Under the pieces are notes generated by a model. The model was not told where the DNA came from and ran no database searches. It was given only the letters and a program-made list of their open reading frames with translations. A stretch of DNA of 54,763 bases, from positions 1 to 54,763 of the IMG/VR virus record IMGVR_UViG_3300047284_000338, one strand, 5' to 3'. Numbering within the stretch: position 1 is the first letter of the stretch; each line of letters opens with the position of its first letter. The DNA comes from a virus. The position numbers and the translations under genes were made by a program. Of the stretch, positions 1 to 54,763 are shown piece after piece.

Positions 1-95
1 TAGTTCAAGTCTTATGCGTCTCACGCAAAGTCGCCCCTTTCCCCGTCAACTAGGCAACCGGCCATAGTAGCCTGCGGGGACTGGGTTTTGCAGCT

Positions 96-137
96 GGTGT
101 CAACCAGGACTGTAAACCCGTAACATTGGTTAACACC
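96..137. promoter_or_regulatory. 10-nt inverted repeat upstream of terS
   Basis: GGTGTCAACC (96-105) is mirrored by GGTTAACACC (128-137) with one mismatch, separated by 22 nt. The repeat lies in the 148-nt gene-free start of the window, just before the small terminase gene. In lambdoid phages cos and the terminase-binding sites lie next to terS, so a packaging site is possible. An operator is equally possible. Nothing else is recognisable in positions 1-148. Confidence 0.3.
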
Positions 138-148
138 ACCGGCAAACC

Positions 149-691
149 TTGCCGCTCATCTCGAAGTCAGAGGCAGCAGACGCCCTGGGGGTATCCCGGA
201 CGGCCGTCTACAAGGCGATCAAGCAGGGTCGTCTTCCTGTCGTGCGCACGTTTGATGGCCGTGAGCTGATTCAGTCCGACAGCCTCCGCGAGGACTGGTT
301 CGCCAAAACCATGGCCAAGATTGGCGTCGGGCCGAAGCCGCCGGCAGGGGAATCCGCATTTCCTGCACCACGCCCCAAAGCAGTCCGACCGTCACTGGCG
401 TCACCAGAACCCGAAGACATTGTCCCCGAGTACAACGAGAGCCGCGCACGCACCGAGTACCTCAAGGCCGAGCTGCTCGAGCTCGAGCGCAAGGAAAAGG
501 AAGGCCTGCTGGTTCGGGCAGCCGAGGTTGAGGCGAAGTGGGTGGAGGTGATCACCATCAGCCGCACCAAAGTGCTCGGCGTGGCCAGCAAAGCCAAGCA
601 GCGGATTCCTGATCTCACCCAAGACCAGATTGCAATCCTGGAGGACATCGTCCGAGAAGCCCTCGAGGAGCTGGCGCAGACAGATGGCTGA
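149..691 (+). CDS. terS: terminase small subunit (TerS, Nu1-like)
   Basis: This 180-aa protein has a winged-helix/MerR-like helix-turn-helix at about residues 3-45, containing AADALGVSRTAVYKAIKQG. A charged, probably coiled-coil middle section follows (about 90-125). This is the Nu1-type plan: DNA recognition at the N-terminus and TerL contact at the C-terminus. TerS binds the packaging site and hands DNA to the large subunit. The start is TTG at 149, because an in-frame TAA lies at 131 and the next ATG would remove the HTH. The stop overlaps the terL start (ATGGCTGA). The position as first gene of the packaging module supports the call. Confidence 0.8.
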   Translation: MPLISKSEAADALGVSRTAVYKAIKQGRLPVVRTFDGRELIQSDSLREDWFAKTMAKIGVGPKPPAGESAFPAPRPKAVRPSLASPEPEDIVPEYNESRARTEYLKAELLELERKEKEGLLVRAAEVEAKWVEVITISRTKVLGVASKAKQRIPDLTQDQIAILEDIVREALEELAQTDG

Positions 692-2537
692 GATCGCGGA
701 CATCGCTACAGCAGCGCTTCGGGCATGGAAGCCACCGGAGAAGCTGACCCTTTCGGAGTGGGCTGATCGGCATTTTTACCTGTCGGCCGAATCGAGCGCC
801 GAGGCTGGCCGGTGGCACACGCTGCCGTACCAGAAGGGGATCATGGACGCGATCACTGATCCGGCGATTGAACAGATCTCGGTGATGAAGAGCGCCCGGG
901 TCGGCTACACCAAGTGCCTGAACGCCTGCATCGCTTTCCACATCCACCAGGACCCGTGTCCGATGATGCTGGTGCAGCCGACGATCGAGGACGCCCAGGG
1001 CTACTCGAAGGAGGAGATCGCGCCGATGCTGCGCGACGTGCCGGTGCTGCGCGGGCTCGTGAGCGACAGCAAGGCGAAGGACGGCGCCAACACGATCCTG
1101 CAGAAGCAGTACCCGGGCGGCACCCTGGGCCTGGTGGGCGCGAACAGCCCGCGAGGATTCCGCCGGGTGAGCCGCCGGATCGTGATGTTCGACGAGACGG
1201 ATGGCTACCCACCGTCGGCCGGGCCCGAGGGTGACCAGATCAAGCTGGGCATCCGCCGGACGGAGTATTACTGGAACCGCAAGATTGTCGCCGGGTCGAC
1301 GCCGACCCTGAAAGATGCGAGCCGGATCGAGCGCCTGTTTGAGCAGGGCGACCAGCGCAGATATTTCGTGCCCTGCCCCGATTGCGGGCACATGCAGTAC
1401 CTCAAGTGGTCGCACATGCGATGGGAGGACGAGCTCTCACCGGTGCATTACGTGTGCGAGCACTGCGGCGTCCTGATCCCGCATTCGAAGAAGCGCTGGA
1501 TGGTGGAGCGTGGCGCCTGGCGGGCTACTGCACCAGGCAGCGGCAAGCACGCGAGCTTCCACATCTGGGCGGCCTACAGCTACAGCCCGAACGCCAGCTG
1601 GGACAACCTGCGAGACGAATTCCTCGAGGCCAAGACTGATCCCGAAGCGCTGAAAACGTTCGTCAACACGGTGCTCGGCGAGAGCTGGGAGGACGACTAT
1701 GCCGCCAAGGTCGGCGCCGACAGCCTGCTCGAGCGTGCCGAGTTCTACGAACGGCAGATGATCCCGGCCGAGGCATCAGCGCTGACGATCGGCTGCGACG
1801 TGCAGGACAACCGACTGAGCCTGAGTGTCTGGGCTTGGGGTCGTGAAGAGGAAGGGTGGCTGATTGACCGCCAGGTGATCCACGGCGACCCGAGCAGACC
1901 GGAGCCATGGAAGCAGCTGGACGAGCTGATCTTGCGCCCGTTTAAGCATGCGCTGGGCGCTGAACTGCGCCCTGACGTGATCTGCATCGACTCCGGTGGT
2001 CACCACACGATGGAGGTCTATCAGTACGCCCGCGAGCGTCAGAATCTGGGCGTGATTGCGGTGAAAGGTCAAAGCCAGAAGGGCAAGCCACCGATCGGGA
2101 AAGCCTCAAAAGTTGATCTGAACTACAAGGGCAAGGCGCTGAAAAAGGGCGCGGAGGTGTATCCTGTCGGCTCAGACACAGTGAAGAGCTTGCTGTTCGG
2201 CAGACTGAAACACAGCGAGCCGGGACCCGGATTCCTGCATTTCTACGCAGAGGCCGGGAAAGAGTATTTCGAAGAGCTCACAGCCGAGAAACAGATCACG
2301 CGATTTGTTCGCGGCTATCCCGAGCGTGTTTGGGTCAAGAAATCAAGTCAGCGAAACGAAGCGCTGGACGAACTGGTCTATGCGTACGCGGCGTTAAATC
2401 GCATGTACCAGCGGTATGACCGCAGAACAGTTTGGGATCAGCTGGAGAAAAGGCTCGAAAAGCCCGTAGAAGCTGACCGTAAGGCCCCGCTAAGATCGAA
2501 CAAGGCTCCAAAGCGGAGCTTTGTCCGCCAGTGGTGA
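684..2537 (+). CDS. terL: terminase large subunit (lambda GpA family)
   Basis: This 617-aa packaging ATPase/nuclease pumps DNA into the prohead. A Walker A-like KSARVGYTK lies at residues 69-77 and Walker B IVMFDETD at 166-173, both as in the lambda GpA family. A zinc-binding insert has CPDC at 231-234 and CEHC at 258-261. The C-terminal half has acidic nuclease-type motifs (TIGCDVQDNRL and DVICIDSGGHH). I use ATG 684, overlapping the terS stop. A longer in-frame start at 630 would lie inside terS and adds a sequence that does not look like terminase. The length suits the family. Confidence 0.95.
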   Translation: MAEIADIATAALRAWKPPEKLTLSEWADRHFYLSAESSAEAGRWHTLPYQKGIMDAITDPAIEQISVMKSARVGYTKCLNACIAFHIHQDPCPMMLVQPTIEDAQGYSKEEIAPMLRDVPVLRGLVSDSKAKDGANTILQKQYPGGTLGLVGANSPRGFRRVSRRIVMFDETDGYPPSAGPEGDQIKLGIRRTEYYWNRKIVAGSTPTLKDASRIERLFEQGDQRRYFVPCPDCGHMQYLKWSHMRWEDELSPVHYVCEHCGVLIPHSKKRWMVERGAWRATAPGSGKHASFHIWAAYSYSPNASWDNLRDEFLEAKTDPEALKTFVNTVLGESWEDDYAAKVGADSLLERAEFYERQMIPAEASALTIGCDVQDNRLSLSVWAWGREEEGWLIDRQVIHGDPSRPEPWKQLDELILRPFKHALGAELRPDVICIDSGGHHTMEVYQYARERQNLGVIAVKGQSQKGKPPIGKASKVDLNYKGKALKKGAEVYPVGSDTVKSLLFGRLKHSEPGPGFLHFYAEAGKEYFEELTAEKQITRFVRGYPERVWVKKSSQRNEALDELVYAYAALNRMYQRYDRRTVWDQLEKRLEKPVEADRKAPLRSNKAPKRSFVRQW

Positions 2538-2541
2538 GGCC

Positions 2542-3123
2542 GTGCAGATCCCATCCAAAATTCGGGCTGGCGACACGGTCGTGTGGAAGGACGACCCAAG
2601 CGTTGACGTGTTCGGCGCTCCGATCGACAGCTCAACACACACCCTCACCTACTACCTGCGCACCAACGTCAACCACGAAGGTGCCACTGCCGTCGGCGTA
2701 GCTGATGGATCGGGGTGGAGGCTTACCCTCTCTGCCGCCACGTCCGCAGGCTTCGATGCTGGCACCTGGTATTTCCAGGCTGTCGCGACTGCTGTTGCCG
2801 GTGGTGCCAAGACCACTCTTGGCACTGGGCAGATCGAAGTTCTCCCGAGCCTTAGCTACGCCGGCACCCCGGGTGCATTCGACGGCCGCAGTCAGGCGCA
2901 GAAGGACCTGGAGTCTGTCCAGGCCGCTATCCGCTCGCTGATGAGCGGCGGCGCCGTGCAGGAGTACCGGATCGGCATTCGCAGCCTGAAGCGCTACGAC
3001 ATCGCCGAGCTCCTGGCGCTTGAGTCCAGGCTCAAGGCGGAGGTTGCCCGTGAACAGAAAGCGGCGCTGATTGCGAACGGCCTGGGCAATCCACATAGCC
3101 TTTACGTGAGGTTCGGCCGCTGA
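2542..3123 (+). CDS. head-tail joining protein, gpW-like C-terminus with extra N-terminal domain
   Basis: This protein has about 193 aa. The C-terminal 70 residues (RSLMSGGAVQEYRIG, RYDIAELLALESRLKAE) resemble lambda gpW, the small protein that plugs the portal after packaging. Lambda W is only about 68 aa. The N-terminal 115 residues here (from IPSKIRAGDTVVW) look like a separate beta-rich domain, often seen as a stand-alone phage protein. Position between terL and portal is where W belongs. The start is uncertain: GTG 2542 follows GTGAGG, and TTG 2521 is in frame but overlaps terL. The stop overlaps the portal ATG (TGATG). Confidence 0.7.
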   Translation: MQIPSKIRAGDTVVWKDDPSVDVFGAPIDSSTHTLTYYLRTNVNHEGATAVGVADGSGWRLTLSAATSAGFDAGTWYFQAVATAVAGGAKTTLGTGQIEVLPSLSYAGTPGAFDGRSQAQKDLESVQAAIRSLMSGGAVQEYRIGIRSLKRYDIAELLALESRLKAEVAREQKAALIANGLGNPHSLYVRFGR

Positions 3124-4757
3124 TGGGCATTCGCACTCGATTGATGAGCGCCCTCGGCTTCGGGCCGAAGGAAGTCGCTCCGGCAAAACGTCGCCGCCGC
3201 ACATATGCGGGCGCGGTGATCAACCGGCTGACCAGCGACTGGATCGCGCACGGCACCAGCGCCGACGCGGAGATCAAGACCAGCCTGCGCAAGCTGCGCG
3301 ATCGCTCGCGCCAGATGGTGCGGGACAACCCGTACGCCCGACAGGCCAAGCGCACCACGCAGATCAACGTGGTGGGCCAGGGCGTGAAGATGCAGTCGCA
3401 GGTGATGACCCTGCGCGGCAACAAGCGCGACGAGCGGATCAACGCACTGCTCGAAAGCAAGTGGGAGCGCTGGTGCCGCGCTGATCACTGCGACGTGGCC
3501 GGCCGCAACAGCTTCCACTCGTTCGAGTGGCTGGCCGCCGGTGCGCTGCCCGAGAGCGGCGAGGTGATCTTCAGGATCCACAAGCGTGCGTTCGGCGGCA
3601 GCAAGATCCCGCTGGCTCTGGAGATCATCGAGAGCGATCTGCTCGACGACGAGTACAACGGCGCCGTGAGCGCCAAGGGAAACGAGTGGCGCATGGGGGT
3701 CGAGATCAACCCCTACGGCCGGCCGGTGCGCTACGCCTTCCTGACCCGCCACCCGGGCGATTACTGGTTCCAGGGGCAGCCTGACCGGGAGAACGTGAAG
3801 CACGTCTTCCTGCCGGCGAGCGAGGTCATCCACCTCTTCATCCCTGAGCGCCCCAATCAGCACCGTGGCGTGCCCTGGTTTGCACCTGTGATCGGCGATG
3901 CCCACCAGCTGGCGGGCTACGAAGAGGCCGCGGTGATCCGCGCCCGGTCGACCGCGGCGCTGATGGGCTTCATCACCAGCCCCGAAGGCGAGCTCGATGC
4001 CGATGACGTCGAGGAAGGCCAGCGCATCACCGAGTTCGAGCCCGGGGTCTTCAAGTACCTCGACGGCGGCCAGAGCGTGATCGTTCCCGATCTGCGGTCG
4101 CCTGACGCGCAGTACGAGGACTTCGTGCGGGCCAAGACTCGGCGCTTCGCGTCGGGTTTCGGCTGCTCCTATGAGACGCTGTCGAGGGACTTCTCGGAGA
4201 CCAACTACTCCAGCAGCCGGCTGTCGCTGCTCGAGGATCGCGACCACTGGAAGGTAGTGCAGAACTACCTGATTGAGAACTTCCACATGCGGGTGTTCCG
4301 CGAGTGGTTGGACGTAGCGGTTCTGAGCGGCGAACTTTCGCTGCCCGACTACGAATTGCGGCCCGAGCGCTACGACAACCCGAAGTGGCTGGCACGCGGT
4401 TGGACATGGGTCGACCCGCTCAAGGAGGTCAAGGCCTACCGCGAGATGGAAGCGGCCGGCTACATGACCAAGGCGCAGATCTGCGCACAGCTCGGCGGAG
4501 ACCTGGACGAGAACCTCCAGCAGATCGCTCGCGAGCGGAAGACTGCCGCCGACCTCGGTGTCCAGCTCGACGCTGATTTGATGCAGCCAGCCCCTGGCGC
4601 ACCGGTGGAGCCCAGCACCACTGAAGAGCCTCCTGTCGACGAAGCGCAGTCGAATGTGACCGCAGAGCCTCGCCGCAAGCCGACGAGATCGCGTCGCAAA
4701 AAGACGACTACAGTTGAAACAGTTCAACCCGAGCGTCCAGAAGGGCCGCTTAACTGA
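3123..4757 (+). CDS. portal protein (lambda GpB family)
   Basis: This 544-aa protein forms the dodecameric ring at the head vertex through which DNA passes. The family signature runs throughout: NPYARQAKRTTQINVVGQG near the N-terminus, a W..W.RADHCDVAG segment, IESDLLDD, YGRPVRYAFL, VIHLFIPERPNQHRGVPWFA, and SRDFSETNYSSSR in the clip/wing region. The last 60 residues are low-complexity, ending in a basic RRKPTRSRRKK tract. Its ATG overlaps the previous stop, and its own stop overlaps the next ATG, so translation is probably coupled. Confidence 0.95.
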   Translation: MGIRTRLMSALGFGPKEVAPAKRRRRTYAGAVINRLTSDWIAHGTSADAEIKTSLRKLRDRSRQMVRDNPYARQAKRTTQINVVGQGVKMQSQVMTLRGNKRDERINALLESKWERWCRADHCDVAGRNSFHSFEWLAAGALPESGEVIFRIHKRAFGGSKIPLALEIIESDLLDDEYNGAVSAKGNEWRMGVEINPYGRPVRYAFLTRHPGDYWFQGQPDRENVKHVFLPASEVIHLFIPERPNQHRGVPWFAPVIGDAHQLAGYEEAAVIRARSTAALMGFITSPEGELDADDVEEGQRITEFEPGVFKYLDGGQSVIVPDLRSPDAQYEDFVRAKTRRFASGFGCSYETLSRDFSETNYSSSRLSLLEDRDHWKVVQNYLIENFHMRVFREWLDVAVLSGELSLPDYELRPERYDNPKWLARGWTWVDPLKEVKAYREMEAAGYMTKAQICAQLGGDLDENLQQIARERKTAADLGVQLDADLMQPAPGAPVEPSTTEEPPVDEAQSNVTAEPRRKPTRSRRKKTTTVETVQPERPEGPLN

Positions 4758-7033
4758 TGGACGAACTGCAGGAGAAAACTGAAACCCCGAACGACGAGCG
4801 TGCCATGCACGATCTGACTGAGGAGCAGGTGGCTGCGATCGGTGAAACTATTGCCGAGGTCGTGGCCGAGCACATGGCTGAGATTGTCGAGGACACGGTT
4901 GAGACGCTGTCGGGTGAAGACCCGGAAGCTGAGGCCGATGCTCAGGAAATGGCTGAAAAGACTGCCCCCATGCTGTCCGCGCCGGTGGACGAGTACAGGG
5001 CTCAGCCAGGCGAGCTGAAGGTCGGCGATTTCGTGAGCTGGAACAGCTCCGGCGGCCGTGCTCGCGGACAGATCGAGCACATCATGCGCGAGGGCACGCT
5101 GGGCGTCCCCGACAGCGAGTTCAGCATCGAGGCGTCTGAAGAGGATCCCGCGGCCCTGATCCGCATCTTCCGTGAGGGCGCCGAAGGATGGGCGGCAACT
5201 GAGACAATGGTGGGTCACCGCTTCAGCACTCTGGCCAAGATCGAAGCCCTCCGGTCGATGGAAGGCAAGTATCAGCGCACCGAAACTACCGCTTTTGCGG
5301 AGGTGGAGGATCGAACCTTCGAGTTCCCCTTCAGCTCCGAGTATCCTGTGGCTCGCTACTTCGGCAACGAAGTGCTCAGCCACGAGATGGACGCCGCCGA
5401 TCTAAGCCGCCTCAACGATGGAGCTCCGCTCCTTTTCAATCACAACCCCGACAGGGTTGTGGGCGTCGTTGAGCGTGCTTGGATCGACGGCAAAAAGAAG
5501 CGGGGTTACGTCAAAGTGCGTTTTTCCCGCAACAGCTTCGCCAAGGAGGTGATGGCTGATGTCAAAGATGGCGTCCTTCGGGGTGTCAGCTTTGGCTATT
5601 CCATCAACAAGATGGAGGAGCGTGGCGACAACTTTGTAGCCACCGAATGGAGTCCGTACGAAGTCTCGGTCTGTAGCATCGCTGCAGATCCCAGCATCGG
5701 AATCGGCCGGTCGCTTGCGATCGACTCTGCGGCCACCGCCGCATCACCAACCCCAGAACCCAAGGTTCCTGAAATGGAAAACACCACCCCTGACGTGGAG
5801 GTGATCCGGTCCAAGGCCGTCGAGGCCGAGCGTAGCCGCATCGCCACCATCACCGCTCTCGGTGAAAAGCATGGCCTCCGTGATCTCGCTCGCGAGCTCA
5901 TCGACGGCGGTCGCACCGTGGACGAGGCCCGTGCCGCCGTCCTGGAAAAAATGGAAACTCGCGCCTCCAAAGTGGAACACCGCATCGCCGACGAAAAGGC
6001 CTCCGAAATCGGCCTTTCTGACAAGGAAGCCCGCAGCTTCTCCTTCCTGCGTGCTCTGAACTATCTCGCCAACCCTGGCGACAAGGAAGTTGCCAAGGCC
6101 GCCGCTTTCGAGCGTGAGGTTTCCGAGGCTGCCTCCAAGGCCTACGGCAAGCCCGCCAACGGCATCATGGTGCCCACCGACGTGCTGCGTCGCGACCTGG
6201 CCACCAGCCCCGCAAGCGCCGGCGGCAACCTCGTTGCTACCGACCTGCTGGCCGCCTCGTTCATCGAGCTGCTCCGCAACAAGCTGGCTCTCGCCAACGT
6301 GGGCGCCACTGTGCTGAACGGCCTGCAGGGCAACATCGCCATCCCCAAGCAGACCGGTGCTGCCACCGCGTACTGGGTTGGTGAGGGCAACTCCCCCACC
6401 GAGAGCCAGGAAGTGCTCGGCCAGGTCACGATGTCGCCCAAGACCGTGGGTGCCTTCGTCGACTACAGCCGCCGCCTGCTGCTCCAGTCCTCGATCGACG
6501 TTGAGCAGATGGTCCGCAACGACCTGGCTCGCGTGATCGCCCTGGAGATCGACCGCGCTGGCATCTACGGCTCGGGCAACAGCAACCAGCCCCTGGGTCT
6601 GATCAACACCGTCGGCATCAACACCAAGGCCCTGACCGGCTACGGCACCTTCGCCGAGCTGATCGACATGGAAACCGAGGTGGCCAAGGACAACGCCGAC
6701 GCCGGCTCGCTGTTCTACCTGATGAACGCCGCTGCCCGTGGCGCTCTGAAGTCCACCCCCAAGTCGACCTCTGCCGTGGCCGCTGGCTTCGTGTACGAGA
6801 ACGATCAAGTGAACGGCTACGGCGCTGTGGTCTCCAACCAGCTCGCCCTGGACGACATCCTGTTCGGTGCCTTCGATCAGATGATCATGGGCATGTGGTC
6901 CGGCCTGGATCTGACCCTGGATCCCTACGCCGGCGCCACCAGCGGCACCGTGCGGATCATCGCCCTGCAGGACGTCGACTTCGCTGTGAAGCAGCCCGGC
7001 GCCTTCTGCTACGGCACCGGCGCTCTGAGCTGA
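4757..7033 (+). CDS. fused tudor-like domain / prohead protease / HK97-fold major capsid protein
   Basis: One 758-aa reading frame holds functions usually split between genes. Residues 1-80 are acidic and helical. Residues 85-165 (KVGDFVSWNSSGGRARGQIE, ETMVGHRFSTL) match the small DUF2945/HVA1 tudor-like domain known from some phage head proteins. Residues 178-320 are an S78-type prohead protease with candidate catalytic His229 (LLFNHNPDR) and Ser278 (RGVSFGYS). Residues 340-460 are charged and coiled, like a scaffold/delta domain. Residues 460-758 are HK97 major capsid (VPTDVLRRDLATSPASAGG, GSGNSNQPLG, DPYAGATSG). No separate scaffold or protease gene exists. The protein presumably cuts itself during head maturation. 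Confidence 0.9.
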   Translation: MDELQEKTETPNDERAMHDLTEEQVAAIGETIAEVVAEHMAEIVEDTVETLSGEDPEAEADAQEMAEKTAPMLSAPVDEYRAQPGELKVGDFVSWNSSGGRARGQIEHIMREGTLGVPDSEFSIEASEEDPAALIRIFREGAEGWAATETMVGHRFSTLAKIEALRSMEGKYQRTETTAFAEVEDRTFEFPFSSEYPVARYFGNEVLSHEMDAADLSRLNDGAPLLFNHNPDRVVGVVERAWIDGKKKRGYVKVRFSRNSFAKEVMADVKDGVLRGVSFGYSINKMEERGDNFVATEWSPYEVSVCSIAADPSIGIGRSLAIDSAATAASPTPEPKVPEMENTTPDVEVIRSKAVEAERSRIATITALGEKHGLRDLARELIDGGRTVDEARAAVLEKMETRASKVEHRIADEKASEIGLSDKEARSFSFLRALNYLANPGDKEVAKAAAFEREVSEAASKAYGKPANGIMVPTDVLRRDLATSPASAGGNLVATDLLAASFIELLRNKLALANVGATVLNGLQGNIAIPKQTGAATAYWVGEGNSPTESQEVLGQVTMSPKTVGAFVDYSRRLLLQSSIDVEQMVRNDLARVIALEIDRAGIYGSGNSNQPLGLINTVGINTKALTGYGTFAELIDMETEVAKDNADAGSLFYLMNAAARGALKSTPKSTSAVAAGFVYENDQVNGYGAVVSNQLALDDILFGAFDQMIMGMWSGLDLTLDPYAGATSGTVRIIALQDVDFAVKQPGAFCYGTGALS

Positions 7034-7035
7034 GC

Positions 7036-8052
7036 ATGATCGCTGGGCTGATTCAGGCCAAGCGGAATTACAACCCCTCCCTGGTTTCGACCGGGGAGGG
7101 CTTTCTGTTGGCGTACCGGTCCGAACCGGAAGACTTCAAGGTCAGTGAGATCGTACTGGCCGAGCTCGACGCAGCTCGCAATGTGCTGCGCAACCAGCGG
7201 CTGAAAGTGCCCGGGGCCCCGGCCGGCTGCTCGCTTGAGGACCCGCGACTGTTCTGGTGCGGGGGTGAGCTGCACCTGGCGTTCTCGATGGCTCGCTACG
7301 GCGAGGCCGATGGCTGGAAATGCGTGCAGGCCTACGGCCGGTTGAGCAAGAAGGGTCGCAACTGGACCCTGGGCTCCGTCTGGGTGCCGCAGTACGGCGC
7401 CAACGACTGGAGCAGCAAGGAAAAGAACTGGACGTTCTTCGAGGCCGAGGGTGCGCTGCGGTGCATCTACGACATGGGCGCCGCTGGCTGGACCGTGCTC
7501 GAGCTCGAGGGCGACGAGGCGGTTCAGGAATGGCGACACCCTGCCCTGCGGTGGCGCTGGGGCCGCCTGAGCGGCGGCACGCCGGCGGTCGACTGGCAGG
7601 GCCAGAAGCTCACGATGTTCCACTCGTGGGAGAAGCACCCGAGGCGTCACCGGCTTTATCACGCGGCCTGGGTGGCGTTCTCAGCGACGGCACCGCATGC
7701 GCCGACGCTGGTCTCGCCAGGTCCGGTGCTGACCGCGAAGGAAGAGTGGGGTACCCCTGAGGGCGCTCGCGGCTGGCAGCCGCTGTGCGTCTTCCCTGGC
7801 GGCCTCGAGCTGTTTGGGCAGAAGGCGCTGGTGTCCTACGGCCAGAACGATCTGCACTGCGCCATCGATGCGATCCGCGTCGACCGCCTGCAGCGCGTGG
7901 TGCAGAAGCCGAACATCCGCGGCGAGATCCGCATCCGTCTCACTGGTGACGTGATGATCGGCGGCCAGCCGGCATGGGCCGGGACTGAGGTTGCCGTGCA
8001 GGCAGCCGACGCGGCTAGCCTGATTGCACGAAGCAAGGCGGTGCCGTTGTGA
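7036..8052 (+). CDS. glycosidase/phosphorylase-like beta-propeller protein (GH130/GH43-like)
   Basis: This 338-aa protein looks like a five-bladed beta-propeller related to GH130/GH43 enzymes. Visible landmarks, in order, are YNPSLV, LAYRSE, SLEDPRLFWCGGELHLAFS, EKNWTFFE, RLSGGTPAV, TMFHSWEKH and ALVSYGQNDLHCA. Their order resembles the propeller repeats of GH130 phosphorylases (NP..., YR, EDPR, G.PP, HS/HG, YGA.D). It sits two bases after the capsid gene and before the head-tail joiner, so it is expressed with virion proteins. It may decorate the capsid or act on host glycans. ATG 7036 is chosen because the upstream in-frame extension lies in the capsid gene. Activity is not proven: acidic catalytic residues cannot be assigned by eye. 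Confidence 0.6.
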   Translation: MIAGLIQAKRNYNPSLVSTGEGFLLAYRSEPEDFKVSEIVLAELDAARNVLRNQRLKVPGAPAGCSLEDPRLFWCGGELHLAFSMARYGEADGWKCVQAYGRLSKKGRNWTLGSVWVPQYGANDWSSKEKNWTFFEAEGALRCIYDMGAAGWTVLELEGDEAVQEWRHPALRWRWGRLSGGTPAVDWQGQKLTMFHSWEKHPRRHRLYHAAWVAFSATAPHAPTLVSPGPVLTAKEEWGTPEGARGWQPLCVFPGGLELFGQKALVSYGQNDLHCAIDAIRVDRLQRVVQKPNIRGEIRIRLTGDVMIGGQPAWAGTEVAVQAADAASLIARSKAVPL

Positions 8053-8498
8053 TCACCGAAAACCTCGACTTGTTCCTCGACGATTTCGGCGTTCAGTGCG
8101 TCAGTGGTGTCATCACTGGTGCTGGAATCCTGGACATGCCCAGCCAGGTCGTTGCCGACGGCATGGTCCTGACCACCGACTACAAGCTGACGTGCAAAGC
8201 AGCAGATTTCGGGGGTCTTGTGTACGGCGATGGCATCACTGTTGATGGCGTGAATTATCAGGTGCGCGAGACCATGCGCATCGACGATGGGCGCTTTGTT
8301 GAGCTGATGCTCACCAAACTTGCGCCCGACGTGGTGGCGCCCGGTGGCCAGCCGCGAGAGTTCGGTTTGGCCGATCTTTCCGACGTCACGATTCGATCCC
8401 CGCAGGCCGGCGATCGCCTTGTGTTCAATGGCAGCCAGTGGGTGGACGAGGAAGAAGCAGACGGCACTAACGTGTTGGATGGAGGCGGTGCGGACTGA
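8049..8498 (+). CDS. head-tail joining protein (lambda FII-like) with fibre-like C-terminus
   Basis: This 149-aa protein starts with GTG at 8049, overlapping the previous stop. Residues 1-100 show the FII-type plan: a short N-terminal helix, VDGVNYQVRE, then IDDGRFVELMLTKL. In lambda, FII sits between head and tail. The last 50 residues (LADLSDVTIRSPQAGDRLVF, NGSQWVDEE) are a short segment found at the ends of many phage fibre and neck proteins. This makes it a small fusion of a neck protein with a fibre-type motif. Confidence 0.6.
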   Translation: MITENLDLFLDDFGVQCVSGVITGAGILDMPSQVVADGMVLTTDYKLTCKAADFGGLVYGDGITVDGVNYQVRETMRIDDGRFVELMLTKLAPDVVAPGGQPREFGLADLSDVTIRSPQAGDRLVFNGSQWVDEEEADGTNVLDGGGAD

Positions 8499-8501
8499 CC
8501 C

Positions 8502-8810
8502 ATGACTCGGCAGCGGATCAAACTACGGCGCGATACCGCTGCAGCTTGGGCGGCTGCGAACCCAGTGCTGCTTGCTGGTGAGGCCGGGTTTGAGAGCGAT
8601 ACGCGACTGCTGAAAATTGGAAACGGCTCGTCTGCCTGGAATTCACTTTCCTACGTGGCTGGTGGAGTCAGTTCACTCGCCCAGCTGGTCGATGTCGACG
8701 CAACCAACTGCGTCGACGGCAGCGTCCTCATCTACGATGGCGCTATTGCCAAGTTCGTGGCCAGCCCACTGAACACAAAGCTCACGCTGACTGACGGAGG
8801 CAACTTCTGA
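8502..8810 (+). CDS. small virion protein with Mtd/hyaluronidase-type N-terminal domain
   Basis: This 102-aa protein begins RIKLRRDTAAAWAAANPVLL, then GEAGFESDTRLLKIGNG and AWNSLSYV. That is the short beta-domain at the N-terminus of Bordetella phage Mtd and many phage fibres, which anchors the fibre or starts trimerisation. Residues 58-90 repeat the LAQLVDVDA/GSVLIYDG motif seen at the end of the preceding protein. Without a long fibre attached, it probably forms an attachment collar for the next fibre. Its stop overlaps the next ATG. Confidence 0.6.
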   Translation: MTRQRIKLRRDTAAAWAAANPVLLAGEAGFESDTRLLKIGNGSSAWNSLSYVAGGVSSLAQLVDVDATNCVDGSVLIYDGAIAKFVASPLNTKLTLTDGGNF

Positions 8811-10273
8811 TGGCCAATACGCTGCGGATCAAGCGCCGTGCCTCCGGTTCACCCGGCGCACCAGCAAGCCTTCAGAACGCCGAACTCGCTTACAACGAGG
8901 TCGACGACGTTCTCTACTACGGCAAGGGCACCGGCGGTGCCGGTGGCAGCGCCACAACCATTCCTGCAATCGCAGGTTCAGGCGCCTATCTGACACTGAG
9001 CTCGGCGCAGACCGTCAGCGGCAACAAGACTTTCACGGGCGACGTCGTCGTCCCGACTCAGGCCAGCAGCGACAACAGCACCAATGCGGCCACCACGGCC
9101 TTCGTAAAGGCCCAGGGTTACCTGACCGGCAACCAGAGCATCACCTTCAGCGGAGATGCCTCGGGCAGCGGCACCACCTCGGTCACCCTGACCTTGGCCA
9201 GCGTTGGCACTGCCGGCACCTACACCAAGGTCACCACCGACGCGAAGGGCCGCGTCACCTCTGGCACCACGCTCAGCGCTTCGGACATCCCGACGCTGAC
9301 CGCTGCCAAGATCAGCGACTTTGACACCCAGGTTCGGACCAACCGTCTGGACCAGATGGCCGCGCCGACCGCGTCGGTGTCGCTGAACAGTCAGAAGATT
9401 ACCAACCTGGCTACGCCGACCGCTGACACCGACGCGGCTACCAAGGCGTATGTGGACGCCTCGCGCAGCGGCCTTGACGTTAAGGCCAGCGTCCGCGCTG
9501 CAACGACCTCAAATCTCCAGAACATCAGCGGCATTCAAATAATTGACGGTGTCACCCTTGTCGCTGGTGACCGCGTGCTGGTCAAAAACCAGAGCACGGC
9601 CAGCACCAACGGCATCTATGTGGTGGCGGCCAGCACTTGGTCCCGCTCGACCGACGCCGACACCGATGCCGAAGTCACCTCCGGCATGTTCACCTTTGTC
9701 GAGGAAGGTACGGTCAATGCCGACAGCGGCTGGGTCCTTAGCACCAACAACCCCATCGTCGTCGGATCGACTTCACTGACCTTCGCCCAGTTCTCTGGCG
9801 CTGGCCAGATTGACGCTGGCGCTGGCTTGGTGAAGAGCGGCAACACCCTGAGCGTGGGCACCGCCTCCACCGCCCGGGTCGTCGTCAACGCCGACAACAT
9901 CGACCTGGCCACGATCGGCACCGCCGGCACCTACCGCTCGGTGACCGTCGACGCCTATGGCCGCGTCTCGGCCGGCACCAACCCCACCACGCTGGCCGGT
10001 TACGGCATCGTCGACGCCCAGCCGCTGGATGCCACGCTGACGGCCCTGGCGGGCGTCACGGTGGCCGCAAACCAGCTGATCTACGCCACCGGCGCTGACA
10101 CCTTCTCCGTCGCCTCGCTGACCGCTTTCGGCCGCAGCCTGATCGACGACGCAGATGCTGCCGCCGGCCGCACCACCCTGGGCCTCGGCACTCTCGCCAC
10201 CCAGGACGCCAGCAACGTGAACATCACGGGCGGCGCGATCGACAACATCACTTTTGACGGCGGCACCTTCTAA
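8810..10273 (+). CDS. fibre-like virion protein
   Basis: This 487-aa protein is rich in Ala, Thr, Ser, Gly and Asn. Its N-terminus is a fibre anchor (TLRIKRRASGSPGAPASLQN, then AELAYNEVDDVLYYGKG). It then carries repeated fibre motifs: NSTNAATTAFVKAQGYLTG, SASDIPTLTAAKISDF, ATPTADTDAATKAYVDA, and LAGYGIVDAQPLDATLTALA near the end. A globular insert lies around residues 225-330 (VLVKNQSTASTNGIYVVAA), a domain also present in the fibre at 25058. It lies in the head-tail junction region, so it may be a head or neck fibre. Binding specificity is unknown. Confidence 0.65.
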   Translation: MANTLRIKRRASGSPGAPASLQNAELAYNEVDDVLYYGKGTGGAGGSATTIPAIAGSGAYLTLSSAQTVSGNKTFTGDVVVPTQASSDNSTNAATTAFVKAQGYLTGNQSITFSGDASGSGTTSVTLTLASVGTAGTYTKVTTDAKGRVTSGTTLSASDIPTLTAAKISDFDTQVRTNRLDQMAAPTASVSLNSQKITNLATPTADTDAATKAYVDASRSGLDVKASVRAATTSNLQNISGIQIIDGVTLVAGDRVLVKNQSTASTNGIYVVAASTWSRSTDADTDAEVTSGMFTFVEEGTVNADSGWVLSTNNPIVVGSTSLTFAQFSGAGQIDAGAGLVKSGNTLSVGTASTARVVVNADNIDLATIGTAGTYRSVTVDAYGRVSAGTNPTTLAGYGIVDAQPLDATLTALAGVTVAANQLIYATGADTFSVASLTAFGRSLIDDADAAAGRTTLGLGTLATQDASNVNITGGAIDNITFDGGTF

Positions 10274-10321
10274 GGCGCTCCGCCGTCAGTCCTGTCTACA
10301 TAGGCGCTCTCGGACAGCCAC

Positions 10322-10918
10322 ATGGCCAACACGTTCAAGCTGAAACGGTCGTCGGTCGCCAGCAAGGTGCCGACGACCGGGGATCTACAGCTCGGTGAGC
10401 TTGCGCTCAACACCTACGACGGCAAGCTCTACACGAAGAAGGACAACGGCACCGCGTCGATCGTTGAGATTGGCGCCGGAGGTGGCGGAACCAGCCTGTA
10501 CGCCGCCCAGGCGTACAACACCGGCTCGATCTCTGGCGTTACGACTGCAGCAGCGATCTCGTTCGGGGCGGAAGCGTTCGACAACGACAACATGTGGGCA
10601 TCAGGCTCGCCCACCCGCATGACCACACCCCGAGCAGGGGTTTATCGGGTCGAATTTTCAGCGCTCGTTACGTTTACCGCTGAAACCTATGTTCTAACGT
10701 TTTCTCTCCGAAAAAATGGCGTCGAAGTTCGCAGCTTCGTCTACCGTGAAAACTGGCGCTGGTTCAACGGAGACACTTTCACAGTGACTTTCAGCGACAT
10801 CGAGTCACTGGCGGCCAACGACTATCTGGAGGTATTTCACTCGGGGGATTCGACGGGCTACTCGATCGGGACGGCCGCAGCTTCCCGGGCTCAATTGTCC
10901 ATCTACCGGGTGTCCTGA
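10322..10918 (+). CDS. fibre-like protein with C1q/TNF-type jelly-roll
   Basis: This 198-aa protein has the same fibre-anchor N-terminus as the preceding gene (TFKLKRSS, LQLGELALNTYDGKLYTKKD). The C-terminal 135 residues resemble a C1q-like beta-sandwich: ISFGAEAFDND, TTPRAGVYRVEFSALVTF, LRKNGVEV, LAANDYLEVFHSG, AQLSIYRV. Such trimeric jelly-rolls cap phage fibres and can bind host surface molecules. It sits 48 nt after the previous fibre, and the two probably act as a set. Start ATG 10322; I see no strong ribosome site. Confidence 0.6.
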   Translation: MANTFKLKRSSVASKVPTTGDLQLGELALNTYDGKLYTKKDNGTASIVEIGAGGGGTSLYAAQAYNTGSISGVTTAAAISFGAEAFDNDNMWASGSPTRMTTPRAGVYRVEFSALVTFTAETYVLTFSLRKNGVEVRSFVYRENWRWFNGDTFTVTFSDIESLAANDYLEVFHSGDSTGYSIGTAAASRAQLSIYRVS

Positions 10919-10920
10919 CC

Positions 10921-11343
10921 ATGACCAAGCGCGAACAGATCCTCGCCGCCATCCGCACGGCGCTGAACGGCACAACCGGTGTCGCCAATCGCATCTACCG
11001 CAGCCGGGTGGAACCGCTGGCCAGGTCGGAAAGTCCTGCGATCGTCGTGGAGCCGATCAACGATGTCTGCCAGCAGAACACGAGCCTGCCCACGCTGGAC
11101 TGGTCGCTTCTGGTCCGCGTCGCAGTCGTGGTTCGGTCGAACATTCCAGATCAGGCCGCAGACGCAACCGTTGAATCGCTGCATTCCAAGCTGATGGCAG
11201 ACCTATCACTTGGTGGTCTGGCGATCGATATTCAGCCAGTTCAAGTAGAGTTTCAGGCAGTGGAGGCAGATGTCCCGGCCGGTGTCGTCATGTGCGACTA
11301 CCGTGTTCAGTACAGAACCTCTGTCACCAACCTTGGAGCCTGA
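10921..11343 (+). CDS. tail terminator protein (lambda gpU-like)
   Basis: This 140-aa protein is close to the size of lambda gpU, the hexameric ring that stops tail-tube growth. It begins with an alpha-helix (REQILAAIRTALNG), then a beta core with IVVEPINDV and LLVRVAVVVRS, and ends MCDYRVQYRTSVTNLGA. This fits the U/tail-completion fold. The position directly before the tube genes supports it. The call rests more on position and plan than on motif identity. Confidence 0.55.
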   Translation: MTKREQILAAIRTALNGTTGVANRIYRSRVEPLARSESPAIVVEPINDVCQQNTSLPTLDWSLLVRVAVVVRSNIPDQAADATVESLHSKLMADLSLGGLAIDIQPVQVEFQAVEADVPAGVVMCDYRVQYRTSVTNLGA

Positions 11344-11537
11344 TGATGGCTGCCATGATCGACGAATACCATGGTCAGGGAGGCACTTACCTCCTCGACC
11401 CAAAAACCGGCAAGCGGAAGCTCGTCGAGCGGACAGAGCCGGGCCAGCTCCAAACCCCATCTGAGGTAACCAGCGATGCCGCTCCTCTCGAGAAAGCGCC
11501 TGATCTTGGCGAAGACCGAGACGACCTACGGGACTGA
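11343..11537 (+). CDS. small protein of unknown function in the tail operon
   Basis: This 64-aa product begins MMAAMIDEYHGQGGTYLLDP and continues KTGKRKLVERT. Its ATG overlaps the stop of the U-like gene (TGATG), and its last 62 nt overlap the tube gene in another frame. The first 40 residues look like a real protein. The acidic end (EKAPDLGEDRDDL) is less certain. It may be an assembly factor. I do not recognise a family. Confidence 0.5.
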   Translation: MMAAMIDEYHGQGGTYLLDPKTGKRKLVERTEPGQLQTPSEVTSDAAPLEKAPDLGEDRDDLRD

Positions 11538-12408
11538 CAGCACCCCCGCTGGTGCCGACGCCGTTCTCGTCCGCAATCTTGAAATCACTCCGATCGAGTC
11601 TGACACCGTCAGCCGCGATCTCATTCGTCCGTACCTCGGTAACTCCGAGCAGCTGCTGGCGAACACCCGTGTCAGCATCACCTTCCAGGTGGAATTTGCT
11701 GGTTCCGGTACTGCCGGCACCGCGCCCAAGTACGGCTCGCTGTTGAAGGCCTGCGGCATGTCCGAGACCGTGGTGGCGACCACCTCGGTGACCTACGCAC
11801 CTGTCAGCGCCAGCTTCTCCAGCGCAACCATCTACTTCAACAACGATGGCGTGCTGCACAAAGCCACCGGCTGCCGCGGGACGTTCTCGATCAACTGCAA
11901 CCTGAACGAGATTCCCGTCATCGATTTCACGATGACCGGGATCTACAACGCCCCGACCGACACTGCCGCCCCCAGCGTCACCTACTCGGCCCAGGCGACA
12001 CCGCTGCTGTTCAAAGAGGGCAACACCTCGAGCTTCAGCCTGCTGGGCTACAGCGGCTGCCTGATGAACGTCAGCCTCGACATGGCCAACGACGTCATCT
12101 ATCGCGAGCTGGTTGGTTGCACCAAGCAGGTGCTGATCACCAATCGTGCTCCCGCTGGCACCTGCGTGATCGAGGCGCCGAGCATCGCGGCGAAGGATTT
12201 CTTCACGATCGCCAACAGCAACACCACGGGCAGCCTGACCTTTGCGCACGGCACCACTGCCGGCAACATCGTCACCTTCACCGCGCAAAAGGTGGACATC
12301 GGTCAGCCGACCTACTCCGACCAGGACGGCATCCAGATGCTGAACCTGCCTTACGTGGCCATCCCCACTTCAGCAGGAAATGATGAGGTGGGGCTAGTCT
12401 TCACCTGA
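11476..12408 (+). CDS. major tail tube protein
   Basis: This 310-aa protein forms the tail tube through which DNA leaves the virion. The N-terminus SRKRLILAKTETTYGTDSTP is typical of siphovirus tube proteins, followed by a beta-barrel region (ISRDLIRPYLGNSEQLL-like segment at about 48-62, then SITFQVEFAGSGTAGTAP and LLKACGMSE). Later motifs include YFNNDGVLHKATGCRGTF and PVIDFTMTG. It sits between the terminator and the G/GT chaperone, as lambda V does. Confidence 0.85.
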   Translation: MPLLSRKRLILAKTETTYGTDSTPAGADAVLVRNLEITPIESDTVSRDLIRPYLGNSEQLLANTRVSITFQVEFAGSGTAGTAPKYGSLLKACGMSETVVATTSVTYAPVSASFSSATIYFNNDGVLHKATGCRGTFSINCNLNEIPVIDFTMTGIYNAPTDTAAPSVTYSAQATPLLFKEGNTSSFSLLGYSGCLMNVSLDMANDVIYRELVGCTKQVLITNRAPAGTCVIEAPSIAAKDFFTIANSNTTGSLTFAHGTTAGNIVTFTAQKVDIGQPTYSDQDGIQMLNLPYVAIPTSAGNDEVGLVFT

Positions 12409-12423
12409 TCACTGGAGCCCTAC

Positions 12424-12750
12424 ATGGCTTTCACGCGCAAGAAGTCGTCGACCTTCAAGTGGCCTGTCACCGTCGAATTCCCCGTCGACGGTGGCGGGTT
12501 CGAAACCGAGTCCTTTGACGCTGTCTTCAAGCGGATCGGCCGTGCTGAGTTCACCAAACTTGTGGACAAGGGCGATGTCGAACTGCTGGAGGCGGTGCTC
12601 GAGGGTTGGGAAGGCGTCAAAGACGAGGCCGGCAAGGACATTCCTTTCACCAAGGCTGCCCTGAAGGACATGATGGATGACCCTTGCTTCACCAAGGGCG
12701 TCATCACGGCTTACCTGGCCAGTTTGGAGGGCGGTAAAGCAAAAAACTGA
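12424..12750 (+). CDS. tail assembly chaperone, short form (lambda G-like)
   Basis: This 108-aa protein helps the tape measure fold and recruits tube subunits. It contains TVEFPVDGGGFETESFDAVF, FTKLVDKGDVELLEAVLEGW and AALKDMMDDPCF, the usual tail-chaperone plan. A TGGAG ribosome site lies 6-10 nt before ATG 12424. The gene ends GCA AAA AAC TGA, which places a perfect slippery heptamer directly before its stop, so a fraction of ribosomes should continue in the -1 frame (see 12741-12779). Confidence 0.85.
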   Translation: MAFTRKKSSTFKWPVTVEFPVDGGGFETESFDAVFKRIGRAEFTKLVDKGDVELLEAVLEGWEGVKDEAGKDIPFTKAALKDMMDDPCFTKGVITAYLASLEGGKAKN

Positions 12751-12779
12751 GGGAGGCGGCCCAGTATTGGGCTGCCGCC
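12741..12779 (+). promoter_or_regulatory. programmed -1 ribosomal frameshift signal
   Basis: The heptamer A AAA AAC (12741-12747) is in the correct zero-frame phase. A 7-nt spacer (12748-12754) is followed by a hairpin: GGCGG (12755-12759) and CCCA (12760-12763) pair with TGGG (12768-12771) and CCGCC (12775-12779), with loop GTAT and a 3-nt bulge. Slipping by -1 enters the open frame ending at 13073. This is the conserved G-GT arrangement of long-tailed phages. Confidence 0.92.
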
Positions 12780-13073
12780 GGATCAGTCAAAGACGACACG
12801 GCAGACGACGCTCGCTTGATGGGCGTCGTTCTGCCTGAGTCAGAGACCGAAGAAGAAGATTTCGAGGTCTGGCCCGAGAACTGGGACATCGTGATGATGT
12901 TTCTGCGCATGCAGACGCAGTGGAACATCACGATGGGCGGCTACGCCGGGTTGAAGTACGAGACCCTGCGGTGGCTGTGCGACCTATACTCAGTGGAGGA
13001 TCCAAAGGCCATGCTGGAGGGCATCCAGGTCATGGAAGCCGCTGCCCTCAAGGTTCTGAACGACGATGGCTGA
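12747..13073 (+). CDS. tail chaperone frameshift extension (T part of GT)
   Basis: This reading frame is entered by -1 slippage at 12741-12747. It adds about 108 residues to the 108-residue G part, giving a fusion of about 216 aa. The extension starts LREAAQYWAAAGSVKDD and continues through PESETEEEDFEVWPENW and GGYAGLKYETLRWLCDLY. In lambda, T binds the tape measure and GT links it to the tube protein. An internal ATG at 12816 could start a separate product, but it has no clear ribosome site and the frameshift explains the layout better. The end overlaps the tape-measure start by 8 nt. Confidence 0.85.
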   Translation: MREAAQYWAAAGSVKDDTADDARLMGVVLPESETEEEDFEVWPENWDIVMMFLRMQTQWNITMGGYAGLKYETLRWLCDLYSVEDPKAMLEGIQVMEAAALKVLNDDG

Positions 13074-16000
13074 ACAGGTCGCACGGCTAAAGATTCTCGC
13101 CCAGGTCGAAGGGCTCGAAGGCTTTGACAAGCTGAAGAGCGTCTTCAAGGGCCTGCAGTCGGCGATCGGCCCGACAGACCAGCAGCTGAGCAAGGCTCGG
13201 CGCGAGGTCATGGCCTTCGGCGAGGCTGGCGCTAAGACCGAGCAGGTGCTGCGCGGGCAGATCGAGGCGCTCAAGGGCCTACAGGGCCAGGCAACGATCG
13301 GCGGCAACGTCTACCGGCAGCTCAGTCGCGACCTGAAGGCCCTGGGCGAGGCCTACGGCGAAACGGCCACCCAGGCCAAGAAGCTCAGCGAAGCGCAGCT
13401 GCGAAACCAGGCGGCGTCGAACAAGCCGTCTGCATTCCAGCAGCAGATCGCAGCTCTCAAGAAGGAGCTGAACGAGCTCAACATCCTCAGCAATGAGTAT
13501 GCGACCGCCCTGGCTAACATCCAGCGGCGCGAGATTCGTTTTGGCATGGGCTCTGCCCGGCAGAACGTCGTTGCTCGCAATCAGGCATTCGAGAACGACA
13601 ACTTCCTGGCACCGGATCGTCTCAACGGTCAGCCAGATCTGCCCAATACGACGGCTGCCCTGAATCAGCGGCTGGCCGAGCTCAAGGACCGCTTTCAGAA
13701 CCTCACCAGAGGCGGTGAGCTCTGGATCCAGACCCAGCGGGAGATCACCAGCCTTCAGCGCGAGCTGAATCGCGAGTTTGCCAACCCGGCGCTGGATGCT
13801 GCTCGCCGCCGGCTGGAGCAGTCTCGCGCCGCCAACTCGGGCAGCGGCTTCTTGGCCTTCTCGCAGGGCCTCGAAGACCGCATGGCGGTGCAGAGGTCGA
13901 TCGAGCGCAACGCCGCCAAGCGGCGGCCCGCGGCGATCGAGATGCCGATGATGGAGACGAGCGAGCTCTATCGCTCGATCCAGGGCGTTGGCTTGAGCCG
14001 GATCAGCTCGCAGCTTGAGCTGATGGGCGGCAGCTATCAGCAGGTCGCGGGCGACATCCGCAAGGCCACCGTCGCATCTGACGGCAGCATCAACAGCCTT
14101 CGCAACCAGCGTGCTGCATGGGAATCGCTGCGCAACAGTCTGGGCGACAACAGAGCCGCGCTGAAGGAGGTCAATCAGGAGCTGGCCAAGATCGACCGCC
14201 AGCTGGAGAAGCGCACCGGCGGTGGGAACGCGCTAGGCAATAGGTTCCAGACGCTTGGCGCTGTTGCCTCCGGTGCTGTGTTCGGCGGCCCTGCTGGTTT
14301 CCTGGGGGCGGCGGGCGGCGCCGCATTCGGCATGTCAGCTGCCGGCAAGGCTGCCGGATTGACATCGTTTGGAGGAGCACTGGGAGGTGCAGCCATCGGG
14401 GCTGGCGTCGCTGGCGTGGGAGCGGTGGCGGTTGGCGCCAGCAACTATGCGGGCGAGATCGCTCGCCTGCAGATCGCGTTAAAGGGCGTCAGCACCGACC
14501 AAGGAGAGTTCAACAACAGCCTGAAGTTTATTCAGCAGTCAGCACCGCAATTCCTCACCAGCATTGGAGATGCCACCAGGAACTACACGCGACTGCAAGC
14601 ATCGGTTCGCGGTGCAGGCATGGGCGTCGAAGAGACGCAAAAAGTCTTCAAAGGCTTGAGCGCAGCAATCATCGCGACTGGAGGTAGTACAGAGCAGCTG
14701 AACGCTGCAATGCTTGCTGCGTCACAGGTGTTCTCAAAGGGCAAAGTGAGCGCCGAAGAACTGCGCGGCCAGATTGGTGAGCGCTTGGCGGGCGCGTTTG
14801 TGATTTTTGCCCAGTCGATGGAGAAAACGCCAGAATCTGTCGGCAAGGCTTTAGAAAAGTCGTCGAAAATGAGCACAAAGGAGCTGGACAAGCTTCTGCA
14901 AGAGGGCAAGGTTACCACTCAAGACTTTGTGCGCTTTAACGAAGAGCTTTCAAGGCGCTTCGAGGGAACCTCCAAGGCAATTGGAGAGTCACAATTTGCA
15001 GCCAGTATCCGCTTCCAGCTGGCGATGGACAACTTCAAACTGGCCGCCGGTCAGGCGCTGCTGCCGACCATTACGTTCTTCCAGGACCTCGGCACCGAGG
15101 GCCTGAACGCTCTCACCCGTATTGCCCAGGGCCAGACTGGCTGGCAGCGGGCCATCGGCGAGACATTTAACTGGATCGGCAAGCTGATCGGCGGCGTAGA
15201 GGGTCTGAACAAGATCCTCTCCGGCCTGATCAAGACCATGATTGTGCTGGGCGGCGTGCAAGCCGGCCTGTTTGTAGTCAGCAACCTGACGGCGTTCTCA
15301 AACGCCTTTCAGGGCATCCTGACCGCCACGCGCACGCTGCTCGAGCTGAGCAAGTCGCTGCTGAAGGTTGAGACGGCCCGGGCAGCAATCAACGCGATCC
15401 TGGCCGGCCTGACCACCGGCGCCACGAAGGGCAAGGTGGCCGGCGCGGTGCTCGGTCTGACGGCTGGTGGCGTCGCGGCCATCGGCCTGAGCAAGTTCGT
15501 GGATTCGGTGGTGGAGAACATCACCGGCTCGATTGAAAAAGCCACGAAGATGCCCGAGTTGGGCGGCGGTTTTGGTGGGCAACCATCACCATTGCCTTCT
15601 GACCAGTCAGAGGACGAAAGAGCTCGGAAGGAAGCTGAGAAGCTCGCGGCCGAACAGCAGCGGCTCGATGAGCAGGTGGCCCGGGCGAAGGCTGCGCTCG
15701 ATGATGCGACCCATCGCACAGCGATGGACCTCATCCGCAAGCGCTACGAGTACGAACAGGAGCTGATCAACAAGCAGCGCGACAACTGGGTGAAGTCGCT
15801 CACCGGCGCAGCCCGAACCGCCGGCGGCCTGATCATTAGCTTCTACGGTCAGCTGGATGAGCTTGCCAACCGCCGACGCCAGGCTGCGATGGACGTGCTC
15901 AATGCACAGCAGTCGCTCAGATCAGCTCAGGCGATCGGGGCCGTCACGGGGCAAGGTGGCATCATTGGCCGCACGGGCAACACCGGCCAGAGCACCGGCC

Positions 16001-17502
16001 CTCACCTCGATGCTCGCTGGGCTGACGGCCGCCGCATCACCGCGGAAGACGCCGACCGCTACCTGTCGGTCAACGGTCGGGACCCCTCCAGCTTCGGCGT
16101 CACCAGCGGTTACGGCCCGCGCAGCATGTTCGGCCGCAGTTTTCACCGCGGCATCGACTTCGGGACCCCGGCCGGCAGCGCCATCAGCCTGAAGGGCGGC
16201 GCCAGCCTGTTGCGTGACCTGGGCTTCACCGGCGCCGGCGGTTACGCGGTCGAGATCATGACGCCCGAAGGCCCAATGCGGCTTCTGCACCTGCAGGGCA
16301 ACGAAGGCGCAAGGGTCGCAACAGGTAGGACTGGCGTCGCCGCCCAGCAGCTGCGCGACGTCACCGCCGACGGCAGGGCGTCGGTGGAGCGAGTCGAGCT
16401 CGAGGCAGCCACCGGGGCCCAGAGGATTGTCGACCAGGGGGTCGGGAAGCTGACCGAGGAGGCACGCAAGGGCTTCGTGTTGGACTTCACCGAGCAGCTG
16501 CGTGGTCAAAATGCCGAGCTGAAAAATTCGGCCGAGCTGACCCGCCTGCGCAATCAGCTGGAGCTCGAAGGTCGGAAGCCTGAGTACATCGAAGGCGAGC
16601 TCAAGAAGGCGCAAGCCATCCAGCAGGTCGCCCAGGCGAACGCCGTCGCAAAGGCCGAGCTCGACAAGCTGGTTGCAGCCGGCCAGGGCAACTCGGTCCA
16701 GGCTCAGGCGCAGCGCGAGGCGATCGCGAGCAACAACCTGCAGCTGGCTGAGTTCAAGCGCCTCACGGATGAAGCCACAGCGTCGCAGCTGCGCTTCAAC
16801 GAGTCTCTGCGGCTGCGCCAGGACATGCGGATCGGCGAGGGCTTCACGCAGGGTGTGCAGCAGTACGTCCAGAGCATCGGGACGATGAAGGACGCCACCG
16901 CTCAGCTGGTGCAAACCGGGCTGAAGGGCGTCGAGGACGTGCTGGTCAACCTGGTGACCACCGGCAAGGCCAACTTCCAGGAGTTCGCGGCCAGCATCCT
17001 CAAGGACACCGCTCGGATGATCATCCAGCAGCTCGTGCTGCGGTCGGTCATGCAGGCGATCGGGTTTCTGGGCGGCGGCGGCGGCGGCTTTGGCGGCGGC
17101 TACTTCAACCCCATTACCGGGTTGGGAGCGGCTGGTCCTAACTTCGGCTTCGCCAAGGGCGGCGCATTCGCTCAAAACGGCATCGTGCCGTTCGCCATGG
17201 GCGGCATCATCGACAAGCCCACCCTGTTCAAGTTCGCCAACGGCGGCGCCGGCCAGCTCGGCTTGATGGGCGAGGCCGGGCCCGAGGCCATCATGCCTCT
17301 GCGCCGCGGCCGTGACGGCAAACTGGGCGTCGTGGCTGCAGGCGGTGGCGGAGACATCAACGTCAGCGTCTCAGTCGACGCCGGCAGCAGCCAGGTGCAG
17401 GGCGACAGCAGCCGCGGCGAGCAGCTGGGCAGAGCCGTGGCGGCAGCCGTCCAGCAGGAACTGATCCGCCAGAAGCGTCCTGGCGGTCTTCTCGCGGCCT
17501 AG
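13066..17502 (+). CDS. tail tape measure protein with degenerate M23-like domain
   Basis: This 1478-aa protein sets tail length and probably helps DNA enter the cell. Residues 1-380 are helical and coiled. Residues 390-460 are a Gly/Ala-rich hydrophobic stretch (AGFLGAAGGAAFGMSAAG) that may insert in membrane. Residues 460-690 are a tape-measure domain (VSAEELRGQIGERL, AASIRFQLAMDNF). Around 1005-1085 lies an M23 peptidase-like domain: His1027 and Asp1031 fit HxxxD, but the usual final HxH reads HLQ, so cleavage is doubtful. The C-terminus (GEAGPEAIMPLRRG) is lambda-type. The ATG overlaps the chaperone extension. Confidence 0.93.
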   Translation: MAEQVARLKILAQVEGLEGFDKLKSVFKGLQSAIGPTDQQLSKARREVMAFGEAGAKTEQVLRGQIEALKGLQGQATIGGNVYRQLSRDLKALGEAYGETATQAKKLSEAQLRNQAASNKPSAFQQQIAALKKELNELNILSNEYATALANIQRREIRFGMGSARQNVVARNQAFENDNFLAPDRLNGQPDLPNTTAALNQRLAELKDRFQNLTRGGELWIQTQREITSLQRELNREFANPALDAARRRLEQSRAANSGSGFLAFSQGLEDRMAVQRSIERNAAKRRPAAIEMPMMETSELYRSIQGVGLSRISSQLELMGGSYQQVAGDIRKATVASDGSINSLRNQRAAWESLRNSLGDNRAALKEVNQELAKIDRQLEKRTGGGNALGNRFQTLGAVASGAVFGGPAGFLGAAGGAAFGMSAAGKAAGLTSFGGALGGAAIGAGVAGVGAVAVGASNYAGEIARLQIALKGVSTDQGEFNNSLKFIQQSAPQFLTSIGDATRNYTRLQASVRGAGMGVEETQKVFKGLSAAIIATGGSTEQLNAAMLAASQVFSKGKVSAEELRGQIGERLAGAFVIFAQSMEKTPESVGKALEKSSKMSTKELDKLLQEGKVTTQDFVRFNEELSRRFEGTSKAIGESQFAASIRFQLAMDNFKLAAGQALLPTITFFQDLGTEGLNALTRIAQGQTGWQRAIGETFNWIGKLIGGVEGLNKILSGLIKTMIVLGGVQAGLFVVSNLTAFSNAFQGILTATRTLLELSKSLLKVETARAAINAILAGLTTGATKGKVAGAVLGLTAGGVAAIGLSKFVDSVVENITGSIEKATKMPELGGGFGGQPSPLPSDQSEDERARKEAEKLAAEQQRLDEQVARAKAALDDATHRTAMDLIRKRYEYEQELINKQRDNWVKSLTGAARTAGGLIISFYGQLDELANRRRQAAMDVLNAQQSLRSAQAIGAVTGQGGIIGRTGNTGQSTGPHLDARWADGRRITAEDADRYLSVNGRDPSSFGVTSGYGPRSMFGRSFHRGIDFGTPAGSAISLKGGASLLRDLGFTGAGGYAVEIMTPEGPMRLLHLQGNEGARVATGRTGVAAQQLRDVTADGRASVERVELEAATGAQRIVDQGVGKLTEEARKGFVLDFTEQLRGQNAELKNSAELTRLRNQLELEGRKPEYIEGELKKAQAIQQVAQANAVAKAELDKLVAAGQGNSVQAQAQREAIASNNLQLAEFKRLTDEATASQLRFNESLRLRQDMRIGEGFTQGVQQYVQSIGTMKDATAQLVQTGLKGVEDVLVNLVTTGKANFQEFAASILKDTARMIIQQLVLRSVMQAIGFLGGGGGGFGGGYFNPITGLGAAGPNFGFAKGGAFAQNGIVPFAMGGIIDKPTLFKFANGGAGQLGLMGEAGPEAIMPLRRGRDGKLGVVAAGGGGDINVSVSVDAGSSQVQGDSSRGEQLGRAVAAAVQQELIRQKRPGGLLAA

Positions 17503-17512
17503 GATCTGACCC

Positions 17513-17857
17513 ATGGCGACATTCACCTGGACCCCTGATTATCCGTTCACGGAAACGAGCAAGCCGCGTGTTCGAAAGGCGGAGTTCGGTGACGGCTATG
17601 AGCAGCGGATTCGCTTCGGCCTGAACACCGATCTGAAGACCTACCCGCTGACATTCAAGGCTCGCGACAACACCGAGACGGCCGCCATCCGCGCCTTTCT
17701 CGAGGCGCGTGGTGGGTCGGAATCGTTCACATGGACTCCGCCGCTTTGGGGTGCCGCGGCCGGCCAGTACGTGTGCGAGGAGTGGCAGATCACCGGCGAC
17801 TCGTGCGAACTGAGCTCCATTTCGGCGACCTTCCGCGAGGTAGCTGAACCCGCATGA
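17513..17857 (+). CDS. minor tail protein (lambda gpM-like)
   Basis: This 114-aa protein belongs to the distal-tail M family. Its core FGDGYEQRIRFGLN, the aromatic-rich FTWTPPLWGAAAGQYVCEEW and the final ATFREV are typical. In lambda M acts at the tail tip between tape measure and L. The order H-M-L here is the same. An AGGA lies upstream of ATG 17513, and its stop overlaps the L start by 4 nt. Confidence 0.85.
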   Translation: MATFTWTPDYPFTETSKPRVRKAEFGDGYEQRIRFGLNTDLKTYPLTFKARDNTETAAIRAFLEARGGSESFTWTPPLWGAAAGQYVCEEWQITGDSCELSSISATFREVAEPA

Positions 17858-19020
17858 CGGTCCCCCAGGCGATCACTGAGGAACTGCAGAAGGTCGAGCC
17901 CAGCTCGATCATCGAGCTGTTTGAGCTGCAGCTGGTCCAGGCGCTCCATGGCAGCACCGACATCTACAGGTTCCACGCTGGCGTCAACGCAAAGAACGAC
18001 GGCGGCAACATCGTCTGGGCCGGGCAAGCCTACACGGCATTCCCGGTTGAGTGCGAAGGCTTCGAATACAGCGGCAACGGCCAGCTGCCACGGCCCAAAC
18101 TGCGTGTGGCCAACGTGCTCGGCACGATCACGACCGTGCTCCTGGCGGTCAATGCCGTCACCCCTGGCAACGATCTGATTGGGGCAAAGGTCATCCGGCG
18201 CCGAACGCTGGCCCGCTACCTGGACGCCGTCAACTTCACCGGCAATGTCAACCCCTACGGCACCCCAGACCCGACTGCTGAGTTCCCTCAAGAGATTTAT
18301 TTCATCTCAAGGAAGGTGTCCGAGAACCGCGATCTCGTGGAATTTGAGCTTGCTGCGGTTTTTGATTTACAGGGCGTCAGAGCGCCGAAGCGACAGTGCA
18401 TCTCAAATATTTGTCAGTGGACTTACAAATCCGCCGAATGCGGCTACACCCCCGTGAACAGCTTCACGGGCACTTACCAGCAGAAAGTGCTCTCAGCCAC
18501 TTACTCCAGGTCTGGTACTACGATCACCATAACCAGTGCATCGCACGGCATCACAGCCGGTGACGTCGTGCATCTCGACTTCACAAGCGGCGCTGGCGTG
18601 GACGGGTTTTTCACGGTTGTCACAGTGCCAACCACCGGCGCTTTTACTGTCACTTCTGGTGCAAGCGGGGCGACCAACGGCGATGTAACCGTCCGCTGTT
18701 ACAAAGTCACGGCTGCATCTCATGGCCTCTCGGTAGGTGACAATGTGCGCCTCACACCGACCACTGGCGCGGCATCTGGCGGCTCGTTCATTGTGGGCGC
18801 CGTGAGTGCTGGAGCGTTTTCCGTGCAGCTCTCTGCTGGTGGGGGTAACACGAGCGGGGATGTCACCGCCTCCCAGTGGTACACCGACAACGATTTATCC
18901 ACCACGTCCTCCACCGCTGATGTCTGCGGGAAGCGTGTAAGCAGTTGTGAGGCTAGGTTTGGAGCCAATTCGTCACTGCCGTTCGGCTCCTTTCCAGGGG
19001 TCGGGAGCTACACGCTATGA
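17854..19020 (+). CDS. minor tail protein L, Fe-S type, with large internal insertion
   Basis: This 388-aa protein belongs to the lambda gpL family, whose C-terminal domain holds a [4Fe-4S] cluster. Cys187 and Cys196 are nine residues apart, and Cys358 and Cys365 are seven apart, as I recall for the four cluster cysteines of lambda L (173/182 and 205/212). The gap between the pairs is about 160 residues instead of about 22. The extra part (about 206-343) holds two related beta repeats ([17 protein letters not shown] and [17 protein letters not shown]). The end, [18 protein letters not shown], is typical L. It overlaps M and K by 4 nt each. Confidence 0.85.
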
Positions 19021-19724
19021 CCTGGCAAGCAGAAGCCCTGGCACACGCGCAAGCCGAAGACCCACGGGAATCTTGCGGCCTTTTGGTTGTCATCAAGGGC
19101 AGGCGGCGCTATTGGCCATGCAGCAATCTGGCCGACACTCAGGACTTCTTCGTGCTTGCGCCGAAGGACTGGGCTGCAGCCGAAGACGCCGGCGAGATCG
19201 TGGCCGTCGTCCACAGTCATCCTGTCACCGCCCCTGAGCCGAGCCAGGCCGACCGCATGGCTTGCGAGCGCAGCGGCCTGCCCTGGCACATCGTGAACCC
19301 GAAGACGGAGGCCTGGGGCGGATGCAAGCCCGAGGGCTACAAAGCTCCTTTGATCGGCCGCAGCTGGGCTTGGGGCGTGTCTGACTGCTGGACGCTCGTT
19401 CGCGACTGGTATGCCGAAGAGATGAAGATCGAGCTGCGTGATTGGGAGCGCCCGGCCCGGTCAGACGAGTTTCAGCGAGAGCCGGTTTTCGATCAGTGCT
19501 GGCCGGATACTGGCTTTCGAGAGCTGCGAGAGGACGAAGAGCTTCAGCGCGGCGATGCGCTCCTGATGGCGATCAACAGCAGGGGTCTGAATCACGTCGG
19601 CGTCTATCTTGGCGACCAGATGATCCTGCATCACCTGCAGGGACGCCTCAGTAGCCGGGACCTTTACGGTGGCTGGCTCCTACAATGCACCGGGAGGCGG
19701 CTTCGTCATGCTTCGCAGGATTAA
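19017..19724 (+). CDS. tail tip protein K: JAMM metalloprotease plus NlpC/P60 peptidase
   Basis: This 235-aa two-domain protein is like lambda gpK. Residues 1-95 form a JAMM/Mov34 domain with Glu18, His66, His68, Ser76 and Asp79 ([14 protein letters not shown]), the full zinc-site pattern. Residues 105-235 form an NlpC/P60 cysteine peptidase with Cys124 (SDCWTLV), His193 (NHVGVYLG) and a further His at 205/206. Such proteins process tail components and cut peptidoglycan during entry. The gene overlaps L and I. Confidence 0.9.
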
Positions 19725-20307
19725 GCTCTACGGCCCGCTTGCGAAGTTCATCGGCAAGCGCGTGCTTTATGCAGATGTGGCAACCGCGGCTGAAGCTGTG
19801 CGCTTCTTGCTGGCAAATTGGCCCACGGTCGAGAAGCATATGGCTGATCAGCACTACCGCGTCAGCGTCGGGGGATACGACATCGCTCTCGAAGAGCTGC
19901 ATCATCCCGCCGGCCAGCAAGAGATCAAGATCGTCCCAGTGGTCGCTGGCGCTGGAACGGTCGGGCGGATTCTGGCCGGGGTTGCCTTGGTGGCGCTCGC
20001 GATCGCAATCCCGGGGATCGGCGGCGGCGTCGCTGCCACGATCTTCGGTACGAAATTTTCGGCGCTCTCGCTGGCAATCGGCGGCGTCGGTCTAAGCCTG
20101 GCTCTCGGCGGCGTTGCGCAGCTGCTTACACCAGTGCCACAGGTTCCGCAGGTCGGCAAGGATTCCGACAAGGACCCTCGCAAGTCTTATAGCTTCAGCG
20201 GAATCCAGAACGTGTCGAGACAGGGCGTTCCGGTACCGGTGGTCTACGGCGAGACCATCGTGGGCTCAGTGACCATCAGCGCCGCCGTTGACATCAGCCA
20301 GACATGA
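19708..20307 (+). CDS. tail assembly protein I (lambda gpI-like)
   Basis: This 199-aa protein has an N-terminal ubiquitin-like domain ([20 protein letters not shown], then [12 protein letters not shown]). Two hydrophobic Gly/Ala-rich stretches follow ([20 protein letters not shown] and [20 protein letters not shown]), and it ends [20 protein letters not shown]. This is the lambda I plan; I is needed for tip assembly but is absent from the mature particle. I use ATG 19708, with GGGAGG about 10 nt upstream. A longer start at 19669 lies inside K. Confidence 0.85.
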
Positions 20308-23300
20308 CCGACATTCAACTGATCTCTGGCGCCGGCGGTGGTGGTGGCTGCTTCCTCGGCCATACCCTGATACGCACACCCCAGGGCTTGCGTCCGATCG
20401 AGACGCTCGACCGCGGCGATCAAGTATTGAGCTTCGACGATCAGGGCCAGCTACACACGGCGACGATCCTGAAGGTCCACGTCCATGAGGGCGAGCGCGT
20501 GGTGCGCTACCGGCTGTGGGGCGGTGCGGAGCTCGATGCCACACCAAACCACTGGGTACTGAACCAGTTCAACGCCTTCGTGGAGATCGGCACGCTGGGC
20601 GATGACGACTGCCTGGTCGACGAGAACGGCCATCTGCGGCCGATCGTCGGGCGGACTGACCAGGGCACGGGCACGGTGTACAACCTGACTGTCGAGGGTC
20701 ATCACACGTTCATTGCTGGCGGCATTAGGGTCCACAATGCCGGCTTGGGCCTAGGCATTGCCGGTTCAGGCGGCTTTGGCGGCGGCGGCAAAGGCGGCGG
20801 CGGCGGCACCAGGACTCCGACTGAGGCAGCCGATGACCTGAATAGCAGCGCCACCGTCGAGGTAATCGATCTCCTTGGCGAGGGCGAAATCGAAGGCTTT
20901 GCCACGCCATCGAAGGCCGGACTGGCCCGTGACAGCGCGGACTGGAACCGCGCCATGCTCAAAGACATCTACCTCAACAACACGCCAATTCTTCGACAGG
21001 GCGCGAGCAATTCTGCGCCCGCCGATGGCGACTACAACTTCAAGAACGTCGGAATCGAGGTCAGATACGGCACCCAAGCGCAGCAGCCAATCAACTCCAA
21101 CACTGGCAGCGGCGCTTCGGCAAATGAAGTTGCGGTCGGAGTTGTTGTCGAGAAAAACGTCCCTGTCACCAGGACGATCACGGATGTCAATGTCGACGCC
21201 GCAAGGGTGACAATCTCTTTCCCGCAGTTCCAGCAGTTCACGGACCAGGGCGACATCGTCGGCACCAGCGTCCAATTGCAGATCGCGGTGCAGTACAACG
21301 GCGGCGGCTTCACGACTGTCATTACTGACACAGTCACCGGCCGGTCTGGCGATCAATATCAGCGCGACTACATGGTGAATTTATCCGGCGCTTTTCCAGT
21401 CGACATTCGTGTAACGCGTGTCACGGATGACAGCAACAGTACCAAGTTAATCAACGCATTTACGTGGACCAGTTACACGGAAATTGTCGCGAAAAAATTT
21501 CGGTACCCGAACAGCGCATTAGTCGGAATGAGGGTTAATGCTGAGCAGTTCAGCAGCATCCCTACGCGGAGCTTTCGAGTCCGCGGACTAAAGGTTCAGA
21601 TCCCGAGCAATGCGAACGTTGACTTGGCCACGGGGCGTCTGGTTTACTCCGGCGTGTGGAACGGCACGTTCGGGGCCGCGCAGTGGACCTCGGATCCTTG
21701 CTGGTGTCTTTGGAATCTGTTGACCAGCAAAAGGTTTGGATTTGGTGATCACATCACTGCGGCAAGCTTGGACAAATGGGCCTTTTATTCGGCTAGTCAA
21801 TATTGCAACGAGCTCGTTCCGACCGGCTTCGGAGGCACTGAGCCTCGCTTCTCACTGAACTGCAACATCCAGACAGCGGAAGAAGCTCACAAGCTGATCA
21901 ACGACTTGTGCAGCGTGTTCCGGGCGATGCCCTACTGGGGCACGGGTGCGCTGACAGTGGCGCAGGACAAGCCCACAGATCCGACCTACCTTTTCACTTC
22001 CGCCAATGTTACCGAGGAGGGCTTCTCCTACTCGGGCAGTGACTCCAAAACGCGGCCGACGGTGGCAGTTGTGTCTTACCTCGATCTCACCACGAGAGAG
22101 ATCGCTTACGAGGTAGTCGAAGACGCCGCTGCAATGGCAAAGTACGGAGTCGTCACCTCAGAGATTGCTGCTTTTGCATGCACCTCCCGCGGCCAGGCTG
22201 CTCGCCTGGGTGAATGGCTCCTTTACTCAAATCAGTACGAAACAGAGGTCTTGAGCTTCACCGCGTCGGTCGATGCGGGTGTCCTAGTCCGCCCAGGACA
22301 GGTGATTGAGGTGGCGGATCCTGCTCGTGGCGGCGCAAGACGGGGTGGTCGTGTCGCCTCGGCAACAACAAATACCATTACGGTCGATAATCCGGTCGAT
22401 CTTCCTGATAACGGCGGCACGATTTCAGTCATCTTGAAAGATGGCAGCCTAGAAGCTCGGCCGGTTGTTACACGTGTGGGTAGCACTTTGACTGTTAGCC
22501 CGGCTTTCTCGTCGGCGCCGGGTATCAATTCCCTTTGGGTCTACAGCGGTGGCGGCATCCAGGCGACGCTGTGGCGCGTCTTGACGGTTCAGGAGCAGGA
22601 CGGAGCTCGGTACTCGGTGACGGCTTTGAGCTACAACCCGAGCAAGTATGACTTCATTGAGCGCGATCGGCCGTTGCAGTTCAGAGATGCCACAAACCTG
22701 AACCTAATCCCTGCCGCGCCTACGCGCCTGTCTCTCGCCGAAGCTCTTTACACGTATCAGGCCGAAGTGCGGGCAAAGGTGATCATCACCTGGCGCCAGG
22801 TGCGCGGTGTGAATCAATACCGAGTGAGGTGGCGGAAAGCCAGTGGCAACTGGAATACGCACACCACCCAGAGCCCTGACCACGAAATCTTGAACATCAC
22901 CCCGGGACTGTTTGAGGTGGAGGTGTTTAGCTTGAACTCTGTTGGCCAGATCAGCACGACAGCGCTGACAGGGAGCATCAACGCTTTAGGTAAGACGGCC
23001 CCGCCGAGCAATGTATCGGGTATGACGTATGCAATCGACAGCGATCTTGGCGTTTCGTTGAGCTGGAGTCCGGTTTCGGATCTAGACATCAAAGACTATG
23101 AGATTCGGCGAGGTGGCACCGACTGGGGCAGCGCTACACTTTTGGCATATGTAAAAACGACACGCTATGTTCTTGGGCTTATTGATCCCAGTGTTACAAG
23201 GTACTGGGTCAAGGCGAGAGACACGAGCAACGTTGTAAGTCAGAGCGCCGCTTCAACAACGGTCGTCATTACAGCGCCTGGTGCGCCTACCGTGACGCAC

Positions 23301-25058
23301 GCCATCCAAGATCCGCTTGCGATCATCTCCTGGACCACACCATCTGGATCGTACCGCCCAGATTATTACGACCTGCGGTACGGAAACACTTTTGCCGGCG
23401 GTGTGGGCGTCACCCGCGTGTATGGCAACAGTTTTAGTGTTCCAGTCACGTGGAGCGGCAGCCGAACTTTTTGGGTCGCAGGTGTCGATCCGGCAGGCAA
23501 TACTGGTACCGCCGGGTCGCGAGTAATTACTATTTCCGCAGCGCCGGCTCCGACTGTTTCGGCAGCATTCGCTGGAAGCAGCTGCACTCTTTCCTGGACA
23601 CGCGTCGACGGCTCACTGCAGACGTTTTTTTACGAAATTCGCTACGGAGCTTCATGGGAAACCGGCACTAAGGTCACCAAGATCGGCGCGGATGGTACCG
23701 GTTATTCTTTGACTGTCACATGGTCAGGTTCAAGGACCTTCTGGGTAGCGGCAATCGATGCCAACGGAAACTATGGCGCCGCGGGCAGTGTCGTGGCGAC
23801 TGTGGGACTTTCTCCGGCGCCATCGCTGTCCAACACGTTCTCTGGTCCGAATGCGCAGCTTAGCTGGCAACCTGTCAAGGGCACGCTGGAGACAGCCTTC
23901 TATGAGATCCGTCGCGGCAGCGCTTTTGCCAGCGCTACGGTTCAAGGTAAGGTAAATAGCAACTTGTTCACTACCAAGGTAGACTGGACTGGCACCGCTA
24001 AATTTTGGGTTGTCCCTGTAGATACTAACGGCGGCTATGGCGAATCAGCCTCTATCGATGTCACTTTGCCGGCCCCTTCCCAGCCCTCCATCGCTGTTCA
24101 GGTTGTCGACAACAATGTCTTGTTCCGGTGGCAGGACTGCACGACAGTGCTTCCAGTCGATGCTTACGAGTTGCGCCGAGGCTCGAATTGGGCGTCTGCA
24201 ACGGTAATTGGCACTAAGTCAGGCCTGTTTACCTCGGTATTCGAAACAACAAGCGGCTCGTTCACGTACTGGATTGCCGCGATTGACAGCTCGGGCACGT
24301 ACGGGGCGCCAGGCAGTGTTTTAGCGGTAGTCAGCCAGCCGCCCGACTACGTTCTGCAGCTTGACCAAAACTCTAACTTCAGCGGTACGAAGGTAAATGC
24401 AGTTCAAGAAAGTGCAACATTGTTATTGGCGGTCAACACTACGGAGACCGTTGAGCAACATTTTACCTCGAGAGGCTGGACGTCACCACAGGATCAGATC
24501 AACGCTGGTTACAGTTTCTGGCTGCTTCCGTCCGCGACATCGGGCTCTTACGAAGAAATAATTGACTACGGCGCTGTGGTGGGTGGTACTCGCGTTAGCC
24601 AAACGCTCACGAGCACGGCCGCCACCGGCTCAATGGTCGCCACTCCTAAAATAAGTGTAAAGAAACTTGCAACCGATGCCTGGACGGACTACCCCGACGT
24701 GGACCAAGTGTACGCCTCCGATTTTCAGTACATTAAGTTTCGATACGATTTCAATAGCGCCGGTAACGACGACCTACTATTGGTCACGAGCTTAAACTAC
24801 AGAATGGACCTGAAGCTCAAGAAGGACTTCGGATCGGGCACGAGCTCTGCTAGTGACGTCGGGGGAACTACAGTGAACTTCAATCTGAGCTTCATTGACG
24901 TGCAGTCCATTACCGTGACACCGTCTGGGACGGCTGCCCGCGTGGCCATCTATGATTTTGTGGATACCCCCGGCCCCACGAGCTTCAAGGTGCTCCTGTT
25001 CGACACCAACGGCAACCGGGTTAGCGGCGGCTTCAGCTGGAGCGCTCAAGGAGTCTGA
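20304..25058 (+). CDS. tail tip/host-specificity protein J with internal Hint (intein-like) domain
   Basis: This 1584-aa central tail-tip protein is like lambda gpJ. Residues 1-15 are a Gly-rich N-terminus. Residues 16-145 are a complete Hint domain (see 20349-20738). Residues 146-175 return to the Gly-rich linker normal for J, followed by RTPTEAADDLNSSATVEVID and LLGEGEIEGFA, the J family signature. A receptor-side region has at least six fibronectin-like repeats (about residues 805-1345), then a C-terminal beta domain. The ATG overlaps the I stop. The 21.4-24.8 kb part looks less GC-rich than the head genes. Confidence 0.92.
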   Translation: MTDIQLISGAGGGGGCFLGHTLIRTPQGLRPIETLDRGDQVLSFDDQGQLHTATILKVHVHEGERVVRYRLWGGAELDATPNHWVLNQFNAFVEIGTLGDDDCLVDENGHLRPIVGRTDQGTGTVYNLTVEGHHTFIAGGIRVHNAGLGLGIAGSGGFGGGGKGGGGGTRTPTEAADDLNSSATVEVIDLLGEGEIEGFATPSKAGLARDSADWNRAMLKDIYLNNTPILRQGASNSAPADGDYNFKNVGIEVRYGTQAQQPINSNTGSGASANEVAVGVVVEKNVPVTRTITDVNVDAARVTISFPQFQQFTDQGDIVGTSVQLQIAVQYNGGGFTTVITDTVTGRSGDQYQRDYMVNLSGAFPVDIRVTRVTDDSNSTKLINAFTWTSYTEIVAKKFRYPNSALVGMRVNAEQFSSIPTRSFRVRGLKVQIPSNANVDLATGRLVYSGVWNGTFGAAQWTSDPCWCLWNLLTSKRFGFGDHITAASLDKWAFYSASQYCNELVPTGFGGTEPRFSLNCNIQTAEEAHKLINDLCSVFRAMPYWGTGALTVAQDKPTDPTYLFTSANVTEEGFSYSGSDSKTRPTVAVVSYLDLTTREIAYEVVEDAAAMAKYGVVTSEIAAFACTSRGQAARLGEWLLYSNQYETEVLSFTASVDAGVLVRPGQVIEVADPARGGARRGGRVASATTNTITVDNPVDLPDNGGTISVILKDGSLEARPVVTRVGSTLTVSPAFSSAPGINSLWVYSGGGIQATLWRVLTVQEQDGARYSVTALSYNPSKYDFIERDRPLQFRDATNLNLIPAAPTRLSLAEALYTYQAEVRAKVIITWRQVRGVNQYRVRWRKASGNWNTHTTQSPDHEILNITPGLFEVEVFSLNSVGQISTTALTGSINALGKTAPPSNVSGMTYAIDSDLGVSLSWSPVSDLDIKDYEIRRGGTDWGSATLLAYVKTTRYVLGLIDPSVTRYWVKARDTSNVVSQSAASTTVVITAPGAPTVTHAIQDPLAIISWTTPSGSYRPDYYDLRYGNTFAGGVGVTRVYGNSFSVPVTWSGSRTFWVAGVDPAGNTGTAGSRVITISAAPAPTVSAAFAGSSCTLSWTRVDGSLQTFFYEIRYGASWETGTKVTKIGADGTGYSLTVTWSGSRTFWVAAIDANGNYGAAGSVVATVGLSPAPSLSNTFSGPNAQLSWQPVKGTLETAFYEIRRGSAFASATVQGKVNSNLFTTKVDWTGTAKFWVVPVDTNGGYGESASIDVTLPAPSQPSIAVQVVDNNVLFRWQDCTTVLPVDAYELRRGSNWASATVIGTKSGLFTSVFETTSGSFTYWIAAIDSSGTYGAPGSVLAVVSQPPDYVLQLDQNSNFSGTKVNAVQESATLLLAVNTTETVEQHFTSRGWTSPQDQINAGYSFWLLPSATSGSYEEIIDYGAVVGGTRVSQTLTSTAATGSMVATPKISVKKLATDAWTDYPDVDQVYASDFQYIKFRYDFNSAGNDDLLLVTSLNYRMDLKLKKDFGSGTSSASDVGGTTVNFNLSFIDVQSITVTPSGTAARVAIYDFVDTPGPTSFKVLLFDTNGNRVSGGFSWSAQGV
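20349..20738 (+). other. Hint / A-type bacterial-intein-like domain inside J
   Basis: This covers residues 16-145 of J. Block A is CFLGHTLIRTPQGLRPIETL with the nucleophile Cys16, followed by DRGDQVLSFD. Block B is TPNHWVL (Thr80, His83). Blocks F/G are VYNLTVEGHHTFIAG then IRVHN, ending at Asn145. No homing-endonuclease insert is present, so it is mini-intein sized (130 aa). The residue after Asn is Ala, not Cys, Ser or Thr, which argues against standard splicing. It fits A-type bacterial intein-like domains, which splice or cut with variable flanks. Flanks on both sides are Gly-rich linker. Confidence 0.88.
22715..24345 (+). repeat. fibronectin III-like repeats in J
   Basis: At least six diverged protein repeats of 75-95 residues recur. 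Each has a YEIRRG/YDLRYG strand, a W.G...FWV.A.D motif and a glycine turn such as GNYGAAGS. Examples are FYEIRYGASWETGTKVTK, FYEIRRGSAFASATV and AYELRRGSNWASATVIG. Such repeats extend the tail tip and vary readily by recombination. Confidence 0.7.
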
Positions 25059-26713
25059 TGGCTAACTGGTCCAACCCCACGCTTACCAGCACCTACTCCA
25101 ACTTTCTGGCGGACCTGAAGGCCAGAGACGAGGACCTGGCAAAACAGTTTGACGGCCAGACCGTCAGCAACCTGGTCACGGGCGCAGTTCGATGGAACAG
25201 CTCGATCAACCGCTGGCAGAAGTGGTCTGGCACGGCCTGGGGCGAGCTGGCGACCACTTACGCCCTGACGGGGCTGAGTACGACCGGCAACGCCAATATC
25301 GGCGGCACGTTGACCGTGACGGGCGCGACTGCGCTGGCAGCGGCAACAGCAACCACGCCGGCCACGGCCGACAACAGCACCAACATCGCGACGACAGCCT
25401 ACGTCCGGGCACAGGGCTACGCCGCTCTGGCGAGCCCTGCTTTCACTGGCACGCCAACCGCGCCAACCGCAGCAGTTGGCACGAACACGACCCAGCTTGC
25501 GACCACCGCGTTCGTGATTGGTCAAGGCGCATCGGCTGCCCCTTTGGGGACGGCCAGCACTGCAACGACTGGAACATCTGCACGTTACGCCCGCGAGGAT
25601 CACAGACATCCAATTGACTTCCTGGACTACGCCTATATCACCAACAGTCCTTGGAAGAACAACTGTCGGCTTGGGACCACCGCCAACCTCACGGCGACTT
25701 ACGCCAACGGCACGGCTGGCGTAGGTGCAACGCTCTCTAACTCAGGCACATTGGCAGCGCTGTCGCTCGACGGCGTTGCGGTTGCGGTGAACGACCGGGT
25801 CCTGGTCAAAGATCAGACCACTGGCGCCCAGAACGGTATCTATACCGTCACCAACGTTGGCTCGGCCTCAGTGGCATGGGTGCTCACGCGAGCGACAGAT
25901 GGTGACACGGCTGCGGAGATGGCCGGAGCGCTGGCTACCGTCGACGCTGGCACGGCAAACGGCGGCAGGCTTTTCACTACCACCTTTGCTGCCTCGGGTA
26001 CTATCGGAACCACTGCGGTCTCTTGGTTCGAGATTCCCACCGTCAGTAGCCCGGCGTTCACTGGCACCCCGACGGCACCTACTGCGGCTGCTGGCACCAA
26101 CACAACGCAGATTGCGACGACGGCGTTTGTAACCAGTTCGCCGTCATTCACTGGCACACCGACGGCTCCAACTGCCGCAGCCGGCACGAACACAACGCAG
26201 ATTGCAACTACCGCGTACGTCACGGCAGCCGCAAACCTGAAAGCAAACCTGGCTTCGCCTGCTTTTACGGGCACCCCGACCGCCCCGACAGCAGCGGCCG
26301 GCACCAATACCACTCAAGTAGCGACGACAGCGTTCGTAAGCGCTGCGTTTACAGCCCGGAGCGTCACGGCAGGTGCTGGCTTAACCGGTGGCGGCACCCT
26401 TGCGGCAGACCGCTCAATTTCGCACGCGGACACGTCCAGTCAGGCTAACGTTTCACTGACCACCGGCAACGTGGTCAGCTCAATCACCCTAGACACTTAC
26501 GGGCACGTAACCGGAATCGGCAGTGCAAATCTCAACACACACTTCTTCAACACAGTCAGCAACTGCCATGGCGCCGTGCAAAACTGCGCGGAGTTTCAGT
26601 GCGGCATTTCAAACTGCGCTACTCTTACCGATCAAGGAGGCAACGTCGCCCTGGGCGGCATTGGCTACGCTCAGTACAACTGCAACTGCGACTGCAACTG
26701 CGCACCAGGCTAA
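25058..26713 (+). CDS. tail fibre with cysteine-rich C-terminal tail (candidate modified substrate)
   Basis: This 551-aa protein has a fibre N-terminus (SNFLADLKARDEDLAKQFDG, then VRWNSSINRWQKWSGTAW) and four 28-residue fibre repeats. It has a globular insert around residues 215-330 (VLVKDQTTGAQNGIYTVTNV) shared with the fibre at 8810. The last 60 residues are unusual: eight Cys at 503, 510, 515, 520, 542, 544, 546 and 548, each directly preceded by Asn, Asp or Gln, ending NCNCDCNCAPG. The next two genes include a radical-SAM/SPASM-oxygenase fusion, so this tail is the obvious candidate substrate. Disulfide or metal binding is the alternative. Confidence 0.85.
   Translation: MANWSNPTLTSTYSNFLADLKARDEDLAKQFDGQTVSNLVTGAVRWNSSINRWQKWSGTAWGELATTYALTGLSTTGNANIGGTLTVTGATALAAATATTPATADNSTNIATTAYVRAQGYAALASPAFTGTPTAPTAAVGTNTTQLATTAFVIGQGASAAPLGTASTATTGTSARYAREDHRHPIDFLDYAYITNSPWKNNCRLGTTANLTATYANGTAGVGATLSNSGTLAALSLDGVAVAVNDRVLVKDQTTGAQNGIYTVTNVGSASVAWVLTRATDGDTAAEMAGALATVDAGTANGGRLFTTTFAASGTIGTTAVSWFEIPTVSSPAFTGTPTAPTAAAGTNTTQIATTAFVTSSPSFTGTPTAPTAAAGTNTTQIATTAYVTAAANLKANLASPAFTGTPTAPTAAAGTNTTQVATTAFVSAAFTARSVTAGAGLTGGGTLAADRSISHADTSSQANVSLTTGNVVSSITLDTYGHVTGIGSANLNTHFFNTVSNCHGAVQNCAEFQCGISNCATLTDQGGNVALGGIGYAQYNCNCDCNCAPG
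25433..26338 (+). repeat. four 84-nt (28-aa) fibre repeats
   Basis: The copies lie at 25433-25516, 26048-26131, 26138-26221 and 26255-26338. The shared protein motif is SP(A/S)FTGTPTAPTAA then GTNTTQ(I/L/V)ATTA(F/Y)V. The last three copies are nearly contiguous. Synonymous differences show they are not a recent identical duplication. These are trimeric fibre-shaft repeats. Confidence 0.9.
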
Positions 26714-26716
26714 CCA

Positions 26717-27409
26717 ATGAAATCACACTCTTCTTACGCGTCGATTCTGCCGGCCGCTCCGGGGCCGGAAGGAGTACCACTGACTGGCTCAGTGCAGCTG
26801 CAGTCAGATGGTATTTCTTTTGACCTGGCAATGGGGCCCAATAGGCAGGTCGCGACCCTTTCGTTTCAACAGGTTGGCTCCCTGTCCGAAGATCGAGGAT
26901 TGGTGTCTGCTTGCTCTGATTTATTGCTAGCTCGAATTGAAATTGAGAACACAATTATTAGGACGCTTCCTACTCGTCAGAGCATTCGCAATTGGCGTGA
27001 TCGCTTGCCTTTTGTAATGATAGCGACACCTTGGAAAGGATGTCCTATTCAGGAGTGCTCGCTTTTGGCGGTAACTTATCCTGGCGTAACATATACCGGC
27101 TTTGATTTTGGGTCAGCTGTTAGCGACATGCAAGCGTGGCTAGACGCAAAGCTTTACAGTCCTATTCTGTTTGACGGACCAAATACCGTAGCGGCCGGCA
27201 GTAGCGCAATTGTTCGTGTTACCGCTCCGCCAAACATGACGGCTTACCTTGATTGCGATGCAGGAAACCTCAGTTATTGGCGCGTAAAAGGCGAAAAGAA
27301 TGTCAAGGTTTCTGCCGTAGACCTCCTGCCGGGAGACTCTATTAAAATCAAAGCCGGCTACCGCAACTGGCCTGGCGAATCTGATTTCTTGATTCAAGTC
27401 ACCGAGTAA
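26717..27409 (+). CDS. unknown protein between fibre and radical-SAM enzyme
   Basis: This 230-aa protein starts 3 nt after the fibre stop and ends 7 nt before the radical-SAM gene, so all three are probably co-transcribed. I do not recognise it. It is mixed alpha/beta, with IATPWKGCPIQECSLLAVTY, AWLDAKLYSPILFDGP and a C-terminal beta part (SSAIVRVTAPPNMTAYLDCD, VDLLPGDSIKIKAGYRNWPG) that suggests a small beta-sandwich. One line inside the gene (26941-27000) has 26 G/C of 60, against 40 of 60 at 25261-25320, so the composition is foreign. It could be a substrate-binding partner, an assembly chaperone or a second fibre component. Confidence 0.75.
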   Translation: MKSHSSYASILPAAPGPEGVPLTGSVQLQSDGISFDLAMGPNRQVATLSFQQVGSLSEDRGLVSACSDLLLARIEIENTIIRTLPTRQSIRNWRDRLPFVMIATPWKGCPIQECSLLAVTYPGVTYTGFDFGSAVSDMQAWLDAKLYSPILFDGPNTVAAGSSAIVRVTAPPNMTAYLDCDAGNLSYWRVKGEKNVKVSAVDLLPGDSIKIKAGYRNWPGESDFLIQVTE

Positions 27410-27416
27410 CACCTAA

Positions 27417-29399
27417 ATGGCCGTTTTCGCTCTTCGATGCTTTGATCCCAGTGACAAGACTAACAAGGTTGTCTATTATGACAACTCAAACAATCTCATC
27501 ACAGACGGGCACGACACTGCTCCTCATACTGACCAGCCAGTCCTGACTCCGCATCGCGTATCACGTGAAACTCCAGCCGGGAAGGCTGCGCTGCCTCGCG
27601 TGCTCAAAATCCAAATGGGCTTGAGCTGCAACTACTCTTGCGAGTATTGCGTGCAGCGTTTTGTGCCCCATGCCGATGAAACCAGCGCCGTGATGGTGCC
27701 GGCGTTCGTCGAAGCTCTGCGCAGCTGGTTCAACCCGCCTAATGGCGGGGAAGGACGCCGCATCGAGTTCTGGGGCGGTGAGCCGCTGGTCTACCTGAAG
27801 ACCATGCGCCCTCTGGCTGAAAAACTTCGAGCAGCCTACCCCAACATCAGATTTTCAACTATTACCAACGGCTCACTGCTCACTCGCGAGATTGTCGATT
27901 GGTTCTACGACATGGGTTTTTCCCTGGCCATATCTCACGATGGCCCAGGCCAGGCGGTGCGCGGGATCGATCCGCTGACACGTCCCGCAACACGAGACGC
28001 ATGGCTTTACGCTTACCAGCGACTCAGCCCTTACCGGATCTCCTTCAACACCATGATGAACCGCGAAAACCGATCGCGGTGGGCAGCAGCTCAGTTTTTT
28101 CGCGAGCTGACTGGCAATCCAGGTGTGGTGGTCGGAGAAGGCAGCATTGTCGATGCTTACGACGAAGGTGGCGTCTCAATGTCGCTCAGGCCTGAAGATT
28201 TCAAGGTCTATGCAAATCAAGCATGGGCAGAAATAAGACAAACTGACGTCGCAGCCAACTTTGGAATTATTCCTTCCCGAGTGAACGAGTGGCTCAACGC
28301 TTTCAATACCATGCAGCGAGCCGAGACTCTCGGCCAAAAGTGCGGCATGGATCGAATGGACTCAGTGGCAGTCGACCTGCGCGGCAACGTGGTCACCTGT
28401 CAGAACGTGTCGGCATCGGCTACCGCTCCAAACGGGGAGTCGCACAAGATCGGCCACATGTCCAGCATGGAGGACGTGAAGCTCAACACGGCTACCCACT
28501 GGAGCTTCCGCGACAAGTGCTCCAAGTGCCCCGTGCTCCAGGTCTGCAAAGGCTCTTGCATGTTCCTGGAGGGTGAGTTGTTCGAGGTGAGCTGCAACAA
28601 CGCCTACTTTGATCACGTGCCAATGTTCGCAGAAGCGCTATTGCAGCGGACCGGGCTTGTACTGCGTGAAATCGTGGGCGACTTGCCAGCAGAGCGCCGC
28701 GATCCATTCGGATTGGCTTATCCGGCGCCGCTTCTGACATCTTCGACCAGTCCTGAGCTGCAGAAGTGGCGTTTGCACAGTGACTTTATTGAGGCATACT
28801 ATGTGCCTGACGTTCTAAACAAAGAAGAGTGCAAGAGAATCATTGGCGCCGCTGACACTTGCATGGCTCAGGACTTTACTGTTGGCAAGGGCGGGTTTCG
28901 GGTTTGGAGCGAACACCGGACTAGCGCAAGCTCGAAGATGCCATTAGTCGATTCCGATTTTTGCATGGAGCGAGAGATCGACGCCCGTCTGGCTGCGATT
29001 ATTGGATGGGACCCCGCCGCAAGCGAGCCCATGAGATTGTTGCGCTACGAACCAGGTCAGCAATTCAAGCTGCACGCGGACTATTTTCCAGATGTCAAAA
29101 ATGAGTGGACTGAGCCCGGCGGTCAAAGAGTTTGGACTGCATTGCTTTACCTGAACGACATGGAGCAAGACCAGCAAGGGGAGACCAATTTTCCTGACGC
29201 CGGTATTCAGGTTTCGCCTCGAGCAGGATCTGTATTGTTGTTCCGAAATCTGCTTGATGATGGTCAATGCAATTACTTTGCCCGCCACGAAGGACGGCCT
29301 CCGGCATTTGGTGTTAAGTTTTGTTTGACCAAGTTCTTTCGACAAGAGCCTGGTCGCAATCCCCTGTACGCTTCAGTCAATCAAGAGGTCTTCGCTTGA
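27417..29399 (+). CDS. radical SAM/SPASM maturase fused to prolyl-4-hydroxylase-type 2OG-Fe(II) oxygenase
   Basis: This 660-aa fusion has a radical-SAM CxxxCxxC at Cys71, Cys75 and Cys78 (SCNYSCEYC), with GGEP at 120-123. The SPASM domain has all seven cysteines in canonical spacing: C309-x13-G-x4-C328, C368-x2-C371-x5-C377-x3-C381, then C393. Residues 450-640 are a P4Hc oxygenase: HxD at His553/Asp555, distal His624 and 2-oxoglutarate-binding Lys634 (HEGRPPAFGVK). SPASM enzymes usually modify peptides at unactivated carbons, and P4H domains hydroxylate side chains. Placement just after the Cys-rich fibre suggests two-step modification of that fibre. No RRE-like leader-binding domain is seen. 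Confidence 0.93.
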   Translation: MAVFALRCFDPSDKTNKVVYYDNSNNLITDGHDTAPHTDQPVLTPHRVSRETPAGKAALPRVLKIQMGLSCNYSCEYCVQRFVPHADETSAVMVPAFVEALRSWFNPPNGGEGRRIEFWGGEPLVYLKTMRPLAEKLRAAYPNIRFSTITNGSLLTREIVDWFYDMGFSLAISHDGPGQAVRGIDPLTRPATRDAWLYAYQRLSPYRISFNTMMNRENRSRWAAAQFFRELTGNPGVVVGEGSIVDAYDEGGVSMSLRPEDFKVYANQAWAEIRQTDVAANFGIIPSRVNEWLNAFNTMQRAETLGQKCGMDRMDSVAVDLRGNVVTCQNVSASATAPNGESHKIGHMSSMEDVKLNTATHWSFRDKCSKCPVLQVCKGSCMFLEGELFEVSCNNAYFDHVPMFAEALLQRTGLVLREIVGDLPAERRDPFGLAYPAPLLTSSTSPELQKWRLHSDFIEAYYVPDVLNKEECKRIIGAADTCMAQDFTVGKGGFRVWSEHRTSASSKMPLVDSDFCMEREIDARLAAIIGWDPAASEPMRLLRYEPGQQFKLHADYFPDVKNEWTEPGGQRVWTALLYLNDMEQDQQGETNFPDAGIQVSPRAGSVLLFRNLLDDGQCNYFARHEGRPPAFGVKFCLTKFFRQEPGRNPLYASVNQEVFA

Positions 29400-29581
29400 A
29401 CCAGCTCAAACAACAGCTCACCGAGCTGATCGACGCTTACGGCACCGCCAGGGTAACCGGTAATCAGCTGCTGACACAGGCAGCTGCCTCCAGCTTGGTG
29501 GAGTTCCTTGAAAGCGTCGTCATCAGCAGCGACGTAGCCGTCGAGCCCTCCGAAGCCGAGCCTGCCCCCTCTGAGGACTGA
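29396..29581 (+). CDS. small protein of unknown function
   Basis: This 61-aa product starts at TTG 29396, which overlaps the previous stop as TTGA. AGAGG lies about 8-12 nt upstream and supports this start. It has a helical core (QLKQQLTELIDAYGTARVTG, AAASSLVEFLESVV) and a Pro/Glu-rich acidic end. The earlier in-frame ATG at 29321 would lie inside the radical-SAM gene. I recognise no family. Coupled translation with the maturase hints at a role in fibre maturation, or it may simply begin the lysis-side gene run. Confidence 0.65.
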   Translation: MNQLKQQLTELIDAYGTARVTGNQLLTQAAASSLVEFLESVVISSDVAVEPSEAEPAPSED

Positions 29582-29718
29582 TGGCCGTCAAAGCCAAGAC
29601 AGGCGTTGCCAGGGTCGACCACCAGCCTGGTCGACCCAAGACCACCTCCATCGGGCAGGGCATGAATTCCAGGCCGCGGCGACGGGGCAAAAAGCCACTG
29701 CGCGGGCAGGGTCGATAG
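29581..29718 (+). CDS. small basic protein
   Basis: This 45-aa product starts MAVKAKTGVARVDHQPGRPK and ends RPRRRGKKPLRGQGR. It is strongly basic (about 13 Arg/Lys). ATG 29581 overlaps the previous stop (TGATG), and its stop touches the next ATG. Such tight packing supports a real gene despite its size. It may bind nucleic acid; no function is assigned. Confidence 0.55.
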   Translation: MAVKAKTGVARVDHQPGRPKTTSIGQGMNSRPRRRGKKPLRGQGR

Positions 29719-29892
29719 ATGGACCCCGCCACTCGGGAAAATTGGCGCAAAGTCAAGGAAGTCCTTGAGGCGGCGGGAAAAACCGACAACCACTACTACC
29801 GCCGAGCGCTTGCCATCGTGGCCGGAATGCCGGACCCATTCGATCGCTACGATGGGACCGACGCAGGCCGCAGCGATGTCAGACGACCCTAA
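29719..29892 (+). CDS. small protein of unknown function
   Basis: This 57-aa product contains MDPATRENWRKVKEVLEAAG and NHYYRRALAIVAGMPDPFD. It reads as a helical protein of a kind I associate with cyanobacterial phages. Its ATG follows the previous TAG directly, and its end overlaps the next gene by 17 nt. Function unknown. Confidence 0.6.
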   Translation: MDPATRENWRKVKEVLEAAGKTDNHYYRRALAIVAGMPDPFDRYDGTDAGRSDVRRP

Positions 29893-30109
29893 AAGCGTAG
29901 GCGGCGTCCTGACCGCTTCGCTCCCGGCGGCCATTGCCGCCGGCATGTTTGCGATTGGTGCGCTCCTGGTCTCCATGCAGGTCCAGGCCGCCAGGATTGA
30001 AGCCACAGTGCAGGCGACAGCCAGCGCTATTCAAGACTTGAAAAACGACGCACGCACCCAGCTTGCCGATCTCGATAAGCGAGTGCGCATGCTTGAAATT
30101 CGCGAGTAA
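29876..30109 (+). CDS. single-TM protein with coiled-coil tail (holin/spanin candidate)
   Basis: This 77-aa product has one membrane segment (LPAAIAAGMFAIGALLVSMQ) near the N-terminus, followed by a polar helix with heptads (ATASAIQDLKNDARTQLADL, DKRVRMLEIRE). It lies three genes before the endolysin, so it is probably part of the lysis cassette. A holin-like or inner-membrane spanin-like role is possible. I use ATG 29876; a longer in-frame start at 29765 lies inside the preceding gene. Confidence 0.6.
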   Translation: MSDDPKSVGGVLTASLPAAIAAGMFAIGALLVSMQVQAARIEATVQATASAIQDLKNDARTQLADLDKRVRMLEIRE

Positions 30110-30123
30110 CGTGGAGACATACC

Positions 30124-30321
30124 GTGCTCAACATCATGCGCTACCTGCCTGAAATCGTGACCGTTGCCGTCGCCGCGCATGGCCTCGCGGTGGCGATTGT
30201 CAACCTGACCCCTACGCCGAAAGACAACGAAGCGCTCGACACCTACAGCCGCATGGTGGTCAAGGTGTACCGCGCAATCGAGATCCTGGCCGGTGTCATC
30301 ACCCCACTGGTGAAGCGCTGA
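30124..30321 (+). CDS. small membrane protein, probable holin
   Basis: This 65-aa product starts with GTG 30124. It has a weakly hydrophobic N-terminal helix (YLPEIVTVAVAAHGLAVAIV), then NLTPTPKDNEALD, and a second helix YRAIEILAGVITPLVKR. The pattern 'NLTPTPKD...EILAGVI' is common in small proteins next to phage endolysins. A ribosome site GTGGAG lies just upstream. It ends 3 nt before the endolysin gene. Confidence 0.6.
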   Translation: MLNIMRYLPEIVTVAVAAHGLAVAIVNLTPTPKDNEALDTYSRMVVKVYRAIEILAGVITPLVKR

Positions 30322-30324
30322 GCC

Positions 30325-31413
30325 ATGGCCAACCCGGCACCGATCACCTTGGAGCAGATCGTCCGGTTCAACCGGGGGCTGCCACACCAGCTGGCCGCCA
30401 TCTCCGAGCTGGAGGCCGACCTCAAGGCCAACGGCTACGAGGTGGCGATGCGCCGAGATCGGCCGTGGTTCAACACCTGGAGCCAGGACGGTAAGCAGGT
30501 GGACCTCAGTGACGCGCTGGAGCTGATCCAGCAGTTCGAGGGCTGCCACTTGGACGCTTACCCTGACCCGGCCAGCGGCGGCGAGCCGTGGACGATCGGC
30601 TGGGGCACGACCCGCTACAGCGACGGCCGCAAGGTCGAAAAGGGCGACAAGCTGAACCGCGTTGAGGCCGACATGCTGCTGCGGCAGGAGGTCGACCGGA
30701 TCGCTGACAAACTGCGCACGACCGTGCCGTTCTGGGTGGCGATGGCCGACTACCAGAAATGCGCCTTGATCAGCTTCGCCTACAACCTCGGCTCGGGGTT
30801 CTACGGCACCCAGGGCTTCGAGACGATCAGTCGCGAGCTGCGCGAGAAGAATTGGGCCGCGGTCCCGGCTGCCATGCTGCTCTACCGCAACCCTGGCAGC
30901 AACGTCGAGGCCGGCCTGAAGCGCCGCAGGGAGGCCGAGGGTAAGCTCTGGCAGGGCAGCAAGCCGGCAGCACCAAAGCAGCCTGCAACGGCCAAGCTGA
31001 CGCCTGACAGCCCGTTCACGCTGCGGGTCACGCCGCACATCACCCTGGGCGAGTTTGCGCTCGACCAGGAGGCCAGGCGCTTCGGTCACCAGCACCAGCT
31101 GGACACCGCAGCCGAGCTGGCCGCCTTCCTCGAGCGGGTGCGGATCGCGTTCGGTGGCAAGCCGATCATCATCACCAGCGGCTACAGGCCGCCGGCGATC
31201 AACCGCTCAGTGGGTGGTGCCTCGGGGTCCGAGCACCTGTACTCCCAGCCCCGCGAGGGTGCAGTGGACTTCCTGATTCACGGCGCCGACATCAAGCTGG
31301 TCCAGGACTGGTGCGACAAGAACTGGCCTTTCAGCGTCGGTTACGGCGCTCCGAAGGGGTTCGTGCATCTGGGTCGTCGCGCTGACGGCCAGCGGAGGCG
31401 CTGGGACTACTGA
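30325..31413 (+). CDS. two-domain endolysin: GH24 lysozyme plus M15 peptidase
   Basis: This 362-aa protein degrades peptidoglycan at lysis with two cutting activities. Residues 60-210 are a GH24 (T4/P21-type) lysozyme with Glu72 (QQFEGCHLDAYPD), Asp81 and Thr90 (WTIGWGTT). Residues 225-362 are an M15_3-type D,D-peptidase with His304 (SGSEHL), Asp315 (GAVDF) and His348 (GFVHLG). A Lys/Pro/Ala linker joins them. No signal peptide is visible, so release needs a holin. A strong terminator follows. Confidence 0.93.
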   Translation: MANPAPITLEQIVRFNRGLPHQLAAISELEADLKANGYEVAMRRDRPWFNTWSQDGKQVDLSDALELIQQFEGCHLDAYPDPASGGEPWTIGWGTTRYSDGRKVEKGDKLNRVEADMLLRQEVDRIADKLRTTVPFWVAMADYQKCALISFAYNLGSGFYGTQGFETISRELREKNWAAVPAAMLLYRNPGSNVEAGLKRRREAEGKLWQGSKPAAPKQPATAKLTPDSPFTLRVTPHITLGEFALDQEARRFGHQHQLDTAAELAAFLERVRIAFGGKPIIITSGYRPPAINRSVGGASGSEHLYSQPREGAVDFLIHGADIKLVQDWCDKNWPFSVGYGAPKGFVHLGRRADGQRRRWDY

Positions 31414-31445
31414 CGCGCTACTCTGACGTCGGGTGAATGTGTGGA

Positions 31446-31481
31446 AGCCCCGGCGTGTGAAGGCGCTGGGGCTTTTTCTTT
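31446..31481 (+). terminator. rho-independent terminator after the lysis module
   Basis: AGCCCCGGCG (31446-31455) pairs with CGCTGGGGCT (31464-31473) around an 8-nt loop. The 10-bp stem has one G-U pair and is followed by TTTTCTTT. It lies 33 nt after the endolysin stop and separates late structural genes from the nucleotide genes. Confidence 0.85.
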
Positions 31482-31551
31482 GCGAGTTGCTACGACACCC
31501 CGCCCTGCCGTCGCTGCCCGGATACGCTGGCCGGGTCACCTGACTCCTGCT

Positions 31552-32079
31552 GTGATCCTTCACGACATTGAGATCCGTCGACTCTGCGAGCACGACCGGA
31601 TGATCGTTCCCTTTGAGCCCGAGCAGCTCAACCCAGCCAGCTACGACGTGCTGCTGGGCAACCACCTGATGATCGAGGCGGCCGTGAGCAGCGGCCCGGA
31701 TCAGGTGCGGCTCGACATCAGCGACAACACCAAGGAGCACCCCTACTGGCTCAAGCCAGGCCAGTTCGTGCTGGCAGAGACGTTCGAGACCTTCAACATC
31801 CCCGAGGACGTCGCGGCGCAGTTCGTGCTGAAGTCCAGCCGGGCCCGGGAGGGCTACCAGCACATGCTGGCCGGGTTCTGCGACCCGGGCTGGCATGGCA
31901 GCAAGCTGACGATGGAGATCAAGAACGTCCGGCAGCTGAAGGCGCTTCCCGTGTGGCCCGGCATGAAGATCGGTCAGATGGTCTTCTTCCTGACAACGGG
32001 CAAGCCCGAGGTCTCCTATGCCCAGGTTGGGCACTACAACGACAACGCCACGGTGATGCCGTCATGGGAATCGAACTGA
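31552..32079 (+). CDS. dcd: dCTP deaminase
   Basis: This 175-aa enzyme converts dCTP to dUTP, feeding dTMP synthesis by the next gene. Family features include QLNPASYDVLLGNHL, a beta-rich core with LKPGQFVLAETFETFNIPED, the active-site region LKSSRAREGYQ, then FCDPGWHGSKLTMEIKN. GTG 31552 is the natural start (ILHDIEIRRLCE follows at once). Upstream in-frame sequence runs through the terminator and is unlikely to be translated. The end overlaps thyX by 16 nt. Confidence 0.88.
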   Translation: MILHDIEIRRLCEHDRMIVPFEPEQLNPASYDVLLGNHLMIEAAVSSGPDQVRLDISDNTKEHPYWLKPGQFVLAETFETFNIPEDVAAQFVLKSSRAREGYQHMLAGFCDPGWHGSKLTMEIKNVRQLKALPVWPGMKIGQMVFFLTTGKPEVSYAQVGHYNDNATVMPSWESN

Positions 32080-32696
32080 TCCACCGCACGCCCGACGCCG
32101 AGCGGCTCATCGTGAAGATGGCCCGGGTGTCCGCGCCTCAGAACGCCGACAACATGGAGACCGGGCCGCGCCTGCTGCGCTACCTGATCAGGCACAAGCA
32201 CTGGAGCCCATTCGAGATGGCTTCCATGTGCGTGAAGATCGACACCGAGCGCGACATCGCGGCCCAGATCCTGCGCCACCGCTCCTTCAGCTTCCAGGAG
32301 TGGAGCACTCGCTATGCCACAGCGCAGGAGCCGGCAATGCCGGCCCTGCGTCGTCAGGATAACAAGAACCGGCAGAACAGCTTCGACGACTTGCCGGCCG
32401 AGCTGACTGCTGAGCTGCTCGAACGGATCCAGTCGGTGTTCGGCGCCACCTCGAAGCTCTACAACGACATGCTCGAAGCCGGCGTGGCCAAGGAGACGGC
32501 TCGCCGGATCTTGCCGCTCAGCACCCGAACCACGCTCTTCATGCACGGCTCGCTGCGCTCATGGATTCACTATCTTGAGGTTCGGTGCGATCCGGCGACT
32601 CAGCTGGAGCATCGTCAGATAGCCGACGGCATCAGGGCCATCTTCTCGGCTGAGTTCCCCACCATCAGCGAAGCGCTCTACGGCGCAGACTCCTGA
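32064..32696 (+). CDS. thyX: flavin-dependent thymidylate synthase
   Basis: This 210-aa enzyme makes dTMP from dUMP using FAD and methylene-THF. The diagnostic ThyX motif RHRSFSFQEWSTR is at residues 71-83 (RHRx7S pattern). HWSPFEM and the C-terminal RRILPLSTRTT and RSWIHYLEVR motifs also match. ATG 32064 lies inside the dcd end, so the two are probably coupled. ThyX is common in cyanobacteria and their phages. Confidence 0.95.
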   Translation: MGIELIHRTPDAERLIVKMARVSAPQNADNMETGPRLLRYLIRHKHWSPFEMASMCVKIDTERDIAAQILRHRSFSFQEWSTRYATAQEPAMPALRRQDNKNRQNSFDDLPAELTAELLERIQSVFGATSKLYNDMLEAGVAKETARRILPLSTRTTLFMHGSLRSWIHYLEVRCDPATQLEHRQIADGIRAIFSAEFPTISEALYGADS

Positions 32697-32708
32697 ATCA
32701 CGCAAACC

Positions 32709-32736
32709 GCCCGGCGCCCAGATCGTCGGGCTCTCT
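32709..32736 (+). terminator. possible weak terminator between thyX and nrdJ
   Basis: GCCCG (32709-32713) can pair with CGGGC (32727-32731), followed by TCTCTTTT. The stem is only 5 bp with a 13-nt loop. It lies in the 51-nt gap before the reductase gene and may only reduce read-through. Confidence 0.35.
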
Positions 32737-32747
32737 TTTCGTCACCG

Positions 32748-35012
32748 ATGTTCCCGACCACCGCACCCGCTGCCAATCCCGTTTTCTACCGCACCTATTC
32801 CCGCAAGCGCCCCGAAGGCCGTGAAAGCTGGCGTGAGGTCACAGACCGCACCGTCAATGGCCTGGTCGTTCTGGGCAAGCTCACCGAGGCCGAGACCCGC
32901 CTGATCCGGCAGCAGCAGGAGCACCTGCGTTGCCTGCCCTCCGGCCGCTGGTTGTGGGTGGGTGGCACGCCCTGGATCGAGAAGCCCGAGAACTTCTCCG
33001 GCGCCTACAACTGCACCTCCACCGATCTGATCGACTGGGAGGCGTTCGCGCTGATGATGGACCTGGCCATGATGGGCTCGGGCACCGGCGCCATCATCGA
33101 GCCGCATCTGATCGAGCAGCTGCCGATCGTCCGCAATCGCCTTGAGGTCGAGGTGGTTCAAGGCATCGGCGTGATGCCCGATGGGCGCCGCCAGCAGACC
33201 ACCACGCTGAGCTGGGCCGGCCCTGACGCCACCATCACCGTGGGGGACAGCCGGGCCGGCTGGGTCCGCGCCTACCGGCTGATGCTGGAGCTCAGCAGTG
33301 CGACCGACTTGGACCCCTTCAAGATCAGGGTGATCCTCGGCAACGTGCGTCCCGCCGGTGAGTGTCTCCAGGGTTTTGGCGGCACGGCCAACCCCGCCAA
33401 GCTGCCCGAGCTGTTCGGCCGCATGGCAGCCATCCTCAACCGGGCCAACGGCCGCCGCCTCACATCGGTGGAGTGCTGCCTGTTGATCGACGAGGCCGCC
33501 TCGGTGGTTGTCGCCGGCAACATCCGCCGCAGCGCTGGCATGCGCCAGTTCGCTGCCGATGACGACCAGGCAGCCGCCGCAAAGGACAACCTGTGGTCTC
33601 AGGGCGAGGACGGCGCCTGGCGCATCGACCCAGAGCGCGACGCCCTGCGGATGGCCAACCACACGCGGGTGTTCCACGAGCGCCCGAGCCGCGAGGTGGT
33701 CCTGGAGGCTGTCACCAAGCAGTTCTACTCCGGTGAGGGTGCCATCCAGTTTGCTCCCGAGGCCATCGCCCGCTCCAACCGCGACCTGCTCACCAGTGAG
33801 GAGCTGCGCCGCCAGTTCGTCAACGTCTATTGCGACGAGGGCCAGGAGGTCGCTGCCAGCCTGCTGCTGCACTTGCGCCCTGAGATGGAGCTGGAGGAGC
33901 TCGATCACCGCCTAGGCCGCTACGGCCTCAACCCCTGCGGCGAGATCCTGGGCACCGACTTCCACTGCAACCTGTCTGAGATTCACCTGAACCAGCTCGA
34001 CCCCTCAGACGAGAAGGGTCAGGACGATGCGTTCCGCGCCGGCGCCCTGGCCGTGGCCGCCCTGCTCAACCACGAGTTTGTGGTCGAGCGGTACCGCAAG
34101 AGCCGCGAGCTCGATCCGATCGTTGGCGTCAGCTTCACCGGCCTGTTCGATTTCTTCGTCCATGCCTTCGGTGCTGACTGGCTGGAGTGGTTCGCCGCCG
34201 GCCGCCCTGACACCGAGACTGGCCGCGTCTACAAGGTCGCCGAAGCCGCTTACCTAAAGCGCTGGCGCAACGTGGTCGAGGGCACCGTCTGGGAGTATTG
34301 CGACCGCCACGGCCTGCGTCGCCCCAACCGCTGCACCACCGTGCAGCCCGCCGGCACCAAGAGCCTGCTGACCGGCGCCTCGCCCGGCTGGCACCCGCCC
34401 AAGGCCCAACGCTTCATCCGCCGCATCACCTTCCGCAAGAACGATCCGGTGGCGATGGCCTGCATCGACTTCGGCTACAACGTGATCCCCAGCCAGTCCG
34501 ACAAGGACGAGCAGGGCCGGCTGCTCGACAACCCGTTCGACGAGCGCTGCACCGAGTGGCTGGTGGAGATCCCCACCGCTGTGAGCTGGGCCGACCTGCC
34601 CGGCGCTGACGCCGTCGACATCAGCCAGATCTCGGCGCTCGCGCAGTTCGACTTCTACATGCAGGTGCAGAAGCACTACACCGCGCACAACACCTCGGCG
34701 ACCATCGAGTACCGGGAGAACGAAATCGAACCGCTTGCTGACGCCATCTATCAGGCCATTCAGGACAACGAGGGTTACATCAGCGCTGCTCTCCTGGCAC
34801 GTTTTGATGCAAATGAGACGTTCCCGCGCCTGCCATTCGAGCCGATCGACAAGGCCACCTTCGAGAAGCTCTCGGCCGAAGTGGAAGCTCGCCGCGGCGA
34901 GGATGATTTTTTTGCGGCCCTGAAGCGCTATGACGTAGGTGAGCTTGTCGAAGCGGGTCCAGCCGGGTGCGATGGAGACAAGTGCCTTTTCGCCGCCGCC
35001 TCGCCCAAATGA
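32748..35012 (+). CDS. nrdJ: adenosylcobalamin-dependent (class II) ribonucleoside-triphosphate reductase
   Basis: This 754-aa reductase makes deoxynucleotides using vitamin B12. The active-site Cys397 lies in LNPCGEI; NFSGAYNCTS near residue 90 holds the N-terminal redox Cys. ASVVVAGNIRRSAGMRQF, VQPAGTKSLLTGASPGWHPP and an acidic C-terminus with a terminal CDGDKC are as in monomeric RTPR-type enzymes. Class II enzymes are the normal type in marine and freshwater picocyanobacteria and their phages. It follows dcd and thyX in a nucleotide module. Confidence 0.95.
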   Translation: MFPTTAPAANPVFYRTYSRKRPEGRESWREVTDRTVNGLVVLGKLTEAETRLIRQQQEHLRCLPSGRWLWVGGTPWIEKPENFSGAYNCTSTDLIDWEAFALMMDLAMMGSGTGAIIEPHLIEQLPIVRNRLEVEVVQGIGVMPDGRRQQTTTLSWAGPDATITVGDSRAGWVRAYRLMLELSSATDLDPFKIRVILGNVRPAGECLQGFGGTANPAKLPELFGRMAAILNRANGRRLTSVECCLLIDEAASVVVAGNIRRSAGMRQFAADDDQAAAAKDNLWSQGEDGAWRIDPERDALRMANHTRVFHERPSREVVLEAVTKQFYSGEGAIQFAPEAIARSNRDLLTSEELRRQFVNVYCDEGQEVAASLLLHLRPEMELEELDHRLGRYGLNPCGEILGTDFHCNLSEIHLNQLDPSDEKGQDDAFRAGALAVAALLNHEFVVERYRKSRELDPIVGVSFTGLFDFFVHAFGADWLEWFAAGRPDTETGRVYKVAEAAYLKRWRNVVEGTVWEYCDRHGLRRPNRCTTVQPAGTKSLLTGASPGWHPPKAQRFIRRITFRKNDPVAMACIDFGYNVIPSQSDKDEQGRLLDNPFDERCTEWLVEIPTAVSWADLPGADAVDISQISALAQFDFYMQVQKHYTAHNTSATIEYRENEIEPLADAIYQAIQDNEGYISAALLARFDANETFPRLPFEPIDKATFEKLSAEVEARRGEDDFFAALKRYDVGELVEAGPAGCDGDKCLFAAASPK

Positions 35013-35320
35013 GATTTGCCTCCCGCAACGGCAGCATCAGCCCCAGGGAAGGACTGGAAACCGCCTATCAGCTGTTCGCTGATGGGCGGCCCCAGGACGC
35101 CGCAATGATGTTCCTGGCCTATGCCGACCAGGACAACGACATCGGAGTGGTGGGGCAAAGCGAGTTCGACGCTCTGTCTGCACACCTGAAGGAGGTGCTG
35201 GCCCACGTGGCGCTCTACAAACTGATCATGGATCGCCAGATCCAGCCGGTGCTTACCGATGACCTGGAGCCGGCCTACAAGCCGTCGCCCTGGTACGACG
35301 ACGACTGCAGGCCCAGCTGA
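35009..35320 (+). CDS. small protein of unknown function downstream of nrdJ
   Basis: This 103-aa product starts at ATG 35009, overlapping the reductase stop (ATGA). It contains REGLETAYQLFADGRPQDAA, DNDIGVVGQSEFDALSAHLK and a final acidic YDDDCRPS. It is mostly helical, with no recognised family. It converges on the integrase gene and overlaps its 3' end by 46 nt, which suggests tight mutual regulation or simple packing. Confidence 0.6.
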   Translation: MRFASRNGSISPREGLETAYQLFADGRPQDAAMMFLAYADQDNDIGVVGQSEFDALSAHLKEVLAHVALYKLIMDRQIQPVLTDDLEPAYKPSPWYDDDCRPS

Positions 35321-36438
35321 TCCGCCACGTTCCTCGCCATGGCCCGGGCGCCCTCGTCGACCAGATGGGCGTACCGAGCTGTGGTCGTTGGGCTGGCATG
35401 GCCGAGCAGACTGCCTACCTGAGGCAGCGTCAGATTCGCCTTGGTGATCGCCACCGAGGCGAAATTGTGCCGCAGATCATGCACCTTCATGCCTTTGATT
35501 TTCGCGGCGGCCATCAGCTCGAGCCAGAGCTTCTGATACCCCACCAGATGGCCATCGCCGTCCCCTGCGATAATCCACTGAGTGTTTGATTTGAGACGCA
35601 GCTCTCTCATGATGAGAATTGCAGCCGGAGGCATATGCACGACGCGATCTTTGCCGGTCTGCTGGCCGGTTTTGTGACCCTCGGCGGGAATCACCAGCAG
35701 ACCTGCTTTTTCGTCGAACCAGTCCCATCGGCCGCGGCAGATCTCGCCCACGCGGCAGCCGGTCAGCATCAGCAGCTTGATCAGCTGCGTGAAGCGCCAC
35801 CGCAGTGGCGTGGTCGCCATCGCGTCCAGTGCAGCTATCAGCCGCTGCCGCTCTTCGTCTGACAGGTAGCGCTCGCGGATCCGCTCGGCGGTCTTCTCGA
35901 TCTTGCGACAGGGGTTGGTCCCCTCCGGTCGGATGCCCCACACCTCGGCCATCGTGAATGCGGCCTTGAGGCACTGCAGAACGCGATTCCGCTGGATCGG
36001 TGCCACCTTCGACAGGAGGTCGACCACCTGGGCCCGGGTGACCTCCCAGACACGCCTGGTGCCGATCTGGGGGATGATGTGCAGCCGCCAGATCTGCTCG
36101 TAGTTGGACGCCGTCTTGGGTCGCAGGGTGGCGTAGTGCTCCTTCTCCATCCGTGCCTGCAGCTGGGCCACGGTGGGCGCCAGGAGCCGCTGCTTGCGGG
36201 CCGTGGCCGGTGCGTTGCCCTTGGCCACCTCGCCCAGGAGCTTGTGGGCCTCCTGCCGGGCGATCGTCTTGTTGACGATCCCGTCGCGGCCGATCTTGTG
36301 GGTCTGCTGTTTGCCGCCCGGCTCCCGGAAGCGCAGGTACCACGTCCTGACGCCACTCGGCAGCACCATTACGCCCAATCCCGGCACCGCAGAGTCGGCT
36401 TCCCAGCGCTTCATCGACGTCTCCCATTCGCGCACCAT
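35275..36438 (-). CDS. int: tyrosine recombinase, phage integrase
   Basis: This 387-aa integrase carries out site-specific insertion at attP. Residues 20-75 resemble the arm-binding domain of P4-type integrases (VRTWYLRFREPGGKQQTHKI). Residues 85-185 are the core-binding (SAM-like) domain. The catalytic domain has Arg229 (TGCRVGE), a likely Lys256, His320/Arg323 (HDLRH), His347 (LLGH) and nucleophile Tyr356 (TTARYAH). The gene reads away from a tRNA-Thr fragment 112 nt upstream of its start. The start could be ATG 36438 or 36414. Possible arm-site repeats overlap its first codons. Confidence 0.95.
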   Translation of the reverse strand: MVREWETSMKRWEADSAVPGLGVMVLPSGVRTWYLRFREPGGKQQTHKIGRDGIVNKTIARQEAHKLLGEVAKGNAPATARKQRLLAPTVAQLQARMEKEHYATLRPKTASNYEQIWRLHIIPQIGTRRVWEVTRAQVVDLLSKVAPIQRNRVLQCLKAAFTMAEVWGIRPEGTNPCRKIEKTAERIRERYLSDEERQRLIAALDAMATTPLRWRFTQLIKLLMLTGCRVGEICRGRWDWFDEKAGLLVIPAEGHKTGQQTGKDRVVHMPPAAILIMRELRLKSNTQWIIAGDGDGHLVGYQKLWLELMAAAKIKGMKVHDLRHNFASVAITKANLTLPQVGSLLGHASPTTTARYAHLVDEGARAMARNVADQLGLQSSSYQGDGL

Positions 36439-36673
36439 TCGCGCAGATTTGCGCGAACGGCCGGGATTCTGCGCGAACGAGCGGTAACTGTCCAGCCCGG
36501 AGCTACTGGCCTAACCCGTTGAAATCGGTAACTTTCGTGAAGTTCTGGGTGGTGCCGGTTGCGTGACTCGAACACGCGACCTACCGCTTACAAGGCAGTA
36601 GTGCCGGGCGTTTTTCGATGATTTTCGAACAACTTACGAACACGTCCGAATCGATTCGCGCACTATTCGCGCA
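36426..36673. repeat. arm-type repeats ATTCGCGCA around the attP core
   Basis: Direct copies of ATTCGCGCA lie at 36426-36434 and 36437-36445, and again at 36654-36662 and 36665-36673. Both pairs have exactly 11-bp pitch. Inverted TGCGCGAA(C) copies lie at 36450 and 36470. They flank the tRNA core on both sides, as integrase arm sites do. The rest of the 304-nt gap 36439-36742 shows no gene. Confidence 0.7.
36550..36599 (-). other. attP core: 3' part of tRNA-Thr(UGU)
   Basis: Read on the minus strand, positions 36599 to 36550 give a full anticodon arm (ACTGC, loop CTTGTAA, GCGGT; anticodon UGU), variable loop AGGTC, a 5-bp T-arm (GCGTG/CACGC), the acceptor 3' strand AACCGGC, discriminator A, and encoded CCA. 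The 5' half (acceptor and D arm) is absent, so it cannot be a functional tRNA. This is the usual form of a phage attP that restores the 3' end of the host tRNA gene after integration. Confidence 0.88.
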
Positions 36674-36742
36674 GCCGATCCCAAAGCGAATCTTTTGGTC
36701 CCGGTGGCGGTAGCTACCGTTCCCGAAGCCGCCCGGCCCTCG

Positions 36743-36976
36743 ATGCCTGCCTACCTCGTCGAGGTCGCAGCCAAGGTCATCGTCTGGACCGACGCAGACC
36801 AGGAGGATCTGGCGGCGAATGTCTACGCCCTCGTCAACGAGTTCATCCACGACGATGATCACATCGTCGACCTGGAGGTAGACACGTTCGCCCTACCCTT
36901 GGAACCCGGTGGTGGACCATCAGATCGACGGGACGGAGCTGATCCCGAGGAAGGAAGCGAAGCTCCGGTTCCGTGA
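36743..36976 (+). CDS. small acidic protein of unknown function
   Basis: This 77-aa product contains PAYLVEVAAKVIVWTDADQE, DLAANVYALVNEFIHDDDHI and a Pro/Gly/Asp-rich end. The N-terminal 50 residues look like a small alpha/beta fold; the end overlaps the HNH gene in another frame. It is the first gene on the far side of attP. ATG 36743 is chosen over an upstream in-frame start in the repeat region. No family recognised. Confidence 0.5.
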   Translation: MPAYLVEVAAKVIVWTDADQEDLAANVYALVNEFIHDDDHIVDLEVDTFALPLEPGGGPSDRRDGADPEEGSEAPVP

Positions 36977-37223
36977 CCAGATCTTTCTAGCGTGGAACTA
37001 CAAGTGCGCCTACTGCGACGAGCCACTCGGCAGGTCGGGGACACTTGACCACGTAGTGCCGAAGGTGAAGGGCGGGCTCACGGTGCGCCAAAATTTGATT
37101 CCAGCCTGCCTCGCTTGCAACTCGCACAAATCAGGTGCAGACTGGCTTGAGTGGTACCAGACTCAAGGTTTCCACAATGAGATCCGAGAGATGGCAATTG
37201 CCGCCTGGCTTCAGCAGTTGTGA
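36909..37223 (+). CDS. HNH endonuclease
   Basis: This 104-aa protein has the compact HNH nuclease fold. A CAYC zinc pair, then GTLDHVVPKVKGGLTVRQN (the DH of the first H motif) and LIPACLACNSHKSG (second zinc pair and N/H) are in order. HNH proteins of this size may aid packaging, recombination or exclusion of other phages. Start GTG 36909 or 36912. It is next to attP rather than to terminase, so a packaging role is less obvious here. Confidence 0.85.
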   Translation: MVDHQIDGTELIPRKEAKLRFRDQIFLAWNYKCAYCDEPLGRSGTLDHVVPKVKGGLTVRQNLIPACLACNSHKSGADWLEWYQTQGFHNEIREMAIAAWLQQL

Positions 37224-37226
37224 GGC

Positions 37227-37307
37227 CTAGGGCAGGATCTTTTTGCACAAGCAGATCGCGGCTGCGCACAGCAGCCAGTAGGCCACGGCCAGATACACCA
37301 GGGTCAT
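37227..37307 (-). CDS. 26-aa single-TM peptide
   Basis: This micro-ORF reads MTLVYLAVAYWLLCAAAICL then CKKILP. It is nearly all membrane segment with a basic end. Its ATG overlaps the stop of the preceding minus-strand gene (ATGA), which supports translation. It is the last gene of the minus-strand operon and converges on the HNH gene 3 nt away. It may be a small membrane effector; function unknown. Confidence 0.5.
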   Translation of the reverse strand: MTLVYLAVAYWLLCAAAICLCKKILP

Positions 37308-37477
37308 CGTGCCAGCAGGTGGTTCAGATACAGCTCAGCCTGCCACAGGTCGGAGCTGTAGCGGCAGTAGCCCTTGGCGCAGCTGCGGTAGTAAAGCTCG
37401 CCACCGCCGGCCGGCTCCAGTGTCTCGATCCAGCCGCCGTCGCGATCGTTGCGACTCAGCAGGATTGGCTCAGCCAT
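37304..37477 (-). CDS. small protein of unknown function
   Basis: This 57-aa product contains MAEPILLSRNDRDGGWIETL, GGGELYYRSCAKGYCRYSSD and LWQAELYLNHLLAR. It has two Cys in SCAKGYC, perhaps a metal or disulfide site. It overlaps both neighbours by a few nt, as do most genes in this operon. Confidence 0.6.
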   Translation of the reverse strand: MAEPILLSRNDRDGGWIETLEPAGGGELYYRSCAKGYCRYSSDLWQAELYLNHLLAR

Positions 37478-37670
37478 GGTTCTGCTCCTGTTTGTGAATC
37501 CAGGTCTTCAGGTTGCTCACATATTCGCGCAACAGCTGAGCCTGGCGAGCATGCACCGGGTCGCCATCAGCAAACCAGTGCGCGTTGTGGCGATCCACGG
37601 CCTCGAGCGCCTGCTTGATCAGCGGATTCCACGGCTCTCGCACAGGTGTGTTCCACTCGCGCTTTGACAC
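37470..37670 (-). CDS. small protein of unknown function
   Basis: This 66-aa product contains PWNPLIKQALEAVDRHNAHW, HARQAQLLREYVSNLKTWIH and a Lys/Gln/His-rich end. It is helical with no membrane segment. Start ATG 37670, 19 nt after the upstream gene. No family recognised. Confidence 0.6.
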   Translation of the reverse strand: MSKREWNTPVREPWNPLIKQALEAVDRHNAHWFADGDPVHARQAQLLREYVSNLKTWIHKQEQNHG

Positions 37671-37689
37671 GACACCGTGGCGGCCGTGC

Positions 37690-38046
37690 TCATTCTGGCG
37701 AGCGATCTGTACTGCAATGGCCCGACGCTTTGAACACCGAACATTGAGCGGCGAAGCGGCCGCCGGTCTGGCGTGCCTCAGGCCACCCGAAGCTGCAGTC
37801 AGCCTTTACTGGTAGCCAGTGAATGCACTGCCAGCACAGCACCCGATCTTCGGCCTTACTGGAGTGGCGTCGCTTGAAGTCGGCATAGATCCGCTCGGCG
37901 CGGAAGATCGCTTCTTCCTGGGCGCCGGTCTCCAGGCACGTCCGCAGCTGCAGGTCGGCCGAAGCGCCAAGGCGCACTCGCAGGTGCCAGATCCCATCGA
38001 CCTGGGACAGGATCATGCGCCCTGCGTGATAGCGCTTCTGAGTCAA
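37690..38046 (-). CDS. protein of unknown function with Cys pair
   Basis: This 118-aa product contains RMILSQVDGIWHLRVRLGAS, EEAIFRAERIYADFKRRHSS, then DRVLCWQCIHWLPVKADCSF. The first half resembles a small integrase-type arm-binding fold (beta strands then helix); this is a guess. The CWQC/CIHW cysteines may bind zinc. It overlaps the kinase gene by 4 nt. Confidence 0.6.
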   Translation of the reverse strand: MTQKRYHAGRMILSQVDGIWHLRVRLGASADLQLRTCLETGAQEEAIFRAERIYADFKRRHSSKAEDRVLCWQCIHWLPVKADCSFGWPEARQTGGRFAAQCSVFKASGHCSTDRSPE

Positions 38047-38579
38047 AGGAGAGCGAGCACCTTCTCTCGAAGGTCAGCCAGACTGCCGTCATTATGAATC
38101 ACGGCGTCGAATTCGTAGCCATCGAGACCACCTTCCGACCGATGTTCAACACCGCGGTCAGCACCAGGGCGGACCACCATCCATAGCTGACCACCTTTGG
38201 ATTTGATGGCCGTGGCCTCGTTTGGGAAGCGCACATCGTCCGCCACGCAGCGCTCGTAGCGCGATGCCTGGGCCCGCCAGCACTGCACCCACACGTCGGG
38301 GTGGAGGCAGTCGCGCCCCCATTCGGTGCCCAGGGTCTGCAGGATGTGGCGCACGGTCACGCTGACCTCGCCGATCAGCTGCTCCTTGTCGGTAAACACC
38401 AGGCGGGCGGCTTCGCCCTCGGTGTAGCCCAGGTTCTCGAGGAACTCACAGGCGATCCGCTTCAGCGGCGCGGCGAATGGCACCCGGCCATAGCCGTGCT
38501 CGGAAAGAATGTTGCCGACTGTGGTTTTGCCTGACTGCGGCGCCGGGCTGTAAAGGCCGATGAGCTTAAATTCGGACAT
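38043..38579 (-). CDS. deoxynucleoside monophosphate kinase-like P-loop protein
   Basis: This 178-aa protein has an N-terminal P-loop (SPAPQSGKTTVGNIL), a middle helix region (FLENLGYTEGEAARLVFTDK), and RYERCVADDVRFPNEATAIK, the pattern of phage dNMP kinases and related AAA-type small kinases. It probably phosphorylates dNMPs for replication and complements the dcd/thyX/nrdJ genes on the other strand. Its start touches the end of the next upstream gene. Confidence 0.8.
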   Translation of the reverse strand: MSEFKLIGLYSPAPQSGKTTVGNILSEHGYGRVPFAAPLKRIACEFLENLGYTEGEAARLVFTDKEQLIGEVSVTVRHILQTLGTEWGRDCLHPDVWVQCWRAQASRYERCVADDVRFPNEATAIKSKGGQLWMVVRPGADRGVEHRSEGGLDGYEFDAVIHNDGSLADLREKVLALL

Positions 38580-38761
38580 CAGTGTTCAGTGAGTTGACGA
38601 GCGTGAGCCATCGCCTCCGCATGAGTCGCAAAGGCGGGGCCCCAGAAGACGCGGGCGCCGTCAAAGCACCACGCTTGGAAAGCTAGCCCCAGGCCGCGAT
38701 CGACCGGGTGGACGCCGTAGCAGGGCCAAGTCTGGCCCCGGTACGCGCCCTGCTCAGACAT
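38579..38761 (-). CDS. small protein of unknown function
   Basis: This 60-aa product contains YRGQTWPCYGVHPVDRGLGL, AFQAWCFDGARVFWGPAFAT and a helix HAEAMAHARQLTEH. The aromatic-rich beta part followed by a helix resembles small phage proteins in cyanophage early regions. ATG 38761 preferred; GTG 38767 is possible. Confidence 0.6.
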   Translation of the reverse strand: MSEQGAYRGQTWPCYGVHPVDRGLGLAFQAWCFDGARVFWGPAFATHAEAMAHARQLTEH

Positions 38762-38927
38762 CGTCACCGGTCCACTCCGGGAGCAGGCCGATCGCGTTCA
38801 CCTGGTAGCCGGGGTTTAGCTCCGCGGCGACGTAGTGAGCATGGGTCAAGCCGTTGGCGTAGTACACGACGATCTCGCGGACACCGTCAGGGCGGGTGAG
38901 CTGGACCTGGTAGGGCTCGACGGTCAT
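38754..38927 (-). CDS. small protein of unknown function
   Basis: This 57-aa product contains VQLTRPDGVREIVVYYANGL and THAHYVAAELNPGYQVNAIG. It looks like a compact alpha/beta domain. It overlaps both neighbours. ATG 38927 is chosen because upstream in-frame sequence belongs to the next gene. Confidence 0.55.
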   Translation of the reverse strand: MTVEPYQVQLTRPDGVREIVVYYANGLTHAHYVAAELNPGYQVNAIGLLPEWTGDDV

Positions 38928-39145
38928 GGCTGGCGATAAGGGTCGTGGAGCAAGCCTCCGCGCAGCTGCTCGCGCTGAATTCGGTCTTGCACGGCTGTCC
39001 CGATGCGGCGGCCCAGGCGGCGCTTTTCCATCCTGTCCTTGAAGTCGATCCAAGTGTCGGCCACCGTGAGAGTCAGGCCAGCGACAACAAGCGCCAAAAC
39101 CAAGATGGCGCCGACCAGCGCGATGACGAAAAGAAGGGTGATCAT
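38924..39145 (-). CDS. small single-TM protein
   Basis: This 73-aa product has an N-terminal membrane helix (LLFVIALVGAILVLALVVAG) and then a basic cytoplasmic tail (DFKDRMEKRRLGRRIG, QDRIQREQLRG). ATG 39145 directly precedes the hydrophobic segment. The topology suggests an inner-membrane protein with an Arg-rich tail; function unknown. Confidence 0.6.
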   Translation of the reverse strand: MITLLFVIALVGAILVLALVVAGLTLTVADTWIDFKDRMEKRRLGRRIGTAVQDRIQREQLRGGLLHDPYRQP

Positions 39146-39531
39146 GCCTCGATCTCCGCGGGCATGAGCATCTGGCGGATCCGGCTGGCCGTGAACGGCC
39201 CGCGAGCGATCACCCGCCACACAGCTTTCATCACGTGCGGCGCCTGGGTCTCAGCGACCACACTGCCGACGTCGCGCAGGGCCTGCACCACCACCTCGTA
39301 CATCTCGCGATACAGCTCGGGGTCTGGCTCCATCAGCGCCTCTCGCCATCGGGCCACCTCGAGCAGCGCTTGCGGCCCGAAGTTGCGCAGCTTCATGAGA
39401 TCTTCGGTGCTGGCCATCATGATCTGCTCGGCGGTGTAGTAGCCACCACGAAGCAGGGCGTTGATGGTCCTCAGCCCGAGGAAGCGATTGGTCTCGGGGA
39501 CCAATCGGAAGTCGTCATCGGTTAGGTTCAT
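39142..39531 (-). CDS. protein with RNA polymerase alpha-CTD-like HhH domain
   Basis: In this 129-aa product, residues 20-62 (RTINALLRGGYYTAEQIMMA, STEDLMKLRNFGPQALLEVA) closely follow the alpha-subunit C-terminal domain pattern, in which a helix-hairpin-helix with 'LRNFG..SL.E' binds UP elements and activators. The rest is helical (DPELYREMYEVVVQALRDVG). A free alpha-CTD-like protein could redirect host RNA polymerase or bind DNA. A general HhH DNA-binding role is the alternative. Confidence 0.65.
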   Translation of the reverse strand: MNLTDDDFRLVPETNRFLGLRTINALLRGGYYTAEQIMMASTEDLMKLRNFGPQALLEVARWREALMEPDPELYREMYEVVVQALRDVGSVVAETQAPHVMKAVWRVIARGPFTASRIRQMLMPAEIEA

Positions 39532-39784
39532 CGATCTTGGAAAGGTGGGTGATCAGCGCGTCACGGCTCGGCCACCGCGGGTTGCCGTCGGCGTCTTTGG
39601 CCTTCATCTCGTTGATGGCCCGGGCAATGCCGATCTTGAACCACATCTGGTTCTCTTTGGCGCGGAAGTCTGCTTGCGTCAGCAGGCGCTGCCACTGCTC
39701 GTCAGAGAAGCAGTCAAGGTCGACATCGGGTCCGAGCATTGCCCAGGGGCCCAGTCGGGCCTGGAGCTCAGTCTTGCGGTTCAT
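39515..39784 (-). CDS. small helical protein of unknown function
   Basis: This 89-aa product contains ELQARLGPWAMLGPDVDLDC, FSDEQWQRLLTQADFRAKEN and GIARAINEMKAKDADGNPRW. Start ATG 39784 (MNRKTELQ); longer starts run into the next gene. It overlaps the alpha-CTD-like gene by 17 nt and the next upstream gene by 17 nt. No family recognised. Confidence 0.6.
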   Translation of the reverse strand: MNRKTELQARLGPWAMLGPDVDLDCFSDEQWQRLLTQADFRAKENQMWFKIGIARAINEMKAKDADGNPRWPSRDALITHLSKIDEPNR

Positions 39785-39926
39785 CCTTGTCGAGCCATTC
39801 GATGAAATCGAACCAGGGTCCGTACTCGTCAAATGCCTTGGCCTTTGCTTCAGTGAAGCTGGCAGCAGTGACGTAGTCGAACACGTTCGACTGGGGGATG
39901 GTGAAGTGGTAGTGGCGCTCAGTCAT
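39768..39926 (-). CDS. small acidic protein of unknown function
   Basis: This 52-aa product contains ERHYHFTIPQSNVFDYVTAA, SFTEAKAKAFDEYGPWFDFI and EWLDKDEPQD. It is aromatic-rich and acidic. The overlaps with both neighbours (17 nt and 8 nt) fit the operon style, which supports translation. Confidence 0.6.
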   Translation of the reverse strand: MTERHYHFTIPQSNVFDYVTAASFTEAKAKAFDEYGPWFDFIEWLDKDEPQD

Positions 39927-40143
39927 TGTTCAACTCATTGAAGATAATTTGAACGTTCTGGCGATCAGCATCTGAGAGCTTGCTCAGTTCGCGAGCAACG
40001 ACTTTTGCGCAGACGACGATCATCACACCAGGACAGAAGAACCCGAGGAGACCAATAGCAAAGAAGCCGAGTCGATTTTTGATTTTGCAGTCTTTCCCGA
40101 GGTCGTGCATCAGCTCGCGCTCGAGGTTTTTCTTGGTAGTCAT
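39919..40143 (-). CDS. small membrane protein
   Basis: This 74-aa product has a basic N-terminus (KKNLERELMHDLGKDCKIKN), then a hydrophobic segment (LGFFAIGLLGFFCPGVMIVV) that can span the membrane once, and a polar helical end (LSDADRQNVQIIFNELNND). Start ATG 40143; TTG 40149 is also in frame. Function unknown. Confidence 0.6.
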   Translation of the reverse strand: MTTKKNLERELMHDLGKDCKIKNRLGFFAIGLLGFFCPGVMIVVCAKVVARELSKLSDADRQNVQIIFNELNND

Positions 40144-40253
40144 TCGCAAACAGGCAGGGGGGAATAGTTGGTGGCAGCACAGTGCTTGCCGTGATCAGAA
40201 ACGACGGCCGCGATCACTGCGACCGGAATCAAGAGCAGAAGGAGGCCTTTCAT
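40140..40253 (-). CDS. 37-aa peptide with signal-like N-terminus
   Basis: This micro-ORF reads MKGLLLLLIPVAVIAAVVSD then a short polar part with two Cys (HGKHCAATNYSPLPVCE). It looks like a signal peptide or membrane anchor with a small exported tail. GGAGG lies directly upstream of the ATG within 3-8 nt (rc of the 40254-40262 region is weak, so the start rests mainly on overlap with the next gene). Confidence 0.45.
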   Translation of the reverse strand: MKGLLLLLIPVAVIAAVVSDHGKHCAATNYSPLPVCE

Positions 40254-40312
40254 GCAGGTGTCGTGTGGACCCCGAAATCATGCCGGGTCGGCGCCGGTTT
40301 GTGCAGGGCATC

Positions 40313-40330
40313 GTCACAACTCGTTACACA
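40313..40330 (+). promoter_or_regulatory. HLR1-like direct repeat in divergent intergenic region
   Basis: GTCACAAC (40313-40320) and GTTACACA (40323-40330) are separated by TC. This matches the layout of the cyanobacterial HLR1/RpaB element, (G/T)TTACA(A/T)2-N2-(G/T)TTACA(A/T)2, with mismatches at the second T of the first half and one A/T position in each half. It lies between the minus-strand start at 40253 and the plus-strand start at 40386, where a divergent promoter would be. Confidence 0.4.
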
Positions 40331-40385
40331 GAGAGCTTTGCTGCTCAGGCGCTCGTAGGGTGTGGTATCTCGACATGAGCAGCAC

Positions 40386-40577
40386 ATGGACTTCGGCAAG
40401 TGGCTGATCAATGAAATGCCGGTTGAAGAGCGGCTCCAGACCGAGCTCGAGGCTCGCAAGGAAGACCCACGCACGGCGATGCTGTACCGGCTCTGCGTGC
40501 AGCAGCAGCACCAGCTAAAGCAAGCCGTGAACGAGATCGCTCGGCTTGAAATGATGCTGATGCAGTACGACCGCTAA
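40386..40577 (+). CDS. small coiled-coil protein, opposite strand to its neighbours
   Basis: This 63-aa product contains DFGKWLINEMPVEERLQTEL, RKEDPRTAMLYRLCVQQQHQ and a heptad helix KQAVNEIARLEMMLMQYDR. It is the only plus-strand gene inside the long minus-strand operon and overlaps the next gene's 3' end by 4 nt. Its own HLR1-like site lies upstream. It may be a DNA-binding or antisense-acting regulator; no motif proves this. Confidence 0.6.
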   Translation: MDFGKWLINEMPVEERLQTELEARKEDPRTAMLYRLCVQQQHQLKQAVNEIARLEMMLMQYDR

Positions 40578-40882
40578 TCGGCCAACTGCAAGGCCAACTG
40601 ATAGGTCGGTGCCTTGATGTGCCGGCTTAGCTCGGTGCCGTCGGGTAGCGGTGTCTCCACCACCCACGCCTGCCAGGGCTCGCGCAGCTGCACCAGCAGC
40701 TCGCGCACCTCGTCGGCCAGCGAGCCGGCCTGCTCGTAGCTCCAGCCGCGGTGTGCTACCTGGAACTGGGCCATGGCCTCGATCCGTTCAGCCCATCGCA
40801 CCAAGGTGACGATGTCGGGCTTAGCCGAGGGCCGCATGTGCTCAACGTAAAGGTCGATCAGGCGAGATTCGGGGTAGCTCAT
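40574..40882 (-). CDS. protein of unknown function
   Basis: This 102-aa product contains PESRLIDLYVEHMRPSAKPD, RWAERIEAMAQFQVAHRGWS and LADEVRELLVQLREPWQAWV. It is helical, without membrane segments or clear catalytic motifs. Start ATG 40882 overlaps the Zn-ribbon gene stop by 4 nt. Confidence 0.65.
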   Translation of the reverse strand: MSYPESRLIDLYVEHMRPSAKPDIVTLVRWAERIEAMAQFQVAHRGWSYEQAGSLADEVRELLVQLREPWQAWVVETPLPDGTELSRHIKAPTYQLALQLAD

Positions 40883-41076
40883 CGCTTGTGCCAGTCGGAG
40901 ATCAGGTGTCCGTAGTCCCGGGGCTCGGTGACCGGGCGGCTGTTGCCGCACACGTCGCACTTGCCGTTGTGCATCGTCGACACACGGAACCAGGGCGGGC
41001 CGATGTAGCGGCCATCGAGATAGAGCCGGCCGAGGCGCCGGCCACAGGGGTCACAGATCCAGTTGGGGTAGTTCAT
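40879..41076 (-). CDS. small zinc-ribbon protein
   Basis: This 65-aa product has two Cys pairs, WICDPCGRRLG near the N-terminus and KCDVCGNSRPV near residue 42, that would form a treble-clef or ribbon zinc site. Aromatic residues (YIGPPWFRV) lie between. Such proteins bind nucleic acid or partner proteins. Function unknown. Confidence 0.7.
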   Translation of the reverse strand: MNYPNWICDPCGRRLGRLYLDGRYIGPPWFRVSTMHNGKCDVCGNSRPVTEPRDYGHLISDWHKR

Positions 41077-41081
41077 CGGGG

Positions 41082-41294
41082 TCAGGAATTGGACTGCTCC
41101 AGCTCGGCGGCGATGGCGTACAAGTCGTTCGCATCAATAACTAACTCGTACCAGCTTTCGCAATAAACCTCGTAGGCAAGTAGTTGAGCAACCTCTTGCA
41201 GGGCAGCGGCGATCTGAGCTGTTGCTACGGGACGGACAGAAGTGCTTTGGTGCGCATCCAGCACCGCCTGTGCTTGTGGTGATAGTTGAGTCAT
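41082..41294 (-). CDS. small helical protein, LSPxAQAVL family, copy 1
   Basis: This 70-aa product begins TQLSPQAQAVLDAHQ and continues IAAALQEVAQLLAYEVY, ending DLYAIAAELEQSNS. It is a paralogue of the next upstream gene, sharing the LSPxAQAVL start, an IAAAL helix and the AIA(A/D)EL end. Such proteins are frequent in picocyanobacterial accessory regions, from memory. Function unknown. Confidence 0.65.
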   Translation of the reverse strand: MTQLSPQAQAVLDAHQSTSVRPVATAQIAAALQEVAQLLAYEVYCESWYELVIDANDLYAIAAELEQSNS

Positions 41295-41313
41295 GAGTGT
41301 TTAGTGGGAATGA

Positions 41314-41517
41314 CTACTGGGCGTCCAGCTCGTCAGCGATAGCGAGAAGACTCTCCGGGCCTGGGAACGTGATAACTCCAGCAGCAGCACGCAGGGCGGC
41401 GGCGGCGATAAAAGCCATGCGCCCAGCTTCGCGAGGAATGTCGACAGGGTCCAGGCCGTACTCGTTCTGCGTCAATGCGGCAAGCACCGCCTGCGCGGCG
41501 GGAGAGAGGTTAGCCAC
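41314..41517 (-). CDS. small helical protein, LSPxAQAVL family, copy 2
   Basis: This 67-aa product starts with GTG 41517 and reads ANLSPAAQAVLAALT, then MAFIAAAALRAAAGVITFPG and LLAIADELDAQ. It is paralogous to the gene at 41082-41294. The tandem copies have diverged strongly, so the duplication is old. Confidence 0.65.
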   Translation of the reverse strand: MANLSPAAQAVLAALTQNEYGLDPVDIPREAGRMAFIAAAALRAAAGVITFPGPESLLAIADELDAQ

Positions 41518-41725
41518 GGTCGGCCTCCTGCGGCTCGGGCTGGGTGTTCTGCCTGAGAAACTCCACCATCAAGCGGTGGGCTTCACCGGCATCGGCAATG
41601 AACTGGCCTCGGTAGTGGAAGCCTTCTTTGTCGAGGCGGATGACTTCTTCCGTTGGCGGAGAACATAACTTAATGCAGTGGGCGGGCTCTAGTTTCACGA
41701 AATTGGTGTAAAAATCGTCAGTCAT
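41510..41725 (-). CDS. small protein of unknown function
   Basis: This 71-aa product contains NFVKLEPAHCIKLCSPPTEE, VIRLDKEGFHYRGQFIADAG and EAHRLMVEFLRQ. The strand-rich LDKEGFHYRGQFI segment followed by a helix is typical of small cyanophage proteins. ATG 41725 overlaps the upstream stop by 4 nt. Confidence 0.65.
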   Translation of the reverse strand: MTDDFYTNFVKLEPAHCIKLCSPPTEEVIRLDKEGFHYRGQFIADAGEAHRLMVEFLRQNTQPEPQEADRG

Positions 41726-41880
41726 CGAGTTGCTCCAAGGCAGAAGATTTGAGCCGGACGATTGTCGTAAAGCTTCTGGCAAGCCTGCCACTTTTGTGGC
41801 AACCACCACCAGGCAACCGCAAACACGATCAGCAGAGTAGCTGCCATAAATGCTGCGTAAAGCCTGTCTTCGTTAGTCAT
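41722..41880 (-). CDS. small single-TM protein
   Basis: This 52-aa product has a membrane helix (LYAAFMAATLLIVFAVAWWW) and then a short polar part with two Cys (WQACQKLYDNRP, IFCLG). Start ATG 41880. Function unknown; topology suggests N-in or a signal anchor. Confidence 0.6.
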   Translation of the reverse strand: MTNEDRLYAAFMAATLLIVFAVAWWWLPQKWQACQKLYDNRPAQIFCLGATR

Positions 41881-42217
41881 CGAGTTGCTCCAGTGCGCGG
41901 CGGATGGTATCGGCGTCAGCACTTGATTCGTCGGTCAAATAGCCTCGATCAACGTGCTTTCTAAGGATTTCCAGCGCCTGCTCCTTCAAACTCGGCGGCT
42001 TGGGGCGGCGGGCGGCGCGGAGGTCGGAGGGACCAGCCATGAAATCGCGGTCCATAAGCTCACAGCACGCCTCCAGCTCCTGGTCGGCACCCCATTGGGC
42101 GGCGCGAGCGGCAAAAGCCGCAGTCCACGAAGACGCAGCTCCTCGGTTGAACGTGGTGTCTACTTCCCACTGCTGCACCAGCTCCGGCGGTGGGGTGATG
42201 GGGCTTGGGGTGGTCAT
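41873..42217 (-). CDS. protein of unknown function, cyanobacterial phage type
   Basis: This 114-aa product contains ITPPPELVQQWEVD, WGADQELEACCELMDRDF and ALEILRKHVDRGYLTDESSA. I associate the ITPPPELVQQW and WGADQELEACC motifs with small proteins of Synechococcus/Cyanobium genomes and phages. It is helical with a central Cys pair. Role unknown. Confidence 0.7.
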   Translation of the reverse strand: MTTPSPITPPPELVQQWEVDTTFNRGAASSWTAAFAARAAQWGADQELEACCELMDRDFMAGPSDLRAARRPKPPSLKEQALEILRKHVDRGYLTDESSADADTIRRALEQLDD

Positions 42218-42450
42218 AGTTTGTCGATGGGATTAAAGGTCAGCTCAAACCACTGCTGTTCGGCGTTGCACCAAAGCAGGCGAGCGGGTTGATCGTCGGG
42301 GTAGTACCAGATCAGCTGCTCGCCGAAGTCGTGTTCGGAGTAGTTGCCTGGTGGTTGCTTGCCGCGTTTCAAGTGGATCCTGTAGTTCTCGCCGTGGTGG
42401 GGCATCTTGAATCCCTTGGCGCCGTCAAAGCCGGCTTCGGTGGGGGTCAC
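42214..42450 (-). CDS. small protein of unknown function
   Basis: This 78-aa product starts with GTG 42450. It contains MPHHGENYRIHLKRGKQPPG, NYSEHDFGEQLIWYYPDDQP and LLWCNAEQQWFELTF. It is rich in aromatic and charged residues, with no membrane segment. No family recognised. Confidence 0.6.
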   Translation of the reverse strand: MTPTEAGFDGAKGFKMPHHGENYRIHLKRGKQPPGNYSEHDFGEQLIWYYPDDQPARLLWCNAEQQWFELTFNPIDKL

Positions 42451-42620
42451 AGCCGCACCTCCACATCGACCCAGTAGCGGCAGTTGCCGTCCATGGTCAT
42501 GTTCTGGTTGACGTACAACGACTCCACCAGCAGCCCAGTGTCGTCGGTGAACTCACGCAAGGTCTGATTGATGCGTTCGCGCAGAGCCATCTTGGCGGCC
42601 TTGGCTTCTTCAATGGTCAT
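42447..42620 (-). CDS. small protein of unknown function
   Basis: This 57-aa product contains EEAKAAKMALRERINQTLRE and YVNQNMTMDGNCRYWVDVEV: a helix followed by two strands. ATG 42620 overlaps the stop of the upstream membrane gene by 4 nt. Confidence 0.6.
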   Translation of the reverse strand: MTIEEAKAAKMALRERINQTLREFTDDTGLLVESLYVNQNMTMDGNCRYWVDVEVRL

Positions 42621-42742
42621 GGTTTCAGGTTGGAATGGAACACAGGGTGCTGCTGGCACTGGTCACGGCCGCCGGCGAACCCAGCGGCATAGATGAACGC
42701 CAGCACCACCAGCAGGGTAATGCGGCCGGTCCAGCGGATCAC
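42617..42742 (-). CDS. 41-aa single-TM peptide
   Basis: This GTG-started micro-ORF reads RWTGRITLLVVLAFIYAAGF then AGGRDQCQQHPVFHSNLKP. It has one membrane helix after a basic start and a short periplasmic or cytoplasmic tail. It exactly bridges its neighbours with 4-nt overlaps on both sides, which supports translation. Confidence 0.5.
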   Translation of the reverse strand: MIRWTGRITLLVVLAFIYAAGFAGGRDQCQQHPVFHSNLKP

Positions 42743-42975
42743 GCCGCCTCCACCGCAGCCCCTGGCCAGCGGTTCTTGGCGTACTTGATCGCTGTCCGCT
42801 TGTTGGACGCATGCAGCGTCACCTTCATCGGGAGTGCATTGCCTTGCATTACCCGCAGGGTGAACGGCTTCGTGTGCTCGCCGTCGCGAGGGCGGCTGAC
42901 GCCAGGGCCGAACGATCCCCGGGGGCCGTCCTCGCGCCAGGTCAACACGACCGAAAAGTCAGATTTTGATTTCAT
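42739..42975 (-). CDS. small basic protein of unknown function
   Basis: This 78-aa product contains DFSVVLTWREDGPRGSFGPG, EHTKPFTLRVMQGNALPMKV and TLHASNKRTAIKYAKNRWPG. It is strand-rich, then has a basic helix, possibly nucleic-acid binding. Start ATG 42975; a GTG 9 nt upstream is in frame. Confidence 0.6.
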   Translation of the reverse strand: MKSKSDFSVVLTWREDGPRGSFGPGVSRPRDGEHTKPFTLRVMQGNALPMKVTLHASNKRTAIKYAKNRWPGAAVEAA

Positions 42976-43255
42976 GATGATCACAGGTAGTTGCAATGAT
43001 TTCAGCGCTCTGCCGGACCATGCCAGCAAGCCCTTCTTCGCCCTCCATCGTGACGAAATCAGCTGCTGCCAGCATGCCGTGCTTGAACGCAGCGCGAAGT
43101 TCTTCGCGGATGACAGCCCTGTATTGAGGGCTGTTCAAAAAGTTGACGTAGAAGATGCGTGAGACGATGACGCCGACGGTGAACCCAGCGGTTCCGGCGA
43201 TGAACAAATCCAAGAGAAGCTCCTGCGTTTGAACCCGCTTATCAAAGCAAGCCAT
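42959..43255 (-). CDS. small membrane protein
   Basis: This 98-aa product has a membrane segment at about residues 13-35 (LLLDLFIAGTAGFTVGVIVS), then a helical soluble part (AVIREELRAAFKHGMLAAAD, LAGMVRQSAEIIATTCDHHE). Start ATG 43255. The 31 nt upstream contain a sequence also present at 46301-46315. Function unknown. Confidence 0.6.
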   Translation of the reverse strand: MACFDKRVQTQELLLDLFIAGTAGFTVGVIVSRIFYVNFLNSPQYRAVIREELRAAFKHGMLAAADFVTMEGEEGLAGMVRQSAEIIATTCDHHEIKI

Positions 43256-43286
43256 CCGGCACGTGGATGGCTGCTGTAACAATTCT

Positions 43287-43772
43287 TCACGTCACGTAGA
43301 GCTGCTCGTACCGGTTTTCCTCGAGCCACGCCTTGAACTCCTCCTCGGCGCCCTCGTGGGCCTCGTTCTCGATCTCTTCGTAGACCCCGGGCCCAAGCTC
43401 CTCCACCAGAGCAGCCCGGATCCGGGCCTGCTTCAGCCGCAGGAATTTCTCTCGCTGCGCATCGGCCAAACTGCGCCGGCGCTGCATCTCCATCCCGTCG
43501 ACGCCCTCGAGCTTGAACAGGCGGCGCTTGGTTTCAGACGCGAACCCGATCGAGATCCGTCGCTTCTTCCTGGTGCGGTGCAGCCAGTCGCGGTCGCACG
43601 GAATCCCGCAGTCGGTCTCCATGCGCAGAGCCTCTTTGATCGCGTCGTCCATCCCCTGGATGGCCATGCTCAGCTCGGTGTGCAACCGGCGGCAGGTCTC
43701 AAGGTCAAGGTCGTGGATCTGGCTGATCTCAACGACGCGGGCAAGCTCTCGGCTTTGATAGGTCAGTGTCAT
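43287..43772 (-). CDS. protein of unknown function, helical
   Basis: This 161-aa product is highly charged and helical: VVEISQIHDLDLETCRRLHT, MAIQGMDDAIKEALRMETDC, ARIRAALVEELGPGVYEEIE, then an acidic HEGAEEEFKAWLEENRYEQL. A basic patch TRKKRRISIGFASETKRR lies in the middle. It follows ssb in the operon and might assist recombination. No family recognised. Confidence 0.65.
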   Translation of the reverse strand: MTLTYQSRELARVVEISQIHDLDLETCRRLHTELSMAIQGMDDAIKEALRMETDCGIPCDRDWLHRTRKKRRISIGFASETKRRLFKLEGVDGMEMQRRRSLADAQREKFLRLKQARIRAALVEELGPGVYEEIENEAHEGAEEEFKAWLEENRYEQLYVT

Positions 43773-43790
43773 GGCAAGGGCAAAGTGATA

Positions 43791-43812
43791 GGCCCAGGGG
43801 CGTCCCCGGGCC
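43791..43812 (-). promoter_or_regulatory. strong hairpin between ssb and the next gene
   Basis: GGCCCAGGGG (43791-43800) pairs with CCCCGGGCC (43804-43812) around CGT, giving about 9 bp with one G-U pair on the minus-strand RNA. No T-run follows, so it is more likely an mRNA-processing or attenuation structure than a terminator. Confidence 0.45.
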
Positions 43813-43826
43813 AGGTTGTATGCGGC

Positions 43827-44282
43827 TCAGAACGGCACGTCGTCGTCGTTGTAGTCGACCACCTGGCCGCCAAACGCATTGGCGACCTGCTGAGCGGCGA
43901 CGGGCACTGCCTGCTGGACCGGAGCCGGTGCCGGGGCAGTAGCCATGGGGGCCGCTCCGCCATCGGTGCGCTGCTGCCAGCTCTCCACCGACGCATTGCG
44001 GATCACCACGGCCTTCTTCAGCTCGCCGGTGTTCTTATCGGTCCAGCTCTCCTCCGCCACCTGGCCGGTGACGCAGACGCTGTTGCCCTTCTTGAGGTAG
44101 TTGGCCACGTACTCGGCCTGCTTGCCCCAGACCTCCACCTTCACCCAGAAGGCCGGTTGGTCCTGTCCTTGTTTCTTCGGCTGGCGCACAGCCAGGGAGA
44201 ACTTGGAGACCATCTGGCCAGACTGGGTGGTCTGGAAGTCAGGATCGCGGCCGATGTTGCCGGTGAGTGTTCCGTTGAACAT
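43827..44282 (-). CDS. ssb: single-stranded DNA-binding protein
   Basis: This 151-aa OB-fold protein coats ssDNA in replication and recombination. It has FNGTLTGNIGRDPDF, FSLAVRQPKKQG, FWVKVEVWGKQAEYVANYLK, SVCVTGQV, then an Ala/Pro/Gln linker and the acidic tip NDDDVPF that recruits partner proteins. It sits in an Exo/RecT/SSB recombination module. Confidence 0.95.
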   Translation of the reverse strand: MFNGTLTGNIGRDPDFQTTQSGQMVSKFSLAVRQPKKQGQDQPAFWVKVEVWGKQAEYVANYLKKGNSVCVTGQVAEESWTDKNTGELKKAVVIRNASVESWQQRTDGGAAPMATAPAPAPVQQAVPVAAQQVANAFGGQVVDYNDDDVPF

Positions 44283-44284
44283 GA

Positions 44285-44536
44285 TCAGGCTTCGCGGGCG
44301 GAACAGATGACAAAGCAGCCGTCACCATCCCGGCGCTTGCGCACCGAGAACCTGCGAGTGGCGTCGCGGCGGCTGAGGTTTCCAACCACCTGGGTGATAG
44401 TCCCAGGCTTGAACTCCTCAAACGACACTTGCACGGCCTCGCCGGGCTCGAGATCGAGGATCTCGTTGCGCAGCGGTGCGGTCTTGGATTGGCGGCCGGC
44501 TTGTGCCAGGGCCTCTTCAGCGGTGATGCGGTTCAT
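44285..44536 (-). CDS. small protein with SH3-like beta core, unknown
   Basis: This 83-aa product contains ITAEEALAQAGRQSKTAPLR, NEILDLEPGEAVQVSFEEFK and GTITQVVGNLSRRDATRRFS, ending CFVICSAREA. The middle and end look like a small beta domain with a basic loop. It may bind DNA and lies between ssb and an HTH gene. Confidence 0.65.
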   Translation of the reverse strand: MNRITAEEALAQAGRQSKTAPLRNEILDLEPGEAVQVSFEEFKPGTITQVVGNLSRRDATRRFSVRKRRDGDGCFVICSAREA

Positions 44537-44751
44537 TTCTCCGGTCTTGGGGTATCAGGGAAGCCGCGCATGTTGCGCTGCTCGAACTGGACGATTTCGT
44601 TGATGGGATAGAGCACTCGACCGCCGGCTTTGAACCAGCGCGGACCGCGTTGTTGTGAACGCCAGTTGTCCAGCGTGCTGAGGCTGACGACATTGCGCCA
44701 GCGCTCCGCCAACTCACGCGGGGTCAGGTAAGTCTCACCAGACGGCATCAT
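44533..44751 (-). CDS. small winged-helix/MerR-type HTH protein (excisionase or regulator candidate)
   Basis: This 72-aa product contains TYLTPRELAERWRNVVSLST, LDNWRSQQRGPRWFKAGGRV and LYPINEIVQFEQ, the 'helix_turn_helix_17' plan typical of excisionases and small phage activators. Its ends overlap recT by 17 nt. It could be the Xis partner of the integrase, although it lies 8 kb from attP. Confidence 0.8.
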   Translation of the reverse strand: MMPSGETYLTPRELAERWRNVVSLSTLDNWRSQQRGPRWFKAGGRVLYPINEIVQFEQRNMRGFPDTPRPEK

Positions 44752-45418
44752 CCGACTGTTCCTCCGAGATTTTCTGGTTCAGTTCACTCACAATCGACGC
44801 CGGCTGCTCGATCACCTGAACTGGCTCGATGTCGATCACCTCTTCTTGTGTTTTCATGCCAACCAGAAACTCGGGGACATAGAGACGCCCCCAGAAAGCA
44901 GCACTACGGTACCTGATCATCAGATCCGGCATCGTCGCCCATTTCGACCCCGTCTTGGACGCCCATCCCTCACGCTTGGCCATGGCCATGGTGACGACGG
45001 GACCCTTGAGGACCTTCTCCGTGGCAAGTTCAGTCGCGTACGCATAACAAGCAAGCGACTCATTCTCGCCAGTTATGTCATAGTCAAGCGGGGAAAATCG
45101 TCCGCAACCGTTGATCATCGCAATAATAAACTGCGACGACCAACTCGGGCGACCGTGGATGATGTGCAGGTTCTGCATAACCTGCAAGGGCGAAAGACTC
45201 ATCCGCCCAGCGATCTCCATCGCCACCAGCACGTTCGCGAGTCCGTTCTGACCTTGGTATTCCTTTGGTACGAGAGCGGACGATGCAAGAGCCTTGGCAA
45301 TCCTTTGTGCGTTTTCGAACTGCTGAATTCCGGTAAACACACCGGTCGTCGCGATGCTGCTGGAGCCCTGATTCTGGGCGCCAGTTGTTATAACAAGTTC
45401 GTTGGATTGGCTGGTCAT
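44735..45418 (-). CDS. recT: RecT-family single-strand annealing protein
   Basis: This 227-aa recombinase anneals complementary single strands. Motifs are FENAQRIAKALASSALVPKE, NVLVAMEIAGRMSLSPLQVM, NLHIIHGRPSWSSQFIIAMI and the basic KREGWASKTGSKWATMPDLM, then YRSAAFWGRLYVPEFLVGM. The N-terminus is Ser/Gln-rich and the C-terminus acidic. It overlaps the exonuclease gene by 1 nt, as the exonuclease/recT pair usually does. Confidence 0.9.
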   Translation of the reverse strand: MTSQSNELVITTGAQNQGSSSIATTGVFTGIQQFENAQRIAKALASSALVPKEYQGQNGLANVLVAMEIAGRMSLSPLQVMQNLHIIHGRPSWSSQFIIAMINGCGRFSPLDYDITGENESLACYAYATELATEKVLKGPVVTMAMAKREGWASKTGSKWATMPDLMIRYRSAAFWGRLYVPEFLVGMKTQEEVIDIEPVQVIEQPASIVSELNQKISEEQSDDAVW

Positions 45419-46239
45419 TAGAAACCTTCAATTTCATGGATTGGTGCGTCGGATTCATTGTTGAACCACGACGGCATAGTCAGAGCTTGGATCTCGTCGC
45501 CGTAGGCCGGCCACAGATTCTCAGCCCTGCATGTGGCGATTCGCCGCAGATCAGCTATGGCCTCGTCAAGACCGCGAGCCATGACATTTTCGGGCGTGGC
45601 GTATACCGCGCACGCATACGGAGCCTTCTTCTCGACGGCGATGAACACAAACTGCTCTGCGCTCAACCCCCTTCGATAAAATGCGGCCTGCACGTGGTAG
45701 CGATACTTGATCACCGAGCGGGCGAACCCTCGAGGACTCGCATCCTCGGTGGTCTTAACATCCGCGATCAGCCGGCGGTCGGCGCTGTGCCAGTCAGGCC
45801 GGCACTTGCAGTTCTCGCCGGTTTCCTCGTCAGTCCAGAAGTAGGACTGCTCGGCCATGCCCTGGGTGCGCAGGATCGCCCTGGCAGCCGGGTGTCGATG
45901 CACCGCGGCGGCCATCGCCTCGATCTGCGCAGCGTCCTCGGCCTTGAGGACCACCCTGCCCTCTGACTCTGCCTCGAAGTCTGCCCAGCGCAGCTTCCCT
46001 TCCTTGGTCCGGCGGTCGATGCCCTCCGGCGCGACGATGTATTCGTCGTCGAACAGGTGCGGCTCGAGCACCCGCGCATGCAGTGCTGAACCGATCACCA
46101 TGGCCGGTGTCGGCGGCTCGATCACCCGGTCGGGATTCAGGTAGCGGTTCCAGAAGTGCAGCGGTGAACGCCGGACCTGATCCAGACCGCTTTTCGATAC
46201 GGCAGGATGTGCGTGGTACTCGGCATTGGATAGCGTCAT
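45418..46239 (-). CDS. RecE/lambda-Exo-like PD-(D/E)XK exonuclease
   Basis: This 273-aa exonuclease would degrade the 5' strand to give RecT its ssDNA. Motifs are NAEYHAHPAVSKSGLDQVRR, AMVIGSALHARVLEP, CKCRPDWHSADRRLIADVKT (D...DVK of the PD-(D/E)XK site), and RYHVQAAFYRRGL. The N-terminus is typical of RecE C-terminal-type proteins. ATG 46239 (MTLSNAEYH) is preferred; a TTG at 46308 would lie in the divergent promoter region. Confidence 0.88.
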   Translation of the reverse strand: MTLSNAEYHAHPAVSKSGLDQVRRSPLHFWNRYLNPDRVIEPPTPAMVIGSALHARVLEPHLFDDEYIVAPEGIDRRTKEGKLRWADFEAESEGRVVLKAEDAAQIEAMAAAVHRHPAARAILRTQGMAEQSYFWTDEETGENCKCRPDWHSADRRLIADVKTTEDASPRGFARSVIKYRYHVQAAFYRRGLSAEQFVFIAVEKKAPYACAVYATPENVMARGLDEAIADLRRIATCRAENLWPAYGDEIQALTMPSWFNNESDAPIHEIEGF

Positions 46240-46397
46240 AGGCTGAACAGGCGCCTGTGGACGAAAGCTTACCGCTAGTTCACGCACGTTCAGCCCCCTT
46301 TGTGACAATTCTTCAAGTTTCGCGGTTTTTACCGCTTAAGTGCTTATGCTTGCTTGGTTTTTCGTTTTATCCATTGCTGGCCACAGCGGTCAAGACC
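46240..46397. promoter_or_regulatory. divergent promoter/operator region between early operons
   Basis: This 158-nt gap separates the minus-strand exonuclease operon from the plus-strand helicase operon, so it must hold early promoters in both directions. It contains the hairpin or operator-like GCGGT-TTTT-ACCGC (46322-46335), a TTATGCT candidate -10 near 46344, and TGTGACAATTCTTCA (46301-46315), repeated with one change at 43275-43289. No gene-length coding is seen. Confidence 0.5.
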
Positions 46398-47762
46398 ATG
46401 CTTAGACCCCGTCAACAGAAAGCCATTGCCGATGTCAGAGCCGCCTACCGGGCCGGCTACCGTGCGCCGCTCCTGTGCGCAGCCACTGGTTTCGGCAAGA
46501 CTCACACAGCAGCTGAGATCATCAAATCAGCTGTCGAACGCGGCAATGACGTTTGGTTTCTTGCGCATTTGCGCGAGATTCTGGATGACACCGCCCGTCG
46601 TCTTGATGCAGCCGGCATCCCGCACGGCTTCATCATGGCCGGCATGCCGCGCAACCCGTTTCAGCCCGTGCAAATTGTGTCGGTGCAGACCGCCGTCCGT
46701 CGGCCAGTGGTCCGCAAACCCGGTCTGATCATCGTCGACGAGTGCCACCTGGCCGTCGCCGACACCTACAAGAAGGTATTGGCCGCCGCCGGCAATCCGC
46801 CAATACTGGGCCTCACCGGCACGCCCTGCCGTCTCGATGGCCGTGGCCTGGGTGAGCTGTTCGACACGATCATCCCCACCTGCTCCACCGGCGAGCTGAT
46901 CGACGAGGGCCTGCTCGCCCCGATCCGCTACTACGCCCCCACCAAGCCAGACTTGACCGGCATCCGCTCACAGGCGGGTGACTACGCCCTCGATCAGCTG
47001 GCCGAGGCCGTCGACAAGCCCTCCATCATCGGTGACGCCGTTGCTCACTACCGCAAATACGCCCACGGTCGCCGTGCAGTCGCCTTCTGCGTCAACATCC
47101 GGCACGCCGAACACACCGCTGCTGCCTTTACCCAGGCCGGCTACCGCGCTGTCGCCATCTCCGGGAAGTCGACCCGCGAAGAGCGCCAGGCCGCGCTGAC
47201 GGGCCTGCGCAACGGCACCCTCGACGTCGTCGCCAACTGCGCCCTCTGGGTCGCCGGCGTCGACTGCCCTGAGATCGGCTGCGTCATCCTCCTGCGACCC
47301 ACCAAGTCGCTGACCATGTACCTGCAGTCGGTCGGTCGTGGTTTGCGAACAGCACCTGGCAAGCGCGATCTGGTCGTCCTAGACCACGCAAGCTGCGTGT
47401 TTACCCATGGCCTGCCCCAGGATCCCAGAGAATGGACGCTCGACGCCAAGCCCAAGCGAGCTGGCAAACTGCCTCCTGTTCGTGAATGTCCGTCCTGTTT
47501 TGCCTGTCATCCTCCAGCTCCTGTTTGCCCCGCTTGTGGCCATGAATACCAACGCGACCCGGTGGCATCTGGACCTGAAGAACGCGACGGCGAGCTGGTG
47601 GAGGTGGATCCTGCAGCTTTACGCCGTCAGCGGAATCGGGAGCAGGCTTCAGCGCAATCGCTTGAGCAGCTGATCGAGATCGGCCGCCGCCGAGGCATGA
47701 AGTACCCCGAGGGCTGGGCCCGGCACATCCTCGCTGCGCGACAGCGCAAGCGAGCAGCATGA
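46398..47762 (+). CDS. SF2 DEAD/DEAH-type helicase with C-terminal zinc ribbon
   Basis: This 454-aa helicase probably opens the phage origin or fuels recombination. Motif I is ATGFGKTH at residues 29-36, motif II DECH at 114-117, motif III LTGTP, and motif VI SVGRGLRTAPGKRD. A four-Cys cluster follows (ECPSCFACHPPAPVCPACGH), then a charged helical end. ATG 46398 starts just before LRPRQQKAIADVRAAYRAG, the Q-motif-like region. Upstream in-frame sequence is not helicase-like. It leads the replication operon. Confidence 0.92.
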   Translation: MLRPRQQKAIADVRAAYRAGYRAPLLCAATGFGKTHTAAEIIKSAVERGNDVWFLAHLREILDDTARRLDAAGIPHGFIMAGMPRNPFQPVQIVSVQTAVRRPVVRKPGLIIVDECHLAVADTYKKVLAAAGNPPILGLTGTPCRLDGRGLGELFDTIIPTCSTGELIDEGLLAPIRYYAPTKPDLTGIRSQAGDYALDQLAEAVDKPSIIGDAVAHYRKYAHGRRAVAFCVNIRHAEHTAAAFTQAGYRAVAISGKSTREERQAALTGLRNGTLDVVANCALWVAGVDCPEIGCVILLRPTKSLTMYLQSVGRGLRTAPGKRDLVVLDHASCVFTHGLPQDPREWTLDAKPKRAGKLPPVRECPSCFACHPPAPVCPACGHEYQRDPVASGPEERDGELVEVDPAALRRQRNREQASAQSLEQLIEIGRRRGMKYPEGWARHILAARQRKRAA

Positions 47763-47787
47763 TGGAACCCGAGCCCTGCCCAGACTT

Positions 47788-48159
47788 GTGGCGAACCAGG
47801 AAACCGAAATCCAGCAGCGGATCCGCCTCGCAGTTGGCGCTCTTCCCGGCGTTCGGTTCTGGCGCAACAACTCAGGCAAGCTCCCAGATCCCCGCACCGG
47901 GCGCTGGGTCCAGTTCGGCGTCGCCTCGCCCGGCGGATCCGACCTCATCGGCTACCGCACGGTCACCATCACCCCCGACATGGTCGGCCGCAAAGTCGCA
48001 GTCATTTGCGCCCTCGAGATCAAGACCGCTACCGGCCGGGCCACACCCGAGCAGCGGTGCTTCCTCGACCACATCCGCGCCGCCGGTGGCATCTCCGCCA
48101 TCGTCCGATCACCAGCCGAAGCGTTGCGAATTGCAACAGAAGCCTTCCGAGGTGTCTGA
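47788..48159 (+). CDS. VRR-NUC nuclease
   Basis: This 123-aa protein starts with GTG 47788. It shows the VRR-NUC form of the PD-(D/E)XK fold: RIRLAVGALPGVRFWRNNSG, WVQFGVASPGGSDLIGYR (catalytic D), ALEIKTATGRATPEQRCFLD (E-x-K) and IRAAGGISAIVRSPAEAL. Such phage nucleases resemble Holliday-junction or structure-specific enzymes. It lies between helicase and primase, so a replication-repair role is likely. Confidence 0.9.
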   Translation: MANQETEIQQRIRLAVGALPGVRFWRNNSGKLPDPRTGRWVQFGVASPGGSDLIGYRTVTITPDMVGRKVAVICALEIKTATGRATPEQRCFLDHIRAAGGISAIVRSPAEALRIATEAFRGV

Positions 48160-48304
48160 CGACCTGCGACGCTTCTTTCGCAAGCTCGCCGATCTGTTCC
48201 CAGAACCGACCGAAGACGAGATGAAATGTGTGGGTCCGCGTGGGGGAGCGCAGACCCAGCCCCTTTCCCTGCAGAGACATGCAAATCGTACCGCCCAACT
48301 TTGA
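48152..48304 (+). CDS. possible small protein between nuclease and primase
   Basis: This 50-aa GTG-started frame contains SDDLRRFFRKLADLFPEPTE, then DEMKCVGPRGG. The first half looks like a real helical protein. The second half is Gln/Arg-rich and overlaps the primase start by 26 nt. Overlap with both neighbours fits this phage's style, but evidence is weak. Confidence 0.4.
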   Translation: MSDDLRRFFRKLADLFPEPTEDEMKCVGPRGGAQTQPLSLQRHANRTAQL

Positions 48305-50954
48305 CGCCGCTCGTCAGTTTCTTGCTGCGCTCGGTAAGCCCAAAGGCTCTATCCGCCTGCGTGGCTTCTATGCTAAGACCGACCCGCGCAAGGCTGAAGA
48401 CAAGGGTGCCAAGGGTGAGCCCACCAAGGCGCTCGTCGACGCATGGGTGGCCGACGGCCGAGGCGTCTACGTCGTCGTCAACAACGGCGGCGACAAGGAC
48501 GCCGACATCACCGACTGCATCGCCCTGTTCTGCGAATGGGACGATCGCCCCAAGGACTGGCAGGTCACGGCCTGGCAGGGCCTCGGGCTCCCGGAGCCCA
48601 GTATCCAGGTCGACACCGGTGGCAAGTCCATCCACTCCTACTGGGTGCTCTCAGAGCCGGTGACGCCCGACGTCTGGAAGACCCTCCAGACCCGGCTGCT
48701 CGAGCACGCAGATGCCGACCGCCAGCTCAAGAATCCCTCCCGGGTCATGCGGCTGCCCGGCACCCCGCACCCGGAGACCGGTGAGCTCGCCGCGATCATC
48801 CATCTCAGCGACAGCCGCTACTCGATCGACGAGCTCGCCGCCTGCATCCCCGAGCTGGTCGTCGACAAGCGCATCGAGCAGGCCCGCACCTTCACCGACT
48901 ACGAGGTCCAGGGCTTCGACGAGATACACAAGGCTCTCGCCTGCATCCCGCCCAGGGTGCCCGGCGGCGGCACCTACCCGATGTACCGCAACATCCTCTG
49001 GGGCCTGATCAGGGCCTGCCACGAGGCCGGCGCATCGGCCGACACCGCCGTCTCGATGATGGCCAACCACAGCCCGCAGTGGCACGGCGTCGACCAGGTG
49101 GCCCGCTCCGGCGGCGCTGACGTCTCGGCTGGCACCTTCTGGTACTGGGCCCGGGAGCACGGCTACCGCCAACCGCGCAAGGTCCGGCCCGGGCCGCCCG
49201 AGCTGCGCAACTTGCCCCCCAACTTGCCTCCCAAGCCTGCTCCGGGGCCTGCTGAAACTCGAGCGCCAGAGCCCGATCTCAGCGATCCTGCTCCCGATTC
49301 AGGGCCGGCATCTTCCCTCCCATTTCGCCCCCTTGGTTTCGATCACGGGGTCTACTTCTACCTGCCCAAGCACGGCGGCCAGGTCGTCGAGCTCACCGCC
49401 GCCCAGCACAACAAGTCCCACTTCCTGCAGCTCGCGCCCCTCGAGTGGTGGGCCGGTGGATTCGCCGACGAGCGCGGCCGGATCGACTGGGACTCGGCGC
49501 AGAACGCAATCATGGGGTCCTGCATCGGCCAGGGCGTCTACAACCCCGACCGGATCCGTGGCCGCGGCGCCTGGACCGATGCCGACCGGGTGATCTTCCA
49601 CCTCGGCAACCGCATGATGATCGATGGCCGGTCGCACCCCATCACCAAGCTGCCCGGCAGCTTCAAGAGCTACTACTTCTACGAGAACTCGAAGGAGCTC
49701 CTGGGGCCCGCCAGCAATCCGCTTGATGACGCCGCCGCCTTCCAGGCCCGCTGCATCGCTGAGCGCTTCCGCTGGGAGACGCCCGCCTCGGCCAACATGC
49801 TGCTCGGCTGGATCGTCCTGGCGCCTGTCTGCGGTGCCCTCGACTGGCGGCCACACATCTGGGTCACCGGGGGTGCTGGCACCGGCAAGACCACGGTTCT
49901 GAAGCTGTTCATGAAGCCGCTGCTCGGTGGCATCTACCAAGCCGCCACCGGTGGCACCACCGAGGCCGGATTGCGCGGCACCCTCAAGTCCGACGCCATC
50001 CCCGTCGTGTTCGACGAGTTCGAGCAAAATGAGGCCCGCGACAAGGCCATCGTTCAGAACGTTTTGTCGCTCGCACGCATTGCCTCGTCCGAAGGCGGAC
50101 GCATCATCAAGGGCACCACATCGGGTGGCGCGAACTCGTTCGAGGTGCGCTCCATGTTCTGCGTTTCGTCCATCAATGTGGCCCTCTTTCAGAAGGCCGA
50201 CCTCGATCGTTTCTGCGTCCTGCCGCTGCGCAAGGACCACATGCCGAAGGACGACTGGACCAAGTTCGAGGCCGAGATCATCGAGCTCGCAACGGTCGAA
50301 AACGGCCGCAGATTGATCGCCCGCACGCTGCAGCAGATCCCCACCATCAAGGCCAATGCGAAGGTGCTCGCCCGGGCCCTGTCGCACCGGTTCGGGCAGC
50401 GCTTCGGTGATCAGCACGGCACCCTGCTCGCCGGCGCCTGGAGCCTCGAGGCCGGCGGCGGTGGCCTGCTGTCGCTCGAGATGGCCAAGGAGTGGATCGA
50501 CCAGATGGACTGGGAGACCCGGGACGGCGACGAGAGCGACGCAGACGAGCTCAAGTGCCGGGACTCAATCCTCCAGCACCTGGTCGACTACAGCACCGGC
50601 CAGAAGGCCCAGCTGGGCGAGCTGGTGACCTGTGTCGCACGGTGCGTCTCACTGAGAGGCGTGCCCTACGACGACCTCGGCCAGATCCTGGGCCGGTGGG
50701 GGCTGAAGGTCTACCGGCGCGGCATCGACCGGCTCCCGGGAACCGAGCAGGCCTGCCCCAGTCACATGCTCGCTGTGGCCCACAACAACCGCCAGCTGGC
50801 CACGATCTTCAAGGACACCCAGTGGTCCAACAACGCTCACCGGGCGTCGCTGAAGCGGCTGCCTGGTGCGGAGGTGACGAAGTCCCCGATCTGGTTCGCC
50901 GGCGTCGGGATGCAACGCGCAACCTTGGTCCCATTTGAGACAGCTGAGACGTAG
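48279..50954 (+). CDS. primase-helicase fusion
   Basis: This 891-aa replication protein has a RepB/prim-pol-like N-terminus (residues 1-190: FDAARQFLAALG, EWDDRPKDWQ, QVDTGGKSIHSYWVL, RLPGTPHPETGE). A PriCT-like helical linker follows (about 220-300). A P-loop helicase domain has GGAGTGKTTV near residue 532, FDEFEQNEARDKA as Walker B, and sensor-type MFCVSSINVALFQKADLDRF. It resembles the DUF927/phage primase-helicase group. ATG 48279 has a GCAGAGA site just upstream; an earlier in-frame start would lie in the nuclease-side overlap. A non-coding, iteron-like region follows. Confidence 0.9.
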   Translation: MQIVPPNFDAARQFLAALGKPKGSIRLRGFYAKTDPRKAEDKGAKGEPTKALVDAWVADGRGVYVVVNNGGDKDADITDCIALFCEWDDRPKDWQVTAWQGLGLPEPSIQVDTGGKSIHSYWVLSEPVTPDVWKTLQTRLLEHADADRQLKNPSRVMRLPGTPHPETGELAAIIHLSDSRYSIDELAACIPELVVDKRIEQARTFTDYEVQGFDEIHKALACIPPRVPGGGTYPMYRNILWGLIRACHEAGASADTAVSMMANHSPQWHGVDQVARSGGADVSAGTFWYWAREHGYRQPRKVRPGPPELRNLPPNLPPKPAPGPAETRAPEPDLSDPAPDSGPASSLPFRPLGFDHGVYFYLPKHGGQVVELTAAQHNKSHFLQLAPLEWWAGGFADERGRIDWDSAQNAIMGSCIGQGVYNPDRIRGRGAWTDADRVIFHLGNRMMIDGRSHPITKLPGSFKSYYFYENSKELLGPASNPLDDAAAFQARCIAERFRWETPASANMLLGWIVLAPVCGALDWRPHIWVTGGAGTGKTTVLKLFMKPLLGGIYQAATGGTTEAGLRGTLKSDAIPVVFDEFEQNEARDKAIVQNVLSLARIASSEGGRIIKGTTSGGANSFEVRSMFCVSSINVALFQKADLDRFCVLPLRKDHMPKDDWTKFEAEIIELATVENGRRLIARTLQQIPTIKANAKVLARALSHRFGQRFGDQHGTLLAGAWSLEAGGGGLLSLEMAKEWIDQMDWETRDGDESDADELKCRDSILQHLVDYSTGQKAQLGELVTCVARCVSLRGVPYDDLGQILGRWGLKVYRRGIDRLPGTEQACPSHMLAVAHNNRQLATIFKDTQWSNNAHRASLKRLPGAEVTKSPIWFAGVGMQRATLVPFETAET

Positions 50955-51236
50955 CGCCATACGGCCCTACGGTGCAAAACGCACCCCCTGTATGCCCGAG
51001 ATTCCTTCCAGCGCAAGGGGTCTCGGGCTTCCTTACGGACCATACGGTTTTTCCCGGAGAAACACCCATAGACATATAGGGCCCCATAGGGGGTACCCCT
51101 CTGAAAAACCAAATCTCTATTATTATTATTTCTTGTATGGAGTGTATGGTGGTGTAAGGGGCCAGTCGTAGCAACGGTTTTCGGCCATACGCCTCCCATA
51201 CGATTTTCGAGAACCCGTAGGGCGTAGGCTTTTGGC
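50955..51236. other. candidate replication origin with iteron-like CCATAC repeats
   Basis: This 282-nt non-coding gap lies directly after the primase-helicase. CCATACG occurs at 50957, 51040, 51185 and 51196, and its relative CCATACA on the other strand at 51134-51140 and 51143-51149. Related CCCTACGG (50965) and CCTTACGG (51031) add to the set. An AT-rich TATTATTATTATTT tract lies at about 51119-51132 amid high-GC surroundings and could unwind. This is the classic layout of an iteron origin, but it is not proven. Confidence 0.55.
50994..51028 (+). terminator. hairpin downstream of primase-helicase
   Basis: GCCCGAGA (50994-51001) pairs with TCTCGGGC (51021-51028), an 8-bp perfect stem with a 19-nt loop, followed by TTCCTT. 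It lies 40 nt after the primase stop. The short T-run makes it a weaker terminator, and it may also be part of the origin. Confidence 0.5.
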
Positions 51237-51449
51237 ATGCCCAAGCCCGCCCCCGACCAGCAGCGCCTGGCTGCAGACCCCACCAGATGGCCCGTGCTGG
51301 CCCGTGGAGCGGCCGTGAAGGTCTACATGGGCCACGGATGGGCCTCAGGCACCTGGGACGGCCTCCAGGGCCCCTGTGGGCGCGTCTGGCTGGCCCGGGA
51401 GCAGCGCACGGTCATCGTCCGGGATGCGCGGAACGTCAGGGCTGGCTAA
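51237..51449 (+). CDS. small protein of unknown function
   Basis: This 70-aa product contains VKVYMGHGWASGTWDGLQGP, CGRVWLAREQRTVIVRDARN. It looks like a small SH3-like beta-barrel (KVYMGHGW..G, then TVIVRDARNV). I associate this type with picocyanobacteria. Function unknown. It follows the origin-like region directly. Confidence 0.6.
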   Translation: MPKPAPDQQRLAADPTRWPVLARGAAVKVYMGHGWASGTWDGLQGPCGRVWLAREQRTVIVRDARNVRAG

Positions 51450-51471
51450 GCTGGCCCTGGAATCCCTTACG

Positions 51472-51500
51472 GAGCCCTGGTCTTCTCTGGGGCTCTTTTC
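51472..51500 (+). terminator. rho-independent terminator
   Basis: GAGCCC (51472-51477) pairs with GGGCTC (51490-51495), followed by TTTTC. It lies between the small gene ending at 51449 and the gpZ-like gene, whose GGAGG ribosome site begins right after it. Confidence 0.6.
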
Positions 51501-51513
51501 GTAGGAGGCGGCA

Positions 51514-52293
51514 ATGGCGATCGAGTGGTCCGGCAGTGGCATGTTCCGCCAGGGGTCGATCACGTTCGACGCCGACGCGGTGGTCAGCAACCTGGACATC
51601 ATCCGCCGGGTCCAAATGCCGTTCGTGATGAGCTACGCGCTCAACAAGCTCGGCCCGGTCCTGCAGGCTGCCCACCGAGGCGAGATGCAGCGGGTGTTTC
51701 GCAACCCGGTGCCCTTCACGCTCAACTCGATCTTTTACACAAAGTCCGACAAACAGAAGCTCTACAGTTACATTGGGGTCAAAGAATTTGGCGCCAAAGG
51801 TAACCCAGCTTCGAAGTATCTGTTTCCGCAAGTCAAGGAGGCAGGGGCTGGCAGCAAGCAGGTTTATGACACGCGATTTTCGAAAGCTCTCGCGCACCGG
51901 GGATTTACACCCACCGGGTCGTACATGTTCGGCATTCGCAAAAGCGATGCCGCTCGGCTCATCAACGGCCGGATCTTACCTGGTCAATACACTCAGGTGC
52001 TTTTTGCTATCGGAGCCTATAGCAATGACACCTACACCGGTCGACGCTATGCCGATGCAAAGCGCCCACCGAAGAAGGAATACTTCATGGCCAAGCCAGG
52101 CAACCGCTCGGGCCTGAAGCCTGGCATCTACCGGCGCTCGGGGCGCGACATCAAAATGCTGTTCAAGTACATGCCGACGCCGCCCAGCGTGAAGACCCGC
52201 TACGACTTCTACGGGCTCACCGACCGGGTGGCCAGGGTCGAATTCCCCAAGCTGGTGTTTGGCAAGCTCAAGGACGTCATGGGCGGCCGTTGA
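51514..52293 (+). CDS. minor tail protein Z-like (displaced)
   Basis: This 259-aa protein has a clear GGAGG ribosome site 7-11 nt upstream. It resembles prophage gpZ-type tail completion proteins: MPFVMSYALNKLGPVLQAAH, EMQRVFRNPVPFTLNSIFYT, KYLFPQVKEAG, PGIYRRSGRDIKMLFKYM and FYGLTDRVARVEFPKLVFGK are in the expected order. In lambda Z lies between FII and U, where this phage has three fibre-like genes instead. It is separated from the tail module by about 40 kb (or about 14 kb across the ends if circular). The call is moderate. Confidence 0.6.
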   Translation: MAIEWSGSGMFRQGSITFDADAVVSNLDIIRRVQMPFVMSYALNKLGPVLQAAHRGEMQRVFRNPVPFTLNSIFYTKSDKQKLYSYIGVKEFGAKGNPASKYLFPQVKEAGAGSKQVYDTRFSKALAHRGFTPTGSYMFGIRKSDAARLINGRILPGQYTQVLFAIGAYSNDTYTGRRYADAKRPPKKEYFMAKPGNRSGLKPGIYRRSGRDIKMLFKYMPTPPSVKTRYDFYGLTDRVARVEFPKLVFGKLKDVMGGR

Positions 52294-52324
52294 CGGTCGC
52301 GTTGCCATCGGTTACAGATGGCGC

Positions 52325-52525
52325 ATGACACAGCAAGAGCTCGTTGCCTTCCGGGAGCGCCTGGGTCTGACCCAGCAGGAGCTAGCCGATCGGCTCGGTG
52401 TTGACCGCGTCACCATCGCCCGTTGGGAGACGGGGGCCCGGGCCATTCCCGCTTTCCTGGGCCTGGCGCTCGAGACCGTCGAGCGGCGCGTCACCGGCCG
52501 GGGCCGGCGGGGTTCGGGCTCCTAG
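52325..52525 (+). CDS. small XRE/Cro-type HTH protein
   Basis: This 66-aa protein is almost only a helix-turn-helix: ELVAFRERLGLTQQELADRL, then GVDRVTIARWETGARAIPAF. It has a basic Gly/Arg end. It is too small to carry a CI-type dimerisation or RecA-cleavable domain. It may be a Cro-like repressor or an orphan antitoxin-like regulator. An HLR1-like site overlaps its stop. ATG 52325 chosen. Confidence 0.85.
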   Translation: MTQQELVAFRERLGLTQQELADRLGVDRVTIARWETGARAIPAFLGLALETVERRVTGRGRRGSGS

Positions 52526-52540
52526 GTAACGATTTGTAAC
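52523..52540 (-). promoter_or_regulatory. HLR1-like (RpaB) direct repeat
   Basis: On the minus strand this reads GTTACAAA-TC-GTTACCTA. It matches the HLR1 consensus (G/T)TTACA(A/T)2-N2-(G/T)TTACA(A/T)2 at 15 of 16 defined positions. It lies 60-80 nt upstream of the small gene at 52601, with GTAACG also found at similar distance before the genes at 53198 and 53529. Confidence 0.5.
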
Positions 52541-52600
52541 GGCGCCAGCCTGTGGCGGCCGGCCGAGGTTTACGGTTCTGGGGTCTTCGACGCTTACCCC

Positions 52601-52924
52601 ATGACCATCCGTTCCTACGCCCCCACCGGCAGCATCGGCAAGCGCCTGGCCCGGGCCAAGCGGCTGCAGTCCCAGATCCAGCAGCTCGAGGCCGAGCTGT
52701 CTGCTGATCGTGAGTTCCTGCTGGCCCACATGGAGCGCAACCGGCTCGACCGGATCGAGACCCAGGGCCTGATGGTGGTGCGCAAGGTGCGCCACAACTG
52801 GAGCTATTCGGCGGTCTGCGACAACCTGAGCCTGCAGCTCCGGCAGCTGCAGCTGGACGAGCAGAGCCTGGGCGTCGCTCAGGATCGGCCGCGGTCCTAC
52901 GTCAGTCTCACCGCAGTCTCGTGA
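52601..52924 (+). CDS. protein with coiled coil, unknown function
   Basis: In this 107-aa product, residues 10-55 are a coiled coil (RLARAKRLQSQIQQLEAELS, ADREFLLAHMERNRLDRIE), then a strand LMVVRKVRHNWSYS and a second helix LSLQLRQLQLDEQSL. Helix-strand-helix with a basic turn resembles small siphovirus host-interaction proteins. CTTACCCC precedes the ATG, a variant of a leader motif shared by its neighbours. No family recognised. Confidence 0.65.
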   Translation: MTIRSYAPTGSIGKRLARAKRLQSQIQQLEAELSADREFLLAHMERNRLDRIETQGLMVVRKVRHNWSYSAVCDNLSLQLRQLQLDEQSLGVAQDRPRSYVSLTAVS

Positions 52925-53118
52925 TTGGACTCGTGCTACTGGCCCAGCTCGGCCAGCCGGTGCCGCAGGTCGGCGCCTGCCCTCTCGGCTACTACACCCA
53001 GGGTCGCTACTGCGTGCCGGCGCCTCGGGCCCGGCAGGAAGCGGTGCAGCGACTGTCCGTGCAATGCCCGTACGGCTGGCTCAGCCAGGGCAGCTACTGC
53101 GTTCGTGACAGTTTGTAA
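52921..53118 (+). CDS. small secreted Cys-motif protein
   Basis: This 65-aa product starts with GTG 52921. A hydrophobic start (IGLVLLAQLGQPVPQVGA) could be a signal peptide. It has two copies of a Cys motif, CPLGYYTQGRYCV and CPYGWLSQGSYCV, each likely closed by one disulfide. I associate this CPxGxxxxGxYCV motif with picocyanobacteria. Role outside the cell or in the periplasm is unknown. Confidence 0.65.
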   Translation: MIGLVLLAQLGQPVPQVGACPLGYYTQGRYCVPAPRARQEAVQRLSVQCPYGWLSQGSYCVRDSL

Positions 53119-53119
53119 C
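53102..53119 (-). promoter_or_regulatory. HLR1-like direct repeat, weaker
   Basis: On the minus strand this reads GTTACAAA-CT-GTCACGAA, with two mismatches to the HLR1 consensus in the second half. It overlaps the end of the previous gene and lies about 80 nt upstream of the gene at 53198. Spacing matches the sites at 40313 and 52523. Confidence 0.38.
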
Positions 53120-53197
53120 GAAGGGGCGGCCCTGGTTCCGGGAGCCGCCTACCATTTGCACATCGGCCACCGGGCCGCCTTTTATCCCTTGCCCGTC

Positions 53198-53449
53198 ATG
53201 CTCCGCTTTGAAGTCGGCCAGACCTACTACGGCAGCCTGGCCTGCGCCCACAGCTCCTTTCCGGTGATCTGCGTCAAGCGCACCGAGAAGACCGTCTGGT
53301 TCGAACACGCCACCCTTCCTCACGCCTACGGTCCTGCCCGCAGCCGGGTTCGCACCTGGACCGATGGCAGCGAGAGCGCCAGCTTCCACCGCTGGTACAT
53401 CGCGGCTGATGCGGTGCGCGACAACGGCTGGGACATGCAGTTCGCCTGA
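53198..53449 (+). CDS. small protein of unknown function
   Basis: This 83-aa product contains FEVGQTYYGSLACAHSSFPV, ICVKRTEKTVWFEHA, RSRVRTWTDGSESASFHRWY and a short helix AADAVRDNGW. It is beta-rich with a C-terminal Trp motif. ATG 53198 follows a TTTTATCCC leader. It is probably part of a set of early-region small genes. No family recognised. Confidence 0.6.
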   Translation: MLRFEVGQTYYGSLACAHSSFPVICVKRTEKTVWFEHATLPHAYGPARSRVRTWTDGSESASFHRWYIAADAVRDNGWDMQFA

Positions 53450-53528
53450 GTGTTTCAGTCCGTAACGAAACCGGCCCTACCAGCCGGCGCTCATCTATTC
53501 TCAGATCAAGCCAAACGGCCTTTATCCC

Positions 53529-53744
53529 ATGACCACCCTGAATCAAGTTCGCGACTACGCCCAGCGCGTGATCAAGGCCCTGCACATCGCGGGCTGGCAC
53601 GTCGAAGCCTTTGGGCTCAGCAATGACCTGCACAGCATCGGCTACCAGCCTTTGCGCAAGGACTACCTGATGGTGCTCGACGACGCCGAGCGCCTGGCTG
53701 ATGCACTGCTGGCCAACGATCACCCCGCGCCGGTGTTGGCATGA
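53529..53744 (+). CDS. small protein of unknown function
   Basis: This 71-aa product contains QVRDYAQRVIKALHIAGWHV, EAFGLSNDLHSIGYQPLRKD and DDAERLADALLAN. It is helix-strand-helix. ATG 53529 directly follows TTTATCCC. The stop overlaps the next ATG by 4 nt (ATGA type). Confidence 0.6.
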   Translation: MTTLNQVRDYAQRVIKALHIAGWHVEAFGLSNDLHSIGYQPLRKDYLMVLDDAERLADALLANDHPAPVLA

Positions 53745-54016
53745 AGACCCGCGCCTTTCTTGTCTACGCCGACCCTGGCCACGCTTGGGTCAAGGTCGAG
53801 AAAGCCTTCCTGGAGCGCCTCCTTGGCACTCACTGGCGCAAGCAGTTCACCTGCTTCTCGTACGAGCGTGGTGACCACGTCTACCTGGAAGAAGACGAGG
53901 ACGCCGCAAGCCTGGTCAAGGCTTGCAGTGCTGCCGGCATTGAGCCGGCGTGGCGCTTGCACCACTCCAACCGCATCAGCAGGATTCGTTCCTACGCCCC
54001 TTTATCCCCTATCTGA
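53741..54016 (+). CDS. small protein of unknown function
   Basis: This 91-aa product contains RAFLVYADPGHAWVKVEKAF, LERLLGTHWRKQFTCFSYER, GDHVYLEEDEDAASLVKACS and AAGIEPAWRLHHSNRISRIR. It has an alpha/beta fold with a central acidic DED motif. I associate the YADPGHAWVKV type with picocyanobacteria and their phages. Function unknown. Confidence 0.6.
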   Translation: MKTRAFLVYADPGHAWVKVEKAFLERLLGTHWRKQFTCFSYERGDHVYLEEDEDAASLVKACSAAGIEPAWRLHHSNRISRIRSYAPLSPI

Positions 54017-54018
54017 TC

Positions 54019-54348
54019 ATGATCACCAAAGCCGACCAATTCCCCGCCACCGTCACCATTCAACGCAAGGGCGACGACGTGCTCGTGCCCAGCCGCCTGG
54101 TGCGAACCGTGACCCTGCCTGATGGCACCACACAGAAGCTGCTGCGCAATGGCGCCGTCGGCCGCTTCACCCGCAACGGTGACGGCAGTACCGTCTTGAA
54201 GCTGCGCTGGCGCAGCAAGTGGTGGCCCGTGCCCGCCATGGCAGAGATCGAGCGCTGGACCTTTGACAGCGTGTGCGAGACGCCCAATGGTGACACCGTT
54301 GAGCACGACGCAGACGACTCCTGGCTGCGCCTGCTGGGGCTGGTTTGA
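54019..54348 (+). CDS. protein of unknown function
   Basis: This 109-aa product contains DQFPATVTIQRKGDDVLVPS, KLLRNGAVGRFTRNGDGSTV, LRWRSKWWPVPAMAEIERW and an acidic end NGDTVEHDADDSW. It is beta-rich. ATG 54019 is preceded by TTTATCCCCTATCTGATC. A longer frame at 53950 overlaps the previous gene and is less likely. Confidence 0.6.
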   Translation: MITKADQFPATVTIQRKGDDVLVPSRLVRTVTLPDGTTQKLLRNGAVGRFTRNGDGSTVLKLRWRSKWWPVPAMAEIERWTFDSVCETPNGDTVEHDADDSWLRLLGLV

Positions 54349-54353
54349 TTGCC

Positions 54354-54533
54354 ATGAACGACACCCACCTCACCGAAGACCAGCGCATGCAGATCGTGGC
54401 CGCTCTCGTGGCGGCCATGGTCAAGCGTGGGGAGATCTTCGAAGACCAGATGATCGAGGCTCGCAACGATCTGATGGCCGCCAGCGATGACGAGCTGCGC
54501 GAAGCATGCGAAGAGATGGGCCTCGAGGCCTGA
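54354..54533 (+). CDS. small helical protein of unknown function
   Basis: This 59-aa product contains EDQRMQIVAALVAAMVKRGE and EARNDLMAASDDELREACEE. It has two helices and an acidic end. ATG 54354 preferred; TTG 54345 overlaps the previous stop and is possible. It is the last gene before the non-coding terminal region. Confidence 0.55.
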   Translation: MNDTHLTEDQRMQIVAALVAAMVKRGEIFEDQMIEARNDLMAASDDELREACEEMGLEA

Positions 54534-54570
54534 GGTCTTGCGGCCGACCGGTTTTTCTCACGCTCAAGGG

Positions 54571-54657
54571 ACCGGCGCCATGCCGGTTTTCTTGTGCCTA
54601 GGGACCTGGGGCAGGTCGGTTTTTGGGACCCCAAGGGACTTGGGGGCTGCGGGTTTT
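54571..54657 (+). terminator. three tandem terminator-like hairpins
   Basis: First, ACCGGC (54571-54576) / GCCGGT (54582-54587), then TTTC. Second, GACCT (54603-54607) / AGGTC (54613-54617), then GGTTTTT. Third, CCCCAAG (54629-54635) / CTTGGGG (54639-54645), then a short spacer and TTTTATA. Each is a hairpin followed by a T-rich stretch. Together they should stop plus-strand transcripts and shield the operator region after them. Confidence 0.65.
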
Positions 54658-54725
54658 ATAGGGGCTTTTGCATACATGCCGACGCCGGTTTTATAGCGCT
54701 GCATGTAACACGCAGATTTTGCTAT

Positions 54726-54763
54726 TAGTACATTTGTACTATAATACATTTGTACTATAGTAC
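54726..54763. promoter_or_regulatory. tandem LexA-like operators, cut by the window end
   Basis: TAGTACATTTGTACTA (54726-54741) contains AGTAC-ATT-T-GTAC-T, a full match to the cyanobacterial LexA consensus RGTACNNNDGTWCB. A second copy TAATACATTTGTACTA (54742-54757) has one change. A third half-site TAGTAC (54758-54763) runs into the window end. The 16-bp pitch indicates cooperative binding or iterons. If the genome is circular they lie about 150 nt upstream of terS. Confidence 0.7.

Follow-up and report, generated by a model that had tools for sequence, protein, structure and literature searches.

Enzymes that act on carbohydrates and are carried on phage virions are usually located in the tail. 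On the phage head, Hoc of T4, pb10 of T5, gp12 of SPP1, and gp8.5 of phi29 are decoration proteins that interact with carbohydrates (review PMC7602432). These proteins employ Ig-like or other binding folds and include no propeller of the carbohydrate-active-enzyme kind; the term "propeller" is absent from that review (PMC7602432), and our literature search found no paper on GH130 or propeller head decoration. A second point of reference is the cement protein Bbp16 of phage BPP-1, a protein on which phage production depends and which ranks among the virion's two most abundant (PMC3863775). Among the GH130 enzymes themselves, Asn73, Asp131, and Asp344 of BF0772 hold mannose in the -1 subsite (PMC4264767), and Asp131, equivalent to Asp142 of BT3780, is the proposed catalytic acid (PMC4599007).

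The window analyzed here, a 54,763-nucleotide stretch of viral DNA, carries in its head operon a gene that bears on these systems (positions 7036–8052; this gene, its parts, and its two flanking genes are on the plus strand). The gene encodes one protein of 338 aa, consisting of a GH130-like propeller followed by a C-terminal DUF7210-like domain. On balance, we favor the view that this is a capsid-associated head protein, tethered by its C-terminal domain and displaying a glycan-binding propeller, that arose through a single fusion event accompanied by loss of a cement gene. Its proposed function, surface-glycan binding from the head, would resemble that of Hoc, pb10, gp12, and gp8.5.

The gene lies between two recognizable head genes. 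Upstream is a prohead protease–major capsid fusion gene (4757–7033) with matches to Peptidase_S78, Phage_capsid, the major head protein phrog_617 (2e-166), and the capsid structure 8gta (E 7e-54); near its N-terminus it also carries an Hva1_TUDOR domain (residues 90–136). Downstream is an FII-like head-tail joining gene (8049–8498; Phage_attach PF05354, 7e-12; NF049848 FII). The preliminary description had put a gap of 2 nt between the capsid and propeller genes, and this holds: the capsid stop codon TGA occupies 7031–7033 and the propeller ATG begins at 7036, an adjacency to the major capsid gene that characterizes phage capsid decoration genes. At its other end, the propeller gene shares its final 4 nt with the FII-like gene. 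All 14 relatives inspected at the capsid–propeller junction likewise start with MIAGLI and show the TGA-NN-ATG arrangement, and dN/dS between the window and relatives ranges from 0.13 to 0.32, indicative of purifying selection. With its conserved start and junction and this selection, ORF 7036–8052 is a true gene.

Several other origins or modes of expression were considered and rejected. The GC content (0.67) and codon usage of the propeller gene resemble those of adjoining genes, contrary to a recent foreign origin. An independently expressed moron is likewise rejected, as no promoter was found between the propeller gene and its capsid and FII neighbors or at the propeller gene start, and the single terminator-like match falls inside the coding region, within chance expectation. 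The propeller reading frame is open upstream of its ATG; a programmed -1 frameshift that would generate a capsid–propeller fusion is rejected, as no relative has a slippery heptamer in the 150 nt that end its capsid gene.

The protein occurs in 20 other viral contigs at 66–83% identity, in the same place wherever the flank is present. No relatives were found in isolated phages or plasmids, and none were confirmed in cellular genome contigs. More distant GH130-like proteins bearing the KEKNW motif described below occur in two other viral contigs (L021:5458–6804 and L025:2826–3890), and a fold search located proteins of this type in giant viruses as well.

Residues 1–288 (7036–7899) are predicted to form a GH130-type β-propeller of five blades, as structural alignments span residues 1–288/289 of the model. 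The Pfam GH130 model (PF04041) gives 28.2 bits, above its cutoff of 26, over residues 181–289 only, and the best PDB match of the propeller-family profile is the β-1,2-mannobiose phosphorylase 7fip (E 4e-8). The AlphaFold2 model (pLDDT 87, pTM 0.82) finds GH130 structures in all of its top 21 entries, at Z 22.8–26.6 over 263–271 residues, followed by GT108 (Z 20.6–22) and then by GH43 (≤19.5) and others. Thus, of the "GH130/GH43-like" propeller that had been proposed, with comparison to GH130 templates as its suggested check, the GH130 part is upheld by Pfam, profile, and predicted fold and the five blades by the predicted fold, whereas the GH43 part probably reduces to membership of a wider fold (Z ≤19.5), with no GH43 Pfam match in the protein. 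In its modeled fold, then, the propeller protein is GH130-like. It shares the five-bladed propeller and the N/ED/D sugar-site residues with the GH130 mannoside phosphorylases Teth514_1789 (7fip), Teth514_1788 (9fj8), and Lin0857 (5b0p), and a Glu precedes the catalytic Asp, as in GH130_NC. It differs from 7fip, 9fj8, and 5b0p in its sequence (12–17% identity), its additional C-terminal domain, its head-operon location, and a substrate class that is only putative.

The Asn/Asp/Asp triad of the GH130 -1 subsite is represented in the alignments by Asn13, Asp69, and Asp272. Asn13 (7072–7074), conserved in all full-length relatives, corresponds to the mannose-binding Asn28 of Teth514_1789 and Asn73 of BF0772 in a HMMER alignment to 7fip. 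Asp69 (7240–7242), within an LEDPR motif, is invariant and aligns through 9fj8 with the catalytic-acid position, Asp131 of BF0772 and Asp142 of BT3780. Asp272 (7849–7851), in a YG(R/Q)ND motif, is likewise invariant and corresponds to Asp287 of Teth514_1789 and Asp344 of BF0772 in the alignment to 7fip. The three residues are kept in relatives down to ~28% identity, and the KEKNW motif (Lys128–Trp132; 7417–7431) is invariant even in 28%-identical relatives. GH130 phosphorylases bind phosphate through basic residues, and GH130 hydrolases have paired Glu instead; of the three positions concerned, two were mapped, and there Arg177 and His196 align with basic residues of phosphorylases. The conservation of these residues suggests that the propeller protein possesses a working sugar site.

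An earlier reading had treated 7036–8052 as a propeller alone; residues ~298–338 (7930–8046) instead constitute a separate small domain, homologous to a stand-alone gene found behind the capsid gene of related phages (SLBS1_A06 and others). Profile–profile comparison aligns the propeller C-terminus with the N-terminal ~40 residues of this ~70-aa protein (probability 95.6, E 1.3e-8, 39 columns). Among the 19,524 ORFs of the surveyed loci, all propellers with an intact C-terminus rank directly after the stand-alone small genes, over their last ~40 residues. The propeller C-terminus is the sole match of the small-gene profile in the whole window (E 8.9e-6) and its best match in whole propeller genomes. 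Pfam DUF7210 (PF23843) itself gives 11.5 bits on the C-terminal domain, below the cutoff of 27, so the relation is drawn via the small-gene profile only. No structural match of the small domain was found in the PDB. Unlike the propeller fusion, the stand-alone proteins have a tail that is Pro/Ala/Lys-rich or of the Rho_N type. Roseobacter phage CRP-811 (L109:4353–4800) has two such small genes in tandem after its capsid gene and no cement gene.

The occupancy of the slot between the capsid and FII genes was surveyed through a capsid search that yielded 80 loci; four contigs end before this region. The slot holds a small gene and a cement gene in 59 contigs, a small gene only in 1, and the propeller gene in 20 plus the window; propeller and cement never occur together (0 contigs). 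The two-gene form, a ~70-aa DUF7210-like gene plus a ~130-aa jellyroll gene, is also found in the Synechococcus phages S-LBS1, S-CBS1, and S-CBS3, in ECOO78 (Escherichia), and in Persinger (Pseudomonas). In every examined relative with a complete region, a DUF7210-like small domain follows the capsid gene.

The ~130-aa neighbor that the propeller appears to displace has the jellyroll typical of BPP-1 cement. Its profile matches the BPP-1 cement 3j4u (E 4.5e-8), and its model (pLDDT 85) resembles a chain of Agrobacterium phage Milano located at the neck and portal vertex (Z 10.3), a capsid chain of Agrobacterium phage 7-7-1 (Z 10.2), BPP-1 cement (Z 9.4), and the Carin1 capsid (Z 7.7). As modeled, it is a jellyroll decoration protein and a homologue of BPP-1 cement. 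Bbp16 and the S-LBS1-type protein share with the propeller protein a genomic slot and a proposed decoration role; they are jellyrolls of 120–140 aa, in contrast to a 288-aa propeller of unrelated sequence, whose model has a propeller fold and not a jellyroll. The cement profile matched all 8 control records but hit neither the window nor any of the ten propeller records searched from close relatives (9 + 1), records that may be incomplete. Relocation of the cement gene elsewhere in the propeller genomes is rejected on this comparison, and the case that the gene is missing from them, though strong, falls short of certainty.

A tree of 63 capsid sequences groups the 14 propeller phages in a single clade (support 96/95) and places the cement phages on the other branches. 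Because the propeller phages are thus united, the simplest history would be a single event in which the propeller was fused to the small domain and cement was lost: a GH130 propeller would have been inserted between the capsid and small genes and fused in frame with the latter, and the downstream jellyroll cement gene would have been lost alongside. The mutual exclusion of propeller and cement is therefore evidence from one evolutionary event, and not a set of independent replicates. Cement is, moreover, dispensable in the wider lineage, since CRP-811, RcCronus, VP882, and Alexa have the small gene without cement, and the capsid of R4C bears no decoration (PMC10276861). Given that some relatives lack cement, its loss need not mean functional replacement by the propeller.

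Our favored reading, that of a tethered head protein, draws on the tight coupling of the propeller to the capsid and FII genes, the domain fusion, the exclusion within the slot, and the conserved sugar site. The analysis shows the predicted fold, the fusion, the missing cement gene, the single origin, and the retained sugar-site residues; from these we infer virion presence, C-terminal attachment, outward display, and glycan contact. The C-terminal ~40 residues (DUF7210-like) would tether the protein to the capsid; the N-terminal GH130 propeller would be displayed on the head, where it could bind, and perhaps slowly cleave, glycans of the host surface, β-mannoside-like or otherwise. Most likely, the protein occupies a decoration niche and is predicted to bind, and perhaps cleave, host glycans. 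More tentatively, and with less confidence than we attach to head association itself, the propeller may have taken over the niche of jellyroll cement by way of the capsid-adjacent domain, coating the head with many glycan-binding or glycan-cleaving copies. One point against this reading is that inorganic phosphate, the substrate of GH130 phosphorylases, sits awkwardly with an enzyme carried outside the cell on a virion.

An alternative that we regard as unlikely is that the protein is an assembly factor, its DUF7210-like domain being a packaging accessory of the lambda FI type with affinity for the prohead or for DNA, and its propeller a platform that serves in assembly only or resides inside the head. 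The slot between the capsid and FII genes corresponds to the position of lambda gene FI, and the Rho_N domain fused to the small domain in three relatives (ECOO78, Persinger, and Alexa) is more suggestive of a role with DNA or in assembly than of display on the surface. However, no Packaging_FI match was found in Pfam, and an assembly platform would have no need of sugar-site residues that persist to such low identity.

Less probable still is a non-structural enzyme, either a mannosyltransferase or a mannoside phosphorylase, that would change the glycan metabolism of the host during infection and lie in the head operon by chance. Such an enzyme would account for the conserved GH130 active site, including Arg177 and His196, two mapped positions that align with the basic Lys/Arg and His of the phosphorylases 7fip and 9fj8, and it has a parallel in the distant L021 relative, which sits among glycosyltransferase-like genes as judged from ORFs. 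It leaves unexplained why the protein is fused to a domain encoded beside the capsid gene, why its position is the same in all contigs, and why cement was lost.

Least probable is a protein of the neck or head-tail connector, with the propeller exposed at the portal vertex. Of the "capsid decoration or neck-bound" protein that had been suggested, the decoration half gains from the cement slot and the capsid-adjacent C-terminal domain, and the neck half draws on the FII joiner as next gene and on weak matches of a few small-domain homologues to the connector families phrog_2322 and phrog_24650, against which stand the separate head-tail joining genes of the window (the FII gene and a phrog_5774 gene) and the fact that the slot taken over belongs to cement.

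If the tethered head protein is correct, a GH130 propeller in a decoration slot would represent a new fold for head decoration, as far as the literature was searched, and a single step would have put an enzyme in place of a structural gene. The DUF7210-like small domain becomes a candidate capsid anchor with a testable function. Sister clades with related capsids, one bearing jellyroll cement and the other the propeller, offer a natural comparison for capsid stability, diffusion through slime, and host adhesion. As for the host, the cyanobacterial suggestion of the preliminary description is only plausible, and the help in adhering to polysaccharide slime that it proposed is conjectural: Synechococcus siphophages are among the isolates nearest in capsid and terminase, at 45–50% identity, and a capsid search of cellular genomes returned only a weak match to a Bacteroidetes MAG.

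Further genes of the window merit description. Three fiber-like genes (8502–10918) separate the FII gene from the tail-completion gene that comes next, the first with an Mtd_N domain and the second matching phrog_2647, annotated "head decoration," at 1e-55; these may encode more surface proteins near the head or neck. A gpJ-like tail-tip protein of 1584 aa (20304–25058) contains near its N-terminus (residues ~16–145) a Hint/intein-like domain that starts with CFLGHT, ends with HN followed by Ala, and resembles a bacterial intein-like domain. Downstream of the tail genes, a 660-aa protein (27417–29399) combines a radical SAM domain with a C-terminal 2OG-Fe(II) oxygenase domain.
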